Shown: piece after piece, positions 1-64,000 of the stretch | Layout of the letters: every line of letters begins with the position of its first letter | Position numbering within the stretch: the stretch's first letter is position 1 | Origin: Methanomassiliicoccus sp. | GTDB lineage: Archaea > Thermoplasmatota > Thermoplasmata > Methanomassiliicoccales > Methanomassiliicoccaceae | Assembly: GCA_012719175.1 (NCBI GenBank) | Contig: JAAYAX010000013.1 | Span: 1-64,000, forward strand | Direction of reading: 5' to 3' | DNA: 64,000 nucleotides | Position numbers and translations under genes: made by a program | Notes under the pieces: generated by a model | What the model saw: only the letters and a program-made list of their open reading frames with translations | What the model was told of the DNA's origin: nothing | The model's database searches: none

Positions 1-1
1 A

Positions 2-154
2 TACGAGATGCTCAGGGGCAAGGGCATGATGGATAACAAGGACGGTCTGACGGCCTTTGATACGCTGGCCTCTTATACACACCTTCACTTTGCCTCCTGC
101 CCGAAGTTCGTTCGCCGGTTCGTGCATAACTGCGAGAAGTGGGGGCGAAGGTGA
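2..154 (+). CDS. C-terminal end of a cobyrinate (or Ni-sirohydrochlorin) a,c-diamide synthase, cut by the window edge
   Basis: The reading frame is open from base 2 and ends at TGA 152-154. The visible 50 residues include LASYTHLHF followed by a short basic tail. This matches the end of the glutamine amidotransferase domain in the CbiA/CfbB family, where the His of the (V/T)HLHF motif belongs to the glutaminase triad. These enzymes amidate the a and c side chains of cobyrinate (CbiA) or of Ni-sirohydrochlorin in F430 synthesis (CfbB). The fragment cannot tell the two apart. Only one base separates its stop from the ATG of the next gene, cobQ, so the two are surely co-transcribed. The assignment to CbiA/CfbB rather than CobQ rests on the short tail and the neighbour. 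Confidence 0.65.
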   Translation, partial: YEMLRGKGMMDNKDGLTAFDTLASYTHLHFASCPKFVRRFVHNCEKWGRR

Positions 155-155
155 G

Positions 156-1955
156 ATGGACGAGTATTGGTGCAAGGTGGTCAGCGAGCTGCAGGATTAC
201 CGCCCAGGACCCAACAAGGATTGCCCGTACTATTATTGTCACTTTGACGGTCAGGACTGCTCCCTGTGCTTCTGCCCCCTCTACCCGTGCATGGACCCCC
301 GACTGGGCGGCATGGTGGTATCGAAACGGGGCACCGAAGTGTGGAGCTGCGAGTCCTGCTTATGGATCCACCGCGGAGAGGTGGCGAAGGAGCTGGCGAA
401 GCGCATCGCTCCCACCGCAACCCCCCCTCCAAGATCGGAGCTGGAACATGTGAAGAAGGAGGTGGAGGCCTTGCATCCTGTCAGCGCGATGCCCATTATG
501 GTTCTGGGAGCCACGTCGGGTGCGGGGAAGTCCCTTCTCGCCGCGGCGCTCTGCCGCCTGTTCTCCGATATGGGATTAAACGTCGCCCCGTTCAAGTCTC
601 AGAACATGTCACTGAACTCCATGGTCACCCCTCAGGGCGGGGAGATCTCTCGGGCTCAGGCCTTGCAGGCGGTGGCGGCCAGAACGGAGCCGGACCATCA
701 CATGAACCCCATCCTCCTCAAGCCCAAGAGGGATGACGTGTCCCAGGTAATCGTTGACGGCAAGCCCTACAGGGACATGGACGTGAGGACCTACTATGGG
801 GAGTTCACCCTCGGGGAGGGCACGGAGATCGTGAAGAGGGCGTGGGAGTTCCTCCGAAGGACGAGGGACGTGGTGGTGATCGAGGGTGCGGGATCCCCTG
901 CGGAGATCAACATCCTCGACCGGGACATCGCCAATATGAAGGCAGCGGAGATCGCTCAGGCGCCATGCCTGCTGGTGGTGAACATGGAGTGGGGGGGTGC
1001 CTTCGCCTACGCCTTCGGTACCGTGGACCTTCTCCCCCCGGAGCACCGCCGCATGATCAAGGGGATCATCCTCAACAACATGTACGGCGACGCGACCTGC
1101 CTGGACGAAGGAATAAGGGAACTGGAATCGCGGCTGGGGATCCCCGTCCTGGGAGTGGTACCTCACGTGGAGCACTTCCTCCCTGACGAGGACTCCCAGG
1201 ACCTGGCCAAGGAGAAGGGGTCCGGAGAGCTGAAGGTGGGGGTCATAATGCTCCCCCGCATCGCCAACTTCACCGACCTGGACGCGCTGGCGTTGGAGGG
1301 GGTGAAGGTCATCTATGTCAAGGAGGTCCGCTCCCTCCAGGGGGTGGACGCGGTAATCATCCCCGGGACCAAGAACACCGTGGCCGACCTGCGCTGGCTT
1401 CACGAGAAGGGTCTGTTCGAGGCCATTAGGTCACTTAGGGGCAAGGTCCCCATACTGGGCATATGCGGTGGCTACCAGATGCTGGGAAAAGAGGTCATCG
1501 ACCTCAACGGGGTGGAGGGGGACGAAGGGGCCTCCTGGGAGGGCCTGGGGCTGCTGGACATCACCACCAACTTCGAGTTCTACGAGAAGAGGACCACTCA
1601 GGTGACCGGACGGCTGGCGGTAGGGTCAGGAGAGGTTCGCGGCTACGAGATCCATATGGGGCTGTCGCAGAGCAGGGAGTCTCCTCTATTCTACCTCAGG
1701 GAGAACGGTTCCGAGAAGGCGGAGGGCGCTATCTCCGCCGACGGCATGGTGATGGGCTCCTACGTACATGGCCTGTTCGACCTTCCCGCGTTCCGCTCCG
1801 CGTTCCTCTCCAAGATCCCCTATAGGGAGTCCAAGGACGTGCTGCCACATGATTATGACCGTTCCGTCCAGGAAGGGCTGGACGCCCTGGCATCGGTGGT
1901 GGGCTCGAGCCTGGATATGAACAGACTGCTTGCCATATTGAAGGAGGGTCTGTGA
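156..1955 (+). CDS. cobQ: Cobyric acid synthase CobQ/CbiP with an N-terminal Cys-rich domain
   Basis: The 599-residue protein should amidate the b, d, e and g side chains of adenosylcobyrinate a,c-diamide, using glutamine and ATP. Residues 1-75 form an extra domain with about nine cysteines (C23, C28, C35, C38, C40, C45, C65, C68 among them), probably metal binding. It resembles a small Cys-rich domain that I recall near cobamide genes of methanogens. The dethiobiotin-synthetase-like ATPase domain starts near residue 113 with P-loop GATSGAGKS (118-126). The glutaminase domain has nucleophile C437 in GICGGYQML and H538 in SYVHGLF. I chose ATG 156 because a GGTGAG site lies just upstream and the previous stop is at 154. 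The stop overlaps the next start as TGATG. Confidence 0.93.
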   Translation: MDEYWCKVVSELQDYRPGPNKDCPYYYCHFDGQDCSLCFCPLYPCMDPRLGGMVVSKRGTEVWSCESCLWIHRGEVAKELAKRIAPTATPPPRSELEHVKKEVEALHPVSAMPIMVLGATSGAGKSLLAAALCRLFSDMGLNVAPFKSQNMSLNSMVTPQGGEISRAQALQAVAARTEPDHHMNPILLKPKRDDVSQVIVDGKPYRDMDVRTYYGEFTLGEGTEIVKRAWEFLRRTRDVVVIEGAGSPAEINILDRDIANMKAAEIAQAPCLLVVNMEWGGAFAYAFGTVDLLPPEHRRMIKGIILNNMYGDATCLDEGIRELESRLGIPVLGVVPHVEHFLPDEDSQDLAKEKGSGELKVGVIMLPRIANFTDLDALALEGVKVIYVKEVRSLQGVDAVIIPGTKNTVADLRWLHEKGLFEAIRSLRGKVPILGICGGYQMLGKEVIDLNGVEGDEGASWEGLGLLDITTNFEFYEKRTTQVTGRLAVGSGEVRGYEIHMGLSQSRESPLFYLRENGSEKAEGAISADGMVMGSYVHGLFDLPAFRSAFLSKIPYRESKDVLPHDYDRSVQEGLDALASVVGSSLDMNRLLAILKEGL

Positions 1956-2800
1956 TGGGGCGGATCATGGTCATGGGGACGTCCTCGGGCGCGGGCAAGA
2001 CCACCATCGCTGCCCTGCTGTGCCGCCATTTCACACTCCAGGGGCTCAAGGTCGCCCCTTTCAAGGCCAGCAACCTTTCCCTCAACTCCTTTGTCACATC
2101 CCGAGGGGAGGAGATAGGGGTCTCTCAAGCCTACCAGGCGTGGGCCTGCGGTCGTGAACCGGAGGGGGAGATGAATCCTATCCTTCTAAAGCCTAAGGGT
2201 AGCGGGGTCTGCCAGATCGTCCTCGATGGGCACCCATATATGGACGTAGGCCGGGGGGGAAGGACGGTGGAGAGGGAGAACCTTATGGGCGCGGTCACCG
2301 CCGCCTATCGAAAGCTTGTGGAGAGGAATGACGTGGTGGTGATCGAGGGTTCTGGATCCCCTGCGGAGATAAACCTGAGAAGGGAGGACATCGCCAACAT
2401 GGCCACGGCAGAGATGGCGCAGGCACCGGTGGTCCTGGTGGGTGATATTGAGAGAGGTGGTGTGTTCGCCGCCCTCCACGGCACATACACTCTCCTGGAG
2501 CCCAGGCACAGGCAGCTAGTGAAGGCCTACCTCATTAACCGTTTCCGCGGTGACGCCAGCATACTGGGGGCGGGCATAGACCGTCTTAGCGAGCTTACCG
2601 GTCTCCCCTGTCTGGGGGTGATGCCGTTCGCCGACCTGCGTTTCCCCAGCGAGGACAGCCTGGACCTTGCCCGCGAACAGGGCAAGGGCATGAACGGCGC
2701 AGACGTCAGGCAGGGCTGGCTGGACAACCTTGACAGCCTCTACCGGACCTCCCGGGACCACATCGATTACGAGATGATCGATAGGATCGCGTTGAGCTAG
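1955..2800 (+). CDS. CobQ-like synthetase domain lacking the glutaminase domain
   Basis: This 281-residue protein has the CobQ ATP-binding synthetase domain: P-loop GTSSGAGKT (8-16), the PFKASNLSLNSFVT segment, and VVVIEGSGSPAEIN. At about residue 245, where CobQ passes into its class I glutaminase domain, the sequence goes almost directly to a short helical tail (GWLDNLDSLYRTSRDHIDYE) like the extreme C-terminus of CobQ. The amidotransferase domain with its Cys and His is therefore missing internally, not cut by a stop. Start ATG 1955 has AAGGAGG seven bases upstream and overlaps the cobQ stop. It could use free ammonia, borrow ammonia from the upstream CobQ, or act on another substrate. Function is unproven. 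Confidence 0.8.
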   Translation: MGRIMVMGTSSGAGKTTIAALLCRHFTLQGLKVAPFKASNLSLNSFVTSRGEEIGVSQAYQAWACGREPEGEMNPILLKPKGSGVCQIVLDGHPYMDVGRGGRTVERENLMGAVTAAYRKLVERNDVVVIEGSGSPAEINLRREDIANMATAEMAQAPVVLVGDIERGGVFAALHGTYTLLEPRHRQLVKAYLINRFRGDASILGAGIDRLSELTGLPCLGVMPFADLRFPSEDSLDLAREQGKGMNGADVRQGWLDNLDSLYRTSRDHIDYEMIDRIALS

Positions 2801-2845
2801 GGTCCAACCTAGGACGATGCACGACTAAACGTCGGCAACCGCCGC

Positions 2846-3472
2846 CTACAAGTAGCGGAGGGAGTGCGGTTCCCCCTCTCTCATCTTGGGCTTGAGGCCA
2901 AGCTGCAGCCATAGTCCCAGAGCCTTGCCCAGATCATGGATGTAATCCCCCGCGGCCAGGGTGTTCCTCTCGATGATGGTGGCGTACCGGTCCATGAGGG
3001 CCCCGGGCGGTATGAAGTCCAGGTTCTGCTTCTGCCCTTCCGGGGCCATGTATAGCAGCCTCTCCTGGAGGGAACAGAAATCCTCCTTCACGAAAGCAGG
3101 TTCCTCCGACAGTTTGATGTCCTTCCGGCCCAGGCTAAGGGACGCCTTCTCCGCGGTACGGAGCTCCTCCAGGATCTGGGAGGTGGCCTTCCTGCCGTTG
3201 AGGCAGTGATCGTGGAAGTCCTCCACACGCACGTTGAGGTAATCCGCCTTGGCGGCCCTCTCGCATTGTTGGACCAGGGCCATGAGCTTGCCCATCTCCT
3301 CGAACATCACCAAGAGGACCGAGAACCGCAGGCGGTCCCGACCAGGATATTCATCTTGGCCTGCCAGGACATGATAGGTGTTGGAGTTCTCCAGGATATG
3401 CGCTGCCAGGTCCTCGGCCATTTGAAAGGCTGCGTCCCGGGCAGGGTGAAGGACATCTGCTTCTCCGCTCAT
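2846..3472 (-). CDS. AbiV/HEPN-like all-helical protein
   Basis: The 208-residue protein looks fully helical, with no signal peptide or membrane segment. Residues 45-115 carry EEMGKL, then DFHDHCLNGRK about 35 residues later. That resembles the pattern of AbiV-type HEPN proteins (A-x-E-E-x-G-K, then F-x-x-H-x-x-K), which are linked to abortive infection in some bacteria. I recognise the pattern from memory and the match is loose. The gene converges with the cobamide operon, with 45 bases between the stops, and lies beside a degraded gene, so this is a small accessory spot. A housekeeping HEPN protein without an immune role is equally possible. Confidence 0.45.
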   Translation of the reverse strand: MSGEADVLHPARDAAFQMAEDLAAHILENSNTYHVLAGQDEYPGRDRLRFSVLLVMFEEMGKLMALVQQCERAAKADYLNVRVEDFHDHCLNGRKATSQILEELRTAEKASLSLGRKDIKLSEEPAFVKEDFCSLQERLLYMAPEGQKQNLDFIPPGALMDRYATIIERNTLAAGDYIHDLGKALGLWLQLGLKPKMREGEPHSLRYL

Positions 3473-3559
3473 GCCTGGTCCATGGCACGACCGGATATGA
3501 AAGGTTTCCCGAAGCGATAGTAAGTAAAACCGTCGCCTCCAACTCTTATTGTGATTTAG

Positions 3560-3822
3560 AGCGAGGAAGAGCTCAGGGCGAGAGCGATGATGATCACCGA
3601 GGACAAGATTAGCTTCTACATCCGTCTGGCCTCATAGGGGTCCATAAACACCTTGTTATCGTGATATGGCCTTCTAACGGAGGTGGCTTTCCGGGGTTCA
3701 TTCTCCCTCTGGTGTTCAGGGGCATCGGGCTTGTCGCACATGGCCTGGGGGCTTTTATGGGCACAGGGTACGCCGACCGGCTGGCGCTGAAGGAGTACAA
3801 GCGGCTCAAAGCACAGCGGTGA
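3560..3822 (+). pseudogene. Frameshifted 2TM-domain membrane protein gene
   Basis: Two overlapping frames together resemble a 2TM-domain protein. From 3560 the first frame reads SEEELRARAMM, then EDKISFYIRLAS, and ends at TAG 3635-3637. A second frame from about 3640 continues with VHKHLVIVIW, then GFPGFILPLVFRGIGLVAHG, and a basic tail ending at TGA 3820-3822. Restoring one pyrimidine after TCATA (3632-3636) would join them as FYIRLASY-G-VHKHL. An in-frame TAG at 3557-3559 precedes the first frame, so the only usable start would be ATG 3587 or 3590. Either the gene is broken or one base was lost in sequencing. The family match is from memory. Confidence 0.5.
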
Positions 3823-3970
3823 TCTGTCCTCCTATGGAACGATAAACATGTGGAGGGGCGGACCACCTGCATTCTATCATTGGTCATGTCCCTCCTACTC
3901 ACAATTTCCTTCTGATGCTGTCATCGAAATACTTTTTTAACATCCGTTTTATATGCGGCCACAGACGGGG

Positions 3971-4696
3971 ATGGAGAAAGTGGCAGCTGTAGAGGTAAAA
4001 GACCTTGTGAAAACCTTCGGGGAGGTCCGGGCCGTTGACGGCCTCTCCTTCTCGGTGGCCGAAGGCGAGGTTTTCGGCCTTATAGGTCCGAACGGAGCGG
4101 GGAAGACGACGACCATGAGGATGATGTCCACCCTCCTCCAGGTCACCTCCGGGAGTATCAGCATCTTCGGTCATGACGTGATGAGGGACACGGACGAGGT
4201 CCGAAGGATCATCAGCTACCTGCCTGAGGAGGCGGGTGCCTACAAGAACCTGACCGGGAGGCAGTACCTGGAGTTCATCGCCCGGTTCTTCGCGAAGGGC
4301 AATGGGGCCGTGGAGATCGCCGCCAGGGGGATCGAGGTCGCCCGTCTCGACGACAGGATCGATGACCGGGTGGAGACCTACAGCAAGGGAATGGCCCGCC
4401 GTTTGCTGGTGGGCCGCGCGCTCATGTTCCGGCCCCGCCTGGCCATCCTCGATGAGCTGACCTCGGGATTGGACGTCATCAGTGCCCAGCAGATCCGCAA
4501 GGTGGTGCGGGACGCCGCTGCATCCGGTACCACGGTTATAGTGTCCTCGCACAACATGCTGGAGGTGGAGCTCATCTGTGACCGCATCGCCCTGGTCAAC
4601 GCCGGCAAGCTCGTGGAGCTAGGCACCCCCTCGGAGCTGAAATCCCGGTATGGGGCGGCGAACATCGAGGATGTTTTCGTGAGGGTGGTAGGATGA
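3971..4696 (+). CDS. ABC-2 type exporter ATPase (NatA/CcmA-like)
   Basis: The 241-residue protein is the ATPase half of an exporter with the permease encoded next. Walker A is GPNGAGKT, the signature is YSKGMARRLLVGRAL (a degenerate form of LSGGQ), and Walker B is LAILDELTSGLD, with Leu where most family members have Pro. The H-loop is SSHNMLE. A TATA-like stretch, acttttttaa (3931-3940), places transcription start near 3960, so ATG 3971 is preferred. An in-frame ATG at 3953 would add six residues. The stop overlaps the permease start as ATGA. The substrate cannot be read from the sequence; antibiotics, sodium or lipid-linked molecules are possible for this family. Confidence 0.88.
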   Translation: MEKVAAVEVKDLVKTFGEVRAVDGLSFSVAEGEVFGLIGPNGAGKTTTMRMMSTLLQVTSGSISIFGHDVMRDTDEVRRIISYLPEEAGAYKNLTGRQYLEFIARFFAKGNGAVEIAARGIEVARLDDRIDDRVETYSKGMARRLLVGRALMFRPRLAILDELTSGLDVISAQQIRKVVRDAAASGTTVIVSSHNMLEVELICDRIALVNAGKLVELGTPSELKSRYGAANIEDVFVRVVG

Positions 4697-5970
4697 AGCC
4701 GCTGACCAACATATTTCGAAAGGAGGTCAAGGAGCTGCTGACACCCGCCGCCATAATCCCGGTGGTCGTCATGGCGGTGCTGTTCGCAGCCCTGGGGGGG
4801 ATGATCGGAGGGGCCCAGCAGGAAGCGTCCAAGGCCCCGGTCATCGGCCTCATCGACATGGACGGAGGAAATTATTCGCACGTTGTCTCCTCCTACATCT
4901 CCGCCAACTCGGAGATCACCTATAACGGTACCGATGTCGACGTCGGTCTGGAGACCGTTCGCACTGCAGGAGGCCCCGCTGTCATTGTCATAGAGGAGGA
5001 CTTCACCTCCAACATCAGCTCCGGGGTCCCTGGCACCATAAGAGTGTACTGGATCATGGCCGGCGCAGGCATAATGGACTCCGTCTCCTCCTCGATCGTG
5101 GACGCTATCCTGTCGGGGGCAGGCCAGATGCTGTCCGCGAAGATGATAGAGGAAGGCGCGTCCACCAACTCCAGCCTCATAATGGCCCCCATGGTGAAGA
5201 GCGAGACCACCTACTTCAAGCAGATGACCATGGACGACATCTCCCCGTCCACTGTAGCCAGCGTCCTCTCCTCCCAATCTTTCCTGATACCGTTGGTGGT
5301 GATGCTGGTCATCCTCATGTCCGGGAGCAGCATCATCGGCTCCATGGGAATGGAGAAGGAGAACAAGACCTTGGAGACCCTCCTGACCATGCCCGTGAAG
5401 CGCCGTGACATCGTCCTGGGAAAACTTGCCGGGGCGGCGGTGGTAGGCCTGCTGATGGCCATCGTCTACATGGCGGGCATGGGCTACTACATGGGCTCCC
5501 TGCAGGGGCAGTCCGCCATCGACATGACCCGCTTCGGGCTGGTTCTCGATCCCCTTGACTACCTGCTGGTGGGGCTGTCCCTGTTCCTGGCGGTCCTGGG
5601 CGCCCTGGCACTGTGCATGTTGCTGGGGGCTTTTGCGCGGGACTTCAAGTCCTCGCAGACCCTTACCATGCCCATAACCTTCCTGGCACTGGTACCGTTC
5701 TTCATCATGATGATGAAGGACTTCAACACCCTACCACCGCTGGGGCAGGCGGTCATCTTCCTGATACCCTTCAGCCACCCCATGATGGTGATGAACAACC
5801 TCATGTTCAACGATTACTGGCTGGTGATCGCGGGCATAGCCTACGAGGCGTTGTTCGCCGCCGTCACCGTGGGGCTGTCAGTGTGGCTGTTCAAGAAGGA
5901 CATGCTCATTACGGGATGGAAAAAAGGGAGCAAGAAGGCCTTCGGCGGACTCCTGAAAAAGGGGCGGTGA
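4693..5970 (+). CDS. ABC-2 type permease with a large external domain (NatB-like)
   Basis: This 425-residue membrane partner of the upstream ATPase has one N-terminal membrane segment (about residues 15-37), an outward-facing domain (about 45-190), then five or six membrane segments ending in a Lys-rich tail. That is the ABC-2 / DUF3526-like layout also seen in NatB and ABC-2 exporters with an inserted external domain. The motif MEKENKTLETLLTMPVKRRD after the second membrane segment is the typical coupling region of ABC-2 permeases. Its start ATG 4693 overlaps the ATPase stop by four bases, so expression is coupled. Substrate unknown. Confidence 0.87.
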   Translation: MKPLTNIFRKEVKELLTPAAIIPVVVMAVLFAALGGMIGGAQQEASKAPVIGLIDMDGGNYSHVVSSYISANSEITYNGTDVDVGLETVRTAGGPAVIVIEEDFTSNISSGVPGTIRVYWIMAGAGIMDSVSSSIVDAILSGAGQMLSAKMIEEGASTNSSLIMAPMVKSETTYFKQMTMDDISPSTVASVLSSQSFLIPLVVMLVILMSGSSIIGSMGMEKENKTLETLLTMPVKRRDIVLGKLAGAAVVGLLMAIVYMAGMGYYMGSLQGQSAIDMTRFGLVLDPLDYLLVGLSLFLAVLGALALCMLLGAFARDFKSSQTLTMPITFLALVPFFIMMMKDFNTLPPLGQAVIFLIPFSHPMMVMNNLMFNDYWLVIAGIAYEALFAAVTVGLSVWLFKKDMLITGWKKGSKKAFGGLLKKGR

Positions 5971-6160
5971 TTAGTCTCCTTCCCTCAGTGGATGAACGTT
6001 GGGGACGTTAAGGCCCGAGCAACAATGTGAGACCGCGTCCATGGCCGTCGGTGGTCGGCAGGTCGCGATGCTGGCAATGGACAACCTAATGGTAATTATG
6101 TCTGTCTAAGGAACAAGGTTTAAGTAATGGAGCCTTTCTTTTCCCATCGGAGTTATCATA

Positions 6161-6478
6161 TTGCCTAGTAGACCACCATTTAAACCGGGTTCCAGGGACG
6201 ACAAGAAAAAGTTCCGTCCTCAGACACCCCGGGTGGCCATGTTGAACCTTCACCGAATGGGTTCGTTCAAGTACGATCTTCGGGAGATACTCAACGCCGC
6301 CCCTATGGACAAGACAGCTATACCCACCGTCGTCGCGAACATCATAGCTAAAGCATCAAGGGTCTCCGTCAAAGAGACCAAAGAGTACGTTAGGGAGATA
6401 GAGAAGTTGGGCACCATCGACAAGATCGCTGCCGATGATGTGTGCACCCTTTTGGACCGTTACTCCAAGTGGCGCTGA
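6161..6478 (+). CDS. Small basic protein, unknown function
   Basis: The 105-residue protein starts at TTG 6161, with GGAG about ten bases upstream and a TATA-like tttaagta further up (6119-6126). The first 25 residues are rich in Lys, Arg and Pro. The rest looks helical, with several acidic-basic helices and no cysteines or membrane segments. It has good codon structure, its own promoter, and ends ten bases before the convergent helicase gene. I do not recognise the family. The basic N-terminus followed by a compact helical domain would fit a nucleic-acid-binding protein, but that is only an inference. Confidence 0.6.
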   Translation: MPSRPPFKPGSRDDKKKFRPQTPRVAMLNLHRMGSFKYDLREILNAAPMDKTAIPTVVANIIAKASRVSVKETKEYVREIEKLGTIDKIAADDVCTLLDRYSKWR

Positions 6479-6487
6479 AATATCTTC

Positions 6488-7897
6488 TCAACGTTTACGG
6501 TTCAAGGGCGTGACGCTTATTTTCCTGCCCTTGTAGGAAGATTGCCGCAGAGCACGGAGAACTTTCAATCCTACGTCCTTGTGTATCTCCACAACGGTCT
6601 TGACAGGCCCGATCTCGATCTGCCCGACGGTGATCTCGTTCACCCTGGCCGTGCGGGCCACGAAGTCCGCCAGCTCCACCTTGTTGACGCCGTCATTAGC
6701 GCCGATGTTGATCTCAAAGCTCACCATTCCGAAGATGTCGGCCATCTCGTCGAAGTCCAGGACCTCCCTGACCGTCTCCTGCCCCTTCACTCCCGGGACC
6801 TCCACCTGCTTGAGCTTGACATCGGTGAAGTTCTGTATGGCCTCCAGTAGATGCATCTCATCGCTGGAGACGAAGGTGATAGCCTTCCCCTCCTTGCCAG
6901 CACGGCCAGTCCTCCCTATCCGGTGCACATAGCTCTCAGGTGATTCGGGGATGTCGTAGTTGATGACATAGTTGACCCCTTCGATGTCAAGGCCTCGTGC
7001 GGCCACGTCAGTGGCGATGAGGACCTTGATCTTTCCGGAGCGGAAGTCCCCCAGCACCTTCTCCCTTCGGGCCTGGGTCAGGTCACCGTGTATGGCCGCA
7101 GCGGGATAGCCGTAGGATGTGAGCCTGCTCTCTATGATATCCACCATGTGCTTCGTCTGGGCGAACACGATGGCCTTGGGCCTCTCCTTGTCCAGGACCC
7201 GGCACAAGGCCCATATCTTGTTCTTCCTGCCCACGGAGAAGTACATCTGCTTGGTATTGGGGAGGACCAGCTCATCCTCGGACACCGATACCACCTGGGG
7301 CGATCGCATATGTTCCTCGGCCAGTTTCCTGATCTCTCCAGGTATGGTGGCGGAGAACAACATGGTCTGGCGCTCCTTGGGGACCTTGGATATGATGTAC
7401 GTGATGTCCTCGATGAAACCCATATCCAGCATGCGGTCGGCCTCATCTAGTACCAGGTAACGGACGTTCTTTAGATCGAGGGTCTTCCGCTGGATGTGGT
7501 CGATGACCCTGCCCGGGGTACCTACGACCACGTCCACGCCCCGGTGCAGGGCCTCGAACTGCGGCTCCATGCCTGCCCCCCCGTATACCGCCAGCACCTG
7601 GAGGTCAAGGTTGGCGCTCAGGCGCTTGATCTCCTCTGATACCTGCACCGCCAGCTCCCTGGTAGGGCACAGGATGAGGGCAGAAGGGAGCCTACCGGGC
7701 TCTATCCCCTGGATTATTGGTATCCCGAACGCGGCGGTCTTACCCGTTCCCGTCTGGGCCTGGGCGATGACATCCTGCCCTTGCAGCAGAAGTGGTATCG
7801 TGCCCACCTGGACCGGCGTAGGTTCCGTCCACCCCATACTTTCTATGGCCTTCATCACAGGTTCGGCTATCTGTAGACTTGTAAAATCCTCGGTCAT
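6488..7897 (-). CDS. DEAD-box RNA helicase with a C-terminal DbpA/CsdA-like RNA-binding domain
   Basis: The 469-residue ATP-dependent RNA helicase has every core motif in order: Q motif, AQTGTGKT (47-54), PTRELA, TPGR, DEAD, SAT, ARGLD and HRIGRTGR. After the two RecA-like lobes, residues of about 395-469 form an extra domain. It contains GANDGVNKVELADFVARTA and ends in a basic tail, and it matches the small RNA-binding domain of DbpA and CsdA. Such helicases help fold structured RNA, often ribosomal RNA and often at low temperature. The domain layout is more usual in bacteria, so transfer is possible. The gene converges on the small basic protein gene. Confidence 0.95.
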   Translation of the reverse strand: MTEDFTSLQIAEPVMKAIESMGWTEPTPVQVGTIPLLLQGQDVIAQAQTGTGKTAAFGIPIIQGIEPGRLPSALILCPTRELAVQVSEEIKRLSANLDLQVLAVYGGAGMEPQFEALHRGVDVVVGTPGRVIDHIQRKTLDLKNVRYLVLDEADRMLDMGFIEDITYIISKVPKERQTMLFSATIPGEIRKLAEEHMRSPQVVSVSEDELVLPNTKQMYFSVGRKNKIWALCRVLDKERPKAIVFAQTKHMVDIIESRLTSYGYPAAAIHGDLTQARREKVLGDFRSGKIKVLIATDVAARGLDIEGVNYVINYDIPESPESYVHRIGRTGRAGKEGKAITFVSSDEMHLLEAIQNFTDVKLKQVEVPGVKGQETVREVLDFDEMADIFGMVSFEINIGANDGVNKVELADFVARTARVNEITVGQIEIGPVKTVVEIHKDVGLKVLRALRQSSYKGRKISVTPLNRKR

Positions 7898-8095
7898 ATC
7901 AACTCACGTTCACAGCGTTCCATTATGAGATGGTCTCTATTGTTCAAGGCCCTCATCGACCCATTCCCACTTAATCATTGCTGTAATCCAGGAGCAAGAA
8001 TCGGATGGTGATCGCGGACCCTTTCATTTCCATCCGGCGATATAGGGACCACCTAGCCATGTTTCTACGGCACCTCTATCGATCTGCGGAGGTGC

Positions 8096-9256
8096 TCATC
8101 TCTTCCGATGACGACGTTCGTTGACCGGAACGAACTCGTCCGCTCTGGTAGGAAGGTAGATCTTCTTGCTCACCCACCACCAGGCCAGCATCGTGGATGC
8201 CAGCGTCGAGAACAGTATCACATAGAGGAACCACGTCAAAGATGAGCCCTCTAAGGGGAGAAGCCCGCCGATGGTGGCTAGGGTATTGGGCACCAGCACC
8301 GCCGTGCCCAGGATGGTCAGCCACGTCATGGCCAGGGCCATGCGGTTGTTCAGGACCTGCAGCTGGTTGTTATAGATGGATTGCAGAACCTCCAGCCCGG
8401 AGGCGAGAACCTCCGACATGTGCTCGCTCAGTGAGATCTGCTGGGTCACGTCCACGACCAGCAGGTTGACCTTGGCCAGAACCTTGGGGTTATCGGTGAT
8501 GACGTCAGCGTCACCGTACCTGAGGTTGTTGAGGACATCGAGGGTGCGCCAGAGAGTGTTGAGGTACACGATGAGAGTGTGCTTCATCTCGTAGATGCTC
8601 TTCCCCAGCATGCTCCTCTCCGCCTTCATGTCCAGGAGGCTCTCTGAGAGCCAGTCGGCCTGGTCCTCGATCTCCCGGAGCTGCTCGAAGTTCCGGTTGT
8701 TGTTCTCATCGATGATGCGGCACAACATCGTTGTGACCTTATCCTCAGGAAGCATGTTCTCAGGCAGCTTGCGGACGAAGGCCTCGGCGTACCGAGAGAA
8801 GTTGACCAGACGGGAGACGTCCTCGGAGTGGATGGTGAGGATCAGATTCTTCTTCACCAATATCAACAAGGGGAAGCACTGGAAGTCCACCTTCTTCACC
8901 CGAACCGCCGGCAGCAGGATGCCAAGCTCCACATCTCGGTCCTCGAAGTTGGTGAAGTAGCCCTTCAACAGGGTGGGGACCATGCTCTCACTGAAGCCGA
9001 AGGCGGTGGCCACCTGGGTCCCGTCCTTCTCCACATCCTTGACCATGAAGTTGATCCAGGTGAGGGATGAGCCTTGTATCTTGGGAAGGAACTCCTCAGC
9101 GTTGTCCCCGTAGAGCTTGAGGGGCTTGGACCCGGAGGGAATGGTGACCGCTACCGCCTTCTTCTTGGGAACCTCATTCCCGTTACCGTTCCCATTGGTC
9201 TGGGCCATCAAGTCCACACGGTTATCCGTTATTACTTTTCCCTCTACAACCTCCAA
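8096..9256 (-). CDS. CorA-like membrane protein without the GMN signature
   Basis: The 386-residue protein has the CorA layout: a large cytoplasmic N-terminal region with a long helix (about residues 190-310), two C-terminal membrane segments, and a basic end. CorA-family Mg2+/Co2+ channels carry Gly-Met-Asn at the outer end of the first membrane segment. Here that position reads VPNTLATIGGLLP, without GMN, so selectivity may differ or it may not be a Mg2+ channel. I chose TTG 9256 because GGAGG lies seven bases upstream; ATG 9208 has no such site. The N-terminus is Asn/Gly-rich and probably disordered. Confidence 0.75.
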   Translation of the reverse strand: MEVVEGKVITDNRVDLMAQTNGNGNGNEVPKKKAVAVTIPSGSKPLKLYGDNAEEFLPKIQGSSLTWINFMVKDVEKDGTQVATAFGFSESMVPTLLKGYFTNFEDRDVELGILLPAVRVKKVDFQCFPLLILVKKNLILTIHSEDVSRLVNFSRYAEAFVRKLPENMLPEDKVTTMLCRIIDENNNRNFEQLREIEDQADWLSESLLDMKAERSMLGKSIYEMKHTLIVYLNTLWRTLDVLNNLRYGDADVITDNPKVLAKVNLLVVDVTQQISLSEHMSEVLASGLEVLQSIYNNQLQVLNNRMALAMTWLTILGTAVLVPNTLATIGGLLPLEGSSLTWFLYVILFSTLASTMLAWWWVSKKIYLPTRADEFVPVNERRHRKR

Positions 9257-9333
9257 GTGCCCGCCTCCTCTATTAGTTATGTTCTAAGCCGTATCTGGCA
9301 TGCCATTGTCAAACGTGTGCGCGGGTTGACATC

Positions 9334-9810
9334 TCAGCGCACCCTCTCCACCTTCCCCACATGCTTGGCGACCAGGTCCGAATGGTGCTGTTCGGCAGCG
9401 ATGAGGGAGCTGATGGTGGTCAAGAAATTATCCGCATCCGCCTCATCTATGAGCAGGCCGGCGGGTGACAGCGAGAAGGAGTTCCTGACATCAGTATAAA
9501 GGTCGCGCATGAGGATCTCCGTACGTCCCAGGTCCATCATCATCTCCAGCTCGTTCTTGTTCTTGAAATTGAAATCTCTGCCCCTTACCGAAGTGAAGGT
9601 CTTGCCGGGACTGACCTTGACCATGGCCATGAGCTTCTGGACCATCTCCGCATGCTGGGCAGAGTCCACGATGAGCTCCATGAGCAGAGCGCGGAGCTTT
9701 TCCTTCTCATAGTACGCCTCCCACTGGGACTCGTGCTCGAACGACAGCTCTATCTCCAGGGCCCTGCGGAGCACCATCATGAGCTCGTCACCGTTACGAT
9801 ACGCAACCAT
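9334..9810 (-). CDS. Ferritin-like four-helix protein
   Basis: The 158-residue helical protein has carboxylate/His motifs spaced like a ferritin-like di-iron fold: LEIELSFEHES in helix 1, DSAQHAEMV in helix 2, EILMRDLY in helix 3 and AAEQHHSDLV in helix 4. The D/E-x-x-H pairs in helices 2 and 4 are the usual metal ligands of rubrerythrin-like proteins. It has no rubredoxin domain or cysteines. An AT-rich promoter stretch lies upstream (9811-9900), and the divergent neighbour is a DUF998 protein. Iron binding is inferred from the motif spacing only. A structural, metal-free role is possible. Confidence 0.5.
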   Translation of the reverse strand: MVAYRNGDELMMVLRRALEIELSFEHESQWEAYYEKEKLRALLMELIVDSAQHAEMVQKLMAMVKVSPGKTFTSVRGRDFNFKNKNELEMMMDLGRTEILMRDLYTDVRNSFSLSPAGLLIDEADADNFLTTISSLIAAEQHHSDLVAKHVGKVERVR

Positions 9811-9930
9811 AAATAATCAATAATAATTTTTTCACAATATATGTAATGGCTTCCATCTGATTCCACCATTCTCATTAATTATAAAATTAATTAGCAAAGA
9901 TGAATAACTAGGATAATCGTATATGGACGT

Positions 9931-10515
9931 GTGAACACCGTAATCCTATCTCCTCGATTGGGCGCGATGGCCGGGATCGCCGGTTCCGTGTTCTTCGCTA
10001 TCATGTGGACGGCCGCTGTCTTCGCCGACGGCAGCTGGCATCTGGGGGAGATGACCCTGAGCGAGCTGGGCGACCGTTCCCGGAGCGGACACCTGCTTTT
10101 CAACACTGGAGCGATGGTCACAGGCATCCTTTCCCTCCTGTTCTCCGTGGGACTGTATAAGGTCCTGTCCCCCGGCATCATAGGAAGAGCAGGAGCGGCA
10201 ATGATGGGGCTGGCCTCCCTGCTGCTCATAGGGGTGGGTCTCTTCCCCATTGACACGGGAACTCCGCACACCGTGGTGAGCCTCTCCTTCTTCGGCATCG
10301 CCGCACTGGCCATGGTTCTTTTTATAGTCCCGTTCGCTAGGAGCTACGTCTTCCATCCCAGCATGGCGATGTTTACCGCGTTTCTCCTCCTCGTATGTCT
10401 AGTGGGCGCGGCCATCCTGAAACTGCCAGGGTTGGAGGCCCTAGCCGTCGGCTGCCTGCTCCTGTGGATGTTCGTGGTCAGCATCCGTATGATGTGGCAT
10501 CATCCGGCCCGGTGA
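9931..10515 (+). CDS. DUF998 family membrane protein
   Basis: The 194-residue protein has about six hydrophobic segments with short loops. The family pattern is visible: SRSGHLLFNTGAMVTGILSL, then a Gly-rich segment with GLFP and a TPHTVVSLSFF segment. DUF998 proteins are multi-pass membrane proteins of unknown function, common in archaea. The start is GTG 9931, reading straight into NTVILSPRLG; the nearby ATG 9923 is out of frame. It converges directly on hypD with no gap between the stops. No substrate or partner can be read from the context. Confidence 0.75.
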   Translation: MNTVILSPRLGAMAGIAGSVFFAIMWTAAVFADGSWHLGEMTLSELGDRSRSGHLLFNTGAMVTGILSLLFSVGLYKVLSPGIIGRAGAAMMGLASLLLIGVGLFPIDTGTPHTVVSLSFFGIAALAMVLFIVPFARSYVFHPSMAMFTAFLLLVCLVGAAILKLPGLEALAVGCLLLWMFVVSIRMMWHHPAR

Positions 10516-11589
10516 TCACATCTTCCCCTGGTAGCGGAAGGCGATGTTGCAGCCACCCTCACGCGACACCATGCACGGGCCCATAGGGTATCGAGGGGTA
10601 CACCCCCTGCCGAAGGCGGGGCACTCATGGGATTCTATGATGCCGCGGAGCACCTCTCCGCAACGGCACCCGCGATGTTCCTCCTCCACTGGAGGGCGGT
10701 CTTTGAGAACGTCCTGGTGGACCACCCGGGCGTTGTGATCGTCGTACTCCTCCTTGAGGTCGTACGCGCTCTGAGGGATCATGGGGAAGCCCCTCCAGGC
10801 ACTGTCCACGGGACGGAACACCCGCTCCAGGAGCTTGATGGCCTTGGGATTCCCCTCCTTCTTCACCAGGCGGCCGTACTCGTTCTCCACCTGCGCCCTT
10901 CCTTCCTTGATCTGCTTTACCAGCATGTGGACGGCCATCAGCAGGTCCAGCGGCTCGAAGCCTGTCACCACCTGAGGGATCCCGTACTTTGTGGAGAACA
11001 CCTGATAGGGATCTACCCCGATGATCGCGCTCACGTGCCCGGGCTCGATAAGCCCATCGATCCTGAACTCCCCCATGTTTATGATGGCATGCAGGGCCGG
11101 AGGCAGAAGGCGATGGCAGGAATAAACCGAGAAGTTATCCGGAAGCGTCTCCACCATGACCGCCGCGGTAGTGGGGCTGGTGGTCTCGAAGCCGATGCCC
11201 ATGAAGACCATGTGCTTCACCTCCGAGGACAAACGCACCGCGTCCTCCACCGAGTACACGATGCGGACATCATGCCCTCTGGCCTTGGCGTCACCCAGGG
11301 AGCCCATGGGGGTGGGCACCTTGAGCATGTCCCCGAAAACCGCGATGGTCCTCCCTGCCTCCGCCAGAGCGATGGCATCGGCGACCTCGGCGGTGGTGGT
11401 CACACACACCGGGCAGCCCGGTCCCTGACGGATCTCTATGCCCACCTCCCGAAGCATGGGATCGAGGCCAAAGCGCACCAGGGTGTCCTGATGTGTACCG
11501 CAGACATGCATGAAACGGAGGTTCACATCCTCTTTTCGTATTGAGTCCAGTATCCTCTGGGCTGCTTCCTCGTTCCTAAGCTTGAACAT
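10516..11589 (-). CDS. hypD: Hydrogenase maturation protein HypD
   Basis: The 357-residue [4Fe-4S] protein works with HypC as the scaffold on which the Fe(CN)2CO group of [NiFe] hydrogenase is built. Visible family motifs are MHVCGTHQ, GPGCPVCVT, GIGFETTSP, YSCHRLLPP and a C-terminal cysteine group with CRCGEVLRG and CPAFGRGC. I chose ATG 11589, with GAGG just upstream; TTG 11598 is also in frame. It overlaps the end of hypA by 14 bases, so the two are translated together. Its presence implies a [NiFe] hydrogenase elsewhere in the genome. HypB, HypC, HypE and HypF are not in this window. Confidence 0.95.
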   Translation of the reverse strand: MFKLRNEEAAQRILDSIRKEDVNLRFMHVCGTHQDTLVRFGLDPMLREVGIEIRQGPGCPVCVTTTAEVADAIALAEAGRTIAVFGDMLKVPTPMGSLGDAKARGHDVRIVYSVEDAVRLSSEVKHMVFMGIGFETTSPTTAAVMVETLPDNFSVYSCHRLLPPALHAIINMGEFRIDGLIEPGHVSAIIGVDPYQVFSTKYGIPQVVTGFEPLDLLMAVHMLVKQIKEGRAQVENEYGRLVKKEGNPKAIKLLERVFRPVDSAWRGFPMIPQSAYDLKEEYDDHNARVVHQDVLKDRPPVEEEHRGCRCGEVLRGIIESHECPAFGRGCTPRYPMGPCMVSREGGCNIAFRYQGKM

Positions 11590-11962
11590 CGTCCTCAACC
11601 ACCTTGATCGATCGCACCATGCAGCTCTTACCCTTGATGATCTCCACCCTCTTGCCGCAGTCGGGGCAGTTCAGCGTAGGCACGTGAGAATGGTACATCT
11701 CATCCTCGTGATATGCCGCCCGACCGCGGTATTGACAGCTGGGGCAGGACACCTCCACCTCCTCCTTCTCGATCACCAAGGTGGAACCTTCCATGTCCGT
11801 GTCCTTGGTGAGCACCTCGAAGGCGAAGTTCAATTGGTCCGCGCCCAGGAAGGTCATCTCCCCCACAACCAGCAGCACCTCCTCGACCTTCAGGATGTGG
11901 TGCTTCCTAAGCTCCTCCCGGACGGCCTCCAGGATGGAGGACATGACAGCGACCTCGTGCAT
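11576..11962 (-). CDS. hypA: Hydrogenase nickel chaperone HypA
   Basis: The 128-residue nickel metallochaperone inserts Ni into the large subunit of [NiFe] hydrogenase, normally with the GTPase HypB. The N-terminus is MHEVAV; His2 is the nickel ligand of the family. The zinc site is formed by two CxxC pairs, CPSC and CPDC, about 26 residues apart. The archaeal form has the longer loop between the pairs that is seen here. A TATA-like ttttaataatgg on the minus strand (11981-11992) lies just upstream. It is first in a two-gene operon with hypD. Confidence 0.95.
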   Translation of the reverse strand: MHEVAVMSSILEAVREELRKHHILKVEEVLLVVGEMTFLGADQLNFAFEVLTKDTDMEGSTLVIEKEEVEVSCPSCQYRGRAAYHEDEMYHSHVPTLNCPDCGKRVEIIKGKSCMVRSIKVVEDDVQA

Positions 11963-12032
11963 TCAGTTCGTCATTGGGACCCCATTATTAAAACCGTTTG
12001 CCGGAGGCTCAGCGCGTATCGGAGGAACGGAC

Positions 12033-12365
12033 ATGGCACAGGATTTAATATCATTAATGAATGGGAAATTGGATCATATGGCCGATGAGGAGCGCTCTCG
12101 CAAGGACCTTACCCTGGAGGCATTAGTAGAAGGAAAGAAAATGGAAGCCTACGTTGAGCACCGCACCCGTGATATGCATGTGTGCGCCCTTTGCGATAAG
12201 GTAGGTTACAAGAAATGCCCGATGAAGTGCGTGGGAAAACGTTGGATCTGCCTTGACTGCCTCCACCAGCTGCGCGAGGTCCTGGAGACCCTGGAGCAAT
12301 GGGAGGCCGAGGTGCAGTTGGAGAGGGAGATGTCTAAGAAGATCGACGACGGCCTGGGTCTCTAG
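12033..12365 (+). CDS. Small zinc-finger-like protein, unknown function
   Basis: The 110-residue protein has a central Cys cluster, CALCDKVGYKKCPMKC followed by WICLDCL, giving CxxC, CxxxC and CxxC pairs that should bind one or two zinc ions. It is flanked by charged helices. GGAGG lies about eight bases before ATG 12033. It is divergent from hypA and overlaps the end of nth by four bases in convergent orientation. I do not recognise the family. A role as an adapter or nucleic-acid-binding protein would be guesswork. The neighbour hypA suggests nothing definite, because the two are on opposite strands. Confidence 0.6.
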   Translation: MAQDLISLMNGKLDHMADEERSRKDLTLEALVEGKKMEAYVEHRTRDMHVCALCDKVGYKKCPMKCVGKRWICLDCLHQLREVLETLEQWEAEVQLEREMSKKIDDGLGL

Positions 12366-13033
12366 CGCCCTGTCCGACCGCTCTCTTGGAGGAAGGTATC
12401 ACAGAACTCCTGGATGGGGCATAGGTCATGCTTTGGGCGTAGGGGCGTGCATATCTCCTGCCCGAAGCGCACCATCAGCTCGTTGACGGACCTCCATCGT
12501 GGCCTGGGGACCACCACCTTCAACTGTTCCTCGGTGCCATCCGGGCCCGCGCTGCGGACCAGCCCGATGCGGTTGGATATCCTATGTACATGGGTATCGA
12601 CGCAAATAGCATCCTTTTCGAAGGCATATGCCAGAACGCAGTTGGCGGTCTTCCTTCCTACCATGGGCAGGGCCATCAGTCCCTCGATGTCCGACGGGAC
12701 GGCATCATGGTGCTCCTCGTGTATGATACGGGCGATCTCCTTGATGGCCCTAGCCTTGCCCTTATGGAAGTTCACCGCTCCAATGGCCGCCGTGATGCTC
12801 TCCTCGGGAGCGTTCATCAGGGCCCGGGGTGTCCCATATTCGGAGAACAGCTTCTCGCTCGCTATCCAGGTGCATTCATCCCTGGTCCTCTGGGACAGGA
12901 CGGTGGCTATGAGCATGGTGAAGGGGTCCCTCCTCCAAGAGGGTTCCAGCCCTATGGCGGAACCTGGTGATGCCCTCTGCGGAGAGCGTGCCTCCAGCCT
13001 GTCCAGGATCTCATCGACGGGTTTTTCGATCAT
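12362..13033 (-). CDS. nth: Endonuclease III-like DNA glycosylase/AP lyase
   Basis: The 223-residue base-excision-repair enzyme should remove oxidised pyrimidines. The helix-hairpin-helix has LPMVGRKTA, with the catalytic Lys, and the catalytic Asp lies in VDTHVHRISNR. In the C-terminal iron-sulfur region, the usual C-x6-C-x2-C-x5-C reads C-x6-H-x2-C-x5-C (ICTPLRPKHDLCPIQEFC). Three Cys remain and His takes the second position. The cluster may be Cys3His-ligated, weakened or lost. The start overlaps the end of folC by 23 bases. Confidence 0.92.
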   Translation of the reverse strand: MIEKPVDEILDRLEARSPQRASPGSAIGLEPSWRRDPFTMLIATVLSQRTRDECTWIASEKLFSEYGTPRALMNAPEESITAAIGAVNFHKGKARAIKEIARIIHEEHHDAVPSDIEGLMALPMVGRKTANCVLAYAFEKDAICVDTHVHRISNRIGLVRSAGPDGTEEQLKVVVPRPRWRSVNELMVRFGQEICTPLRPKHDLCPIQEFCDTFLQESGRTGR

Positions 13034-14300
13034 CCAACCACCTGAAGGCCTCGCCGATGGTAAACAGCGAGCCCGTGACCAGTATACTATCCATAGGGGA
13101 AGCCAGGGCCACCGCCCTTGTCAGGGCGGCGGCAACGTCCGGCACCTCCTCCACCGTGCCCACGAATGGTCTCAGCGCCTGGGCCACCTGTGAGGCCGTG
13201 AACGCCCTGGGCGAGGAGGGGGATGTGGCTATTGCCAATCGCGCCAGGGGCCCGAAGCTAGCGGCTATGCCCTGCAGGTCCTTATCGCTGAGCACCCCCA
13301 GGACCAGGATCAGGCCGCTACCCAGCAGCCTCCCGACCTCGGCCGCCACGGTCCTGGCGCCATCAGGGGTGTGGGTGACGTCGAACATGATCAGAGGTTC
13401 ACGGGAGACGATGTCCATCCTCCCCGGCCACCTCACCTTGGCCATGCCATTGATGATCGCCTCCTCGGGGATATAGATCCCTCTCCTCATCAGCTCGGCC
13501 AGGGTACCTCCTGCCAGCGCACAGTTGGACGCTTGGTACCGCCCGAGCAGGGGGACTCTGAGGGCCAGGTCAAGCTCCTCAAGGTATACCTCCGTACCAT
13601 CCATCGTAGAGAACAGCTCCTCGAACCCCACATCCCTCCCGACGATCTTCAAAGGTGCCCCCAGGTCGCCCGCGCGAGCACGGATCACCGACAGCGCATC
13701 ACTATCCTGCTCAATGGCGACCACGGGAACACCTGGCTTGATGATGCCGGCCTTCTCCCATGCGATGGCGGCGATGGTGTCACCTAGATACATCGTATGC
13801 TCAAGCCCGATCCTGGTGATGGCGCAGCAGTCAGGTGTTATGACATTGGTGGCGTCCAGTCTGCCTCCCATGCCCACTTCCACGACCGCCTCATCAACTC
13901 CTGCATCGGCAAAGTGGGCGAAGGCCATGGCCGTTGTCAGCTCGAAGAACGTCAAGCGCTCTTCGGGTGGGCCGGGCCGTTCCGCGAACTCCCTGACCTC
14001 ATCGATGAGGTGGAGCATGTCCTTCACCGGTATGGGCGTTCCATCCACTTGGATGCGCTCTCGGAAGTCCACAAGATGGGGGGAGGTGTACAGCCCGGTG
14101 CGATATCCTGCCTCCTGTAGAACGGAGGCGGTCATGGCGCTCACTGACCCTTTACCATTGCTGCCCGCCACATGCACTGAGCGGAAGCGCAGGTGGGGGT
14201 CGCCAAGATGGGAGAGCAGCCGGGTGATGTTGCCCAGCCCTAGCTTGATCCCCATGGCCTCCCTACCATACAGCCATCTCAGCGGCTCATCGTCCATCAT
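13011..14300 (-). CDS. folC: Folylpolyglutamate / dihydrofolate synthase (Mur ligase family)
   Basis: The 429-residue ATP-dependent ligase adds glutamate to a folate or, in archaea, possibly a related pterin. P-loop VAGSNGKGSVSAMTAS is followed by YTSPHLVDFRERI, VVEVGMGGRLDATN, the IGLEHTMYLG region and a central domain ending in MFDVTHTPDGA. This is the normal FolC domain order and length. I prefer ATG 14300, with a GGTGA site five bases upstream; GTG 14309 is also in frame. It precedes and overlaps nth, and lies 15 bases after the asparagine-synthetase-like gene. With glyA in the window, it supports a folate-type C1 carrier. Confidence 0.88.
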   Translation of the reverse strand: MMDDEPLRWLYGREAMGIKLGLGNITRLLSHLGDPHLRFRSVHVAGSNGKGSVSAMTASVLQEAGYRTGLYTSPHLVDFRERIQVDGTPIPVKDMLHLIDEVREFAERPGPPEERLTFFELTTAMAFAHFADAGVDEAVVEVGMGGRLDATNVITPDCCAITRIGLEHTMYLGDTIAAIAWEKAGIIKPGVPVVAIEQDSDALSVIRARAGDLGAPLKIVGRDVGFEELFSTMDGTEVYLEELDLALRVPLLGRYQASNCALAGGTLAELMRRGIYIPEEAIINGMAKVRWPGRMDIVSREPLIMFDVTHTPDGARTVAAEVGRLLGSGLILVLGVLSDKDLQGIAASFGPLARLAIATSPSSPRAFTASQVAQALRPFVGTVEEVPDVAAALTRAVALASPMDSILVTGSLFTIGEAFRWLDDRKTRR

Positions 14301-14315
14301 CAGCGTCACCCTTCC

Positions 14316-15104
14316 TCACTCATCGATCGAAGGCTCCAGCGCCAGGCCGGAGACGTACTCGGAGAGGTTCATTCCTGCTCTCCTGGAATGGGACTTGAGC
14401 ACCTTCATGAAACCCGATCCGTACTGGGCGGCCTTCTTCTCGCGGTTAGCCAGAAAGGGATATCCCAGCCTTACCGCCGTCTCCCGCAGCGGGATCTTCC
14501 TTACCCCATCCCTGACCTTGTCTGTCGCTTCTATCTTGCTCGCCGCCCTGCGGACCTCAGGGTCCAGGAAGGGGTGATCGATGCTCTTGGAGAAGTGGGC
14601 GGCGATCCTCTGGTCGAGAGGCTGCACCTCGGCCAGCAGCTTTCCCAGGTCATCGTTCATGGACCTTTCCAGCACTGCAGGGGCCATATTGAGGTAACGG
14701 TTGTACCCTCCGAAGAGCTCGTCGGCCCCCTGCCCGGACATCAACACGTCCTCCCTGGAACGTGCCGCGATGATGTATAGCGGAAGCTGGAATGACAGTA
14801 CCACGGGGTCCCTGATAGGGCAGACGCCGAGCAGGTCCCGGGTGGCCGAGATCACCTCATCAGAGGTAAGGACCATCCCCGTCCAGGGCAGCTTCAGCTC
14901 CTTCGCGGTCTCCCGCCCCGCCCTGAGGTCATGAGATCCATCGATGCCCACGGTATATAGGTAAGGTGTTCCGTGCTGTCCGGCGACAGCGGCCAGAAGG
15001 CCGCTGTCGAGCCCTCCTGAGAACAGGATGCCCACCTCCCCCTTGGCCATCGTCCCTTTGACCGCTTCCTGAAGGGCTTTCAACAATCTCTCGACATCGC
15101 TCAT
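14316..15104 (-). CDS. Asparagine-synthetase-like protein without a glutaminase domain
   Basis: The 262-residue protein is only the C-terminal half of AsnB. The ATP-pyrophosphatase loop is ILFSGGLDSGLLAAV, and the second conserved motif is MSGQGADELFGGY. The N-terminal Cys-dependent glutaminase domain is absent, and ATG 15104 is the last start that leaves room for the divergent nikR. Without a glutaminase it would use ammonia or another nucleophile, and the acid it amidates is unknown. Family members of this length are found in several archaea. It leads a likely operon with folC and nth. Confidence 0.8.
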   Translation of the reverse strand: MSDVERLLKALQEAVKGTMAKGEVGILFSGGLDSGLLAAVAGQHGTPYLYTVGIDGSHDLRAGRETAKELKLPWTGMVLTSDEVISATRDLLGVCPIRDPVVLSFQLPLYIIAARSREDVLMSGQGADELFGGYNRYLNMAPAVLERSMNDDLGKLLAEVQPLDQRIAAHFSKSIDHPFLDPEVRRAASKIEATDKVRDGVRKIPLRETAVRLGYPFLANREKKAAQYGSGFMKVLKSHSRRAGMNLSEYVSGLALEPSIDE

Positions 15105-15195
15105 CGGCTGGTCGGAATCCCCTAGGGCGGTCAAGCAGATAAAGTTGACATCACATGGTGGTTTTTTAACGTCGTAGCCCTTACATAAACACGCT

Positions 15196-15648
15196 ATGGA
15201 CAAGGTAACGCGCATCGGCATCTCCTTGGAGCCGGAACTGCTCAAGGAGTTCGATGAGCTGGTGACAGGGAAAGGGTATACAAACAGGTCAGAAGCGATA
15301 AGGGATATCATCAGGTTCGCGCTTATCGATGACCGCTGGGAGGACGAGGATGCGGAGGTCGTGGGCACCATAACCATCGTCTACGATCACAAGAAAGGCG
15401 CGGTGCAGGAGCGTCTGATGGACATACAGCATGACCATCACGTAAACATCGCCTCCACTGTTCACCTCCATCTTAACCAGGACCAATGCCTGGAGGTACT
15501 TCTCGTGTGGGGCAAGGTCCGCGAGGTGAGGCACCTGTCGGACGAGATCATATCCGTGAAGGGCGTGAACTTCGGGAAGCTGACCATGACCTCAGGCTCG
15601 ATGGACCTGAACCGCGATCAAGAGGTCCGGCACCCCCACTACCATTAG
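15196..15648 (+). CDS. nikR: Nickel-responsive regulator NikR
   Basis: The 150-residue protein has an N-terminal ribbon-helix-helix DNA-binding domain (TRIGISLEPELLKEFDELV) and a C-terminal ACT-like nickel domain. The four high-affinity Ni ligands of the family are present, each shifted by three positions: H79, H90, H92 and C98, in VHLHLNQDQC. It binds operators as a tetramer when nickel is present, usually repressing uptake genes. It is transcribed divergently from the asparagine-synthetase-like gene and lies near hypA/hypD and a CobW-type GTPase. Its own targets cannot be located from this window; I saw no convincing NikR palindrome. Confidence 0.95.
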   Translation: MDKVTRIGISLEPELLKEFDELVTGKGYTNRSEAIRDIIRFALIDDRWEDEDAEVVGTITIVYDHKKGAVQERLMDIQHDHHVNIASTVHLHLNQDQCLEVLLVWGKVREVRHLSDEIISVKGVNFGKLTMTSGSMDLNRDQEVRHPHYH

Positions 15649-15691
15649 GGAAGGATCGAGTTCGCTGCGGTTAAAATCACCCTAGGGCCAT

Positions 15692-15701
15692 CTTTTTTAT
15701 A
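15692..15701 (+). promoter_or_regulatory. TATA box of topA
   Basis: The stretch cttttttata lies 25-34 bases before the topA ATG at 15726, the normal distance between an archaeal TATA box and the transcription start. The mRNA is probably leaderless or nearly so. Confidence 0.55.
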
Positions 15702-15725
15702 CTCTGTGTTCTTTGGTCCAGGGCC

Positions 15726-18236
15726 ATGAGCAGGCTCATCATTTCCGAGAAGAGCGATGCTGCTGCCAGGATCGCTACCATTCTCTCCAGGGGCAGCTCC
15801 AAGAGGACCAGCATCAACAAGGTGCCGGTCTTCAGGTTCGAGGATGGGGAAGGGCCTGTTAGCGTCGTAGGCCTCAGGGGCCACATCATAGAGCTTGATT
15901 ATCCCGAGGGCATGAACGACTGGCGCAAGGTCCAGCTCGCAGATCTCATCAAGGCGGAGCCGGAGAAGCGCATCACCGCCCACAATATAGTGTCCACCCT
16001 CCGCGACCTGTCCTTGGAGGTCGAGGAGATCGTAATCGCCACCGACTTTGACCGCGAGGGAGAGCTGATCGGTCTGGAGACCGCTCGCCTCCTTGAACTG
16101 GGCGAGAAGAAGGTGAGCCGGGCTCGGTTCAGCGCCTTCACCCGGCAGGAGATCGATGACGCCTTCGGAAAGCTCACTGAGCCGGACGAGAGGCTGGCAG
16201 ACTCCGCGGAGTGCCGCCAGAAGATCGACCTCGCATGGGGTGCTGTCCTCACCCGGTTCATCTCCCTGGCCTCCAACCAGGGGGGCGGCAACTTCCTGTC
16301 CGTGGGCAGGGTGCAGAGCCCTACCCTCGCCCTGGTGGTGGCCAGACACAAGGCCATCGAGGGGTTCGTCCCCAAGCCGTACTGGAACGTCAGCGCCCGG
16401 TTCGAGAAGGGCAAGGAGTTCCAAGGTAACCATGTCCACAACCCCTTCCATGACGAGGCCAAGGCATCTGAGGCCTTGGCCAATTGCCAGGGGGAGGGCA
16501 AGGGGAAGGTCACCAAGTACGAGAAGATCAACAAGGACGAATATCCTTTACCGCCGTTCAACACCACCATGCTTCTCATGGAGGCCAACAAGCTGGGATT
16601 CACAGCGGCCAGGGCCATGAAGATCGCCGAGGACCTGTACACCAGCGGTTACATCTCCTATCCCAGGACGGACAACACCGTGTACCCGACCTCTCTGGGG
16701 CTCAGGAGGATATTGGAAAAATTGAAGGAATCGGAGGACCTGAAGAAGGATGCCGAGGAGCTCCTGGAGCAGGAACATATTCGACCCTCACGGGGGAAGG
16801 TGCAGACCACTGACCACCCACCAATCTATCCTACCGAGGGCGCGACCAGCAAGCAGCTGAAGGGAGAGAAGTGGGCCATCTATGAGCTCGTGGCGCGGCG
16901 CTTCATGGCCACCGTGGCCCCACCGGCGAAGGCCCAGCTCTCCCACGCTTCCATAGATATCAATGGGGAGATCTTCGATTCCAAAGGCTATAAGCTTCTG
17001 TCACCTGGCTGGAAAAAATATTACCCGTACTTCAAGGTCAATGAGATCGACCTCCCCGAGCTGAATCTCGGCGAGGACATCGACGTGCTGGGGACGACCT
17101 CGGAGAAGAAGATGACCCAGCCACCGGTCCGCTACTCTCAAGGCAGTCTCATCCAGGAGATGGAGCGCCTCGCCCTGGGTACGAAGTCCACGCGCCATGA
17201 CATCATCCAGAAGCTTTATGACAGAAAGTACGTGGAGGGCAACGATCTTATCCCTACGGCCAGCGGTGTCGCGGTGGCCGAGGCCCTGATCAAGCATGCC
17301 CAGATCGTCACCGACCCCAAGATGACCGCTCACCTGGAGAAGGATATGGACGACATAGCCAACGGGAAGAGCGAGCTTTCTGAGGTCGTGGAGGAATCCC
17401 AGGATATGCTGTCGGACATCCTTGATGCACTGGAGAAGCACCGGGAGCAGATCGGGGAAGAGATCCGCAAGGCCATTGAGGAGCAGCATTACATCGGTAA
17501 GTGTCCAGACTGCGGCTCCGACCTCAAGGTCATCAGGGGAAAGTTCGGCAAGCCTTTCGTGGGCTGCTCCAAATATCCAGAGTGCAAGCGCATTTATCCA
17601 TATCCGCCCTCCGCGCTGGTTCAAGCGACGGAGGAAGTATGCCCGGAGTGCAAGGCACCCCGCGTAAGGGTCGTGAGGAAGGGTCAGTCACCTCAAGTGC
17701 ATTGCATCGATCCGTCCTGCGAGAGCAACCGTGAGAGGAACACCGTGGGTGACTGCCCCAAGTGCGGCAAGGACCTCCGGGTGATCTTCTCCCGCGCGGG
17801 CAAGAGGTTCCTCGGCTGCTCTGGCTACCCTGAGTGCAAGCAGACCTACCCTCTCCCCCAGTACGGTCAGTTCTCCGCCACCGGTGAGAAGTGCGAGGCC
17901 TGCAGCGCTCCCATGATCCAGATCTGGATGAGGGGGCAGTCCTGGAAGTCATGCGTGGACATGGAGTGCCCCACCAAGAAGAAGAACGGGGAGTCCAAGG
18001 CCCAGAAGGCACCTGCGAAGAAAGCCCCGGCCAAGAAAGCGGTTAAAAAGAAGGCATCCTCTAATGTGGAGGGCTCTCCGGCTGCGGACAAGAAGGCCAA
18101 GGCCTCGCCCGCGAAGAAGGCGACCAAGAAGACGGCTGCACCAAAGAAGGCCGGGACCAAGGCCGCAGCGAAGAAGGCCGGGGCTCCCAAGAAGGATACG
18201 GAAAAGAAGCCCAAGGCCGCTCCGACATCCCCTTGA
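15726..18236 (+). CDS. topA: DNA topoisomerase I (type IA) with a histone-H1-like tail
   Basis: The 836-residue enzyme relaxes negative supercoils by single-strand passage. The Toprim domain (MSRLIISEKSDAAARI and DFDREGELI) is followed by the catalytic-Tyr motif GYISYPRTDNT. From about residue 590 there are four Cys4 zinc-ribbon repeats with CPDC, CPEC, CPKC and CEAC openings. Residues of about 750-836 are almost only Lys, Ala, Pro and Thr, with repeated AKKAP/AKKA-like units. They resemble histone H1 or the Lys-rich tails of some bacterial TopA proteins and probably bind DNA non-specifically. A TATA box lies upstream. Confidence 0.96.
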   Translation: MSRLIISEKSDAAARIATILSRGSSKRTSINKVPVFRFEDGEGPVSVVGLRGHIIELDYPEGMNDWRKVQLADLIKAEPEKRITAHNIVSTLRDLSLEVEEIVIATDFDREGELIGLETARLLELGEKKVSRARFSAFTRQEIDDAFGKLTEPDERLADSAECRQKIDLAWGAVLTRFISLASNQGGGNFLSVGRVQSPTLALVVARHKAIEGFVPKPYWNVSARFEKGKEFQGNHVHNPFHDEAKASEALANCQGEGKGKVTKYEKINKDEYPLPPFNTTMLLMEANKLGFTAARAMKIAEDLYTSGYISYPRTDNTVYPTSLGLRRILEKLKESEDLKKDAEELLEQEHIRPSRGKVQTTDHPPIYPTEGATSKQLKGEKWAIYELVARRFMATVAPPAKAQLSHASIDINGEIFDSKGYKLLSPGWKKYYPYFKVNEIDLPELNLGEDIDVLGTTSEKKMTQPPVRYSQGSLIQEMERLALGTKSTRHDIIQKLYDRKYVEGNDLIPTASGVAVAEALIKHAQIVTDPKMTAHLEKDMDDIANGKSELSEVVEESQDMLSDILDALEKHREQIGEEIRKAIEEQHYIGKCPDCGSDLKVIRGKFGKPFVGCSKYPECKRIYPYPPSALVQATEEVCPECKAPRVRVVRKGQSPQVHCIDPSCESNRERNTVGDCPKCGKDLRVIFSRAGKRFLGCSGYPECKQTYPLPQYGQFSATGEKCEACSAPMIQIWMRGQSWKSCVDMECPTKKKNGESKAQKAPAKKAPAKKAVKKKASSNVEGSPAADKKAKASPAKKATKKTAAPKKAGTKAAAKKAGAPKKDTEKKPKAAPTSP

Positions 18237-18276
18237 GCATCTTCCTATAACTCAGTTCCTTCCGCTTCCTACCTTC

Positions 18277-18717
18277 TCAGTGCTCATGGACATGATTCCC
18301 ATGGTCATGCCCACCGTCATGGTGGTGCTCATCAAGGTCGCTGAGGTGGAGGTGCGCCCCTGGGATATCGAGCACACACTCAGTTGTGCGCTCGACTATC
18401 TCCACGACCTTGTCCCGGGGTAGTCCATAGAGAAGCACATTGAGGACGATGGAGAGTTCTCCGACCCCCTCATCAAGGGCTCCTCTGAACCGAGGTGCGG
18501 CCTTCTCATCGACCACGCTCACGGCCAGAAAACCATGGCTGGCGGTGCTGGCGAGGCATTTTATGTGACCGATGAGGGTGGCCCCTGCGGCCATGCACTC
18601 CCTGGCGATGACTGAAAGGAGCGATTCAATACGCGACTGCAGCAAGGCAGAGGGGACGGTCTCGTGGAGATCTACATCGATCTTCACAGCATATGCCGAG
18701 AAGTCGGAGGTTATCAT
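18277..18717 (-). CDS. His-rich protein paired with the CobW-type GTPase
   Basis: The 146-residue protein ends in a His-rich tail, HLSDLDEHHHDGGHDHGNHV and three more residues, with nine His in the last 20. The first 115 residues look like a mixed alpha/beta domain of a family I cannot name; no membrane segment or signal is visible. The ATG overlaps the stop of the upstream GTPase as ATGA, so the two are made together. His-rich tails in HypB, UreE and CobW-type proteins store or hand over Ni, Zn or Co. I infer that this protein is the metal-binding partner of the GTPase, taking the place of the missing C-terminal domain. Confidence 0.7.
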   Translation of the reverse strand: MITSDFSAYAVKIDVDLHETVPSALLQSRIESLLSVIARECMAAGATLIGHIKCLASTASHGFLAVSVVDEKAAPRFRGALDEGVGELSIVLNVLLYGLPRDKVVEIVERTTECVLDIPGAHLHLSDLDEHHHDGGHDHGNHVHEH

Positions 18718-19313
18718 CGGCTGGTCACCGCCTCTACGAACCTGTCGACGTTCGTCCCTTGGACCGCAGATATGGGAATGATGGGGACATTGGCGTTGAT
18801 GGTGTGCAGGACGGCCTCCATCCGTTTCAGCTCCGCCTCCGGCACCGTGTCCATCTTGTTGAGCATGATCATGTCGGCCGCCTTCACCTGAGCGGTCATG
18901 GGCAGCCCCAGGGCCTTCAATATGACGTCGAAGCGCGAGGCGTCGACCACCACGGCCGACCTTATGTGAAGGGGATCGCTCCGTTTGTAATGATCTAGCA
19001 CCTTGACTATGGCCTGAGGATCGGCGACCCCGGTGGGCTCCACCACGATCATGTCCGGCATCAGCTTCTCATCTATATCCTTGACCGTCTGCAGAAGGTC
19101 CGCTCCCAGAGTACAGCACACGCAACCGCTTGCCAGTTCCATGACCTCGAGGCCATACTTGGTCATGAGGCTTCCGTCGATACCCACGGTCCCGAAGTCG
19201 TTCACGATGACCACGACCTTGCGATTGGTCCGCTCGATCAAAGACCCGATTACCGACAGGACCAAGGTGGTCTTACCCGAACCGAGAAAGCCCGCGACGA
19301 TTAGAACATCCAT
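18714..19313 (-). CDS. CobW/COG0523-type metallochaperone GTPase, minimal form
   Basis: The 199-residue GTPase has P-loop GFLGSGKTT, the metal-binding GCVCC motif, a VVEPTGVADP switch and the base-recognition LNKMD. These mark COG0523, whose members deliver Zn, Co or Ni. The usual C-terminal CobW_C domain is missing; the protein ends soon after NVPIIPISA. The next gene, overlapping by four bases, encodes the His-rich protein. An inverted repeat lies between the TATA-like sequence and the start codon, so expression is probably controlled by a repressor. The metal is not determined; cobQ, hypA and nikR in the window suggest Co or Ni. Confidence 0.88.
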   Translation of the reverse strand: MDVLIVAGFLGSGKTTLVLSVIGSLIERTNRKVVVIVNDFGTVGIDGSLMTKYGLEVMELASGCVCCTLGADLLQTVKDIDEKLMPDMIVVEPTGVADPQAIVKVLDHYKRSDPLHIRSAVVVDASRFDVILKALGLPMTAQVKAADMIMLNKMDTVPEAELKRMEAVLHTINANVPIIPISAVQGTNVDRFVEAVTSR

Positions 19314-19317
19314 GAAA

Positions 19318-19334
19318 CGTACCTGCTCGGTACG
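19318..19334. promoter_or_regulatory. Inverted repeat (operator-like) before the CobW-type GTPase
   Basis: CGTACC-tgctc-GGTACG, with perfect 6-base arms, lies five bases before the GTPase ATG. A TATA-like ttttaata on the minus strand (19348-19357) places transcription start near 19327, so the repeat overlaps the start site. That position suits a repressor site. Confidence 0.5.
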
Positions 19335-19415
19335 ATTTCCTGAAGCCTATTAAAACCCTTTGAAAAACCGTGAAGGCGGGATGGCATTCCCAGGGTCACG
19401 GCCCCATTGCGTCAT

Positions 19416-19625
19416 CTATATGGTGGTCCATGCAGTACTTTCTTCTTCCAATCCCAGGAAATGCCTCTCCATCGATTCCTTCTCCACAGCGATCCGACGG
19501 TTACGGCAGTTGACGCACTCCACCCTCTTGCCGAGCAGTTTCTTCCTGATGACCGTATCCGTATCCAGATCTACAAGCTCACCGCAGCCGCACAGGGCCT
19601 TCTTCATCGAGTTCGGACCAAACAT
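19416..19625 (-). CDS. Small Cys-rich (zinc-ribbon-like) protein
   Basis: The 69-residue reading frame has CGCGE near the start and CVNC about 25 residues later, a possible zinc site. The rest is charged. Start ATG 19625 has a GAGGT site seven bases upstream; ATG 19607 gives a shorter version beginning MKKALCGCGEL. It lies behind the promoter of the GTPase operon on the same strand, after an AT-rich gap. I do not know the family. The frame is the only one here with Cys pairs and a ribosome site, so I think it is real, but a short frame like this can be spurious. Confidence 0.5.
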   Translation of the reverse strand: MFGPNSMKKALCGCGELVDLDTDTVIRKKLLGKRVECVNCRNRRIAVEKESMERHFLGLEEESTAWTTI

Positions 19626-20042
19626 GAGTGATACCTCAGCAATGCTTGATCCCATTGGACTCAGCAACGGTCACCCCCATCCCTGTTCTTGCGAACGTGC
19701 CGGTACCTTGTTGATCCTATGAGAGACTCATAGCATACGCTATTGGTTTACCTTCACTTACTTGAAATGTTGCAGACCCACCACAGAACAACGGATTTCC
19801 CCTTAGGTCCAATGTTCTTGACAGGACTGATAATCATGTAGCTTGAAACCCAATTTAAAGATTTCCGTAAGAGCGCATATTTTTAGATTAGAATTGGACA
19901 TCTGGCTTGTATCAATTTGTTTATTATTCGTCCATATGATTAAAAGAAATTTCGGTATTATCAATTGTAGTAACAAGTGGCCAGTAAAAATGTGCTGGAG
20001 CAGTTTCTCCATTTTTTACTGGAACCTTTTTACTGTTATCAT
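19626..20042. other. AT-rich intergenic region with one hairpin
   Basis: These 417 bases between the Cys-rich gene and the OsmC gene hold no convincing coding region. Short frames on both strands have poor codon structure. The base composition is much more AT-rich than the neighbours. A strong inverted repeat at 19981-20022 is listed separately. The part 19668-19800 may hold the promoter of the Cys-rich gene. Confidence 0.6.
19981..20022 (-). terminator. Long hairpin after the OsmC gene
   Basis: Arms CCAGTAAAAA and TTTTTTACTGG enclose a second, inner stem TGGAG/CTCCA around cagttt. The structure begins 21 bases after the OsmC stop. A 3'-end hairpin or processing signal is the simplest reading. 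A third partial copy of the arm (TTTTTACTG) lies between the hairpin and the OsmC gene. Confidence 0.5.
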
Positions 20043-20474
20043 TTAAGATTTTTTCACCGGATAAATCTGGACATCTACCGGGATCCCTGCCCGGACGCTC
20101 TGCGTGACAATGCAAAAGTCCTCGAAGACCTGCCGGCAACGGGCGTAGCGGGCCGCATCCTCGAACTCAGGGAACATCTTCACCGACATGTGCGTGATCC
20201 TGAACCGCCCCTCCTCGTTCCTCTCTAGGGTGGTGGACACCTCGGCGGAGATATGGGGGACCTCCGAGTGCGCCTTTTCCATGCAAAAGACCAGGGAAGC
20301 GCACAGGCAATTGCCCACCGCGGCCGCCAACAACTTCCCGGCATTGGGGTACTCTCCCTTGCCAAGGGGCTCAGGCTCGTCGGTGTAGATGTCCTCGATC
20401 TTGTCGTTGAACGAGATGCGGTACTTGTATTCCTCTACCTTGCAGACCCGGGTGTGGAACTCACCCTCCTCCAT
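20043..20474 (-). CDS. OsmC/Ohr-family thiol peroxidase-like protein
   Basis: The 143-residue protein has the two conserved OsmC cysteines: one in AVGNCLCASLVFCM and one in FEDFCIVTQSVRAGIPV. In OsmC and Ohr proteins such a pair reduces organic hydroperoxides. The glycine and acidic residues before the first Cys also fit. The start ATG shares one base with the pncB stop, so the two are an operon, pncB first. The link between NAD salvage and this protein is not obvious. No signal peptide, so it is cytoplasmic. Confidence 0.85.
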   Translation of the reverse strand: MEEGEFHTRVCKVEEYKYRISFNDKIEDIYTDEPEPLGKGEYPNAGKLLAAAVGNCLCASLVFCMEKAHSEVPHISAEVSTTLERNEEGRFRITHMSVKMFPEFEDAARYARCRQVFEDFCIVTQSVRAGIPVDVQIYPVKKS

Positions 20475-21676
20475 CAGAGGGTCACCCTTCCGAGCTGCTC
20501 GAGGACCTCATCGCGGATCTCCTGGGGCGTCCTATCGGGGACCAGCCTACGTCCTTTCTCCATGAGCTTGGTGGCCGCGGGGACCATCTCCTGGCCGCAC
20601 TTCGCGCACCTCGGGACCTCTTGAGGATCGTGCGTCACTTCAAAGCTGAGGCAATCCCGGCAGCGATAGACATGCTTCCTGCCACCGAACTTGCCCCTCT
20701 TGGCGACGGGGCGACCTTCCTTCTCCACGATGTCCAGGGCGAAATCCACGGTCGGGGCGTTGGAGATGCTGGTTCCCACGCCGAAGCCGTCCGCCCCCGC
20801 ACGGGCAAGCTCGGGCAGCACTTTCTCGTCCAACCCTCCGGACACGAAAATGTCCACATCCTTGTATCCACGGATGTCCAGCTCCCATCGTACTTCTCTG
20901 ATGAGCTCGGTGAAGGAGCCTCTGCGGGAGCCGGGGGTGTCCAGACGGACACCTGACAGGTCCTTGATGGCCTCACAGGCAGCGATGGCCTCCGTCTTCT
21001 CATCGGAGTAGGTGTCCACCAGCACGATCCGTGGGACCCCGGGATCGATGACCTCGTCGAAGGCCTTGAACGCGGTTATGGAGTCCCCCATCATGATTAT
21101 CAGCGCATGGGGCATGGTGCCGTCCGGACTTCTGCCGATGGTCTCCGCCCCCAGGAGCGAGGAGACACCGTCGCATCCCCCTATGTACGAAGAGCGGTCG
21201 AGCATGGGACAGATGGCCGGGTGCGTGCGCCTTATGCCGAAGGCTATCATGGGACGTTCCCCCGCAGCCTTGCGGCAGCGGGCCGCCATCGTGGCCACGC
21301 CCGTGGAGTGGCAGATGAAGCCCAGCATGGGGGTCTCATAGATGCAGAACTGGGCATAGGGCCCTTCCATCGTCAGGATGGGCAGCTTGACTCCGCTCTG
21401 GGTGCGAGAGGGGAATACCGTGCCCTCGGTGAACCCCCAAACGTCAACGTTCTTGCCCTCCAGGAGTCGCAGCGCCTCCTCCAGACCGCACAGCACTCCC
21501 CACTGCCAATCGCGGGGGAGCTTTGCCACGGTCATCTCCCCCAGGGCCTGGGTGTCCATCATGCTCTTGGCCTGAAGGACCTCCATGGTCCGGGTGAAGT
21601 AGATGTCCGTGGTCCGGCCTTTCAAGATGTCCTCGTCGGAGGCGGTGAAGAAACGCTTCCCTCCTTGTTCTGCCAT
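20474..21676 (-). CDS. pncB: Nicotinate phosphoribosyltransferase
   Basis: The 400-residue NAD-salvage enzyme joins nicotinate to PRPP. The barrel core is visible: an F-x-EGTVFPSRTQSGVKLPIL segment near residues 80-105, FGIRRTHPAICPM, a DTYSDEKTEA segment and VSGGLDEKVL, then GADGFGVGTSISNAP for phosphate binding. The C-terminal Cys4 group (YRCRDC and RCAKC) is the zinc ribbon seen in the shorter archaeal/thermophile form. The start ATG 21676 has no close rival. It is followed directly by the OsmC gene. Confidence 0.93.
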   Translation of the reverse strand: MAEQGGKRFFTASDEDILKGRTTDIYFTRTMEVLQAKSMMDTQALGEMTVAKLPRDWQWGVLCGLEEALRLLEGKNVDVWGFTEGTVFPSRTQSGVKLPILTMEGPYAQFCIYETPMLGFICHSTGVATMAARCRKAAGERPMIAFGIRRTHPAICPMLDRSSYIGGCDGVSSLLGAETIGRSPDGTMPHALIIMMGDSITAFKAFDEVIDPGVPRIVLVDTYSDEKTEAIAACEAIKDLSGVRLDTPGSRRGSFTELIREVRWELDIRGYKDVDIFVSGGLDEKVLPELARAGADGFGVGTSISNAPTVDFALDIVEKEGRPVAKRGKFGGRKHVYRCRDCLSFEVTHDPQEVPRCAKCGQEMVPAATKLMEKGRRLVPDRTPQEIRDEVLEQLGRVTL

Positions 21677-21747
21677 GATGCTCTTTCCTCAGGAGGCGGG
21701 AAATGGTTACGTTCCATTTAATCTATCGTGTCCTCAGGACCGAGAGC

Positions 21748-23025
21748 TCACGCCAGGGACCTGAAGGTCGACCTGCCAGCATATCTGGAGGATTGTCCCA
21801 GGCGTTCCTCGATGCGCAGCAGGCGGTTATATTTCGCCGTGCGCTCCGCCCTGGCGGGGGCTCCTGTCTTTATCTGACCGCAGCCCAGGGCGACGGCGAT
21901 ATCGGCGATGGAAGTATCCTCGGACTCCCCGGAGCGGTGGCTGACCATGACCGCGTAACCTGAGGAGCGGGCCAGGGCGGCAGCGTCCATGGCCTCGGTG
22001 ACCGTTCCGATCTGGTTTACCTTCAAGAGAAGCGCGTTCCCGGCCTTGCGCTCGATCCCCATCCTCAGCCTCTGAGGGTTGGTCACGAAGATGTCGTCGC
22101 CGACGATCTGCAGATCGTCGCCCATGGTGGTGGTCATCAACGTCATGGTATCGAAGTCGTCCTCCATGACCGGGTCCTCCAGGCTTATGATGGGATACTT
22201 CCCCTTCAATTCCTTGTAGAAGTCTACCAGCTCTCCGGGCGTTAGCCTCTTTCCGTCGACGGTGTACACGCCGTCCTCATAGAACTCCGAGGCCGCCGCA
22301 TCCACGGCCAGATACACGTCCTTTCCCGGTCCGTAGCCTGCGGACTCGATCGCCTTGACGATTATCTCCAGCGCCTGGTCGGTGGTGTCCAGGGGAGGTG
22401 CGAAGCCCCCCTCGTCGCCGATGTTGACCGCGCCCACACCATACGCGTCCTTCAGTTGCTTCTTCAGAGCGTGGTATATTTCGGCCCCGGTCCTCAAGGC
22501 CTCGGCGAAGGTGGGAGCGCCGGCAGGCGATATCATGAACTCCTGTATCTTGAGATTGCTCCCAGCGTGCTTCCCCCCGTTCAGTATGTTCATCATGGGC
22601 ACCGGAAGGATGCGGCTGCCGGACACTAGATGCTCGTGCAGAGGTATTCCCTTCACCACAGCGCCCGTCCGGGCCGCGGCCAAGGATACCGCCACCGTGG
22701 CGTTGGCCCCCAGCCGGGACTTGTTGGGTGTGCCGTCCAGTTCTATCATTCGCTGGTCGACGGCCCTGAGGTCGGTGACGTCCATTCCCACCAGCGCCGG
22801 GGCGATGGTCTCCCTGATGCCACGTACCACGTTGACCACGCCCTTGCCGCCGTACCGCTTCCCTCCATCGCGGATCTCCAACGCCTCGTGCGAGCCGGTG
22901 GACGCCCCGGAGGGGGCGATGGCCGTTACCATGACCTTTCCGGCCTCGATCTCCGCCTCCACGGTCGGATTTCCTCTGGAATCAAGCACTTCACGGGCCC
23001 AAACACGAGTGATCTTGGTTGACAT
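21748..23025 (-). CDS. eno: Enolase
   Basis: The 425-residue enzyme interconverts 2-phosphoglycerate and phosphoenolpyruvate. Family motifs are ARQ-like AREVLDSRGNPTVE at the N-terminus, GASTGSHEALE, NILNGGKHAGSN, GDEGGFAPP, LEDPVMEDDFD, GDDIFVTNP, LLLKVNQIGTVTEA and VSHRSGESEDT, with GQIKTGAPARAERTAKYN near the end. The catalytic Lys (LLLKVNQ) and the Mg ligands are all present. It is a single gene here, with a 70-base gap to pncB on the same strand. Confidence 0.98.
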   Translation of the reverse strand: MSTKITRVWAREVLDSRGNPTVEAEIEAGKVMVTAIAPSGASTGSHEALEIRDGGKRYGGKGVVNVVRGIRETIAPALVGMDVTDLRAVDQRMIELDGTPNKSRLGANATVAVSLAAARTGAVVKGIPLHEHLVSGSRILPVPMMNILNGGKHAGSNLKIQEFMISPAGAPTFAEALRTGAEIYHALKKQLKDAYGVGAVNIGDEGGFAPPLDTTDQALEIIVKAIESAGYGPGKDVYLAVDAAASEFYEDGVYTVDGKRLTPGELVDFYKELKGKYPIISLEDPVMEDDFDTMTLMTTTMGDDLQIVGDDIFVTNPQRLRMGIERKAGNALLLKVNQIGTVTEAMDAAALARSSGYAVMVSHRSGESEDTSIADIAVALGCGQIKTGAPARAERTAKYNRLLRIEERLGQSSRYAGRSTFRSLA

Positions 23026-23258
23026 GTGCGTTCACCGACGGATCTTACTTCGGGTAGCTCCCGAAAAGCGCTCCCTGATCCCCAAGGACAACGGCGAGCA
23101 TCCTCCCTGAACTTGCGGGGAGGTTACGTCTGTCATCCTGACACTGACCTCAGGGCAGCACAGGGATGGATGGTGAATCCGTTATTATGTCTTTCCCAGT
23201 TCCGGATGTTATCACAAAGAACCTTTCACATCGATGAGGGAACGAAGCCACGGCATAG

Positions 23259-24224
23259 CTAGCGCATTATCTTCGTGATCAGCTGGGGCTCCCCCTCGAT
23301 GACCTCCATGTTCCTCTCCATTAGGGCCATCTCGCGAACGTCGAGGGCCCGAGGATCTACGGAGATTATGACACGGGACTTGAACTCCATGACCACCTCG
23401 GTGATGCGGTGGATCATCTTCAAGACCTTGTCGAAGCCATTGTTGACGATGAGGAACTCCACGCCATCGATCATTATTACGCTGTCATCGGACTTCTCGA
23501 TGAACCTGATGATGGTATCGCCCAGGATGCCGATGTTGGCAGGATTGACGTATACCTTGCCCAGCTGATTGCTCAGCCAGATGATCGGGGTCTCCTCCAA
23601 TCCCCACTCCTGGCGCACGGCCGCAGGGTATTGGCGGGTGACGCACAACCCCTGGATATTGTGGGTGACCTGATCGGTAAAGATCTCGAAGGACTTGACC
23701 GCCTTCTGCTCCTTGACCACGAAGCTCAGGCCGCGACGCAGCTCGTACTTCTTGGCCGATCTGCGTACCTTTTCCATACCCTCAGGTTGTCCTTCCTTCT
23801 TCTTCTTGAGGAAGTCGAAGATGCCCATGTCCTCCTTGGGCTGCTGCTCCTCGGCCAGGGGCACCGGTGCATCCTCAAGGATGGCCTTCAGACGATCGGA
23901 CAGCTCCTTGTTGTTGAACGGTTTGCGTATATAGCCGGAGACCACATCCTGGAGGCCGAAGATGTCCGTTCCCACGTCGGTGGTGGCGGTGAGCATCATG
24001 ACCTTGGTGTTGTTGGTGATCCCTTCCTCCTTGAGCTTCCGCAGGACCGACCAGCCGTCCATGTCCGGCATGTTGATATCGAGGAGAACGAGGTCCGGCT
24101 TCTCCGCTCCCGCCTTTTCCAGCGCTTCCTTCCCGCCGGACGCGGTCACCGGAGTGAAACCGGCCCCGGAGACGAGCTCGGAGACGATATCCTGTATCGC
24201 AGGATTGTCATCGACGATCAACAC
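23259..24224 (-). CDS. Response-regulator receiver domain fused to DUF835
   Basis: Residues 1-120 of this 321-residue protein form a CheY-like receiver domain: acidic pair DD (5-6), phosphorylation Asp49 in LVLLDINMPD, a Thr in MLTATTD and Lys in YIRKPF. An acidic-basic linker with FDFLKKKKEG (about 137-150) follows. Residues of about 165-321 match DUF835, with IIWLSNQLG, VIMIDGVEFLIVNNGF and VIISVDPRAL segments. DUF835 is an archaeal domain, RecA-like in look, with unknown activity. The start is GTG 24224. No histidine kinase lies nearby, so it is an orphan regulator. Confidence 0.82.
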   Translation of the reverse strand: MLIVDDNPAIQDIVSELVSGAGFTPVTASGGKEALEKAGAEKPDLVLLDINMPDMDGWSVLRKLKEEGITNNTKVMMLTATTDVGTDIFGLQDVVSGYIRKPFNNKELSDRLKAILEDAPVPLAEEQQPKEDMGIFDFLKKKKEGQPEGMEKVRRSAKKYELRRGLSFVVKEQKAVKSFEIFTDQVTHNIQGLCVTRQYPAAVRQEWGLEETPIIWLSNQLGKVYVNPANIGILGDTIIRFIEKSDDSVIMIDGVEFLIVNNGFDKVLKMIHRITEVVMEFKSRVIISVDPRALDVREMALMERNMEVIEGEPQLITKIMR

Positions 24225-24367
24225 TTTCTTAACAAGAATGCCCCCTGGACATGCTTACAAAATCCAGAAGGCCATCAGCTTAATAAACTATCTCAGGTGA
24301 ATATTATTCACGTAACTAACGTGAACGCGAACAGAACAGACCTTAGATGGTGAAAGGTTTTGAAGGC

Positions 24368-24517
24368 TTACGCCTTCCTGCTCTCTTTGGCCTTTTGGCG
24401 GAGGCCCTCATAACCGCACTTGCGGCAGCGGGTGGCCCGGGGGGCGTTGCGCGCGTCGCACTTCATGCAGACCTTCTTGTTAAGAAGCCTCGCATCAGCT
24501 TCCTTGAAACGTGCCAT
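24368..24517 (-). CDS. rpl40e: Ribosomal protein L40e
   Basis: A 49-residue frame, too short for most gene finders, begins [20 protein letters not shown] and continues with [13 protein letters not shown] and a Lys/Arg-rich end. The CxxC-x10-CxxC zinc site and basic composition are those of archaeal L40e, part of the large ribosomal subunit. GAGG lies six bases before ATG 24517, and a TATA-like tttata on the minus strand (24551-24558) is about 35 bases upstream. It sits between the response regulator and rfcS on the same strand. Confidence 0.92.
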
Positions 24518-24550
24518 ATATATCCTCTTGCGTGAGGAATATGAAGGTTC

Positions 24551-24558
24551 TATAAATA
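24551..24558 (-). promoter_or_regulatory. TATA box of rpl40e
   Basis: On the minus strand the sequence reads tatttata, about 34 bases before the L40e ATG. This predicts a short leader that contains the GAGG ribosome site. Confidence 0.45.
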
Positions 24559-24575
24559 CATTAGCAGAATGGCGG

Positions 24576-25550
24576 TCAGTCGGCGCTGTCCCCGCGGTTC
24601 TCCCCCACGAGGACCATGTAGGCCAGCAGAGACTCCAGCTGTATGCGCTCGTTAGAACCCTCGACGATGCGGAACTCGATCTCCCCGGTGCGGTCCATGA
24701 GCTTCACCTTATCATAGTCCGATATGTCCAGGTCGAATACCGTGCGATGGATCTGCTTTATAATATCCTCGCCTGAGAGGCCATACGATATCATTATTTC
24801 ATCCAGACGATTCCTGGCGGCGATGAAATCACCGCTGATGGCGGTCTGCAGAAGGTCCTTCACCTCCTCCGGTCTGGCTGTTCCCGTGGTATGATACACG
24901 AGGTCCACGGTGATGTTCTCGCCCAGGGAAGCGGCCACTTGCAACGAGTTGACTGCTTTCCTCATGTCTCCTTGAGAAACGTGCACCAGGGCTTCCAAGG
25001 CATCGTCGGCGATGGTCAGGTTCTCCAAGCTGACGATACGGCGGAGGTTGCTGCGGACGTCCTCGGCCCTCAGAGGCCGGAAGCGGAACACCGCACAGCG
25101 TGACTGGATAGGTTCAATAATCTTTGAAGAGTAGTTCACACTGAGGATGAATCGACAGGTCTTGCTGTACTTCTCCATCGTCCTTCTTAACGCAGCCTGC
25201 GCGTCCCCTGTCAGCGCGTCGGCCTCGTCCAGGAAGATTATCTTGAAGTCGGCGCCCCCGATGGGCGCGGTACGGGCGAAGTCCTTTATCTTTCCGCGTA
25301 CGACATCGATGCCTCTCTCGTCCGAGGCGTTGAGCTCGTTGAAATTACCCTTCCAGTTATCACCGTAAAGTTCCTTCGCCAGGGCTATGGCGGAGGTCGT
25401 CTTCCCGGTCCCGGCCGGACCGGCGAACATGAGGTGAGGTAGGTTGTGAGCCCGGGCATAGGACTCCAGGCGATCTACGATGTCACGCTGGCCAATGATA
25501 TCCTTGAGGGTCTTGGGCCGGTACTTCTCTATCCATATCTCATTCATCAA
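24576..25550 (-). CDS. rfcS: Replication factor C small subunit
   Basis: The 324-residue AAA+ clamp-loader subunit loads the PCNA ring with the RFC large subunit, which is not in this window. Motifs are [14 protein letters not shown], Walker [32 protein letters not shown] (Walker B plus sensor), the arginine-finger SRC in [13 protein letters not shown], and a C-terminal collar domain. The start is ATG 25550 or the adjacent 25547. It is separate from L40e by 58 bases on the same strand. Nothing in the protein is unusual for the archaeal family. Confidence 0.97.
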
Positions 25551-25768
25551 AGTCAGTCCGCGCTAACGGGATGGAGTCAATTAAATGTTGTTACGGGCCG
25601 CCCGAAAGTGGCGGAGGACGAGTTTCATCATGCAAAGCCCAGAAAGGGCGATACAAATGAGCTTTGTATTACGGGGACCGAGCGTCTGGCGGTACGGTTG
25701 AATGTATCTCAGCTCCATATCTTTATTAATTCAGTTATTGGTATAAGCTAGAAGGAGGAGAAGCAGAA

Positions 25769-26278
25769 ATGAACTGTCCAAGTTGTGGAAGGGAGTCGTC
25801 TCCCGGGGCAAAGTTCTGCGAGAACTGTGGAACGCCGTTGCCCAGTGTACAGAGCTTCCAGGCGCCCGATCCGCAGTACGCACAGGCACCGCCTCAGGCA
25901 AACGGGGCACAGCCCCAATATGGCCCACCGCCCCAGCAAGAGTCCCAGCCATATGGTCAGCAACCCTACGGCCAGCAGCCATATGGTCAGCAACCCTACG
26001 GCCAGCCCATGTACCCAATAGTGCAGATGAAGAATGCGGGAATCGCTGCGGTCCTCGCATTCTTGATCGCAGGGCTAGGCCATATCTACCTGGGACTGAT
26101 AACCAAGGGCATTGTGTTCATGATACTCATGGTGGTCCTATGGATCGTTGGCATCTTCACGTTCGGCATCGGCTTCATCGTCTACATAATCTTCTGGCTG
26201 TGGCAGATCTATGATGCCTATAACAAGGCCAACCAGTACAACGCCGCTCTGCAGCAGACAGGGAGGGCCCCCTGGTAA
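25769..26278 (+). CDS. Zinc-ribbon protein with a TM2-like membrane domain and QPYGQ repeats
   Basis: The 169-residue protein has three parts. Residues 1-25 are a zinc ribbon, CPSC and CENCG. Residues of about 26-86 are rich in Pro, Gln, Tyr and Gly, with the unit QPYGQ repeated. Residues of about 90-150 form two or three membrane segments (AVLAFLIAGLGHIYLG and following) like a TM2 domain. The end QTGRAPW is shared with the next protein's QTGQAPW. GGAGGAG lies 12 bases before ATG 25769. The next gene encodes a paralog. Function unknown; ribbon on the cytoplasmic side is inferred. Confidence 0.75.
   Translation: MNCPSCGRESSPGAKFCENCGTPLPSVQSFQAPDPQYAQAPPQANGAQPQYGPPPQQESQPYGQQPYGQQPYGQQPYGQPMYPIVQMKNAGIAAVLAFLIAGLGHIYLGLITKGIVFMILMVVLWIVGIFTFGIGFIVYIIFWLWQIYDAYNKANQYNAALQQTGRAPW
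25946..26005 (+). repeat. Two perfect 30-base tandem repeats inside a gene
   Basis: Two identical 30-base units (25946-25975 and 25976-26005), each beginning cagccatatggtcagc, code for QPYGQQPYGQ. They lie in the disordered linker of the zinc-ribbon protein. Copy number could vary between strains by slippage. Confidence 0.85.
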
Positions 26279-26374
26279 ACTTCTTCCTAACCTTCTTATT
26301 CATTGTCTTTCCAGATTAGATTATTAAACATCTTGAGGATATATCTACTAAAAGCGCGTTCAAAGGGACCAAGT

Positions 26375-26863
26375 ATGTACTGTCCTAACTGTGGAACTAA
26401 CCTGCCGGATGAATCAGCCTTCTGCCCCAACTGCGGTTTCGACCTAAAGAAAGGGACCGCGACTCCATCGCAACCATGGCAGCCCAATGTCCATCAGAAC
26501 GCACCACCACCTTACGGTTACTACCTGCCGGTCAAGAGCGAGCTTGTGGCCGCAATACTGGGGTTCTTCATACCGGGGGCAGGCCATATCTATGTCGGCA
26601 AGATCGTTCGCGGCCTGATCTTCATGATCGCGTATTTTTCGTTGACCGTTATCTCTGTATGGGTGGTCTGGAGCCAGATAGGCGGCCTCGTAAATACGTC
26701 GGATCCTAACGAGATAATGAATGCACTGAGCGGCTCAATAGGCCTGATAACGGCCGTCAGCATCATCACGTTCATCATCTGGATAGTCCAGTTGATCGAC
26801 GTTATAATGCTGACCAAGAAGTACAATGAGGGGCTGCAGAGGACCGGTCAGGCACCCTGGTGA
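26375..26863 (+). CDS. Zinc-ribbon protein with a TM2-like membrane domain, paralog of the previous gene
   Basis: The 162-residue protein has a zinc ribbon at residues 2-22 (YCPNCG and FCPNCG), a short Pro/Gln-rich linker, and a membrane part of three segments beginning LVAAILGFFIPGAGHIYVG. The GAGHIYVGK motif matches the upstream paralog's GLGHIYLG. The end QRTGQAPW is also shared. I chose ATG 26375 because the ribbon starts at once; the frame upstream is open but has no ribosome site. The pair probably came from a local duplication. Function unknown. Confidence 0.75.
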   Translation: MYCPNCGTNLPDESAFCPNCGFDLKKGTATPSQPWQPNVHQNAPPPYGYYLPVKSELVAAILGFFIPGAGHIYVGKIVRGLIFMIAYFSLTVISVWVVWSQIGGLVNTSDPNEIMNALSGSIGLITAVSIITFIIWIVQLIDVIMLTKKYNEGLQRTGQAPW

Positions 26864-26948
26864 AGTGATCATTTCGGCGATCGAAATCGCTAAGGTGAAA
26901 TCTGAGAATCGATTGCTCAGCACATAACGATTAATAGGCCAGATCAAG

Positions 26949-27590
26949 ATGCCTGGCCACATGGACTTCCTGGACCTCGATGGCTTGTTCTATTCGGCAA
27001 CGCTGCTGTTCTTCATCTTCGATCCCTTTGCCAGCGTCCCGGTGTTCATTGCCATGACCAAGAGCTACGACGAGAAGGCCTTGGTGTCCTGTGCCAACCG
27101 CGCGATCCTGGTGGCAGCATTGCTGTTCGTCATATTCGTTCTTATTGGACAACCGCTGCTGGACATGTTCGGGATCACCGTGGACGGTTTCAAAGTAGCT
27201 GGGGGTCTTGTGCTCCTCCTGATGTCCATGGAGATCATCTTCGGTCTCAACCTCATCCGCTCGGGGGACCAGAACGTCGCCTGGGTTATCATCGCCACCC
27301 CCATTCTGACAGGTCCAGGAGTGATATCAACGGCCATCATCCTCACCGTGCAGTATGATCCTATCACGGTGCTGCTAGCAGGCAGCTTTTCGCTGGTGAC
27401 GACTTGGCTCCTCATGCGCAACGCTCATGCCGTTACGCGTATCGTCGGGAACCAGGTCATCGATATCTTCTCCAAGGTCGTGGGGCTGCTGATAGCAGCT
27501 ATGGCTATCGAATACATCTTCCGGGGGGCCACCGATTGGATGATCAACAATCCCCATTCCTTACTGGGCCTTATCCTTGGGATTTTCTAG
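26949..27590 (+). CDS. MarC-family integral membrane protein
   Basis: The 213-residue protein has six membrane segments with the MarC pattern: FIFDPFASVPVFIAMTKSY near the N-terminus, then AGGLVLLLMSMEIIFG, IIATPILTGPGVISTAII, and VVGLLIAAMAIEYIFRG near the end. MarC was once linked to multiple antibiotic resistance, and that role has since been doubted; function is unknown. ATG 26949 is used; ATG 26961 is also in frame. Small inverted repeat ATTTCG-gcgat-CGAAAT (26871-26887) lies between it and the previous gene. No partner is obvious. Confidence 0.85.
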   Translation: MPGHMDFLDLDGLFYSATLLFFIFDPFASVPVFIAMTKSYDEKALVSCANRAILVAALLFVIFVLIGQPLLDMFGITVDGFKVAGGLVLLLMSMEIIFGLNLIRSGDQNVAWVIIATPILTGPGVISTAIILTVQYDPITVLLAGSFSLVTTWLLMRNAHAVTRIVGNQVIDIFSKVVGLLIAAMAIEYIFRGATDWMINNPHSLLGLILGIF

Positions 27591-27918
27591 GTACCGATCA
27601 AGGTGTGGGCCCTCCTTCCGAGTGGAGGAACACCGCGTTGTCATTTTTAGTGCAAGGAAAGATCTTTCTTCGAGTTAAACGGGAGGCTCCCCGTGGATGA
27701 TCAGAACGGACATTGCACATTTTTTCGCGAACCTTATTCATCTCAGGCATTGTTAAAACGAGAAATGATCCTCCTAATCAGAATGAGGACATGAGAATAT
27801 ATTTTCTAAAAAAATAGAATTTTTAATTGATGTAATAAAAAAGGCTGAATAATTTTTTATAAAGACAATTTGCTTAACCAACATTCTTCCAGTTTTGGCT
27901 AGGAGGATTAGGGGGTTA
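27591..27918. other. Gene-free promoter region, AT-rich
   Basis: No coding region is visible in these 328 bases. The right half is very AT-rich and holds a TATA-like ttttttataaa (27850-27860) about 60 bases before the next gene, then a GGAGG and a GGGGG run just before its ATG. A 12-base palindrome gaaagatctttc (27657-27668) has no loop and may be chance. Confidence 0.5.
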
Positions 27919-28617
27919 ATGACAATGGATGAAAAAAGCAAGATATTCGGGTTGACGTACGCGCAGGCATTGGCTGCAATTGCTGCTGTGCTTGGGATAA
28001 TTGGAATGTTCCTACCATGGTGGTCATTCAGCGCTTATGGGTTTTCCTCCTCAGTGGGGGGCGGAGGTAGAAGCGCTTTAACAGGCTTCCTGTGCATAAT
28101 CGTGTTGGCGATCATATTCTCCGACAAGATAATGAGTTTGATATCACAGTCATCGGGTGGTAACGGCACGGCCAACCAACTGTCCTCGTTCAATAACCTG
28201 GTCAAATCGTTCTCCAACATCATAATGCTCATCATCGGTTTGATCATACTTGTGCTGGCATTAGATGCCTTTGGAGTCCTTGGCAGCTACCAGGGAATCG
28301 GCCTATGGCTCACGATCATCGCTGGACTCGGCATCATCGGCTCAGTGGTCATCAACCTATTGATCTTCAAGGCCCCGCTCATGCCCTCGAACCCTGCCGG
28401 GCAGATCCAAAATGCCTTCAACCAGCCGCCTCCAGCACCTCAGCAGGCCCCGACCGCGTACTCACCGCCGGTTCCTCCTGCACCACAGCCTGCTCAGCCA
28501 ATGAACCCGCCTCAGGCCGCTCCGACCGCTCAGGCCATGCCGAAGGTCTGCCCGTACTGCTCGGCACCTTTGACAGGAGAGAAGTTTTGCGGTAACTGTG
28601 GGAACAAGGTGGGCTGA
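27919..28617 (+). CDS. Membrane protein with a C-terminal zinc ribbon
   Basis: The 232-residue protein has four membrane segments (about residues 18-40, 57-75, 105-130 and 137-160), a Pro/Gln/Ala-rich linker (about 170-208), and a C-terminal zinc ribbon, CPYCSAPLTGEKFCGNCG. It is the reverse layout of the two zinc-ribbon proteins upstream: membrane first, ribbon last. ATG 27919 is the first of two close ATGs and has GGAGG 12 bases upstream; ATG 27925 is equally good. The gene has its own AT-rich promoter. Function unknown. The ribbon and linker suggest a cytoplasmic interaction domain. Confidence 0.75.
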   Translation: MTMDEKSKIFGLTYAQALAAIAAVLGIIGMFLPWWSFSAYGFSSSVGGGGRSALTGFLCIIVLAIIFSDKIMSLISQSSGGNGTANQLSSFNNLVKSFSNIIMLIIGLIILVLALDAFGVLGSYQGIGLWLTIIAGLGIIGSVVINLLIFKAPLMPSNPAGQIQNAFNQPPPAPQQAPTAYSPPVPPAPQPAQPMNPPQAAPTAQAMPKVCPYCSAPLTGEKFCGNCGNKVG

Positions 28618-28793
28618 GTCAAAACTCCTGCAATCTCTTTTTTTATACTTTTATGAAAACATCCTGATATGGCCCTTAGGCGCACGTCCAGAGCTTACAC
28701 GCACATCTGTGAGATAGTGGAAGGATGAACGACCACCCCGAAGATAGGGGTCGAGGCCAAGAATTAATAACTTCTCCGGGTTGGGTATGTTGA

Positions 28794-29726
28794 ATGAGCA
28801 GATGCGATAAGTGTAATCGCGAAGCCGTAGAGTTCATCAGATACAACGGCAGCCACCTCTGTTCCGCTCACTTCCAGGAGTATGTGGAAAGGCGAGTCAG
28901 GAAGGAGCTCAGGTCGCAGGTCGATCTGGACCGTTCCAAGCATATCGCAGTGGCCATTTCGGGGGGCAAGGACAGCTGCATCGCTCTTCTGCTGATACAC
29001 AATATCCTGGAAAAGAGAAGGGATGTCACCATATCCGCCATTACTGTAGATGAGGGCATCGAAGGCTACCGCCCGGAGGCACTGCAGAAGGCGCGACGCT
29101 TGGCCAAGGACCTGGGCGTGGAGCATCATGTGATCAGATTCCAAGATGAGGTGGGGATGACCATGGACGAGACCGCCTCCATCCTAGGACAGCGAACGCC
29201 ATGCGCCTATTGCGGGGTCTTTCGCCGCATGTGCATGAACTTGAAGGCAAGGGAGATCTGCGCGGACGTCCTGGCAACAGGTCATAACCTTGACGATGCG
29301 GCCCAGGCGGTGCTCATGAACTTCACCCGGGGGGACGTGGAGAGGCTGGCCCGCATGGGGCCCCATGAGAAGGTGCAGCCCGGCCTGGTCCCAAGGATCA
29401 TGCCCCTTCGTCTCATCCCTGAGAAGGAGGTGTACCTCTATGCGCTGCTGCGCGAGATCGACTTCTCCGATTCCTCCTGCCCCTACTGGGAGGCGGCACT
29501 GCGCAACGAGTATCGGGATATCATCGACGGGATGGAGGCGAGGTCCCCGGGTACGAAGCACTCCATCATAGCCAGCTATGACGACCTCAAGCCACTGCTG
29601 CAGATGAAGTATCCTCAGACCGCCCTCAAATTGTGCCAGTGCGGTGAGCCCTCGCCCAAGGGAAGGTGCATGGCCTGCACCATGATGGAGGAGCTTCAGG
29701 ACCGGCGGACCCGCCAGTTGCCCTGA
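28794..29726 (+). CDS. ttuA: tRNA 2-thiolation protein (TtuA/NcsA/CTU1 family)
   Basis: The 310-residue ATP-pyrophosphatase adds sulfur to a tRNA uridine, at U34 or U54 depending on subfamily. The N-terminal zinc site is CDKCNREA with a later CSAH. The PP-loop is VAISGGKDS. CAYCGVFRR supplies two of the cluster-binding cysteines. HNLDDAAQAVLMN is the family helix. A C-terminal Cys group, CQCGE and CMACTM, forms the second zinc finger. A TATA-like aattaataac (28760-28769) is about 25-34 bases before ATG 28794, so the mRNA is close to leaderless. Confidence 0.9.
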   Translation: MSRCDKCNREAVEFIRYNGSHLCSAHFQEYVERRVRKELRSQVDLDRSKHIAVAISGGKDSCIALLLIHNILEKRRDVTISAITVDEGIEGYRPEALQKARRLAKDLGVEHHVIRFQDEVGMTMDETASILGQRTPCAYCGVFRRMCMNLKAREICADVLATGHNLDDAAQAVLMNFTRGDVERLARMGPHEKVQPGLVPRIMPLRLIPEKEVYLYALLREIDFSDSSCPYWEAALRNEYRDIIDGMEARSPGTKHSIIASYDDLKPLLQMKYPQTALKLCQCGEPSPKGRCMACTMMEELQDRRTRQLP

Positions 29727-29772
29727 GCCCATCTCATTGTACTACAGATGACCTCGTTTTCCGACCGCCTGG

Positions 29773-31614
29773 CTACCTTCCATCCTCGGAGTAAAGGTCC
29801 TCGATGCCCAGCGGGTGGGCTCTCTCCCTTACCGACCTGGAGACCTCCGGGGTCATCACGATCTCATCCGGCCACTCCCGCTCATGGCCGTCCACCGATC
29901 CCTTCTTGGTGGCATCGATGATGAGCTGCCTATCCGCCATCCAAACGTCTCGCAGGGGATCCACATTGTTAAAGAACTTCCAAAGACAGAGGGAGCTGTC
30001 GGTAAGGTCGATGTCGTCGAACAGGACGATCACACCCTCCCTGGTCAGCTGGGGGCTCCTTTCCAACAGGTCCCGATAGTACTTGGAGCTCTTCCATTTC
30101 TTATCAATGCTAAGGAGCAGGAGAGGGGTCCTGCGGCCAGCTGCGGCCATGCGGAAGGAGATGAAGCCCCTGTCCAGGTCTCTGAGCACCTCCCTGATCT
30201 CCATCTCTGAACGATAAGGTGAGAAGCGGGACTCGCCACGGGACCTCTCTCCCGGCCTCCGTTCCGTGGCATCGAGACCCAGCTTTCCACCGAACAGAGG
30301 GTCCGGCGCGGAGTGGTCCAGAACGTCCAGCACACCCTCCGTGAGCACCACGTCGGTCCACGGGTCGATGGTGTCCAGCAGGTGATCGAACAGGACCTCT
30401 GGCTTCAGGGGAACGTCCTCGTCGACGACGGCAATCATCTTGGCGAAGCTCATCTGCCCGCTCCCCCAAAGTGCGCTCATCACCTTCCGGGCGTGGAGCG
30501 GGTATTCCTTGCGAATTGAGACCACCACGATATTGTGGAAGACACCTTCCCATGGCATCCAATAGTCCACTATCTCCGGGACGACCATCCGCAACGGCGG
30601 TAGGAAGATCCTCTCCGTGGCCTTCGCTAGGTAGCAGTCCTCCATGGGCGGACGTCCCACCACGGTAGCACTGTATATGGCGTCCCGGCGGTGGGTCACG
30701 GCGGTCACATGGAACACTGGATACTCGCCCTTGAGGGAGTAGTAACCGGTATGGTCCCCGAACGGCCCCTCGGTCCGGGTCTCACCCGGTTCCACATATC
30801 CTTCGAGGACGAACTCCGCCGTTGCCGGCACTTCCAGGTCCACTGTGAGGCATTTAACAAGATCTACGGGAGTCCCCTGGATGAAACCGGCCAGCAGCAT
30901 CTCGTCCATCCCTTGGGGCATGGGGGCGGTGGCCGCGTACGTCACCGCCGGGGCAGTGCCGATGGCCACCGCCACCGGCATGCGCCTTCCTTCCTTCTCG
31001 TACCCGTGGTAGTTGTGACTGCCGTCCTTGTGGATGTGCCAGTGCATGCCGGTGGTGTTACGGTCGTAGATCTGCATGCGGTACATGCCTACGTTCCTTT
31101 TCCCCTCCACGCTCTTGGTGAACACCACCGGAAGGGTAACGAACCTGCCCCCATCCTGGGGCCAGCACTTGAGCACCGGGATGGTGCCTAGATCGACCTC
31201 GTTCCCTGTCATGACCACTTCCTGGCATGGCGCTCTCCCGCCCTTCTTCACCTTGGGGAGGCACTTCGCCAGTCCCATAAGCTCCGGGAGCGTTCCCACC
31301 TTACCCATGAAGGTGGAGGGCATGGACATCTTCAGCAGTCCCGAGATCCTCTCTGCGAGTTCGTCGGGGGAATCGGCCTCCAGGGCCATGGCCATCCTCC
31401 TGTCGCTGCCGAAAGCGTTGGTCAGCACGGGGAAACTGCTACCGATCACGTTCTCGAACAACAGTGCCTTCCCGCCCCCCGGTACCTTGGACATGCGGTC
31501 GGTGATCTCCGTGATCTCCAGTTCCGGCGATACCGGCCCAACGACCCTCTTCAGCTCCCCTTCCTTCTCCAGACGTTTCACGAAGCTGTGCAGGTCCCTG
31601 TAGGTCATTGTCAT
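29773..31614 (-). CDS. ubiD: UbiD-family aromatic acid decarboxylase
   Basis: The 613-residue enzyme belongs to the prenylated-FMN-dependent decarboxylases. In quinone synthesis UbiD (or MqnL in the futalosine route) removes the carboxyl group of the prenylated ring acid. Visible motifs are GGKALLFENV, the metal/cofactor region VEPGETRTEGPFGDHTGYYS, and SKSRF-like conserved segments toward the C-terminus. Length fits the longer archaeal/MqnL-type forms. Start ATG 31614 overlaps the ubiE stop as TGATG; ATG 31608 is an alternative. UbiX, which makes the cofactor, is not in the window. It is last in the operon with the importer, UbiA and UbiE. Confidence 0.88.
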   Translation of the reverse strand: MTMTYRDLHSFVKRLEKEGELKRVVGPVSPELEITEITDRMSKVPGGGKALLFENVIGSSFPVLTNAFGSDRRMAMALEADSPDELAERISGLLKMSMPSTFMGKVGTLPELMGLAKCLPKVKKGGRAPCQEVVMTGNEVDLGTIPVLKCWPQDGGRFVTLPVVFTKSVEGKRNVGMYRMQIYDRNTTGMHWHIHKDGSHNYHGYEKEGRRMPVAVAIGTAPAVTYAATAPMPQGMDEMLLAGFIQGTPVDLVKCLTVDLEVPATAEFVLEGYVEPGETRTEGPFGDHTGYYSLKGEYPVFHVTAVTHRRDAIYSATVVGRPPMEDCYLAKATERIFLPPLRMVVPEIVDYWMPWEGVFHNIVVVSIRKEYPLHARKVMSALWGSGQMSFAKMIAVVDEDVPLKPEVLFDHLLDTIDPWTDVVLTEGVLDVLDHSAPDPLFGGKLGLDATERRPGERSRGESRFSPYRSEMEIREVLRDLDRGFISFRMAAAGRRTPLLLLSIDKKWKSSKYYRDLLERSPQLTREGVIVLFDDIDLTDSSLCLWKFFNNVDPLRDVWMADRQLIIDATKKGSVDGHEREWPDEIVMTPEVSRSVRERAHPLGIEDLYSEDGR

Positions 31615-32339
31615 CACTTCTCCAGTAGGTAGATATGGCATGCCCCCAACGTCAGCTCCCTTATCTCCAGCGGGGTGAAGCCCGCAGCCGCCATCTTGTC
31701 CTTCAGGACGTCAGGGGAGGGGAACGTGATGATGGAGTCGCACAGGTATCGGTATGAAGACTCATCTCCCTTCTGGAGGCGGACCACCACGGGCATGAGC
31801 TTGGTGAGGTAGAAGACCATGCCCTGCCTGATCACGGGATAGCGGGGTATGGACAGCTCCACCACAGCCAGACGACCGCCGGGCCTGAGGATCCGGTGCA
31901 CCTCCCTGAGGAAGCCGTCGATATCGATCATGTTGCGGACGCCGAAGGCCACCATGGCCATATCAAAGGCCGCGTCCTTGAAGGGGGTGTTCAAAGCATC
32001 ACCCTGGATCACGGGATAGGGGGCGTCCTGCCGACCCTTTCTCCACTTGGTGAGCGCGGTCCGGAGCATGTTGCGCGAAAGGTCGATACCCACTATGTCC
32101 CCGCCGTTCGTTGCCATCGCCTGCAGGGCCATGTCCCCGGTCCCCGTGGCGATGTCCAGGACCCGGTCCCCCGGACGGATGTCCAACATCTCCAGCGTAC
32201 GCTTACGCCACCGGCGGTCGATGGAACCGGACATGAGCAGGTTGAGGCGGTCGTAGGTCGGAGTGATATCGTCGAACATGCCTCCGATGCGCGACGGCCT
32301 CTTGTCCATCTCCTTTGCGACGTGGGTTGGCAGGCTCAT
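31614..32339 (-). CDS. ubiE: UbiE/MenG-type quinone ring methyltransferase
   Basis: The 241-residue SAM-dependent enzyme should methylate the ring of a prenylated quinol, usually late in ubiquinone or menaquinone synthesis. Motif I is VLDIATGTGDMA; family signatures are MFDDITPTYDRLN near the N-terminus, FGVRNMIDIDGFLREVHRIL and GGRLAVVELSIPR. These are the UbiE signatures and not those of a general methyltransferase. It follows the UbiA end by 40 bases and overlaps ubiD by one base. Whether the product is menaquinone, a methanophenazine-like or another quinone is not shown. Confidence 0.88.
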   Translation of the reverse strand: MSLPTHVAKEMDKRPSRIGGMFDDITPTYDRLNLLMSGSIDRRWRKRTLEMLDIRPGDRVLDIATGTGDMALQAMATNGGDIVGIDLSRNMLRTALTKWRKGRQDAPYPVIQGDALNTPFKDAAFDMAMVAFGVRNMIDIDGFLREVHRILRPGGRLAVVELSIPRYPVIRQGMVFYLTKLMPVVVRLQKGDESSYRYLCDSIITFPSPDVLKDKMAAAGFTPLEIRELTLGACHIYLLEK

Positions 32340-32379
32340 ACGGACCCTCCTGACTTTCCCATCCGGTACTGGACGTTGC

Positions 32380-34008
32380 TCATGAGAGGAATACCCCCAG
32401 GGCTATGGCTACGAAGACCATCACCGATATGATGCTGTTGACGTTGAAAAAGGCGACGTTTATCCTGGTGAGGTCCGAAGGCCGGACCAGGAGGTGCTCT
32501 ACGATGAAAAGTGCCCCTATCAGCAGGAGGCACGCGAGGTAGGCAAGGCCCATAGGCAGCATCCAGTAGAGGGCGGCCAGGCTGGAGAAGCTGATGACGT
32601 GAAGAATCGATGACACGGCCAGGGCGGCCGGCACTCCCAGACGGGAGGGAATGGACCTCAGGCCCTCCTTTCGGTCGAAATCGATGTCCTGGCAGGCATA
32701 TAGTATGTCGAACCCGGCGATGTAAGTGGTCAGGGCCAGGCTGAGAACGGCCGTAGCCTCGGTGATCGTCCCTGCCACTGCCACGCTCGCCCCCAGGGGC
32801 ATGAGCCCGATGGATATGCCCAGGACGAGATGGCTGGCAGAGGTGAAGCGCTTGGTGTAGGAGTATCCCAAGAGGATGGCCAGTACGGGGAAGGATAGCA
32901 CGAAGCATAGAGGCGAGAGCATGGCCGCGGCTCCGACGAACACGATCGCTGAGAGGAGCGTGAACGATCCCGCCTGCTTCACCGAGAGCGTCCCCTGGGG
33001 GATGTGCCGCCCGCTGGTGCGGGGATTCCGGCTGTCGATCCCCGCATCCACGATGCGGTTGAAGCCCATGGCCGCGGACCGCGCCCCTACTATGGCCACT
33101 ATTATCCACAGGACCATCTCTAAGGTGATGATGTGATCGGTGCTGAGTATCACCAGGGCCGCCAGCCCGAAGGGAAGGGCGAACACCGTGTGGCTTATCT
33201 TAATCATGTGGGCGTAGTTCACGGCCTTGTCCCAGGACCCCCCCTCTCCCTGGTCATCCTCCGCTGCCCGCGTCCAGCGGCACACGCGGCGCTCCAGGTA
33301 GGTGAACGATTCATAAATGGCGATGCCCAGGATGCTCATGGCCAGTATACCGACGTATATCTCGGTATAGTTACCCCAGGTCCAGGCGTTCGTTATCATA
33401 TAGCCAAGTCCCGAGGTTCCCGCGAACGTCTCGGCGAAATACAGCACCGAGATGGAGGTCCCCGTGATTATGCGAAGGGCGGTGAAGCAGGAGGGCAGGG
33501 CCGCGGGGATCACCGCCTCCCTGATGATGTCCCCCTCCGATGCCCCCATGGACCGCATGGAGTCGATGTACTTGCGGTCCAGGCCGCTCACCCCTTCCTT
33601 GGTGGCGACCAGGATCTGGAAGAAGACCACCAGGGTGATGAGCAATATCTTCGATAGGTCTCCGAGGCCGAAGAGCAGGATCATCACCGGCAGGAACACC
33701 ATCTTGGGGATGGGATAGGTCAAGAAGATCAGGGGGCTGACATAGCGATCGGTCTTGCGATCATAGCCGATCATTATCCCTAGAGGGAAGGCCAGAAGCC
33801 ATGCCAGGGCGATGCTGGAGAGCACCCGGAAGGTGCTGGCTGCGAAGTTCGACCAGAACGTCGAGGTGCCGACCGCGGCCGCGAACGCCCTCAAGGTCTC
33901 CTCCGGACCTGGTAGTACCGGGGAGTTCAGGAGGACCGCGGCCACCTTCCACGCCAGAAGGCATGCGGCCAGGGACAGGGCGTATCCCAGCAGGCGCTGC
34001 TTGTTCAT
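32380..34008 (-). CDS. ABC permease joined in frame to a UbiA prenyltransferase
   Basis: As given, one frame codes for 542 residues with two parts. Residues 1-245 are an SsuC/TauC-type permease with about six membrane segments and the ATPase-contact motif MGASEGDIIREAVIPAALP (153-172). Residues 263-542 are a UbiA-type prenyltransferase with NRIVDAGID (317-325) and DIDFDRKEGLRSIPSRLG (441-458), the two Asp-rich motifs of MqnP-like members. ATG 34008 overlaps the ATPase stop as ATGA. A run of seven C (33238-33244; G on the coding strand) sits at the junction. With six, the permease would stop at TGA 33221-33219, overlapping GTG 33222 where a normal UbiA would start. Fusion or two genes: both remain open. 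Confidence 0.8.
   Translation of the reverse strand: MNKQRLLGYALSLAACLLAWKVAAVLLNSPVLPGPEETLRAFAAAVGTSTFWSNFAASTFRVLSSIALAWLLAFPLGIMIGYDRKTDRYVSPLIFLTYPIPKMVFLPVMILLFGLGDLSKILLITLVVFFQILVATKEGVSGLDRKYIDSMRSMGASEGDIIREAVIPAALPSCFTALRIITGTSISVLYFAETFAGTSGLGYMITNAWTWGNYTEIYVGILAMSILGIAIYESFTYLERRVCRWTRAAEDDQGEGGSWDKAVNYAHMIKISHTVFALPFGLAALVILSTDHIITLEMVLWIIVAIVGARSAAMGFNRIVDAGIDSRNPRTSGRHIPQGTLSVKQAGSFTLLSAIVFVGAAAMLSPLCFVLSFPVLAILLGYSYTKRFTSASHLVLGISIGLMPLGASVAVAGTITEATAVLSLALTTYIAGFDILYACQDIDFDRKEGLRSIPSRLGVPAALAVSSILHVISFSSLAALYWMLPMGLAYLACLLLIGALFIVEHLLVRPSDLTRINVAFFNVNSIISVMVFVAIALGVFLS
33238..33244. other. Homopolymer at the permease-UbiA junction
   Basis: Seven C on the plus strand, G on the coding strand. 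It decides whether permease and prenyltransferase are one frame or two. The alternative (six bases) gives a GTGA overlap like the ATGA overlap upstream in the same operon. Confidence 0.85.
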
Positions 34009-34751
34009 AGGCCCTCCACCGCCCGGCGGACCTCTCTGCATACGGCGAAGAAGCGCTCGTCGCTGCGGTATCCCTTACCTCCGGCGTCAGGATTGGGGAC
34101 GATAGCGCGAATTCCGCACGGACGGCCGCCTAGGACCATGATCTCATCCCCCAGGAATACTGCCTCCTCAATGCTGTGGGTCACAGTGACCATGGTGAGC
34201 CCCTTCTGCTCACGGACCTCCAGCAGGGTGTTCTGCAGCCTCTCCCGGGTGAGGGTGTCCAGCGATGAGAATGGCTCGTCCATCAGCAGGATGGAGGGCT
34301 CCATGACCAGAGCCCTGCCTATCGCCAGCCTTTGTCTCTCGCCCCCGCTCATCCTGCTGGGGTAGTCGTCCTCATGGCCTTCCAGATCGAGGTATTTGAT
34401 GATCTCCCGGGCACGGCGGTCCTGCTCCCCCTTGGGGACGCTCCTGATCCTCATGCCCAGGCAGATGTTGCCCCATACTGTCTTCCAGGGGAGGAGGCCG
34501 AAGTCCTGGAGGATCATCCCCACCTCCCGGGAAGGTCCCTTGACCTCCCGGCCTTCGATAAGGACCTTGCCCGACGTCGGCCGCGTCAGGCCGGCCAGCA
34601 TGTAAAGTAGAGTGCTTTTACCGCAGCCTGAAGGTCCTATAATGGTCAATGAACGTCCGCTCTCTACCGAGAATGACAAATCCTCGATGACCCTGATCTC
34701 AGGAGCGAACTCTTTGGTGAGCCCCTCGGCAGTAAGCATTCGTTCACCCAT
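34005..34751 (-). CDS. ABC importer ATPase (SsuB/TauB type)
   Basis: The 248-residue ATPase drives the importer with the permease that follows. Walker A is GPSGCGKST, the signature is MSGGERQRL, Walker B is ILLMDEPFSSLD, and the switch His is in TVTHSIEEA. This subfamily serves nitrate, sulfonate, taurine, thiamine-precursor and other small anions. Start ATG 34751 overlaps the binding-protein stop by eight bases; ATG 34739 is the other choice. Together with the binding protein and the permease it is a complete importer, placed before three quinone-type enzymes. Confidence 0.93.
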   Translation of the reverse strand: MGERMLTAEGLTKEFAPEIRVIEDLSFSVESGRSLTIIGPSGCGKSTLLYMLAGLTRPTSGKVLIEGREVKGPSREVGMILQDFGLLPWKTVWGNICLGMRIRSVPKGEQDRRAREIIKYLDLEGHEDDYPSRMSGGERQRLAIGRALVMEPSILLMDEPFSSLDTLTRERLQNTLLEVREQKGLTMVTVTHSIEEAVFLGDEIMVLGGRPCGIRAIVPNPDAGGKGYRSDERFFAVCREVRRAVEGL

Positions 34752-35703
34752 GCAGTCCCGTCGCCATCACGTCGTTGAAGGAGAACCGCTCTGTGAGTAT
34801 TCCGATATCCATCATCCAATCCTGAACCCTTTCCAGGTCCTCCCCCGCGGGGAGGGTCACGGGCGACAGAGGCGGGAAGGCGAAGGTGTTCCGGAGCTCC
34901 TCCGGGAAGTGGAGCTTATCATACAATACCTGGCTGTATCTCCATGGGTCCTCGTTGACCTTGGCAACACTGGCATTGTAGGCTTTCAGGAAGCTCTTGG
35001 CTGCCTGTTGGTTCTCGGAGATCCAATCCCCCCTCAGGGCGATCACGGTGGCGGTGGTGTTGACCGCGCGGTCATCCGTAAGCAGGATCGCACCATCACT
35101 TATCGCCCGTGTCACGAATGGTTCCGGGAGAACGGCAACGCTGATCTGGTCAGAGAGCAGGGAGCTGTACCGGATGGGGATGGCCGGGACCTGCTGGACC
35201 AATACCTCATCGGTTATCCCGTTGGCCGTCAGCATCTCGGTCATGAAGTACTCGGAGATGGACGCCACCGAGGTCGCGATGGACGTCCCGTTCAACTGCG
35301 TGATGTCACTGATGCCCGAGTTCGGTGAGGCCAGGATAGCGAACATGCGGTTGTCCGCTAGCGTTCGGTAATCGACCGTGACGACCCTCACGTCCATCGT
35401 CTTCCTGAGGACGAGGGTGTTGACGAGGTCTCCGAAGTATCCCTGAATGCTTCCAGCCGTGAACGCCGCGTCCCGCTCCAAGGCGCTATTGAACTCCACG
35501 AGCTGAACGTCGATGCCCTCCTGATCGAACAGTCCCTCCTCTTCGGCCACATGGAGGGGCAGGGTATCGATGACGGGGAGAACCCCAATCCGCAACACCT
35601 TGGTCTCCTCCTTGGGAGTCGATGCCATAAAGGCTCCCGCCGCCACCACCACCGCGACCAAGATCAGGGCGATGATGAACAAGATCCTGTTCCGTTTCAC
35701 CAT
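34744..35703 (-). CDS. Membrane-anchored substrate-binding protein of the quinone-linked importer
   Basis: The 319-residue protein begins with a basic stretch and one membrane segment, ILFIIALILVAVVVAAGAF (7-25), and no lipobox Cys, so it is a signal anchor or cleaved signal. The rest is a NitT/TauT/SsuA-type binding protein, with VLRIGVLPVIDTLPLHVAEE at the start of the mature part, HVAEEEGLF and SDQISVAVLPEPF. Such proteins bind small organic anions. MqnA and MqnD of the futalosine menaquinone route share this fold, from general knowledge. ATG 35703 has GGAG eight bases upstream. The open frame upstream to 35895 is not supported by a ribosome site. Confidence 0.83.
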   Translation of the reverse strand: MVKRNRILFIIALILVAVVVAAGAFMASTPKEETKVLRIGVLPVIDTLPLHVAEEEGLFDQEGIDVQLVEFNSALERDAAFTAGSIQGYFGDLVNTLVLRKTMDVRVVTVDYRTLADNRMFAILASPNSGISDITQLNGTSIATSVASISEYFMTEMLTANGITDEVLVQQVPAIPIRYSSLLSDQISVAVLPEPFVTRAISDGAILLTDDRAVNTTATVIALRGDWISENQQAAKSFLKAYNASVAKVNEDPWRYSQVLYDKLHFPEELRNTFAFPPLSPVTLPAGEDLERVQDWMMDIGILTERFSFNDVMATGLHG

Positions 35704-35854
35704 GAGATCAGCTCCGATGCGACCGTCCTTATCGGCCGATAATGTCGGCCCCCTCTTAATATGTTGCCAGAGCGGCCGGACGGAGGTGATGGGGAAGGGC
35801 TCACTTGAAAGAAATGAGAAAAAGGAAAGAGTTAGGGGTTTGTCCACGGTTCGC

Positions 35855-37132
35855 TTACACCAGGTCGTAGTACTTGTACGCCTCAGCGCCTTCATTGAGG
35901 CAATACTGCACCTTGGTGAAGTCCTTTTTGAGCTCCCACACGTCCTTCTTCACCGTTTCCGGGTTCTCCTTCTTGACGATGACCCGGTAGATCAGGCGGG
36001 CGACCTCTTCCATCTCCCCTTTCTCCATGCCCAGGCGGGTAAGCTCCTGCGTGCCCAGCCTCAACCCCGAGGGCTTTACGGAGCTGGTATCGCCGGGAAG
36101 CATGTTCTTGTTGGTGATGATGTTGGCATTCTCCAGGTCAAGTGCGCACTGGGCCCCGCCGCCGTGCTTGGCCACGCTGATGGCCAGGGTGTGGGACTCC
36201 GTGAAGCCGAGATGGGGACACATCACATCGATGCCCATCTCATAGAGGGCGCTGCCCAAGGCCTTGGCGTTCTTGATGACCTGACCAGCATACTGCTTGC
36301 CGTAGATCTCGAACTCCGCCATGGTGACCGCGAGGGCGGCCATGGCATGAAGGTGGTGGGAGGAGGTCACACCAGGGAAGGCCGCCTTCTGCAGTTTGGC
36401 CTGGACATCGTCACTGACCTTGTCTGCGATGATTATACCGTGGTTGGGGCCGGGGAACGTCTTGTGAGTGCTAGCGGATATTATCTGTACGCCTTCCCGC
36501 AGGGGATCCTGGAACTTGCCGCCGGCGATGAGGCCGAGCACGTGAGCGGCATCGTACCATACCGCGCAACCAGCTTCCTGCAGAGCATCCTGAATCTCCT
36601 TGATGGGTGTCGGGAAAAGGAACACCGATAGACCGAACTGGGCGACCTTGGGCTTCTCCCGAACCAGGAATTTTTTGGTGGCATCCACGTCAAGGTTCCA
36701 GTTCTTGTAGTCCCAGGGGTAGTGCACCGGGTTCAGACCCCTCAGGCCGACCGCACCGAACGGTGCGGTGGAGATGTGAGCACCCGATGCCAGCTCCGGG
36801 GTGGCTATCTTGTCGCCTGGTTTGGCCAGCGCGAACAGCACTGCGATGTTGGCCACCGTGCCGGATGTCGGGCGCACATCCACGAACTTGGCCTTGAATA
36901 TCTTCCTGGCCAGCTCCAGGCACTTCAACTCCACCTTGTCCACATAGATGTTGCCTTGGTAGTACCTCTTGCCGGGAAGGCCTTCCGCGTACCGATCATG
37001 GAAATCGGATATCATCATCTCCTTTGCAAGGGGGCTAATGAGGTTCTCCGAGGCGATCATGGGGAGCGACTCTTCGAACCATTTGGTATGGGCTTTGACC
37101 TGGTCCTTAATCCAGTATGCATCTTCCTTCAT
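35855..37132 (-). CDS. glyA: Serine hydroxymethyltransferase, archaeal type
   Basis: The 425-residue PLP enzyme moves a one-carbon unit between serine and a tetrahydropterin. Motifs are the N-terminal SLPMIASENLISP, YAEGLPGKRYYQG, and the PLP-Lys in ISASTHKTFPGPNHG. The sequence diverges from bacterial GlyA in the way the archaeal forms do. ATG 37132 starts MKEDAYWIKD; the open frame upstream adds nine residues without support. A TATA-like ttattttta on the minus strand lies at about 37166-37174. The gene is separate from the binding protein by 151 bases. Confidence 0.95.
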   Translation of the reverse strand: MKEDAYWIKDQVKAHTKWFEESLPMIASENLISPLAKEMMISDFHDRYAEGLPGKRYYQGNIYVDKVELKCLELARKIFKAKFVDVRPTSGTVANIAVLFALAKPGDKIATPELASGAHISTAPFGAVGLRGLNPVHYPWDYKNWNLDVDATKKFLVREKPKVAQFGLSVFLFPTPIKEIQDALQEAGCAVWYDAAHVLGLIAGGKFQDPLREGVQIISASTHKTFPGPNHGIIIADKVSDDVQAKLQKAAFPGVTSSHHLHAMAALAVTMAEFEIYGKQYAGQVIKNAKALGSALYEMGIDVMCPHLGFTESHTLAISVAKHGGGAQCALDLENANIITNKNMLPGDTSSVKPSGLRLGTQELTRLGMEKGEMEEVARLIYRVIVKKENPETVKKDVWELKKDFTKVQYCLNEGAEAYKYYDLV

Positions 37133-37378
37133 AATAGTTACCGGCCTGAAATAAGGCAAGTTGTAAAAATAAGTGTTGCAGGAACAGAATGAACAAATCT
37201 GATGATTATCACGTACCTGAAATGATAACGCTTCAAAGCCTCAAATGAGGGGACATGATGCCAACTTTCGATGAACGTGATCAATTGAGGTTTTAAAAAT
37301 GTGTGATAGGGCTCCCGGGTTCGCTCAGTGATATTATTATCAATGTTAATATAAATGTGTACCTTATTTTTTACCTCT
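37133..37378. other. Divergent promoter region of glyA and the next gene
   Basis: No gene is visible in this AT-rich space. It holds a TATA-like stretch for glyA, an inverted pair TTATCA-n11-TGATAA (37206-37228), and AT-rich ttaatataaatg (37346-37357) before the plus-strand gene. A stretch with ggttcgc (37318-37324) looks tRNA-like only locally; no cloverleaf can be made. Confidence 0.5.
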
Positions 37379-37771
37379 ATGAGCCAATCCTACACCCGCA
37401 TGGTAAAGACCGTTGGAGATGCGAACATAATATTCGATCGAATGACCGACCTGCTGAGGGCCAAGGGATTCAGGGTCATCAACGCCGAGAAGCCCAGCCT
37501 TATCGTCGCCGATAGAGGACTTGTAAGGCCGACCAGGAAGCTTTGGAAGTCCTCACACAGCCTCGTGATCGCGTTCCATAAGATGGACGACTGCCCCGCC
37601 TTATCGTTCACCTACATCATGAGCGACATGTGGGACCGCACTCCTGGTGACGAGATCTACATGAACAATGAGATCAACGAAATCGTTGGTAACATGAACA
37701 TGAACACCTCTACCATCGACATCTCATCTCTCCAGAACCGCATGCCTCAGACATCCGTTTCCTACAACTGA
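37379..37771 (+). CDS. Conserved-looking protein, unknown function
   Basis: The 130-residue protein begins MSQSYTRMVKTVGDANIIFD and looks like a compact alpha/beta domain, with no membrane segment, signal or Cys pairs. The end has two Asn-rich stretches (GNMNMNTS). ATG 37379 is preferred because the AT-rich promoter lies just upstream; the open frame begins at 37355. I do not recognise the family. It is followed by an intergenic gap and a convergent sugar isomerase gene. The coding structure is normal, so I believe it is real. Confidence 0.6.
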   Translation: MSQSYTRMVKTVGDANIIFDRMTDLLRAKGFRVINAEKPSLIVADRGLVRPTRKLWKSSHSLVIAFHKMDDCPALSFTYIMSDMWDRTPGDEIYMNNEINEIVGNMNMNTSTIDISSLQNRMPQTSVSYN

Positions 37772-37888
37772 GCGTAAGGGAACGTCGATCATCTGGGATA
37801 AGGTTCTATCTGTCGTGAGAGGTTCGGCCAGATGGTGGTCAGGACCCTCAGCTACCAAACCCTTTACCGGTTTTAACTTTTCTTCAGC

Positions 37889-38926
37889 TCAGCCCAATCT
37901 TTTCTTTAGTTCTGATATTGAAGATACTGGCATGGGGTCAATGCCCTGGAGCATGGCAAGATAGAAGCTGACGTGGTCCCCCAGGACTATACCTCTCATC
38001 ACGCTCTCCAGGGACGTCTCGCCTTTGAGGTCCACTATCAACGGGTCCAGGCCGAAATCTTCGAATATGGATATCGTGGCCTTGACGATCTCCGCCATCA
38101 TCCCTCGGTCCGATGAGGCGCGCAGGAACACCGGCCTGTTCTTGCCATCCTTGGCACCGTCCACCCATCCCACTATCTGGTTGTGATCCGCCTCGGGCAG
38201 TTCGCCGTAAAGGCACAGCATCTTGGAGTTCTCATTTATCTGGGTCTGCCAGCGGCGGCCTGCCGAGCGCACGTTCCGTGAGGAATAGATGAAGGGAAGG
38301 GTCCCGGCCATTCCTATAGCGATCTTCTTTCCAGGGTTGTCCTCGGTGGGGGTGTGCGCGGAGCAGGAGCGGACGTCCTCCTCCAGCGAAGGGACCATCC
38401 TCTTGAGGTCGGTGGCCACTGGAGCAATTCCTACGCTCTCCAAAACGATCGCGGCACTTCCCAAGAGATGGCCCAGTGCGGCCCGAGGCTGGAGCCCCGG
38501 CGGTACCCGCACGATGCTCTCGCCGTTAGCCTCGGACAGCTGCAGCAGCCTACCTCCAGAAGTGATAACGGCGATACGGGTGCCGCGGCGCTGGGCCTCC
38601 GCATGCATGGCCAGGGTCTCCCTGGTATTGCCAGAGTAAGATAATAGTATGGTGAGGGTCTCCTCATCGACCCAACCAGGCAGGCGCACGTCCCTGACCA
38701 CGGAGACCATGGTGTCCGTGGTTCCCATCAAGTGATCGCACAGGACATCGGCCCCCATGGCCGAACCCCCTAGGCCACACAGGCATACCTTTCTGTACCC
38801 CTTTTCGATGTTGAGCTCCTTCGATAGGGAGGCGAGCAGTTGCTGGGGAAGGGCAGCCATTTGGCCGAGCATATTGGAGGCATCGACCTGGGCCAGGCCG
38901 GAAGCGTCATCCAGGGTCAGGGGCAT
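37889..38926 (-). CDS. Bifunctional phosphoglucose/phosphomannose isomerase (SIS domains)
   Basis: The 345-residue protein interconverts glucose-6-phosphate and fructose-6-phosphate, and mannose-6-phosphate, as the archaeal bifunctional PGI/PMI does. First SIS domain: CGLGGSAMGADVL, then LLSYSGNTRETLA for sugar-phosphate binding. The second SIS domain is around residues 180-330, with NENSKMLCLYGELPEADHNQ, whose Glu and His match the catalytic residues of the family. ATG 38926 has GGAGGGG just upstream; the longer frame to 38995 has no site. It is divergent from the riboflavin operon. Confidence 0.88.
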   Translation of the reverse strand: MPLTLDDASGLAQVDASNMLGQMAALPQQLLASLSKELNIEKGYRKVCLCGLGGSAMGADVLCDHLMGTTDTMVSVVRDVRLPGWVDEETLTILLSYSGNTRETLAMHAEAQRRGTRIAVITSGGRLLQLSEANGESIVRVPPGLQPRAALGHLLGSAAIVLESVGIAPVATDLKRMVPSLEEDVRSCSAHTPTEDNPGKKIAIGMAGTLPFIYSSRNVRSAGRRWQTQINENSKMLCLYGELPEADHNQIVGWVDGAKDGKNRPVFLRASSDRGMMAEIVKATISIFEDFGLDPLIVDLKGETSLESVMRGIVLGDHVSFYLAMLQGIDPMPVSSISELKKRLG

Positions 38927-39042
38927 GCCCCTCCATATCAACAGACCGTATATTATTTGATTGATTGTGGGCACCGACTGCCGTAGATTGGCCACCCTGG
39001 GGGATTACTGTCTCAACAAAATCTTTGGTAGCTACCGGAGAG

Positions 39043-39051
39043 ATAAAATAT
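39043..39051 (+). promoter_or_regulatory. TATA box of the riboflavin operon
   Basis: ataaaatat lies 33-41 bases before the ribB start GTG 39084. It supports that start over the longer open frame beginning at 38961. The leader would be about 12 bases, with an aaaggtgat ribosome site. Confidence 0.45.
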
Positions 39052-39083
39052 GGCGCCCCCTATCGGACGAAAAAGGTGATGAT

Positions 39084-39784
39084 GTGGATAATTTGAGGGA
39101 GGCCTTCAACGCGCTGCGCTCCGGTAAGTTCGTGCTGATATTCGATTCGGACAGCAGGGAGGCGGAGACTGACATGATGATCGCCTCCGAACATGTGACC
39201 TATGAGAGCATCCGCACCCTCCGGAAGGAGGCGGGCGGTCTGATCTGCACCACTGTCCCTGCAGAGGTTTGGAAGAAGCTGGACCTCCCCTTCCTGGCAG
39301 AGCTGTTCGCGGAGTCCTATTCCAAGCACCCCGTGCTTAAGGTGCTGGCCCCGAACGACCTGCCGTACGACACCAAATCGGCGTTCTCCCTGACCATTAA
39401 CCACCGGAGGACCTTCACGGGGATACCGGACGCGGACCGTGCCCTTACCATCATGGAGTTCTCGAAGTTGGGAAGCGGTCTGAACGGTCTCGATCCTGAT
39501 CTTGCGCGGGAGGAGTTCGGTAAGAACTTCCGCGCTCCCGGTCATGTGTTCCTACTCAACTCCCAGCAGGGAATGCTCAACGACAGGAGAGGGCACACTG
39601 AGCTTTCCTCCGCCCTTCTCAAGATGGGCGGGATGTTCCCCTCGGCCACCATCTGTGAGATGATGGGCGATGATGGCAAGGCTCTTACCAAGGACAAGGC
39701 TCAAGATTATGCCCGACGATACGGCCTGAACTACCTCGAGGGTGCGGAGATCATCGAGGCATGGCAGGGCAGCAAGTGGTCACA

Positions 39785-39788
<4 letters not shown>
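39084..39788 (+). CDS. ribB: 3,4-Dihydroxy-2-butanone-4-phosphate synthase
   Basis: The 234-residue enzyme makes the four-carbon unit of riboflavin from ribulose-5-phosphate. Motifs are LRSGKFVLIFDSDSREAETD (metal and substrate), EAGGLICTTV, TINHRRTFTGIPDADRALTI and GHTELSSALLKMGGMFP. The order matches archaeal RibB. I chose GTG 39084 because it has an aaaggtgat site and a TATA box; the open frame starting at 38961 would put residues before any promoter. The stop overlaps ribL as ATGA. Confidence 0.92.
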
Positions 39789-40698
<910 letters not shown>

Positions 40699-40702
40699 TG
40701 AC

Positions 40703-41113
40703 ATGAAGAAGTACAATATTGGGATAGTGGTATCTGAGTTCAATTTTGACATCACCTCGATGATGTTGGAGCGGGCGAAGGCGCACGCCGCCTTCCTGGA
40801 TGTGAACGTGAGCAGGGTCATCTCCGTCCCTGGGGTTTACGACATGCCCCTGGCCATAAAGAAGTTGCTGGAGGACCAGGGCATCGATGGAGTGGTCACC
40901 CTAGGTTGCGTGATCGAAGGAGAGACCGATCATGACCAGGTGGTCATCCAGCATGCCGCCCGCAAGATCATCGACCTCAGCCTCCAGTATGAGAAGCCGG
41001 TGTCCCTGGGCATCAGCGGACCGGGCATGACCCGCCTGCAGGCGGAAGAGAGGATCGAGAAAGGGCGTGATGCGCTGGAAGCTTGCGTCAAGCTCCTCAA
41101 GAACCTTGAGTGA
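40703..41113 (+). CDS. ribH: 6,7-Dimethyl-8-ribityllumazine synthase
   Basis: The 136-residue enzyme forms lumazine from the ribB product and the pyrimidine intermediate. Motifs are GIVVSEFNFDITSMMLERA, VPGVYDMPLAIKKLL, and GCVIEGETDHDQVV with the His that acts in catalysis. Length is right for archaeal RibH, which forms capsids or pentamers. It ends the four-gene operon ribB-ribL-ribC-ribH. Upstream enzymes, from GTP to the pyrimidine, are not in this window. Confidence 0.96.
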   Translation: MKKYNIGIVVSEFNFDITSMMLERAKAHAAFLDVNVSRVISVPGVYDMPLAIKKLLEDQGIDGVVTLGCVIEGETDHDQVVIQHAARKIIDLSLQYEKPVSLGISGPGMTRLQAEERIEKGRDALEACVKLLKNLE

Positions 41114-41280
41114 AGCGCTTTCCTTCAAACCCCTTTTTATTTGTTTTGACCAAGAGCGCATGTTCTACATCCGGCATTAACGGCAGGCGTCCCATGCCAA
41201 TTGATTTAGCTACGGCATGAAAAGGCTAAAAAACGAGGAGTGAAGGGGTTTGTATTATCAGGGGCGTTGACTCGGGCTGC

Positions 41281-42471
41281 TCAGGCGACCTTATGCATAT
41301 ACGTCTCGATGGCGTCGAACGCCTTCCCCAGGGTCTCCACCGGCGGCAGGAATGTGGCACGGAAGTGCATCTTCCCGTACGTCTCGTCGAAGCCGTGGCC
41401 TGGGACCAGCAGGACGTGACAATTCTTGAGCACGTCCAATACGAAGTCCTGATCGTTCTTCCAGTGCTTGGACTCGATCTTCGGGAAGATGTAGAAGGCC
41501 GCCTGGGGACGTGTGGTCGACAGCCCCGGTATATCATTGATACGCTTGCAGATGTAGTCCCGCCTCTCCTTGAGCTTATGGTTCATCGTATCAAGGTGGT
41601 CCTTGGGCCCCTTGAGGGCCTCTATGACCGCCATCTGGCAAGGATTATTGGCGCTGATGCGAAGCCTTAGCTGGCGCATCATCCCCTCCTTAATCTCGTC
41701 CAGCTTCCCCTGGGGATCGCGGAACACGGTGTAGCCGAGCCTCCATCCGGGCAGTAGGTCGACCTTGGAGAACCCATTGAATAGGATCATGGGCACGTCC
41801 TTGTTCAGAGATGCGGGGGAATGGTGGACACCGTCGAACGTCATGAGATCATAGATCTCGTCGGAGATGACGAAGAGGTCATGCTCACCGGCCAGGTCGG
41901 TCATCTCCTTTAGGACCTTGTCGGAGTACAGTGAGCCCGTGGGGTTGTTGGGGTTGATGATGACCATGCACTTGGTCCTAGGGGTGATCTTCTTCCTCAG
42001 ATCATCGATGTCCGGCTGCCAGTTGTTGGCCTCATCGGCATGATAGGGTACTGATACGCCTCCGAAGAACCTGGTGAACTCCGTGTAAGTGGGGTAACCA
42101 GGACCGGGCACGAGGACCTCGTCGCCAGGGTCCACGGTGGCTGCGGTGACCATCTGGATGGCCTCCGTCACGCCCATGGTGATGACGCAGTCATCGAGGT
42201 CAACTTCCACACCGTTCTTCTGCTTCTCCTTCTCAAGGATGGCCCGGCGCAGTTCGAAGTCGCCCTCTGACTCAGCGTAACCGTTGTCATTGACCTCCAC
42301 GGCTCGGCACAGGGCCTCGCGAACATGCCTGGGGGTCTCGAAATCATATTTGTTAGGGTCTCCGATATGGAGCTTGATGATCTCCGCCCCGTGCTTCTCC
42401 AGCTCTCTCGCTGGAAGAAGGATATCACGGATGGCGTAGGTCACGCCCATCGAGCGTTTGGTCGCCTTCAT
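41281..42471 (-). CDS. Class I aminotransferase (alanine/aspartate type)
   Basis: The 396-residue PLP enzyme has fold-type I motifs: LHIGDPNKYDFETPRHV near the N-terminus, VTEAIQMVTAAT, INPNNPTGSLYS (substrate-binding Asn), ISDEIYDLM with the Asp that contacts PLP, and NGFSKVDLLPGWRLGY with the Schiff-base Lys. It ends with a short-chain domain. Alanine or aspartate aminotransferase are most likely, but the amino donor cannot be fixed from sequence. It is convergent with ribH. Confidence 0.88.
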   Translation of the reverse strand: MKATKRSMGVTYAIRDILLPARELEKHGAEIIKLHIGDPNKYDFETPRHVREALCRAVEVNDNGYAESEGDFELRRAILEKEKQKNGVEVDLDDCVITMGVTEAIQMVTAATVDPGDEVLVPGPGYPTYTEFTRFFGGVSVPYHADEANNWQPDIDDLRKKITPRTKCMVIINPNNPTGSLYSDKVLKEMTDLAGEHDLFVISDEIYDLMTFDGVHHSPASLNKDVPMILFNGFSKVDLLPGWRLGYTVFRDPQGKLDEIKEGMMRQLRLRISANNPCQMAVIEALKGPKDHLDTMNHKLKERRDYICKRINDIPGLSTTRPQAAFYIFPKIESKHWKNDQDFVLDVLKNCHVLLVPGHGFDETYGKMHFRATFLPPVETLGKAFDAIETYMHKVA

Positions 42472-42602
42472 AAAAATCCGGCCTCAAATCTCGCCTTTAA
42501 TAAATTACCAGTATAAACTAGCTTCGACATTATGGTCGTGGTCCAGATGAGGCCTCGTTTTTTTCGAAAAATGTATAATGGTCCTATGACTAACCGCAGC
42601 TT

Positions 42603-44525
42603 GTGGCCCTGGTCCGATTAGGCAAGATACCTCTGAGATGGTGCGATCCGTGCAACGTTCCTGTCCTTGAGAGCAAGCAGTGCGGTCGCTGCGGTGGTGC
42701 GACCAGGCAGATGGAGATAACACCTCCGGGCGATGCCCGTCCTGCATCTCCATGGGATGTGAGGCTCGTGAGGGAGGTCGTTGACAGGCAGTTCGGGCCG
42801 GGCTGCGGGGCGGCGGTACTGCCGGAAGGACACTTCGCGCTGATGAACAAGGCCCCGGCGCTCGACCGCATGGATGAGGTCATGGTGGACGGAACCGTGA
42901 CCGGAACCCTGCGCTACGACCTGGGAAAGGGTTGGACGTTCCTGGCCCGGATGCCCGCGGCCAAGGCCATGCAGGCCATCGCATCCCGCGCGGTGGTCAC
43001 GGCCGATGACGGCGCCATCAAGCCCATCCTCGATGGCTCGAACCTCCTGGCACCAGGGGTGGTCTCCAGAAGCGAGGGGATCTCCGTAGGGGATGAGGTG
43101 CTCGTTGTCGATCGCCAGGGAAGGGCCTTCGCCTCGGGGATCGCACGCATGTGCTCAGAGGAAATGAAAATGGGGGCCAAGGGCATGGCGGTGAAGGTGC
43201 GGTGGATGGAGGCCCCCGAGGATGCACCTCCATCAAAGGCCGCTTCGGGATGGACGGAGGTGCTGGAGGCCAACCACCCGGAGATGGACCGCAAGATCAC
43301 AGAGGCCGTAAAGTTCATGCACCGCATAATGAACGAGAACAATGGCCTCCCCGCCGTGGTCTCGTTCTCGGGAGGCAAGGACTCACTGGCGACACTGCTG
43401 CTGGGACTGAGGACGGGGGTCAAGCTTCCCATTCTATACCTCGACACCGGCCTGGAGTTCCCGGAGACCTTGCAGCATGTCCATGACGTGGCCCGACGCC
43501 ACGACCTCAGGCTGATCCTGGAGGAGGCTCCCCGGGAGGCTTTTGAGGAAGGGTTCAGAGTGTTCGGTCCGCCCGGACGGGACTACCGGTGGTGCTGCAA
43601 GACCAATAAGTTGGGACCTACGGTCCGGGCCATTGCCAAGAACTTTCCCGAAGGGGTCCTCTCCTTCATAGGTCAGAGGCGCTACGAGTCCGAGTCCCGC
43701 GCTGCCAAGCCCAGAGTGTGGCAGAACCCATGGACGCCGGGGCAGATCGGAGCCTCTCCCATACAGAACTGGACGGCGCTGCATGTATGGCTCCTCATCA
43801 TCGGAGATGGGGAGCCATACAACCCTTGGTACGATCGAGGTCTGGACCGCATCGGATGCATAATGTGCCCCGCCTCAGACCTGGCCGAGCTTAAAGTGGT
43901 GGAGGACGGCTGCGCGAACTACAGAGAATGGTCGGAAAAGCTCCACGGCCATGCTTCCAGCAGAGGCCTCCCTACCTCCTGGGTGGAACTGGGAATGTGG
44001 AGGTGGAAGAAGGTGCCTCCTTCAATAATCCAGGAGGTGGACAGGGCGGGCTTCTCAGTGAGAGCTTCGAGAGACGCAGAGGAGGGGTCGGCCGAGAACC
44101 TCAAGCTGTTCCTCCAGGGGGGAGTGTCCCCATGTACCATGGGGTACTCCATCGAAGGCGCCTTCGATCGCCCTCTGCACCTGGACCGGGTGGCTAACGT
44201 CCTCAATATGCTTGGCGAGGTGACCGTGAACGAGGAGGAGGGCTGGGTGATGGTGGACAATGTCACCATCTTCGATGCCGGGGCCCTCATCGCCAAGGAT
44301 GCGGACGCTGAAAAGTTAAAAGAAAAAGTGGAAGGGGTGCGTCGAACGGTGGTCAAGGCCGAGGAGTGCGTCGGTTGCGGCGTCTGCACCGGAAGATGCA
44401 TCGAGGGTGCACTAAGCTTGGTGCTAGGCCGTGTTCATGTCAATGTTGCATCGTGCATCCACTGTGGACGTTGCATGGAACCGTGCCCAGCCATCACGTT
44501 CGGTGACAGCGCTTTTGATTTCTGA
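42603..44525 (+). CDS. PAPS-reductase-type PP-loop protein with zinc ribbon, PUA and 2x[4Fe-4S] domains
   Basis: The 640-residue protein has four parts. Residues 14-32 are a zinc ribbon, CDPCN and CGRCGG. Residues of about 130-200 look like a PUA domain (ILDGSNLLAPGVVSRSEGIS), which binds RNA in modifying enzymes. Residues of about 245-480 are the PP-loop domain with VVSFSGGKDSLATLLLGL and CCKTNKLGP, GCIMCPAS. The end is a two-cluster ferredoxin, CVGCGVCTGRC and CIHCGRCMEPC. This set of domains occurs in methanogens. PUA plus PP-loop suggests RNA sulfuration more than sulfate reduction. GTG 42603 starts the frame; a TATA-like gtataatgg lies near 42571-42579. Confidence 0.85.
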   Translation: MALVRLGKIPLRWCDPCNVPVLESKQCGRCGGATRQMEITPPGDARPASPWDVRLVREVVDRQFGPGCGAAVLPEGHFALMNKAPALDRMDEVMVDGTVTGTLRYDLGKGWTFLARMPAAKAMQAIASRAVVTADDGAIKPILDGSNLLAPGVVSRSEGISVGDEVLVVDRQGRAFASGIARMCSEEMKMGAKGMAVKVRWMEAPEDAPPSKAASGWTEVLEANHPEMDRKITEAVKFMHRIMNENNGLPAVVSFSGGKDSLATLLLGLRTGVKLPILYLDTGLEFPETLQHVHDVARRHDLRLILEEAPREAFEEGFRVFGPPGRDYRWCCKTNKLGPTVRAIAKNFPEGVLSFIGQRRYESESRAAKPRVWQNPWTPGQIGASPIQNWTALHVWLLIIGDGEPYNPWYDRGLDRIGCIMCPASDLAELKVVEDGCANYREWSEKLHGHASSRGLPTSWVELGMWRWKKVPPSIIQEVDRAGFSVRASRDAEEGSAENLKLFLQGGVSPCTMGYSIEGAFDRPLHLDRVANVLNMLGEVTVNEEEGWVMVDNVTIFDAGALIAKDADAEKLKEKVEGVRRTVVKAEECVGCGVCTGRCIEGALSLVLGRVHVNVASCIHCGRCMEPCPAITFGDSAFDF

Positions 44526-44584
44526 CCTTCCTGACGAATATATTTGGGAAGGGGTTTTCCGGCGCGTCTCGATTGCCCCCGCGT

Positions 44585-45823
44585 TCACCGCACGAAATCG
44601 ATGCCGTCGTCATCCATCGGGGATGGCCTTTGCTGCTGAGGCTGCTGCTTGTACTGCTGAGGCTGGCCACCGAGCTTGGGCTTAGCGACCTCATCCTCCA
44701 GAGCACCGAGCTTGCTGGTGGGGGCCCCTCCCTTGCCGTACATGTACTTGGAGGACGCTCCGGTGACTATCAAGAGGATCTTGATGGTGCCTTCCAGCTC
44801 CGGGTCCACCGAGCAACCCCAGATGATCCGCGCGCGCTCGTTGACGCTGTTGGTGACGATCTCTGCGGCCCTCTGAGCCTCGCCTACGGACATGTCCGGC
44901 CCGCCTACGACGCGGATAAGGGCGCCCTTGGCATCCTTGAGGTTGATCTCGCCCAGCAGCGGGGAGGTCAGCGCCTCATGTACCGCGGCCTTCACCCTGT
45001 CATCCTCCTCCGTGTTGCCTTCTCCTATACCCACGAAGGCGACCCCGCCTTCCTTCATGACCGTCTGAATATCAGCATAGTCAAGGTTGACCAGGCCTGG
45101 CTTGGTGATTATCTCGGTGAGGCCCTTTATGGTCTGCATCAGCACCTCGTCGGCGACCTTGAAGGCAGCGTCGACCGGCAGCTTGGGGACCAGTTCCAAA
45201 AGCTTGTCGTTGGGGACCACGATGGTGGTGTCGCACACGGAACGTAGCTTGTTGAGGCCGATCATGGCGTTTTCGGCACGAACGGTGCCCTCGGCCTTGA
45301 AGGGGAACGTGACCACGCCGATGGTGAGAGCCCTTATCTGCTCCTTGGCGATGGAGGCGACATAGTGCGCCGAGCCGGTTCCGGTGCCTCCGCCCATTCC
45401 TGCGGTGACGAAGACGATGTTGGAGCCGGTCAAGAACTGACGAATATCGTTGTCGTTCTCCCTAGCGGCCGCCTCACCGTTCTCCGGCAGGGCGCCGGCG
45501 CCCATCCCCCGGGTGGTGCTCTTCCCTATCAGTATCTTCCTCGGTGCGCGGATGGTCAGCAGGTGCTTGGCATCCGTGTTGATGGCGCAAAGCTGCGCGC
45601 CGCTGATTCCAGCGTCCACGCAGCGGTTGATGGTGTTAGAACCGCCCCCGCCACAGCCGATGATCTTGATGCAGACATCGAGCTGAGCAGCGATCCTCAT
45701 GATCTCCTTGTCCGCATCCGACATGTCCTGCTGTGGAGCAGGAGCTGGAGCAGCTTGCGGTTGGACCGCATACTTCTCCTTGTATTCACTACCAAGTGCG
45801 TTCTTTACCAATGAATTTGGCAT
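44585..45823 (-). CDS. ftsZ: Cell division protein FtsZ
   Basis: The 412-residue tubulin-like GTPase forms the division ring. After a Pro/Gln/Ala-rich N-terminal extension of about 45 residues come VCIKIIGCGGGGSNTINR, the tubulin signature GGGTGTGSAHYVA, and a C-terminal domain. A Gln-rich disordered tail (QPQQYKQQPQQQRPSP) and DGIDFVR end it, fitting a FtsZ C-terminal peptide. The archaeal type FtsZ1/2 cannot be fixed. A small inverted repeat lies just upstream, at the predicted transcription start. Confidence 0.95.
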   Translation of the reverse strand: MPNSLVKNALGSEYKEKYAVQPQAAPAPAPQQDMSDADKEIMRIAAQLDVCIKIIGCGGGGSNTINRCVDAGISGAQLCAINTDAKHLLTIRAPRKILIGKSTTRGMGAGALPENGEAAARENDNDIRQFLTGSNIVFVTAGMGGGTGTGSAHYVASIAKEQIRALTIGVVTFPFKAEGTVRAENAMIGLNKLRSVCDTTIVVPNDKLLELVPKLPVDAAFKVADEVLMQTIKGLTEIITKPGLVNLDYADIQTVMKEGGVAFVGIGEGNTEEDDRVKAAVHEALTSPLLGEINLKDAKGALIRVVGGPDMSVGEAQRAAEIVTNSVNERARIIWGCSVDPELEGTIKILLIVTGASSKYMYGKGGAPTSKLGALEDEVAKPKLGGQPQQYKQQPQQQRPSPMDDDGIDFVR

Positions 45824-45833
45824 TAGTGCATCC

Positions 45834-45846
45834 CTCGTCTGACGAG
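45834..45846. promoter_or_regulatory. Inverted repeat at the ftsZ transcription start
   Basis: CTCGTC-t-GACGAG, 6-base arms, ends 11 bases before the ftsZ ATG. A TATA-like atttatatc on the minus strand (45858-45866) puts the transcription start close to it. One arm overlaps the GAGGG ribosome site, so a hairpin could also affect translation. Confidence 0.4.
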
Positions 45847-45955
45847 ACCGACTATCTGCGATATAAATGTTGTTGACTGGATGTGATTTTTTTATTATTT
45901 GAATATTAGAAAGTTAATATCATCGTCCTATCCAGTAAAAATTCAAAAAATGGGG

Positions 45956-47125
45956 TCAAGCTTTGTCTGACGATTGTCTGACATCAATCACGGACCTCTC
46001 GATGACGGTCTCCGGCCACAATACCACGTGAATACTGGGACTGTCCTCCAGTTGCCGGAAGCCCTTCTGGTATAAATCCTCGGCCGTAGTTGGTATGAGG
46101 TAGGATGCCAGTTTGACGAAGGCGAGCGACTGGGCATACAGCACGAAGGTCGCTGCACGGTCCTGATCGTGCACTCTGGTCTCCAAGGGTCCCTTGTATC
46201 TTTGCAGGAAATCATCTACATGCTCCTGGAGCAAGACCTTGGCCTCCGTGCGTTCGTTGTCAAGGACCAGGGCCTTGACCCGATCGATGAGGTCGTATAA
46301 TCTTGCCATCTCCACCCTGTCCTCCGCATATAGGTCGGACGACGTTACCTTAGGCCTGTCCTTGACCCTGTCCTTGACCTCGTTGGCCAGGGTCAGAAGG
46401 TCGCCTCGCAGCTGGAACTCCTTATTGCGCTCCTCGATGATTGTGCTGGTATCATCGTAAGTCCTCTCTCGGCTTGCTTTCATGGCCTTGCGAAGGGGTT
46501 CCTCGATCGATCCTCCGTATATGCCCATTCGGGAGAGGTCGGGGGCCATCTTCAGGAGCTCCGCAAGATAGTCCTTCAGCTGCTCGGAGCTACGGTAACG
46601 GTGCTTGATGGTGTCCAAACATAGGCCGATGTCCCTGATGGCTCTCATAGTCTCCCCATCGAGGAAGGTCATCTTCGAAAGGTCCGCCAGGGAGACGATG
46701 TCCTCAACGGGGACGTCCTTCCTCTTGGCCATGGCCACCAGGAGCATTGTCTGCTCGTATATGGAGGCATAGGTGACCGCGTGAGCTCCGACAGATTCAC
46801 CCAGGAAGCTCTGCACAGCCTTTCTGACCGTCCTGCTGGGGTGGACCATGTTGGTCATGATGGCCTCCATGCATATGGTGTCCTTGCTGAGCTCGTTCAG
46901 GGTCTGCCTGACCGGCCTGCGTATCCTTTCATCATCGTCATGATAGTGGTTCAAAAGGACGGTCACCGTCTCCAACGGTTTCTGTTCCGCCCATTTGACG
47001 ATCTTCCGTTGTGCCCTCTCGATGTCGGAGTCCTGGTTCGAAGGGAAGGAATCCACGATAATGGCCTCTATGCGCTCCTCGTCGCTTTTCTTCCCCAGAA
47101 TACTCCCCAACGGCATGAGCTTCAC
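45956..47125 (-). CDS. Predicted alpha-solenoid (HEAT-like) protein
   Basis: The 389-residue cytoplasmic protein is nearly all helical and highly charged, with no membrane segment or signal. Two stretches, near DDDERIRRPVRQTLNELS and HPSRTVRKAVQSFLGE, resemble HEAT repeats, which hold partner proteins. A third conserved stretch, around LYAEDRVEMARLYDLIDRVK, looks like a helix pair. I do not recognise the family. ATG 47125 or 47116 may be the start. It is divergent from the roadblock gene, and an inverted repeat sits at its predicted transcription start. Confidence 0.65.
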   Translation of the reverse strand: MKLMPLGSILGKKSDEERIEAIIVDSFPSNQDSDIERAQRKIVKWAEQKPLETVTVLLNHYHDDDERIRRPVRQTLNELSKDTICMEAIMTNMVHPSRTVRKAVQSFLGESVGAHAVTYASIYEQTMLLVAMAKRKDVPVEDIVSLADLSKMTFLDGETMRAIRDIGLCLDTIKHRYRSSEQLKDYLAELLKMAPDLSRMGIYGGSIEEPLRKAMKASRERTYDDTSTIIEERNKEFQLRGDLLTLANEVKDRVKDRPKVTSSDLYAEDRVEMARLYDLIDRVKALVLDNERTEAKVLLQEHVDDFLQRYKGPLETRVHDQDRAATFVLYAQSLAFVKLASYLIPTTAEDLYQKGFRQLEDSPSIHVVLWPETVIERSVIDVRQSSDKA

Positions 47126-47140
47126 AGACTGATGATGTGA

Positions 47141-47160
47141 ATTATTAGGCGACTAATAAT
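47141..47160. promoter_or_regulatory. Inverted repeat before the alpha-solenoid gene
   Basis: ATTATTAG-gcga-CTAATAAT has perfect 8-base arms and lies 15 bases before the ATG at 47125. It is in the divergent promoter region shared with the roadblock gene. A TATA-like stretch for the minus strand (47174-47182) puts transcription start near 47150, so the repeat covers the start. Confidence 0.5.
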
Positions 47161-47299
47161 AGCTTGCCGACCAGATTAATATTATGATAACAAATATTTT
47201 TCATTGTCATTATTGGTTCTCTATCTATTGCATGATGGCGAACCTCTTGCCCCCAATTTTCTTCGCTGATGTACTACCCAGTCCACAATATTATCAAAA

Positions 47300-47308
47300 C
47301 TTATATAT
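47300..47308 (+). promoter_or_regulatory. TATA box of the roadblock gene
   Basis: cttatatat lies about 45-50 bases before ATG 47352, so a leader of about 20 bases is predicted. Confidence 0.45.
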
Positions 47309-47351
47309 GGATGATGTTCAATTAACATTTAGCCTGGAAGCGTGTAGAAAC

Positions 47352-47711
47352 ATGAATGAGATGTCACCCGTAAGGAGCGCCTTGGACGAAATAAAGAAGC
47401 TAGACCATGTCCTGGACGCTTCCCTGGTGTCCCGTGGAGGCATGTATGTCATGGGCGGTCCCTTGAAGGGGCTTCACCGTGAGACCTATGCGGCTATGTC
47501 CGCCATCATGATCGGGGCAGCAGAGACGACCTCTTCAGAACTCAAGGACAAGCTGAACAAGGTGTCGGTGGAGCTGACGGAACAGACGTTGATCCTTATC
47601 AGCATTGGCCCCAAGTATCTCCTGGCGATCCTCGTGGACCATGGCGGGGACCGGGAGATGATCGCTTCTCAGACGAAGAAGATCATGTCCAACGTCGAGA
47701 TGATCATCTAA
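47352..47711 (+). CDS. Roadblock/LC7 domain protein
   Basis: The 119-residue protein has the roadblock/longin-like fold pattern: an N-terminal helix (PVRSALDEIKKLDHVLDASL), then strand VSRGGMYVMG, a central helix with AAMSAIMIGAAETTSSEL, strands around VSVELTEQTLILISIGPKYLL, and a C-terminal helix. In archaea and bacteria such proteins often act with small GTPases (MglA/MglB type) or as dimer platforms. ATG 47352 is the start; the open frame from 47184 lies before the promoter. No GTPase of that kind is in this window. Confidence 0.75.
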   Translation: MNEMSPVRSALDEIKKLDHVLDASLVSRGGMYVMGGPLKGLHRETYAAMSAIMIGAAETTSSELKDKLNKVSVELTEQTLILISIGPKYLLAILVDHGGDREMIASQTKKIMSNVEMII

Positions 47712-47788
47712 GCCTGATCTCTTAACAAACCACTTACTATTCGATTCTCAGATGGCCATCCGTTTTCCCAGTGAACTTGTCGGAGCTG

Positions 47789-48448
47789 TCACATTCTTTT
47801 CAGGCCGCGCCTGAACCATCGAGAGGTGCTCATTATCGCCGAGCTCAATGACCGTGTAGAGGATTGACCAGCTCCGATAGCTTTACACCTCCCGGTTTTA
47901 ATGGCGGTGATGACCTCAGACGCGGTCCGGCAGTCGTCGGGGACCTCGGTGAGCGCGCGTCCCAGGGACCTTTGGTCGTGCGCATCGCTCCCCCCCATGA
48001 CCGGCAATCTCAGCTCCTCCGCGAGCGCCTTGGCGGCCCTGTTCCCTCCCCGGCGGGAGCGGCCGTTGGCCACCTCTATGGCATCGAAGTCGTTATCCCT
48101 AACGTTATTCTCCCCCAGCCCGGTGGACATCCGGTATGGGTGCGGCGCTATGGCGATACCCCCGGCCTCATGGATCTGACGGATGGTCTCAGCGACCTCC
48201 AGGCCTCGCGGGACGGGGCGATCCAATCCCAAACCCAGTATGTGGCCTCCCTTGGAGGATATCTCGATACCGGGAATGACTATCATACCCTCACCGAGGC
48301 GCATCGCCTCCTCGCAGCCACCCATGTCGTTGTGGTCGGTGATGGCCAAAACCCTTATGTCCAGTTGGCGACAGCGGTCGATGATCTCTTCTATGGTCTG
48401 ATGGCCATCATCGGAGTGGGTGGAGTGAACGTGAAGATCTGCCTTCAT
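47789..48448 (-). CDS. PHP-domain metal-dependent phosphoesterase
   Basis: The 219-residue protein carries the PHP motifs: DLHVHSTHSDDG (motif I), ITDHND (motif II), a PGIEIS motif, PHPYRMSTG, and GSDAHD (motif IV). The family binds three metals and hydrolyses phosphoesters, such as histidinol phosphate or 3',5'-nucleotides. It lies at the end of the metG operon, overlapping the stop by four bases. Substrate unknown. A second, longer PHP protein lies at 58796. Confidence 0.85.
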   Translation of the reverse strand: MKADLHVHSTHSDDGHQTIEEIIDRCRQLDIRVLAITDHNDMGGCEEAMRLGEGMIVIPGIEISSKGGHILGLGLDRPVPRGLEVAETIRQIHEAGGIAIAPHPYRMSTGLGENNVRDNDFDAIEVANGRSRRGGNRAAKALAEELRLPVMGGSDAHDQRSLGRALTEVPDDCRTASEVITAIKTGRCKAIGAGQSSTRSLSSAIMSTSRWFRRGLKRM

Positions 48449-50661
48449 CGCACCGTGGCCCCATTAGGGAGTCGCTCGTCAGCGGTGACGGGAGAGCCTT
48501 TCTCGGTGAAGAACACCAGGCATTCATCGGCCTCGGGCGAGGGCAGGAACACCGGGACCTTGGACCTCCCCATTCCCGGAGGACAGCGGCACTTCAACTT
48601 TCTGCCGATATCTATGCTCCCGTCCTCCTGGACCTCCCCGATGGTGAGGGTCAGTTTTTGGAAGTCCTTGAACTCGATCTGCTTCTCCCCGGGCGTCATG
48701 CCGCTGCTCACCTGATCGCCGGGCTCCGCCTCCGCGGGAGGTGCCAGCAAGGTAACCAGGTCCCCGGACTCGGCTGCCAGGAGCATCCCCTGGGACTCGT
48801 AGCCGCGCAGCTTGGCGGGCTTCAGGTTGGACACCACCACCACCTTCCGCCCTTTCAGCTCGTCGAGCGTGAAGTAGGCCTTCAGGCCGGCGACTATCTG
48901 CACCTTCCTTCCGATGTCCACCTGCATCAGAAGAAGTGAATCCGCGTTAGGGTGGTTCTGGGCATCGATTATCCTTCCCACCTTCAGGTTCAGGCTCTCG
49001 AAGCCTTTGAAGGCGGCATCGGCATCGTCCTTCTCGATAACGATCTTGGAGAACAAGGGTTTGGGCTCGAGCAGCTTCTGTCCCTCCGGTAGAGGGGCGG
49101 TGATGTTCTCCCAACCTTTGCTGAGTACAGTATCCTGGTGTCCCAGCAGCTTCCATGCTCCTTCTCCCGAACGCGGCAGGAAGGGGTAGCTCATCACAGC
49201 CAGCGCCTGGACCAGCTGCAGGTTGAGGTACAGCGCTGAGCCGCACTGTTCCCGGTCCTTCTTTATCAGCGCCCATGGTCCCACGCCGTCGAAGTAGCGG
49301 TTCCCGAACTGCGCCAGGTCCATGATGGCCTTGAGCCCTCGCTTGAACTCGCACTTCTGGAGGTTCTCATCGACCTCGGCGCGGGCCTTCTCGATGGCCT
49401 CCATCAACTCTTGCTTCTGGGCCTCGGTGCCGTGGTAGCTGGGCACCTCCCCGAAGTGCTTGAAGGTGAAGCTAAGAACGCGGTGGTAAAAGTTGCCCAG
49501 GGTGGCCACGAGCTCGTTGTTGATCTTGGTCTCGAAGTCCTCCCAGGTGAACTCCGAGTCCTTGTTCTCGGGCATGTTCACCGCCAGGTAGTAGCGGAGA
49601 GCGTCCACCTGGTAGCTCTTGAGGAGGGACGGGATGTCGATGGAGTTGCCCCGGCTCTTGGACAGCTTGTCCCCCTTGAAGGTAAGGAACTCGTTGGCAG
49701 GAACGTCGTACGGTAGGTTCAGACCCTCATATCCCATGAGCATTGCCGGCCATATGATAGTATGGAAGGGGATGTTGTCCTTGCCCAGGAAGTAATAGCC
49801 ATTGACCGCGGGATCGGCCCAGTACTCCTTCCAGGCATCAGGTCGCCCTACCATCTTGGCCCATTCCTTGGAAGCCGAGAGGTAGCCGATGACGGCATCG
49901 AACCACACGTAGATGACCTTGTCCTCCCACCCCGGCATCGGAACGGGCACACCCCAGGACATGTCCCTGGTGATGGGGCGGTCCGCCAGCCCGGCCTCCA
50001 GCCAGTTCTTGGTAAAAAGTTTCACCGAGCTCTTCCAATCCTCCTTGCCGGAGATCCACTCGATAAGCCGGTCCTGGAACGCGGTCAGCTTCAGGAAGAA
50101 GTGTTCGGTCTCTCGAAGCTCAGGCGCGGTGCTGCAGTGGACACACACGGCCTTCTCCAGCTCACCGCCCTCGAAGGCCTTGCCGCACCTCTCGCACTGA
50201 TCCCCCCTGGCCTTCTCGTTGCCGCAGGAAGGGCACGTACCTTCCACGTAGCGGTCGGGGAGGAACTTCTCACACCTCGGGCAGTAGTATTGGAGGGTGC
50301 CCTTCTTGTAAAGATAACCATGGTCCCTAAGGGTCTGGAACACATCGGTTACAACCTCGAAGTGGTTCTCCGTGTGCGTTTTGGTGAACAATGAGAACTG
50401 GATGTCAAGGCCCTCGATGGCCTTCTTGTTGATCTCATGGTAGCGCTCGGCGATGACCTCAGGGGTCACCCCCTCCTTCTCGGCCTTGACCGTTATGGGC
50501 GTACCATGCTGGTCCGAGCCGGATACCATGAGCACCTCGTTCCCATGAAGGCGGTGGTATTTCGAGAAGATGTCCGGGGGGAGGAGCGAGCCGGCCACAT
50601 GCCCCAGATGGATGGGGGCATTGGCGTACGGCCACGCGACGCACACTAGAACCTTGACCAT
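48445..50661 (-). CDS. metG: Methionyl-tRNA synthetase with C-terminal OB extension
   Basis: The 738-residue class I synthetase has the HLGH motif in NAPIHLGHVAGSLL, a Cys-rich connective peptide with four CxxC pairs (CPRC, CPSC, CERC, CVHC), and the KMSKS equivalent DKLSKSRGNS. After the helical anticodon domain a tRNA-binding OB domain follows, with NLKVGRIIDAQNHPNADSL. A further 80 residues begin FQKLTLTIGEVQEDGSIDIG, which looks like the start of a second, incomplete copy of the same OB domain. The gene is first in an operon with the PHP protein. Confidence 0.95.
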   Translation of the reverse strand: MVKVLVCVAWPYANAPIHLGHVAGSLLPPDIFSKYHRLHGNEVLMVSGSDQHGTPITVKAEKEGVTPEVIAERYHEINKKAIEGLDIQFSLFTKTHTENHFEVVTDVFQTLRDHGYLYKKGTLQYYCPRCEKFLPDRYVEGTCPSCGNEKARGDQCERCGKAFEGGELEKAVCVHCSTAPELRETEHFFLKLTAFQDRLIEWISGKEDWKSSVKLFTKNWLEAGLADRPITRDMSWGVPVPMPGWEDKVIYVWFDAVIGYLSASKEWAKMVGRPDAWKEYWADPAVNGYYFLGKDNIPFHTIIWPAMLMGYEGLNLPYDVPANEFLTFKGDKLSKSRGNSIDIPSLLKSYQVDALRYYLAVNMPENKDSEFTWEDFETKINNELVATLGNFYHRVLSFTFKHFGEVPSYHGTEAQKQELMEAIEKARAEVDENLQKCEFKRGLKAIMDLAQFGNRYFDGVGPWALIKKDREQCGSALYLNLQLVQALAVMSYPFLPRSGEGAWKLLGHQDTVLSKGWENITAPLPEGQKLLEPKPLFSKIVIEKDDADAAFKGFESLNLKVGRIIDAQNHPNADSLLLMQVDIGRKVQIVAGLKAYFTLDELKGRKVVVVSNLKPAKLRGYESQGMLLAAESGDLVTLLAPPAEAEPGDQVSSGMTPGEKQIEFKDFQKLTLTIGEVQEDGSIDIGRKLKCRCPPGMGRSKVPVFLPSPEADECLVFFTEKGSPVTADERLPNGATVR

Positions 50662-50732
50662 TATATCGCCAACGCATTGTGGAAGAAGGATTTAAGGTTG
50701 ACCGCATGTCCCGTGGATGGCATCACAATCAA

Positions 50733-50740
50733 CTTTTTAT
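50733..50740 (+). promoter_or_regulatory. TATA box of rli1
   Basis: ctttttat lies 25-32 bases before ATG 50765, giving a leaderless mRNA. This supports that start over the open frame from 50717. Confidence 0.5.
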
Positions 50741-50764
50741 CGGATGGCCCATATTGCGCACAGT

Positions 50765-52537
50765 ATGCGAATAGCCGTTCTGCTGAGGGACCACTGTCAG
50801 CCCAAGAAGTGCAACTCTGAGTGCAGGAACTACTGCCCCAAGGTGCGCACGGGCGTGGAGGCAGTGGTCATGGGCGAGAGCGGCCGTCCCGTGATATCTG
50901 AGGAGCTGTGCGTGGGCTGCGGGATCTGCGTGCACAAGTGCCCCTTCGAGGCCATCAAGATCATCGGCCTGCCGGAGGAGCTGAAGAGCGAGCTCATGCA
51001 TCAGTATGGAACGAACGGTTTCCGCATCTACCGCCTTCCCGTCCCCAAGAAAGGACTGGTCACCGGCATTCTGGGTCCCAACGGCATCGGTAAGACCACC
51101 TCCATCAAACTGTTGTCAGGGGATGAGGTTCCCAACTTCGGAGAGTACGATAACCCTCCCTCCAAGGAGCAGGTCCTAGATAGGCTCTCAGGAACGGAGC
51201 TGGGCGATTACCTCACCAAGGTGTACGCAGGGAAGGTTCGCACGGCGCTCAAGCCCCAGTACGTGGACAAGCTCCCCAAGGTGGCCAAGGGCGTGGTCAG
51301 GGACCTGCTGAGCAAGGTCGCGGAAAGGATGACCCCTGACGAGGCCGCGGAACTCCTGGACCTGCATGAGGTCATCGACCGTCCCCTGGACAAGCTGTCC
51401 GGAGGGGAGCTGCAGAGGGTGGCCATCGCGGCCTCGCTGCTGAAGGACGCGGACACCTACTTCTTCGATGAGCCTTCATCGTACCTGGACATCTATCAGC
51501 GGATTAAGGTCGCTCGCTTGATCCAGTCCTTGGCGGCCGAGAAGCAGGTGGTCGTCATCGAGCACGACCTCGCCATCCTCGATTTCCTGGCCGATAATGC
51601 CTACCTGGTCTACGGTTCCGAGGGGGCGTACGGTATCTTCGCCAACCCTCGGCAGGTGCGCATAGCCATCAACACCTACCTGGACGGATATATGCGGGAG
51701 GAGAACATCCGCTTCCGGGATACCCAGATCCGCTTCGAGTCCCATCCTCCCAGGGACAGCCAGCTCACCGTCCACCTCCTCGACTACGACCGCATGGAGT
51801 GCGACTTCAAACAGTTCAAGCTCAAGGTGGAGCCGGGCACCATCAGGATCGGGGAGTCCATAGGTGTGGTGGGCCCTAACGCCATCGGGAAGACCACCTT
51901 CGTCAAGATGCTGGCCGGAGTTCAGGAGCCGACACTGGGGTCGGTGGACAAGAGCGTCAAGGTCTCATACAAGCCGCAATATATCGCCCCTGACTTCGAC
52001 GGCACGGTGCTGGAGCTGTTCACCGCCACCAACCTCGAGTTCTTCCAGTCAGGCTTCTTCGAGAGCGAGATCGCCCATCCTTTGATGCTCAAACGCCTCT
52101 ATGATAAGAACGTCAACAACCTCTCCGGGGGGGAGCTGCAGAGGGTGGCCATCGCCATATGCCTGTCCCGGGAGGCGGACATGTACCTCCTGGACGAGCC
52201 TTCCGCGTACCTTGATTCCAACCAGAGGATGGAGGCGGCGAAGACCGTCCGCAGGGTCATGGAGAAGAGGGGACGCAGCGCGCTCATCGTCGACCATGAC
52301 ATCTACTTCCTGGACATGGTCTCTGACTCCATGATGGTGTTCGATGGCATCCCCGGTCGCGAAGGCAAGGCCAACGGACCGTTCGATATGAGGGTGGGCA
52401 TGAACATGTTCCTCAAGAACGTCGACGTCACCTTCCGGCGGGACAACGACACCAACAGGCCGCGGATCAACAAGCCCGGATCAAGACTGGATAGGGAACA
52501 GAAGGAGATAGGGGAGTACTACTACAGTGGAGCCTAA
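50765..52537 (+). CDS. rli1: Ribosome-recycling ATPase ABCE1/Rli1
   Basis: The 590-residue protein splits ribosomes after termination. The N-terminal iron-sulfur domain has CQPKKCNSECRNYCP and CVGCGICVHKCPFEA (two [4Fe-4S] clusters). Two ABC domains follow with Walker A GPNGIGKTT and GPNAIGKTT, and signatures LSGGELQRVAIA in both. Walker B regions are YFFDEPSSYLD and YLLDEPSAYLD. The hinge domain is intact. Start ATG 50765 (MRIAVLLRDHCQPKKCN) is fixed by the leaderless promoter. It is universal in archaea and rare in bacteria. Confidence 0.97.
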   Translation: MRIAVLLRDHCQPKKCNSECRNYCPKVRTGVEAVVMGESGRPVISEELCVGCGICVHKCPFEAIKIIGLPEELKSELMHQYGTNGFRIYRLPVPKKGLVTGILGPNGIGKTTSIKLLSGDEVPNFGEYDNPPSKEQVLDRLSGTELGDYLTKVYAGKVRTALKPQYVDKLPKVAKGVVRDLLSKVAERMTPDEAAELLDLHEVIDRPLDKLSGGELQRVAIAASLLKDADTYFFDEPSSYLDIYQRIKVARLIQSLAAEKQVVVIEHDLAILDFLADNAYLVYGSEGAYGIFANPRQVRIAINTYLDGYMREENIRFRDTQIRFESHPPRDSQLTVHLLDYDRMECDFKQFKLKVEPGTIRIGESIGVVGPNAIGKTTFVKMLAGVQEPTLGSVDKSVKVSYKPQYIAPDFDGTVLELFTATNLEFFQSGFFESEIAHPLMLKRLYDKNVNNLSGGELQRVAIAICLSREADMYLLDEPSAYLDSNQRMEAAKTVRRVMEKRGRSALIVDHDIYFLDMVSDSMMVFDGIPGREGKANGPFDMRVGMNMFLKNVDVTFRRDNDTNRPRINKPGSRLDREQKEIGEYYYSGA

Positions 52538-53190
52538 GGAGGACAGTACATCTTCTGCTGTCTTCTCCTGATGACGTAGTAGACCACCAGGGCCAGCGCT
52601 CCCACCAGCACCACGATCTCCAGCGGGCGGTACAGGTCCTCTATGGTCTGCCAGTTCTCTCCCAGCACCAATCCCATGTAGGACAGTACGAGGCACCAGG
52701 GGAAAGACCCGATAGTGGAGAGGACGATGAAGCGCTTGAAAGGCATGCATGCCATCCCCGCCGGGAGGGAGATGAAGGTCCTGACCACCGGAAGGAGCCG
52801 GGAGCCGAACACCGCCCAGTCCCCATACTTTCTGAACCAGCACTCCGCAAGGTCGAGGTGCCTCTCGTTCATGCGTATGTAGCGGCCGTACCTCTTGACC
52901 AGGGGGCGGCCGCCCTTGAGACCTACATAGTAAGCTATCGCCGATCCTACTGTGCAGCCAAAAGTGCCTGCCAGGGCCACCATCAGCATGTCCAGGATGG
53001 AATCGCCGAAGACCGATATCCTTCCCTGATAAACTAAAGCTCCGGCGAAGGGCAGCACTATCTCGCTGGGAATGGGTATGCACATGCTCTCAATGGTCAT
53101 TAGCGTGAACACGCCCGGCAGACCCAGGAATCCCAGGATCCCCATGATGAGCTCCACTCCCCAAGCTATCAATCCCTCTATGAAGCCCAT
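52534..53190 (-). CDS. DedA-family membrane protein
   Basis: The protein of about 218 residues has five or six membrane segments and the DedA motifs: ESMCIPIPSEIVLPFAGAL, then GSAIAYYVGLKGG, and F/YGSRLLPVVRTFISLPAGMA. These proteins affect membrane potential and drug tolerance, and some are thought to be lipid scramblases. ATG 53190 is preferred because the TATA-like stretch (53214-53224) puts transcription start near it; ATG 53208 would lie before that start. It is convergent with rli1, overlapping by four bases. Confidence 0.85.
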   Translation of the reverse strand: MGFIEGLIAWGVELIMGILGFLGLPGVFTLMTIESMCIPIPSEIVLPFAGALVYQGRISVFGDSILDMLMVALAGTFGCTVGSAIAYYVGLKGGRPLVKRYGRYIRMNERHLDLAECWFRKYGDWAVFGSRLLPVVRTFISLPAGMACMPFKRFIVLSTIGSFPWCLVLSYMGLVLGENWQTIEDLYRPLEIVVLVGALALVVYYVIRRRQQKMYCPP

Positions 53191-53301
53191 TGCCGATTGC
53201 CACTGCATCTATCTATATTAAATTTTCTCGGGCGAGATTCATCGACCTGACGAAAAGGTTTCATAGGCTGCCATGCCTACCAATGGCCGTTAGGTGAGAG
53301 C

Positions 53302-54486
53302 ATGGAAGCGGTGCAAGTAACGGACGGCATTTTTTGGGTCGGGGCTATCGATTGGAACATCCGCAATTTCCACGGATATTCCACTTCCATGGGCTCGACC
53401 TATAACGCATACCTCATAACCGGGGAGAAGAACATCCTGATCGATACGGTCAAGAGGCCGTTCTTCGAGGAGATGGTGAGCAGGATAGGGAGCGTCATGG
53501 ACCCCCAGAAGATCGATATAATTGTATCTAACCACACCGAGATGGACCACTCCAGCAGCCTGCCCCTGATGCAGGAACTGACCGGGGCTACGGTACTGGC
53601 ATCCCGGATGGGGGTGGAAGGTCTCCGCCTTCACTTCCCCCAGCTGAGGACGGAGATGGTCAAGGACGGTCAGGAGATCAAGCTGGGAACGAAGACGCTC
53701 AAGTTCATAGACACGCCCATGCTCCACTGGCCGGATTCCATGTTCACCTACGTGGAGGAGGACAAGGTCCTGTTCAGCATGGATGCCTTCGGCCAGCACT
53801 ATGCCACGACCAAGAGGTTCGACGACGAGGTGGACCAGGACGTCCTCTACCAGGAGGCGGCGAAGTACTATGCCAACATCATACTCCTGTTCAACTCCCA
53901 GGTGGAGAGGACCATCCAAAAGGCCAAGGACATAGACATCAAGATCATCGCCACGTCCCATGGGGTGATCTGGCGTAAGAACCTGGGAAGGATATTCGAA
54001 CTGTACTCTCAGTGGTCCAGCTCCCGTACCAAGGAGAAGGCGGTCGTCGTCTACGACACTATGTGGAACTCCACTCGCATCATGGCCGAGGAGATCGCCG
54101 AGGGGATCGCCTCCGAGGGGGTCGAGGTCAGGGTCATGAAGCTGGGCGAGACCGACCGCAGCGAGGTCATGAAAGAGGTGCTGGACTCCCGGGCGGTGGT
54201 GATAGGTTCCCCCACGCTCAACAACAACCTGTTCCCCTCTGTCGCGGACATGATTTACTACCTCCGGGGCCTACGGCCCACCAACCGCATCGGGGCGGTG
54301 TTCGGATCTTATGGATGGGCCGGAGGGGCCGTAAAGATGGCGCAGGACCTGCTCAAGGGAAGCGGCCTGGAGCTTCCCATGGAGCCCTACCAGGTGAGGT
54401 TCGTTCCTCAGGAGGAGGAGCGCCGGAAATGCCGGGAGTTCGGCAGGACCATCGGCCTGAAGATCAAGGAGAAGAGCAGCGGTTGA
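53302..54486 (+). CDS. fprA: FprA-type flavodiiron protein (F420H2 or rubredoxin oxidase)
   Basis: The 394-residue enzyme reduces O2 to water. The metallo-beta-lactamase part has the di-iron ligands in SNHTEMDHSSSLP, plus later His and Asp in the sequence MDAFGQHYA and ATSHGVIW. The C-terminal flavodoxin domain has VVYDTMWNSTRIMAEEIAEG for FMN binding and ends in a Lys-rich tail. In methanogens, FprA uses coenzyme F420H2 as donor; here the donor is not shown. It is the main oxygen-defence gene in this window. It follows DedA in divergent orientation. Confidence 0.93.
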   Translation: MEAVQVTDGIFWVGAIDWNIRNFHGYSTSMGSTYNAYLITGEKNILIDTVKRPFFEEMVSRIGSVMDPQKIDIIVSNHTEMDHSSSLPLMQELTGATVLASRMGVEGLRLHFPQLRTEMVKDGQEIKLGTKTLKFIDTPMLHWPDSMFTYVEEDKVLFSMDAFGQHYATTKRFDDEVDQDVLYQEAAKYYANIILLFNSQVERTIQKAKDIDIKIIATSHGVIWRKNLGRIFELYSQWSSSRTKEKAVVVYDTMWNSTRIMAEEIAEGIASEGVEVRVMKLGETDRSEVMKEVLDSRAVVIGSPTLNNNLFPSVADMIYYLRGLRPTNRIGAVFGSYGWAGGAVKMAQDLLKGSGLELPMEPYQVRFVPQEEERRKCREFGRTIGLKIKEKSSG

Positions 54487-54576
54487 GCGCCACGTATCGG
54501 TCTCGGTCTCTCCTAAGGCTCCGTTATCTACTGGTCCGGACCAGGATGGGAGGGATGTAAAGGATTTCCGGGCCCA

Positions 54577-56547
54577 TCACACCATGTTGTGCTTCCGTCT
54601 CAGCAGGAAGATGAGCAGGAAGGCCCCTCCGAGGCCCAGAGGCAGGAGGATGAGGAGAACGTTGAGACCTGACTCAGTTCCCTCCAGGACCACCAGGCTG
54701 CTGACCGAGGGGCTGATGCTGGAATCCATGTTGAGGACGCCGACACGGTAGCTCGAGGACCCGGTAGGGGCATTGATATCGGTGAAGCTCCTGGCCCCAC
54801 TGTCGGTGATCAGCCCGATGACATCATCGTTACTCCCGGCGACTGCACGGTATACCACGAAACCTCCTACCTCGCCTGAGGAGGAGTTGCCCTCGGGCAT
54901 GGACCAGGTGATCACCGCGGAATCGCCGCTGCGGACCACCTTGACATCGGTGGGCGTGGGGGGAGGGTACAGAGAGGTGGCCGTTACCATGGACCGTTGT
55001 CCCTCTCCATTGGCGTTGACCGCGGCCACGGCATATACGTATGCGGTCCCGGGCACAGCGCTGGTATCCTTGATCGTCATATCGGTCACCGCGGCGAGCT
55101 TCGCTAATGACCCTTCATCCGCGCCCCGATACACGTTGTAGGCGATGATGGAAGCACCCCCATCAGCCGGAGGGCTCCATGACAGGGTCACGGTCATCGG
55201 TCCTGCCTGGCCCTGAAGATCGGTGATCTCACCGGGCAGGGCAGTGGGATGGGCGACCGCCACATCGCTCATGGCCCCCTCTCCGGCATCGCTCACAGCC
55301 GCCACTGCATAGAAGTACTCCAGTCCGTTGGTTACCATCGTGTCGTTGAAGAACAATGTCTCGTTCACGGTAGCGTACGCTGCCAGTTCACCTGACACCG
55401 TTCCTCTGAATATCTTGTACTCAGTGATGGGGGCGTCCGAGGGGGGGACCGACCACGTGATGTTGACGAAGGACAGGCCGCTGGTCGCGGCCGCCATGGG
55501 GGCCGCGGGCGGACCGAAGGTGGTCTGCTGGAAGATGGTCGACGCCTGTCCGAATCCCGCGGAGTTGTGCGCACTTATCCTGAAGGAGTAGAAGGTGCCG
55601 TCAAACAGGCCGAGAAGGGTGTACTCGGTCACGTTGCCGGTCAGGGCGCTGTGTGAGAGGTCGTTAACGGAGGTTCCATACTCTAACAGATACCCGTCGA
55701 TGGCGCTCCCCCCATCGTAGGGGGCCGTCCAGTTGATGGTTATGCTCTTCAACCCGGGAGCTGCCTGTACCTGCTCAGGTACGGACGGGACCGTATGCGG
55801 AGTGCCCTGGACCACATCACTGGACTCTCCCTCGTAGATGCCGTTAGAGGCCTTTACGACGTAGTAGTAGGTCTGTCCGTTCACCACGGAGGTGTCGTTG
55901 TAAGAAAGGTTCAATCCTGTGTCCGCGAGTAGGACCTCGCTCCCGGGGGAGTCGGAACGGTAGACCAGGTATCCGGTCAAGGGTATGCCGCCAGTGTCCG
56001 TGGCCGCTGACCAGGAGATCTGGTTGTAGCTAGGCCCGCTGACGACCGAGACGACCATGGGCGCACTGGGCTCGCCCAGCCTGGCAGCCGTTAGCCCGGA
56101 GACCTCGGAGCTGAACGGACCCTGGCCGCCGCTGTTAAAGGCCGCGACCGAGATGTAGTAGGTGGTACTCTCGGCCAAGCCGGAAATGGTGTATGTCAGG
56201 GAGGTTCCCGCGGAGGCTGAGTAGGTCCTGGTGCCAGGAACCATGTCCCAGAAGACACGGTACTCGATTATGGACGAAGTACCTGTATAATCAGGGGCGT
56301 TCCACGTCACCTGGAAGGTGTTTCCAGAAGGCGATAGGATGACGTTCTTAGGCTCCGAAGGCAAATCGCCATTGTCGGCACCTTCTGAAGCTAGGATCCT
56401 TGAACCCGCACGAAATGAGCTGTCCGTTCCCACCACAGTGGACGCCCCGCTGGGGTCGTCCTGCGCCACATGGGAGCTTCCAAAGACAAATACGGCTCCG
56501 GATATCAGCAGAGCCGCTGCTAGCAGCATGGCCGCGACCTTTTTCAT
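54577..56547 (-). CDS. Surface protein with six fibronectin type III domains and a C-terminal anchor
   Basis: The 656-residue protein has a signal peptide (MKKVAAMLLAAALLISGAVF), about 60 residues of Asp/Ser-rich linker, then six FN3 domains in a row, each with the P-x-x-P start and the YxV/W-pattern (for example PSEPKNVILSPSGNTFQVTW). A membrane segment LNVLLILLPLGLGGAFLLIF and the basic end RRKHNMV fix it to the membrane. FN3 domains usually mediate adhesion or hold other proteins. ATG 56547 has AAGGTGAT upstream; the longer frame to 56709 has no signal peptide. Confidence 0.85.
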   Translation of the reverse strand: MKKVAAMLLAAALLISGAVFVFGSSHVAQDDPSGASTVVGTDSSFRAGSRILASEGADNGDLPSEPKNVILSPSGNTFQVTWNAPDYTGTSSIIEYRVFWDMVPGTRTYSASAGTSLTYTISGLAESTTYYISVAAFNSGGQGPFSSEVSGLTAARLGEPSAPMVVSVVSGPSYNQISWSAATDTGGIPLTGYLVYRSDSPGSEVLLADTGLNLSYNDTSVVNGQTYYYVVKASNGIYEGESSDVVQGTPHTVPSVPEQVQAAPGLKSITINWTAPYDGGSAIDGYLLEYGTSVNDLSHSALTGNVTEYTLLGLFDGTFYSFRISAHNSAGFGQASTIFQQTTFGPPAAPMAAATSGLSFVNITWSVPPSDAPITEYKIFRGTVSGELAAYATVNETLFFNDTMVTNGLEYFYAVAAVSDAGEGAMSDVAVAHPTALPGEITDLQGQAGPMTVTLSWSPPADGGASIIAYNVYRGADEGSLAKLAAVTDMTIKDTSAVPGTAYVYAVAAVNANGEGQRSMVTATSLYPPPTPTDVKVVRSGDSAVITWSMPEGNSSSGEVGGFVVYRAVAGSNDDVIGLITDSGARSFTDINAPTGSSSYRVGVLNMDSSISPSVSSLVVLEGTESGLNVLLILLPLGLGGAFLLIFLLRRKHNMV

Positions 56548-56775
56548 CCCATCACCTTCGACTATGTCCACATAGACTATCCAGATAAAAAAGGAGCGAC
56601 TCCGCGAGGGATCTGCTACGGACCAGGCGATGGTACGACCTAAGGTGTCTGCTTCCCTTATACTGTCGGTGCCTCGCCAGGGAAGCGGCCTGTGTAAAAG
56701 GCCAGGCACGGAGAGTTGGAACGAACTTTGTACGTGATTTAAAAATTGAAGGAAAAGGGCTTTCGCCGTTGGTTC

Positions 56776-58032
56776 TCAGCCCGAGGCTTTGACCCCGTTG
56801 CTCCGTGCCTTGATCTTGGTGGACTTGACGGCCTTTAGACCGCAGGCCTTCTTCATCTCGTCGACCTTATCTACTTTCTCCCAGGTGAACTCTGGCTCGC
56901 TCCTTCCGAAGTGGCCGTAGGCCGAGGTCAGCTGATAGATGGGACGCCGGAGGTCAAGGGTCTCCATGATGCCGTCGGGAGTGAGGTCGAAAACCTGGGT
57001 CACCGCCTTGGCGATCTTTTCCTCGGACACCACTGCGGTACCCTTGGTGTCCACCATGACCGAGACAGGGTGAACGACGCCAATGGCATAGGCGACCTGC
57101 ACCTCGACCTGCTTGGCCAGGCCCGCGGCGACGATGTTCTTGGCGATGTATCGGCACATATAGGCAGCGGAACGGTCCACCTTGGTGGGGTCCTTACCTG
57201 AGAACGCGCCGCCTCCGTGGCGGCCCATGCCCCCGTAGGTGTCCACTATGATCTTGCGTCCGGTGAGGCCGCTGTCCCCGCTGGGTCCACCGATGACGAA
57301 CCTGCCCGTGGGATTGATGTGGTACTTGGTCTTGCCGTCGACCCACTTCCCACATATCGGCTTGATCACCTTCTCCTTTATGGCCTTCTCGATGATAGCG
57401 TGCACCTTCGCATCGTCGGCCTCGCCATTGATCTCCGGCGCGTGCTGTGTGGACACCACCACGGTGTCTATCCTCTTGGGCACACCGTCCTCGTACTCAA
57501 CGGTCACCTGGGTCTTGCCATCGGGCCTCAGCCACGGCAGCGTCCCCTCCTTGCGGAGCTTGGCTAGCTGCATGGCCAGCTTCTGGGCCATGAGAATGGG
57601 GAGAGGCATCAGCTCCGGGGTCTCATCGGTGGCGTATCCGAACATGAGCCCCTGGTCCCCTGCGCCGGTAGCGAGCTTCTTGCCCTTCTTCTCGCGGCAG
57701 ACGCCCATGTTTATGTCCAGGGACTGATCGTGGAGGGACGAGAGCACGCTGATGTACTCGGAATCGAATCCATACTCGGGCTGGTCGTAACCGATGTCCT
57801 TTACCGCCTGCCGGATGACCTTGTCCGCGTCCACCAACACCCGCTTGCAGGGATCGGTCTTGAGCTCCCCCGCCACGACCACTATGCCTGTGGTGGCCAT
57901 GGTCTCGATGGCACAATGGGCATTGGGATCCTGTGCCAGGTAGGCATCAAGGACGGCATCGGATATCCGATCGCAGAGCTTGTCCGGGTGACCTTCGGTG
58001 ACGGACTCAGAGGTGAAAAAGTGGCTGACCAT
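56776..58032 (-). CDS. metK: S-adenosylmethionine synthetase, bacterial type
   Basis: The 418-residue enzyme makes SAM from methionine and ATP. It carries the bacterial/eukaryotic signatures [35 protein letters not shown] and [19 protein letters not shown]. Archaea usually have a distinct MAT family of the same length but little similarity, so this looks like a replacement by transfer. The Lys and Asp active-site residues are present. It is divergent from an XRE-CBS regulator, and both promoters lie in 58033-58122. Confidence 0.96.
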
Positions 58033-58067
58033 TTCTAATCACACTTGGGACGAGGAGAATACAATAG

Positions 58068-58079
58068 AGTATATATACT
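58068..58079. promoter_or_regulatory. Palindromic TATA region between metK and the XRE-CBS gene
   Basis: agtatatatact is a perfect 12-base palindrome that includes TATA-like sequence in both directions, about 36-47 bases before the metK ATG. It is probably the metK TATA box; the plus-strand gene has its own tataaat at 58098-58104. Confidence 0.5.
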
Positions 58080-58105
58080 TTAACGCATTTTTTGAGGTAT
58101 AAATC

Positions 58106-58122
58106 TATAACTGTTGGTTATA
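58106..58122. promoter_or_regulatory. Inverted repeat before the XRE-CBS gene
   Basis: TATAAC-tgttg-GTTATA, perfect 6-base arms, ends at the base before ATG 58123 and lies just after the TATA box. An XRE protein binding here would repress its own gene. Confidence 0.5.
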
Positions 58123-58644
58123 ATGGAACTCTCTGAGATAAAGCGTCTACGGCAGAAGGTAGGACTGTCCCAGACCGACCTTGCCAGGAAGGCCGGGGTT
58201 TCGCAGGCACACATTGCCAAGATCGAGGGCGGCAAGGTTGACCCCAGGTTCTCCACGGTGGAGAGGATAATGCAGTGCCTGAAGGAGGAGGAGAAGGACC
58301 ATTGCTCGGCCTACATGACCACCACCATCTATAGCGTCCAGGCGAGCGATGATGTCTCCACGTCCGCCCGCCTCATGCGTAGGAAGAACGTCTCCCAGCT
58401 GATCGTCCTGAGGGAGGGACACATCGTGGGCATGATCACCGAGGAGGACCTTATGAAGTTCCAGGGGGACGCCCACTCCACTCTCGTGGACGAGGTCATG
58501 AGCGATCCCCCTCCAACGGTGTCTGGGAACACCAGCGCCGACACTGTGCGGGACATGCTGCTGGAGTTCCCAGCGGTCGTGGTGATGGACCGCGACCGGA
58601 CCGTGGGGATTCTGACCAAGACGGACCTGATAAAAAGGACCTAG
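58123..58644 (+). CDS. XRE-type DNA-binding protein with two CBS domains
   Basis: The 173-residue protein has an N-terminal helix-turn-helix (LRQKVGLSQTDLARKAGVSQ) and a C-terminal pair of CBS domains, with VSQLIVLREGHIVGMITEED and MLLEFPAVVVMDRDRTVGIL. CBS pairs bind adenosine compounds such as ATP, AMP or SAM. It is divergent from metK. A regulator that senses SAM or ATP and controls metK and itself is a plausible inference. ATG 58123 is preceded by the inverted repeat; the TTG at 58114 is less likely. Confidence 0.88.
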   Translation: MELSEIKRLRQKVGLSQTDLARKAGVSQAHIAKIEGGKVDPRFSTVERIMQCLKEEEKDHCSAYMTTTIYSVQASDDVSTSARLMRRKNVSQLIVLREGHIVGMITEEDLMKFQGDAHSTLVDEVMSDPPPTVSGNTSADTVRDMLLEFPAVVVMDRDRTVGILTKTDLIKRT

Positions 58645-58795
58645 GTGCGCCCGGCCCGGAAGGGCTCAGATGCCTAGCACCCTTAGCCAGGAAGCGATCG
58701 GGCTGTCCCTTTTATGTGATGTTCCAGCTCATAAAAAATGCCTTGCGCACAAGGGCGGCATAGGATTAAATCACTGATAGATTTTATCCAGTGGC

Positions 58796-59716
58796 GTGCA
58801 GGGCCGAGCAGATATTCATGTCCATACGAAATATTCAGGGGTCCATAAGATGGGCCCACTGCGTTTTCCCGAGTCCGTGTCCGATCCCGCGGCAGTTGTG
58901 AGAAAGGCCTTGGCGGAGAAGATCAACGTCCTATGCATAACCGACCATAACAGCACCGCAGGTGCCATGAAGGCCCTCGAGGCGGCGAAGAGCATACCGG
59001 GCATCGAGGTCATCATGGGCGAGGAGGTCACCACCGCCGACGGGGAGGTTCTTGCCCTGTTCATCAATGAGGAGATCCCCGCTGGCCTCTCCATCGAGGA
59101 TACCATGGACCGGATCCGGTCGCAAGACGGTCTCGCTGTAGCTCCGCATCCTTTCAGCCTGCACTGCCCCTGCCTGGGCGAGAGGATAAACGATATCGGA
59201 CTGGACGGCATTGAGGTCCTCAACGGCGGTCATATCGACGACTACGCCAATGCTAGAGCTCAGAAGGAAGCCCTATCTGGCAAGTTCGCCCGCACCGGAG
59301 GCTCCGATTCTCACTACCTGCCCACAGTGGGAATGGCCTACACCACCTTCGAGGGAGGTACGGCCGAGGAACTGAGGCAGGCCATCCTGGGGAAGCGCAC
59401 CGATGCCGGAGGGAGGGTCATTCCCATGGACAAGGCCATTGCATGGAGCATGAGCGTCATCGCGACCTCGGACAAATACATTCTCCGTTCCTTCCTAGGC
59501 CTGGATAAGGAACCGACCGATGACCCCATCATCGCCCGGGTGCAGACCTTGAAACTAGGCCAGAAGCTGGGGGCCCTGACTGGCTCCTTCGTCTATCTAC
59601 TCCCGCCTATACCGTTCCTGATGGGGATCATAAGCCAGAAGTTGTTCCGGGTGCAGGCCGAGAAGCAGGAGAACGGTAAGTCCTCGGTACTGGGACGCCT
59701 TGGACACTTCTACTGA
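58796..59716 (+). CDS. PHP-domain metal-dependent phosphoesterase, long form
   Basis: The 306-residue protein starts at GTG 58796 and has PHP motifs DIHVHTKYSG, CITDHNS, VIMGEEVTTADGE and GSDSHYL. The first His pair and the Glu/Asp ligands are present. Residues of about 205-306 form an extra helical C-terminal part, with a hydrophobic run VYLLPPIPFLMGII that may touch the membrane. It differs from the other PHP protein in length and tail. Function unknown. It overlaps the next gene's stop in convergent orientation by seven bases. Confidence 0.78.
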   Translation: MQGRADIHVHTKYSGVHKMGPLRFPESVSDPAAVVRKALAEKINVLCITDHNSTAGAMKALEAAKSIPGIEVIMGEEVTTADGEVLALFINEEIPAGLSIEDTMDRIRSQDGLAVAPHPFSLHCPCLGERINDIGLDGIEVLNGGHIDDYANARAQKEALSGKFARTGGSDSHYLPTVGMAYTTFEGGTAEELRQAILGKRTDAGGRVIPMDKAIAWSMSVIATSDKYILRSFLGLDKEPTDDPIIARVQTLKLGQKLGALTGSFVYLLPPIPFLMGIISQKLFRVQAEKQENGKSSVLGRLGHFY

Positions 59717-61110
59717 TCGTGCGAGTGCGGAGGTACGGAGGGATCGTGAAGGTTGTTCAGAGCCTTGATGAGTACCTCGCTGAGCGATGGATGGATCACC
59801 TGGCTGCGTGCCATGGGCCGGTAAGAACCGTTCTCGGCGTTCATGATGAACGTTATCTGCTGGACCAGAAGATCGGCCTGCTTCCCCGCGATGTGGGCAC
59901 CAAGGACCTGCTGGGACCCGTTCTCTACGATGACCTTGACGAGCCCATAGTCGTCGCCCATGGCGGTACCCTTGGCCACATCTGAGTATCTCGCGAACCC
60001 AACTAGATAGCTGATCCCCCGGCTCTTGACCTCGGCCTCGGTCAGTCCCACGCTCCCCACCGTGGGGTACGTGTACACGGCGGAGGGGATGGCATGCTCG
60101 TCCACCTGCGCCTTCTCCTTGTTGTTGATATTGTACCATACCACCTGGCTCTCGTAGTTGGCGGTGTGGCGGAACATGTGACGTCCGGTGATGTCCCCCA
60201 GAGCCCAGATGCCTGGAGAGGAGGTCTCCAGGAAATCGTTGACGATCACATAGCCGTGGGCATCGGTCCTGACCCCGGTGGCCTGCACGTTGAGGTCCGG
60301 GGCATTGCTCTGCATTCCTGTTCCCAGAAAGAGCATCTCCGCCCTTTCCTTCTCCACCAGGCCGCTGTCCAGGTCCTTTCTCACCACTTCCACCTCGTCG
60401 CCCGCCTTATTCACCTCCAAGATGGTCTGTCCGGTGGAAATGGTGACATGCTCCCCCAGCTTCTTCTCCACCACGTATCCTATCTCCGGCTCCTGATCGG
60501 GAAGCAATCTAACGTTCCTCTGGATGATCGATGTTTTAACACCCATGGCCGAAAAGAAGTGGGCGAACTCGCATGACTTGTAGCCGCCCCCTAGGAAGAT
60601 GATGCTTTTCGGTAGAGAGGTTATCTCAAAGATGTTCTCGGAGAGCTTGAACGGAACGTCCTGGATGCCAGGGATGGCGGGCACCATGGAGCGGGCGCCC
60701 GCGGCGATGACGAACTTGGAAGCGCGGATGGTGCTGTCCCCGACCTGAAGAGCATGGTCCCCCACGAACCTGGCGGCAACCTGGTAGAACCTCAATCGGG
60801 GGTCCTGACGTACCGCATCCTCTATGTTCCCCCTGTCCCTGAGCACGACCTCCCAGGTGCGCCTGCGGATGGTATCGAAATCCACGCCCTCGAGCTTGGG
60901 ACGGATCCCCAGGTGGGCCCCTTCCTCCATTTCCCGGATCACTTCGGCTGGGTAGGTCCACACCTTCGAGGGAATGCAGCCTCGGTTCAAGCAGGTCCCG
61001 CCTAGCGGCCCGTTCTCCACCAGAGCTACCTTCATGCCTTTGTTCAACGCCGCATCCACAAGGTTGAGACCGGCCCCGGAACCGATGATGATTAGGTCGA
61101 ATTTCTCCAC
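59710..61110 (-). CDS. Pyridine nucleotide-disulfide oxidoreductase (lipoamide dehydrogenase-like)
   Basis: The 466-residue FAD enzyme has GSGAGLNLVDAALNKGM for FAD binding, the redox disulfide in GGTCLNRGCIPSK, the NAD(P)H-binding GGGYKSCEFAHFFSAMG, and the C-terminal dimer domain with HPSLSEVLIKAL, whose His is the catalytic base. The usual HPT reads HPS. The partner is not clear: lipoamide, a mycothiol-like thiol, or Hg(II). No 2-oxoacid dehydrogenase subunits lie nearby. It is convergent with the PHP gene. Confidence 0.85.
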   Translation of the reverse strand: MEKFDLIIIGSGAGLNLVDAALNKGMKVALVENGPLGGTCLNRGCIPSKVWTYPAEVIREMEEGAHLGIRPKLEGVDFDTIRRRTWEVVLRDRGNIEDAVRQDPRLRFYQVAARFVGDHALQVGDSTIRASKFVIAAGARSMVPAIPGIQDVPFKLSENIFEITSLPKSIIFLGGGYKSCEFAHFFSAMGVKTSIIQRNVRLLPDQEPEIGYVVEKKLGEHVTISTGQTILEVNKAGDEVEVVRKDLDSGLVEKERAEMLFLGTGMQSNAPDLNVQATGVRTDAHGYVIVNDFLETSSPGIWALGDITGRHMFRHTANYESQVVWYNINNKEKAQVDEHAIPSAVYTYPTVGSVGLTEAEVKSRGISYLVGFARYSDVAKGTAMGDDYGLVKVIVENGSQQVLGAHIAGKQADLLVQQITFIMNAENGSYRPMARSQVIHPSLSEVLIKALNNLHDPSVPPHSHDQ

Positions 61111-61424
61111 ACTAACGCACCTCCACGAGAAACGCTCCTGGACTATATTGACTTAGTCAGCGGCCTGTGCTAAGTGAGTATGATGATAGGACCTCGCTCA
61201 ACCTTGATTCTTTAACGAATCACACCCTGACCTGGCTTTAGGCGATCCTTTCAGAACCTACCTCTCCAGTTACCCAGAGAAATATCTAAGCCATTTTTTT
61301 TGAATTATCTTAAGGAAAAAAATGGTGCATCATAGCCCCTTGATCCGGATTAGATGAGTCTCAACATACAAATGTCTAGTATTATTATATATTCTATTCT
61401 AATGTCTCTTACCAAAGAGTTTAT

Positions 61425-61433
61425 CTATATATT
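61425..61433 (+). promoter_or_regulatory. TATA box of amtB
   Basis: ctatatatt predicts transcription start near 61456, so the leader of about 100 bases would include the palindrome at 61466-61503. Confidence 0.45.
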
Positions 61434-61465
61434 TGTCTATCATCTTGAATCGGGACGATACAAAT

Positions 61466-61503
61466 GACCATTAAAATTCTTCATGTGAAGAATATTATTG
61501 GTC
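61466..61503 (+). promoter_or_regulatory. Extended imperfect palindrome in the amtB leader
   Basis: The core ATTCTTCA-tg-TGAAGAAT (61476-61493) has perfect 8-base arms. Outside it, GACCA (61466-61470) pairs with TGGTC (61499-61503) across partly matched AT. It could be an operator or an RNA hairpin. It does not match the NrpR operator pattern GGAA-n6-TTCC. Confidence 0.55.
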
Positions 61504-61557
61504 GGTCGGCCCGCATCGGAGGGTGACATCCCTCACAAAGATCGGAGATAAGATCAG

Positions 61558-62805
61558 ATGGCATACGATACTGGAGCGATCGCGTGGATGCTAATATCCA
61601 CAGCATTGGTCCTCATGATGACCCCCGCGGTGGGGTTCTTCTATGGGGGCATGCTGAAGAGGAACAGCATGCTCTCCATGCTGGGCCAGAGCCTGATAGT
61701 AATGGGTGTGGTCACCATCATCTGGGTGGTGTTTGGGTTTTCCCTTGCATTCGGTGCAGACAATGGAGGGCTGATCGGTAACTTCGACTTCCTCCTGATG
61801 AACGGTATCGGTGTGTTCTCCGAACCACCGGCCTTAGCGTGGTTCCCCACCTCGATACCGCCTCTGCTTTACATGCTGTTCCAGGCCACCTTCGCCATCA
61901 TCACAGTGGCGTTAATCATCGGTGGCATAGCTGAACGCATGAAGCTGGCCGCGGTCACAGTGTTCCTGACGATCTGGACGGCCTTGATCTACATCCCCGT
62001 GGCCCACTGGGTCTGGGGTGGGGGCTGGATCTTCCAGATGGGGGCCCTGGACTTCGCGGGGGGCACGGTCGTCCACATCACGGCCGGTGTGACCGTCCTT
62101 GCGGCAACCCTGGTCATCGGGAAAAGGCTGTCCAGGACCAACGGTTGCACGGAGGAGCCGGCGCACAACATACCGTTCGTGGTCCTCGGCGGCGCCCTCC
62201 TGTGGCTCGGCTGGTTCGGCTTCAACGGCGGCAGCGCCTTGGGCGCCAACGAGATCGCTGTCAACGCCGTCGTAGTCACCACGATAGCGGCAGCAGTGGC
62301 CGGTGTGGTCTGGGGGCTAGTATCATACATCCACCTTGGCCGCACCAGCGTCCTTGGCATGATTACCGGCGTGGTCGTGGGCCTCGTGGCCATCACCCCG
62401 GCCAGTGGCTTCGTCGATACAACAGGTGCCATGGTCATAGGGACGATAGCTCCCGTCATCTCCTATGGTGCCATCCAGCTCCGCAAGAGGCTGGGCTTCG
62501 ATGATGCCCTGGACGTCTGGGCCTGCCACGGCATGGGCGGTACCTTCGGCGCCATCGCCACTGGCTTCCTGGCCACTTCCGCGGTCAACCCCGCGGTGGT
62601 CAGCCAAGGCCTCCTGTACGGTGGTGGCATCGACCTCCTGGTCAAGCAGCTCACCGCCGTGGGGGCTGTGTGGGCCTTCGTGTTCGTGGTGGTCTTCGTC
62701 CTGATGAAGATCATGGTAACAGTGTGGCCTAAGTGGCGCATCAGCAAGGAAGAGGAGAGGATCGGCGTGGACATAGTCCAGCACGGTGAGAACGCGTACA
62801 GCTGA
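61558..62805 (+). CDS. amtB: Ammonium transporter AmtB
   Basis: The 415-residue protein has eleven membrane segments and the AmtB pattern: GFFYGGMLKRNSMLSML, VAHWVWGGGW, DFAGGTVVHITAG with the first pore His, and VWACHGMGGTFGAIATG with the second pore His. The C-terminal cytoplasmic tail with EERIGVDIVQHGENAY is the GlnK-binding part. It is followed by glnB 12 bases after its stop, the normal pair, so uptake is blocked by GlnK when nitrogen is sufficient. Confidence 0.97.
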   Translation: MAYDTGAIAWMLISTALVLMMTPAVGFFYGGMLKRNSMLSMLGQSLIVMGVVTIIWVVFGFSLAFGADNGGLIGNFDFLLMNGIGVFSEPPALAWFPTSIPPLLYMLFQATFAIITVALIIGGIAERMKLAAVTVFLTIWTALIYIPVAHWVWGGGWIFQMGALDFAGGTVVHITAGVTVLAATLVIGKRLSRTNGCTEEPAHNIPFVVLGGALLWLGWFGFNGGSALGANEIAVNAVVVTTIAAAVAGVVWGLVSYIHLGRTSVLGMITGVVVGLVAITPASGFVDTTGAMVIGTIAPVISYGAIQLRKRLGFDDALDVWACHGMGGTFGAIATGFLATSAVNPAVVSQGLLYGGGIDLLVKQLTAVGAVWAFVFVVVFVLMKIMVTVWPKWRISKEEERIGVDIVQHGENAYS

Positions 62806-62817
62806 GGAGGGTGAGAT

Positions 62818-63156
62818 ATGAAAAAGATAGAGGCCATCATCAGGCATGAGAAGCTCAACCAGGTCAAGGCGGCCTTAGAGTCAATAGACATATCGGGTAT
62901 GACCGTCCAGGAGGTGCGCGGCCGGGGGGAGCAGAAGGGTCTGGAGTTCATCAACCGCGCGGGAAAGTACCGCGTGGACCTCCTGCCCAAGATGCTCGTC
63001 ACCATCGTGGTCCCCGACAAGAAGGTGGACGCCATCGTGGACACCTTGATCAACGGCGCCCGCACCGGTGAGATCGGCGACGGCAAAATATTCATCAGCG
63101 ATGTGGAGCGGTGCATCCGCATCCGCACCGGGGAGGAGGGCAACGAGGCCCTCTGA
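62818..63156 (+). CDS. glnB: Nitrogen regulatory protein PII (GlnK)
   Basis: The 112-residue trimeric PII signal protein binds ATP, ADP and 2-oxoglutarate. The T-loop runs from GRGEQKGLEF through the Tyr in AGKYRVDLLPK. The family end signatures VDTLINGARTGEIGDGKIF and ISDVERCIRIRTGEEG are intact. The Tyr at the T-loop tip, which is uridylylated in bacteria, may be shifted here (YRVD). It works with amtB in the same operon. Confidence 0.96.
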   Translation: MKKIEAIIRHEKLNQVKAALESIDISGMTVQEVRGRGEQKGLEFINRAGKYRVDLLPKMLVTIVVPDKKVDAIVDTLINGARTGEIGDGKIFISDVERCIRIRTGEEGNEAL

Positions 63157-63247
63157 CCCCGCTCTTTTTTTCAAGTACATGCGTGGAACGGTCGCCGGAG
63201 GGAGACCACCCCCACGCTTTTTTCCTGCTTGGTATCTCTTTGAGAGG

Positions 63248-64000
63248 CTACCTCTTCTTCCTCCGCCAGAGGATCAGTCCCAACAGCGCCAATACCAGGA
63301 GCGCGATGGCTATTATGATCCATAGTTCCCAGGAAAGACCTAGGGGGGCTGCTCCGTTCGTCGAGGAGCCACTTACGACGATGGGGCTGCTGATCTGGGT
63401 AGAGTTGCCACCGCTGTCCACAGCATTGATCACCAGATCATGGTCACCTTCGCTCGGTGATGCTAGGTCGAAGTTGTGTGTATCGCCGCCGATCGCTCCC
63501 ACCAGCACACCATCGAGGAGAATATCGTAGTGGTCCACCAACCCTGATGGGTCGTCCACGCTCCAGGAGATCGATATTGTCTCTCCGGGAACGTAGGATC
63601 CTCGCATCTCTCCGAGAGTGAGAGCGATGTTGCTTATCGGGATATCCTCGAGGTTCAACGTCCGAGTGGTCTCTGAATTATTGGCTTTGTCCACAGAGTA
63701 GAACTCGAGCAACTGATGCCCACCATCCCTGATCTGCAAGGGAGAGGCATACACAGACCATACGCCCCCATCAACGCGATAGTATGTTCTGTTGATCCCC
63801 GAGGTGCTATCGCGCGCTGTCAAGGTGATGTTAGCCGAGCTATCGATGGAGTATGTGGTCACGGGCGAGGTATGGTCCACTAAGATGGTGGTTGTACGCG
63901 TCTCCTCCACATTCCCTGCATTGTCTGTCGCCCGGTAGCTGAGGTTGTGCAAACCCTCGCTGCTAATAGTAATATCCTGGTTCCATACGTTCCATGTCAT
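63248..64000 (-). CDS. C-terminal part of a surface protein with Ig-like repeats, cut by the window edge
   Basis: The visible 250 residues begin in the middle of the protein, with no start needed at base 64000. Repeated stretches such as HNLSYRATDNAGNVEETRTT and HDLVINAVDSGGNST have the pattern of Ig-like beta-sandwich units found in archaeal surface proteins. A membrane segment (WELWIIIAIALLVLALLGLI) and a basic tail RRKKR anchor it. The tail layout matches the FN3 protein at 54577. Function unknown; adhesion or cell envelope role is likely. Confidence 0.75.
   Translation of the reverse strand: MTWNVWNQDITISSEGLHNLSYRATDNAGNVEETRTTTILVDHTSPVTTYSIDSSANITLTARDSTSGINRTYYRVDGGVWSVYASPLQIRDGGHQLLEFYSVDKANNSETTRTLNLEDIPISNIALTLGEMRGSYVPGETISISWSVDDPSGLVDHYDILLDGVLVGAIGGDTHNFDLASPSEGDHDLVINAVDSGGNSTQISSPIVVSGSSTNGAAPLGLSWELWIIIAIALLVLALLGLILWRRKKR

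Follow-up and report, generated by a model that had tools for sequence, protein, structure and literature searches.

The DNA analysed here, a 64,000-nucleotide stretch (the window) of Methanomassiliicoccus sp. (GCA_012719175.1, contig JAAYAX010000013.1, positions 1 to 64,000), carries on its minus strand, from 35703 to 29773, a run of five genes encoding six functions (Table 1). A preliminary description had an ABC importer joined to UbiA, UbiE and UbiD through overlapping starts and stops. All six functions were recovered, with the correction that permease and UbiA form one gene, and the overlaps were found between the substrate-binding protein (SBP) and ATPase genes (8 bp), the ATPase and fusion genes (4 bp) and ubiE and ubiD (1 bp), whereas a gap of 40 bp separates the fusion gene from ubiE. 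The likely fusion start at 34008 overlaps the ATPase stop, and the frames of two relatives begin exactly there. The SBP has no lipobox; the ATPase shows the Walker A motif GPSGCGKST and the signature MSGGE, and the C terminus of UbiD gives a second, partial match to UbiD_C.

Table 1. Genes of the five-gene unit in the window, in gene order along the minus strand.
Product	Length (aa)	Position	Strand	Model match
Substrate-binding protein (SBP), SsuA/NMT1 fold, N-terminal transmembrane anchor	319	34744..35703	minus	Pfam NMT1, 8.7e-17
ABC importer ATPase	248	34005..34751	minus	Pfam ABC_tran, 4.4e-35
Fused permease-UbiA protein	542	32380..34008	minus	BPD_transp_1, 7.3e-25; UbiA, 5.2e-49
UbiE/MenG methyltransferase	241	31614..32339	minus	TIGR01934, 211.1 bits (cut-off 158.35)
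UbiD/MqnL decarboxylase	613	29773..31614	minus	TIGR03701, 625.5 bits (cut-off 495.9)

Residues 1-245 of the fused protein are a permease of the SsuC/NrtB type and residues from about 260 to 542 an MqnP-type UbiA prenyltransferase, with a joining segment of ~15 residues; its relatives in the PDB are CmpB/NrtB and, as the closest solved sequence for UbiA, the A. pernix protein. Both UbiA motifs for metal and prenyl diphosphate, N317xxxD321xxxD325 and D441xxxD445, are invariant in 7 sequences. The UbiA half exceeds the cut-off of the UbiA-like polyprenyltransferase model TIGR01475 (277.3 against 180.8 bits) and stays below those of the narrow curated MqnP models (229-248 against 375-430 bits). 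As MqnP proteins from bacterial mqn clusters likewise fall short of the narrow models, these clade-specific models do not decide membership. With MqnP proteins from bacteria that carry the importer, a number of them encoded inside mqn clusters, this half shares 40-42% identity, and in a tree of 22 sequences (drawn open, some branches long) it groups with bacterial MqnP at a fork supported by 97/96, apart from MenA and the archaeal housekeeping UbiA. Seven consecutive G residues where the halves meet suggested that the fusion might be a sequencing error. Six further species show the same uninterrupted frame, and its openness in seven species together with the variable joining segment excludes such an error. 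The segment differs in length and sequence among species while both halves are strongly conserved, as would be expected of a true two-domain protein. The AlphaFold model of the fused protein reached a pLDDT of 66 and a pTM of 0.44 only.

The importer shares its binding-protein fold, permease family and ATPase family with the SsuABC, TauABC and NrtABC systems. It differs from them in having its permease fused to an enzyme and quinone genes as genomic partners, and in falling below all curated sulfonate, taurine and nitrate cut-offs: against the curated sulfonate/taurine models the SBP scored 79 bits (TIGR01728, cut-off 163.5), the ATPase, whose closest curated model is a taurine ATPase, 198 bits (cut-off 357) and the permease 123 bits (cut-off 342). 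The structure model of the SBP is good (pLDDT 90) and matched the folds of SsuA, Thi5 and PqqT, matches that are generic in kind. For PqqT (PDB 9b1u) the fold match is accompanied by a profile match (4e-7). PqqT belongs to the same superfamily of binding proteins and its ligand, PQQ, is an aromatic carboxylated quinone cofactor; it differs in being only ~18% identical to the SBP over the structural alignment, and no involvement of a prenyltransferase is known for it. The preliminary description had also argued, from the fold that MqnA and MqnD have in common with such binding proteins, that the SBP may have kept a role with naphthoate-type precursors. This argument did not survive, as the proteins have the fold alone in common: profile comparison gave probabilities of 1% for MqnD and 6% for MqnA, and the structural match to MqnA-like entries was no better than that to numerous generic binding proteins. 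A rival reading, in which an ordinary importer of a sulfonate, taurine or a thiamine precursor became fused to and co-transcribed with quinone genes without sharing a substrate with them, would agree with the fold and with the best curated matches, which are SsuA/Tau/Thi5-like, but not with scores so far under the sulfonate and taurine cut-offs.

The two remaining enzymes fit late steps of menaquinone synthesis. UbiD passes the menaquinone-decarboxylase equivalog model and UbiE that of the menaquinone/ubiquinone methyltransferase subfamily (Table 1), and the UbiX of the window genome, encoded elsewhere (G000:C7:33905-34438; TIGR00421, 217.9 bits, over the cut-off), answers the prenyl-FMN requirement of an MqnL (UbiD-type) decarboxylase. 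The 6-naphthoate route requires a separate decarboxylase and the MenA route does not, which makes 1,4-dihydroxy-6-naphthoate the best guess at the substrate. The genes for making such a ring were not found. The window genome, which is 99.6% complete, gave no protein of family PF02621, which recognises both MqnA and MqnD (PMC3914697), no radical SAM protein of MqnE/MqnC grade (weak radical-SAM matches only) and no MenD (best score 52 bits, cut-off 244.2). It has neither a complete futalosine pathway (MqnA, MqnD, MqnE, MqnC) nor a complete Men pathway, the latter judged by MenD alone among the Men genes. The search covered PF02621, MqnE, MqnC and MenD, and archaeal routes unlike Mqn and Men would escape it. 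The earlier remark that no gene for making the aromatic acid lies nearby thus extends to the whole genome, and the other archaea with the fusion give the same picture. The genome carries mcrA, and its McrA identifies the host as a methanogen.

We compared 147 genomes of the order Methanomassiliicoccales and found the fusion in 8 of them, from two families: the window genome with three more from its genus, three from elsewhere in its family and a single one from a different family. Two of the carriers are Methanomassiliicoccales archaeon PtaU1.Bin030 and Methanomassiliicoccus sp. QR_Bin.16. Identity of the fused protein across carriers is 64-93%, and 74% for the copy broken by an assembly gap in the eighth genome (G011), where the permease half lies partly inside the gap. 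The order SBP-ATPase-(permease-UbiA)-UbiE-UbiD is kept in all 8, except that in the gapped contig of G011 no UbiE was seen between fusion and UbiD. In 8 of 8 cases the importer is joined to ubiA and ubiD, and the refuting case named in the preliminary description, related genomes in which the importer never lies next to ubiA/ubiE/ubiD, did not arise. The flanks are unrelated in G009, G014 and G040, so that conservation extends to the unit but stops at its borders. SHMT and NcsA, which lie next door in some carriers, are absent from that position in these three genomes and were rejected as members of the unit. MqnL-grade UbiD (TIGR03701) coincides exactly with the fusion: all 8 carriers have it, and the remaining 139 genomes gave no match of this grade. 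All examined members of the order also have UbiA-family genes of different kinds, so that the fused unit is an addition in a few lineages; as all these members hold a different UbiA, another membrane carrier may exist in the order, which counts against the salvage reading given below. Beside the operon, G014 encodes a GlpC/HdrD-like iron-sulfur protein and G040 encodes two Rieske ferredoxins, which is no more than a hint at the user of the quinone.

A collection scan with the fusion alignment also recovered free-standing bacterial permeases with 44-49% identity, each accompanied, on contigs long enough to show it, by an SBP and an ATPase of related sequence. In the permease tree the archaeal copies are placed by long branches with weak support. 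Several of the bacterial loci adjoin quinone genes. One (L033, genome G147) has the run mqnL-mqnP-ubiX-SBP-ATPase-permease; another (L034) and its relative L060 have dsrM-like-dsrK-like-SBP-ATPase-permease-menA, the menA start overlapping the permease stop; and in two genomes, G149 and G150 (L169 and L175), a second SBP of the family is convergent with menA. PF02621, MqnE and MenD are all absent from G149 and G150, and G150 retains mqnL-mqnP-ubiX. In G359 and G390, menA is the sole UbiA-family gene detected, and neither PF02621 nor MenD was found. By our rough estimate, chance would put a given importer no more than 5 kb from a quinone prenyltransferase in ~1% of genomes of such size. No two of these bacterial arrangements are alike and none matches that of the archaea, so that an inherited chance neighbourhood is no explanation. 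Most other bacterial copies of the importer stand alone with no adjoining quinone gene, as an ordinary sulfonate-type importer would, but a fusion kept across two families and three further kinds of bacterial linkage are hard to explain on those terms, and we consider an ordinary importer without a shared substrate quite improbable.

The importer is not confined to organisms without the whole route, as 13 of the 19 bacterial carriers (G147 included) encode MqnA, along with MqnE/MqnC and MqnP-L-M where examined. A second PF02621 protein, i.e. MqnD, was found in none of those 13; in G283, which is essentially one contig of 1.84 Mb, the lack cannot be put down to an incomplete genome. When genomes of the sampled phylum that have any PF02621 protein were compared, two copies were present in 0 of 10 carriers and 34 of 57 noncarriers (Fisher P = 3.7e-4, uncorrected for relatedness), and 23 of the sampled noncarriers also have a single copy. 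Over all 27 carrier genomes, none encodes a complete known route to dihydroxynaphthoate, as judged by MqnA with MqnD and by MenD. The association may reflect kinship, or else the mqnD-less bacteria salvage what the missing step would have produced. The contrast between carriers and noncarriers could also mean that an unusual precursor, or one from earlier in the pathway, is what the importer takes up, the ring being completed by an enzyme yet to be recognised, and that in bacteria it compensates for the missing MqnD step. We regard this as very improbable: the archaeal operon lacks any such extra enzyme, close relatedness of the carriers may account for the association, and absence of mqnD has been reported before without the importer, a putative substitute, mqnZ, having been proposed (PMC4746308).

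Taken together, the gene content makes it probable that the unit serves to salvage a respiratory quinone from an imported, preformed aromatic acid. In this route, the anchored SBP would capture the acid, for which 1,4-dihydroxy-6-naphthoate released by other microbes is the likeliest candidate, and transport into the cytoplasm would fall to the ATPase together with the permease half of the fused protein. The UbiA half of the same polypeptide would then attach a polyprenyl chain, UbiD, using prenyl-FMN from UbiX, would remove the carboxyl group, and UbiE would add a methyl group to give what is presumably menaquinone. The fusion would set the entering acceptor beside the prenylating site and may allow direct hand-over. 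In solved relatives the UbiA active site faces the cytoplasm, and a six-helix permease with both ends cytoplasmic would fit a UbiA domain that starts there. The user of the quinone could perhaps be an Fpo-like complex or an HdrD-like enzyme. The route draws on the fusion and gene order, kept by 8 genomes from two families in no fewer than three genomic settings, on the confinement of MqnL-grade UbiD to the 8 fusion genomes among 147, and on the independent bacterial links of the importer family to MqnP/MqnL/UbiX or MenA. With the missing ring pathway, these observations support the reading first offered for the locus, import of an aromatic acid for conversion to a quinone, with naphthoate and menaquinone as the likely substrate and product.

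The same scheme could operate on another aromatic acid, such as phenazine carboxylate or hydroxybenzoate, and yield a methanophenazine-like or benzoquinone carrier. That the host is a methanogen speaks for this, as do the unsolved synthesis of methanophenazine (PMC6315138) and the lipid-soluble carrier of the order, for which the literature gives no identity (PMC4153887); sequence also gives no certain substrate specificity. The enzymes point elsewhere, UbiD passing the MqnL equivalog, UbiE passing TIGR01934 and UbiA grouping with MqnP, and the bacterial relatives of the importer adjoin MqnP/MqnL or MenA, both naphthoate enzymes. We therefore find a different acid unlikely and retain salvage of a naphthoate as the preferred reading.

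The unit resembles the terminal branch of the futalosine pathway, MqnP-MqnL-MqnM-MenG, in that the host has a prenyltransferase, an MqnL-grade decarboxylase, UbiX and UbiE/MenG, but it lacks MqnA/C/D/E and its prenyltransferase is fused to an importer permease, in one run with SBP and ATPase. It also resembles the cross-feeding of DHNA and menaquinone among gut and food bacteria, where the route is truncated and an external quinone precursor is used (PMC5738691, PMC10746273). The transporters have not been identified in those systems and the archaeal locus offers a candidate. Papers from 2016-2017 describe the use of external DHNA by gut bacteria and state that importers of menaquinone or its soluble precursors are unknown, being undescribed or unannotated (PMC5738691, PMC4746308), and our literature search, later papers included, found no description of an importer for DHNA or 1,4-dihydroxy-6-naphthoate. 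Borrel et al. 2014 assigned ubiA and ubiE of Methanomassiliicoccales to an unidentified lipid-soluble carrier (PMC4153887), and the available part of that paper does not report the five-gene operon. To our knowledge, the fusion, the coupling of transport and enzyme and the proposed importer function are new, the enzyme and importer families themselves being known.

Many uncultured microbes need quinone precursors from outside as growth factors, and the locus names a candidate family for their import, tied by gene fusion to the downstream enzymes. On the genomic evidence we lean, by a modest margin of confidence, towards this being the first ABC importer family recognised for precursors of quinone head groups, one that archaea and bacteria have in common, with a combined transport-and-prenylation protein and menaquinone from scavenged naphthoate in these methanogens. 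The locus also offers a candidate for the membrane electron carrier of Methanomassiliicoccales, a question left open in 2014 (PMC4153887). On this reading, some methanogens are predicted to rely on their neighbours for the carrier. The group with the proposed menaquinone route is one thought to lack quinones.

In bacteria, importer-family genes occur in several arrangements in genomes with menA, the prenyltransferase gene of the Men route (table). MqnA/D, MqnE and MenD are absent from both genomes that hold an orphan second binding protein (SBP). No ATPase gene adjoins the divergent permease–SBP pairs at L070 and L071, and menA is the sole UbiA-family gene detected in the genomes that hold them. 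Where a complete importer is followed by menA (L034 and L060), the proteins encoded immediately 5' are possibly its quinone-using partner; genes for iron–sulfur and Rieske proteins adjoin the fusion operon in two archaeal genomes. Elsewhere in bacteria, mqnA, mqnE and mqnC are clustered at L103–L114, in some cases also with mqnP, mqnL and ubiX, and mqnD was not detectable anywhere in the genomes holding these clusters.

Importer-family genes of bacteria and candidate quinone-using neighbors
Feature	Coordinates	Setting
Orphan second SBP	L169:5505-8013	Convergent with menA; Anaerosomatales/Coriobacteriia genome
Orphan second SBP	L175:6718-9307	Convergent with menA; Anaerosomatales/Coriobacteriia genome
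Permease–SBP pair, divergent	L070:8788-10793	
Permease–SBP pair, divergent	L071:8580-11204	
DsrM-like and DsrK-like genes	L034:1158-3156	Immediately 5' of SBP-ATPase-permease-menA
DsrM-like and DsrK-like genes	L060:4675-6673	Immediately 5' of SBP-ATPase-permease-menA
GlpC/HdrD-like iron–sulfur protein	L025:9097-10251	Adjoins fusion operon, G014
Two Rieske ferredoxins	L026:11642-11959 and 12569-12952	Adjoin fusion operon, G040

Relative to bacterial MqnL, the UbiD of the window operon has about 130 additional residues, and Pfam detects a second UbiD_C stretch in it (29773-30400); the extra length is common to the window genome and the other fusion genomes. At L027, the fusion locus of G011, no UbiE was found between the fusion and UbiD; as the region contains runs of N, the gene may have been lost or may fall in an assembly gap. 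McrA had no match in the fusion genome G014 (rated 97% complete) or in genome G010 (rated 95% complete), and these may be non-methanogens or may have the gene in an assembly gap.

Elsewhere in the window, two cobyric acid synthase (CobQ) reading frames lie side by side at 57-2800, the second matching the N-terminal half of the model only.

Follow-up and report, generated by a model that had tools for sequence, protein, structure and literature searches.

The described systems closest to the protein analysed here are BrxP, SspD and DndC. BrxP, which belongs to phosphorothioation-type BREX, is presented in a 2026 BREX survey as a PAPS-reductase domain followed by an alpha+beta domain of the Mog1p/PsbP-like kind and then by a cysteine cluster of ferredoxin type; the survey gives the same domain set to some of the SspD proteins (PMC12839542). 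DndC, a member of the same superfamily, is described as receiving activated sulfur from a desulfurase (PMC12193691).

Genes of the kind studied here are annotated in archaeal genomes as APS/PAPS reductases, also in hosts that show no sulfate activation. In work on ANME archaea, the label of putative APS/PAPS reductase is given to archaeal homologues on the grounds that two Methanocaldococcus jannaschii proteins are cited as characterised (Lee 2011 and the Cho 2013 thesis, cited in PMC6286981). The authors of PMC10322725 consider that such genes rather argue for a PAPS-reduction route and call for biochemistry on their role. They report that M. thermolithotrophicus, by their account the only methanogen for which growth on sulfate is proven so far, relies for this on a PAPS reductase unrelated to such genes, and that sulfate assimilation is expected from the genome of M. 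infernus, a carrier of such genes. Both papers already remark that it is unclear where the substrate would come from or what the genes do (PMC6286981, PMC10322725). In Methanococcus voltae a PAPS-reductase protein, whose membership in the family studied here we do not assume, is given as 3.1-fold less abundant on FeS2 (PMC9431491).

Here, we examine such a gene in a 64,000-nucleotide stretch of Methanomassiliicoccus DNA (the window), compare its product with sulfate-assimilation, RNA-modification and phosphorothioation proteins, and propose, with moderate confidence, that it is best read as an anaerobic, ferredoxin-fed RNA sulfurtransferase, probably acting on tRNA.

The gene is a single open reading frame (Table 1), and alignments between its product and same-genus homologues begin at identical first residues. 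In an NCBIfam scan the protein scored 605.8 bits against NF010368 (PRK13795.1-3; cut-off 588) over residues 4-634, and 553.5 against the sister model NF010367 (cut-off 456). With an open reading frame and both cut-offs exceeded, the observation made in the window is no chance match. The sequence-only reading had placed PAPS-reductase-like, PUA and ferredoxin domains in one chain, and Pfam, NCBIfam and the 640-residue frame confirm this. PRK13795 is an already known family (NF010368, with NF010366 for the paralogue) that the protein matches over its full length and in identical architecture, but it bears no assigned function: the curated NCBIfam entry is named only 'hypothetical protein'. The closest named loci, at 77-89% identity, come from metagenome-assembled genomes of Methanomassiliicoccus and Methanomassiliicoccales. 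A second full-length copy of 627 residues lies in the same genome (G000:C5:127584-129434) and scores 698 against NF010366, below the cut-off of 745; we term this copy type B and the window gene type A.

Table 1. Features of the type A gene and its product, in window positions
Feature	Position	Strand	Basis and remarks
Whole coding sequence	42603..44525	+	640 aa, GTG start, PRK13795 family, type A
Four-cysteine ribbon C14-x2-C17...C27-x2-C30	42642..42692	+	Alignment of 72 sequences; probably binds zinc, the metal being a prediction
C2-like domain, residues ~46-120 (patch-forming C2 of tRNA-guanine transglycosylase)	42738..42962	+	TGT_C2, profile alignments
PUA domain, residues 132-200	42996..43202	+	PF01472, 8.6e-20; RNA binding predicted by homology
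PAPS-reductase-type PP-loop domain, residues 251-424	43353..43874	+	PF01507 PAPS_reduct, 2.6e-42; fold model
ATP PP-loop S256-GGKD-S261, intact	43368..43385	+	72/72 relatives; 0/4 CysH controls
Probable third [4Fe-4S] site C331-C332...C419-x2-C422	43593..43868	+	Four cysteines invariant in 72 aligned sequences
Linker domain, residues ~465-585	43995..44357	+	In the place of the Mog1p/PsbP-like domain that PMC12839542 describes in BrxP, by analogy
Ferredoxin domain, 2x CxxCxxCxxxC	44349..44492	+	PF13237 Fer4_10, residues 583-629, 2.7e-6

Conservation was assessed in 72 sequences chosen for spread: 26 type A proteins of the host order, 26 other copies from the phylum and 20 type B proteins, the last being the second copies fetched, a subset of all. 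The set excludes duplicates of a locus already represented, a number of close relatives and L012, which is truncated. Every cysteine conserved across the three groups belongs to a predicted metal site, and no conserved catalytic cysteine was found outside these sites in this alignment. All eight ferredoxin cysteines (C589, C592, C595, C599, C618, C621, C624 and C628) are invariant. In the ribbon, C14, C17 and C27 occur in 72/72 sequences, and C30 in every type A and other sequence and in 95% of type B. C511 is present in 96% of the order's type A proteins, 42% of the others and 100% of type B. The sequence-only reading had counted two [4Fe-4S] clusters; both ferredoxin sites hold up but the count probably does not, since C331, C332, C419 and C422 are conserved besides them, making three predicted [4Fe-4S] sites likely.

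The N-terminal part of the protein resembles a tRNA-binding module. The TGT_C2 match in the window protein itself was non-significant in the Pfam scan (E 0.028), and the domain was matched in 7 of 17 aligned family members, at best with 3.5e-7. Positions 46-201 of the family profile, which approximately follow the window protein's numbering, align to residues 430-579 of the archaeosine tRNA-guanine transglycosylase 1iq8 (E 8e-10), with which 1it7, 1it8 and 1j2b, the last of which we take to be the archaeosine enzyme complexed with tRNA, were grouped by sequence; positions 47-205 align to the PUA protein PH0734 (3d79, E 3e-17). We predict an RNA-binding head composed of the C2-like and PUA domains. 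The C2-PUA end of archaeosine tRNA-guanine transglycosylase holds tRNA, and this domain parallel points to tRNA. The likeness to the transglycosylase and to ArcS is confined to the C2-PUA end, however, as Pfam and NCBIfam scans of the window protein revealed no transglycosylase or ArcS catalytic domain.

Structure prediction bears on the central domain. The whole-protein model (mean pLDDT 64.9) is confident only at residues ~7-120 and 213-460, so that the PUA and C-terminal parts are assigned from sequence; a separate N-terminal model built from five close sequences (mean pLDDT 41.5) was not used. Among the matches listed for the confident part, FAD synthase came first (Z 20.8), APS reductase 2goy (Z 18.4) and CysD were also present, and the thiolases TtuA (Z 15.7) and NcsA (Z 13.6) ranked below APS reductase; GMP, NAD and lysidine synthetases were likewise among the matches listed. 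No archaeosine transglycosylase chain occurred in the best 50 of Foldseek's 1000 best chains after re-comparison with VIA-align. With FAD synthase as the top fold match, a PP-loop alone is insufficient proof of sulfur chemistry.

The PP-loop domain can be set against that of sulfate-assimilation enzymes. As CysH controls we used four plasmid genes annotated as phosphoadenylyl-sulfate reductase, two of which have a gene for sulfate adenylyltransferase or for sulfite reductase next to them, while one has sat two genes off and one lies amid siroheme genes. A fifth plasmid record, a Crassaminicella 'family protein' in which SGGKD is present and ECG[LIF]H absent, was kept out of the CysH count. ECG[LIF]H is the C-terminal catalytic cysteine motif of assimilatory APS/PAPS reductases, and it was found in 4/4 controls, once as ECGFH, whereas even the wider pattern ECG[LIMFVY]H occurred in 0/72 relatives. 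The PP-loop shows the reverse, with SGGKDS intact in 72/72 relatives and degenerate in 4/4 controls. ECG[LIF]H is likewise missing from BrxP-like frames (0/7) and from viral PAPS-reductase-like frames (0/80), so its absence marks off CysH and is not specific to the PRK13795 family. The residues that follow GxR are ES throughout the family (72/72) and QS or QN in the controls. A tree built on the PAPS-reductase domain, in which several rows are long and unsurely placed, sets CysH apart (support 100) and has the family as one side of a moderately supported branch (86). What the two have in common is the fold (Z ~18) and the ligands: C331, C332, C419 and C422 form a CC...CxxC set of the APS type that aligns with the ligands of the controls.

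Gene content of the hosts points away from sulfate assimilation. ATP sulfurylase (PF01747) was found in 0/76 genomes of the host order, the protein's own genome among them, and APS kinase in 0/61 genomes of the order searched. At E 1e-3 the protein's own genome yielded no third PAPS-reductase-type match, for example of CysD or CysH type, and sulfite-reductase-type domains, found in 13/61 genomes searched, are absent from it and from four other searched genomes of the genus. ATP sulfurylase co-occurs with the family in 32 of 135 family-positive genomes, all of them outside the host order. The intact PP-loop, the absent nucleophile motif and the missing activation genes together give good support to the statement of the sequence-only reading that this is not a sulfate-assimilation enzyme, a role we consider unlikely for the window protein.

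The distribution of the family was determined in 284 genomes of the phylum that are at least 90% complete, with presence scored at E 1e-60. By this measure 135/284 genomes carry the family, 99 of them over the curated cut-off. All 76 genomes of the host order are positive, including small ones of 1.2-1.3 Mb, and 72/76 have at least two matches. The tree of the 72 sequences tracks taxonomic groups, and the 20 fetched type B copies form one clade (support 100), 17 of them from the order and three from family f24. Haem-copper oxidase is present in 119/284 genomes, and in none together with the family. Of 44 taxonomic families, the gene occurs in 24 and the oxidase in 14, with 0 having both (Fisher 3e-7, a value that ignores deeper kinship). 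This exclusion fits an oxygen-sensitive, ferredoxin-fed enzyme but would fit any strictly anaerobic function. The idea that the family replaces ThiI was unsupported, as PF02568 occurs in 244/284 genomes and the PRK13795 family is found alongside both classes of ThiI-type frame; among the matches listed, PF02568 frames are mostly ~200-290 residues in the order, with some longer, and mostly ~370-400 in families f21 and f32.

Genomic neighbourhoods offered few functional leads. In the window, the neighbours assigned by Pfam include SHMT, a PGI-type protein, riboflavin genes, an aminotransferase, FtsZ and MetRS, and across 18 type A loci the recurrent ones are the aminotransferase (16), MetRS (14), FtsZ (13) and riboflavin genes (8-11). 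This is general synteny of the order, among whose loci no recurrent operon partner with a sulfur or RNA-modification role was found. Matches to PADLOC at 1e-5 were absent among neighbouring window proteins (0/10). In 23 loci from outside the order, a Trm1-type tRNA methyltransferase gene lies nearby in five, convergent each time (one Pfam-confirmed), too few to weigh, and an NTPase_1-type gene in six (one Pfam-confirmed). At a single one of these loci (L089) the gene is head-to-head, across 108 bp, with a class-V aminotransferase gene and a NifU_N gene. Such neighbours with RNA or sulfur links are scattered and can be taken as hints only. As to sulfur supply, class-V aminotransferases, to whose superfamily the cysteine desulfurases belong, were found in 21/21 genomes searched, so that a persulfide source in the hosts is likely. 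SepCysS, a sulfur donor in Cys-tRNA formation, was considered as a partner and rejected, with 0/61 relatives positive while the M. jannaschii and M. acetivorans controls were.

The family's closest ties are to BrxP. In PADLOC, BrxP was the best match of both the window protein (1e-46) and the type B paralogue (4e-46), with SspD and DndC weaker (5.9e-8 for DndC), and the best BrxP stretch of the window protein covers profile positions 101-318 of 779. Searches of plasmids by tblastn returned a Treponema frame, whose alignment spans residues 221-625 of the window protein and thus the linker region, a Methanobacterium gene, and a Methanosphaera gene that PADLOC scores as full BrxP; BrxP-like genes on plasmids adjoin DUF4007 or are fused to it. 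Viral relatives did not appear with a single-protein query and were found with an alignment query that used patterns including SGGKD and RWCC, which means that these motifs in the viral frames and in part of the BrxP-like frames were selected for by the query and are not evidence. The window protein has in common with BrxP of type-4 BREX and with the SspD subset an SGGKDS PP-loop domain, a linker and a two-cluster ferredoxin in the same order, but it places this series behind an RNA-binding-type head. No PUA domain appeared in scans of BrxP, and the DUF4007 of full BrxP is missing from the window protein in the Pfam scan. DndC resembles it in PP-loop and [4Fe-4S] cluster and differs in ligands, given as Cys146, Cys273, Cys280 and Cys283 in PMC12193691 against CC...CxxC here. 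In the literature searched, only the BREX survey (PMC12839542) brought PAPS reductase together with a PUA domain, ferredoxin and archaea. No paper combining a PUA domain with a phosphosulfate reductase and none on PRK13795, MJ0066, arCOG00073 or arCOG00072 was found; these searches covered only a minority of subscription journals and do not prove absence in print.

The Fe-S tRNA thiolases TtuA and NcsA and the thiolase ThiI resemble the window protein in pairing a PP-loop ATP domain with Fe-S chemistry, yet the window protein belongs to another PP-loop subfamily and has four conserved cluster cysteines and a built-in ferredoxin. ThiI carries THUMP, not PUA, in the account of PMC9957541, and the Fe-S thiolases are described with a three-cysteine cluster (PMC5372739), which leaves one iron free for sulfur, whereas the four invariant cysteines here, should all of them bind iron, would leave no obviously free iron.

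These comparisons suggest how the protein may work. RNA would be held at the N-terminal end, by the ribbon together with the C2-like and PUA domains, in the manner of the C2-PUA end of archaeosine transglycosylase with tRNA, and the PP-loop domain would adenylate the target atom at the expense of ATP. Sulfide or a desulfurase persulfide would donate the sulfur, the [4Fe-4S] site of C331/C332/C419/C422 would help to place it, and electrons from the C-terminal ferredoxin would reduce the persulfide or keep that site active. RNA as substrate and sulfur as product we infer from domain homology, from the relationship to BrxP, SspD and DndC and from the confinement to lineages that lack haem-copper oxidase. 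Together these make the electron-fed, RNA-thiolating enzyme of the sequence-only reading the best explanation, its positive half being moderately probable next to a well-supported negative half.

The reductase activity cited for the M. jannaschii homologues tells against RNA thiolation. We see a small chance that the protein is an APS/PAPS reductase of sulfate assimilation, with ferredoxin in the place of thioredoxin and a PUA domain that is incidental or regulatory; besides that cited activity, the CC...CxxC ligands of the CysH controls, the fold close to 2goy and the ATP sulfurylase of 32/135 family-positive genomes agree with this. It is difficult to reconcile with the exchanged motifs (ECG[LIF]H 0/72 against 4/4 in CysH, SGGKDS 72/72 against 0/4), with an order in which PF01747 (0/76) and APS kinase (0/61) were not found, and with proof of sulfate growth that, in PMC10322725, extends to M. 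thermolithotrophicus and its unrelated reductase only. An enzyme that uses ATP on RNA but adds no sulfur, through adenylation, amidation or another ligation as in other PP-loop enzymes, would explain the RNA-binding-type head equally well and would suit the FAD synthase, GMP, NAD and lysidine synthetase matches among those listed. We give it a small chance, as published accounts assign the nearest families to sulfur systems (BrxP and SspD in PMC12839542, DndC in PMC12193691) and three conserved probable Fe-S sites per chain suggest redox or sulfur work.

Sulfur might also pass to a protein or small molecule, in Fe-S assembly or in cysteine or homocysteine formation, with the PUA head only docking the enzyme at the ribosome or tRNA. 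The head-to-head aminotransferase/NifU_N pair would be in keeping with such a role, as would the C-terminal cysteine desulfurase domain reported for some archaeal homologues (PMC6286981), but the pair occurs in just 1/23 non-order loci and SepCysS, one candidate partner, in 0/61 relatives, leaving this a slim prospect. That the gene is a domesticated DNA-phosphorothioation or phage-defence protein strikes us as very improbable: BrxP is its best PADLOC match and BrxP-like plasmid genes lie beside or are fused to DUF4007, but the gene is present in 76/76 genomes of the order, its tree follows taxonomic groups, none of the ten neighbouring window proteins matches PADLOC, and its head is of the RNA-binding kind. 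RNA thiolation may have a bolder form, to which we attach a low probability, in which type A, type B or both are an RNA-directed counterpart of the DNA-phosphorothioation engine, installing backbone sulfur or an orphan thionucleoside in anaerobic archaea, with BrxP and SspD co-descended; type B, whose PUA domain is degenerate, would then serve a different RNA or site.

If the protein is an RNA sulfurtransferase, the widespread annotation of such genes as APS/PAPS reductases would be wrong, and methanogens and other anaerobic archaea would possess an RNA sulfur enzyme that has gone unassigned and that 76/76 genomes searched of the host order carry. RNA modification would, moreover, be linked to DNA-phosphorothioation defence.

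The genome that encodes the 640-aa window protein, a PRK13795-family member that we call type A, also carries a second full-length family member of type B, in which the PUA domain is degenerate, scoring 17.7 bits against a cut-off of 24.8. In all 20 type-B copies sampled, the PP-loop domain carries three substitutions peculiar to this type: Q358N, W377F and S385N.

Coordinates of the features discussed
Feature	Location	Strand	Remark
Type-B paralogue, own genome	G000:C5:127584-129434 = L002 1486-3369	+	full-length
ThiI-family match, own genome	L186 3685-4335	-	sole match at 1e-10
Radical-SAM protein, ~385 aa	L092 4506-5657	+	convergent to family gene
Radical-SAM protein, ~385 aa	L099 4513-5673	+	convergent to family gene
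Riboflavin gene run	window 38961-41113		DHBP synthase, cytidylyltransferase-like protein, two lumazine synthase-matching proteins
BrxP-like frame, 543 aa, Treponema saccharophilum plasmid pTS1	L044 3659-5290	+	
Family copy with in-frame TAG	G172:C45:31495-33399		

The ThiI-family frame is a stand-alone PP-loop domain of 216 aa with a CxxC motif and one further Cys, a length within which a THUMP domain would not fit. Similarly short ThiI-family frames are common in Methanomassiliicoccales.

Outside the order, the family gene has as neighbours an NTPase_1-type gene and a convergent gene for a tRNA methyltransferase of the Trm1 type; loci of this kind (L063, L086, L094, L095 and L105) come from several families. 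In L063, a DUF763 gene lies on the opposite side of the family gene. The two radical-SAM genes, from two taxonomic families, end no more than 2 bases from the family gene. Within the window, synteny of the family gene with the riboflavin run is kept in part; two adjoining proteins of that run each give a match to PF00885, lumazine synthase, at 6e-17 and 1e-39. Across the whole window (1-64000), ARAGORN found no tRNA gene, and there was no Rfam match at the gathering threshold.

On pTS1, the BrxP-like frame adjoins a DUF4007 gene; the PLSDB table, which is incomplete, has no gene entered for this frame.

One family copy, in genome G172, contains an in-frame TAG, which is of interest because the order decodes pyrrolysine; misassembly or decay of the gene may also account for it.

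Judged from their sequences, the window protein and its type-B paralogue probably differ in substrate.
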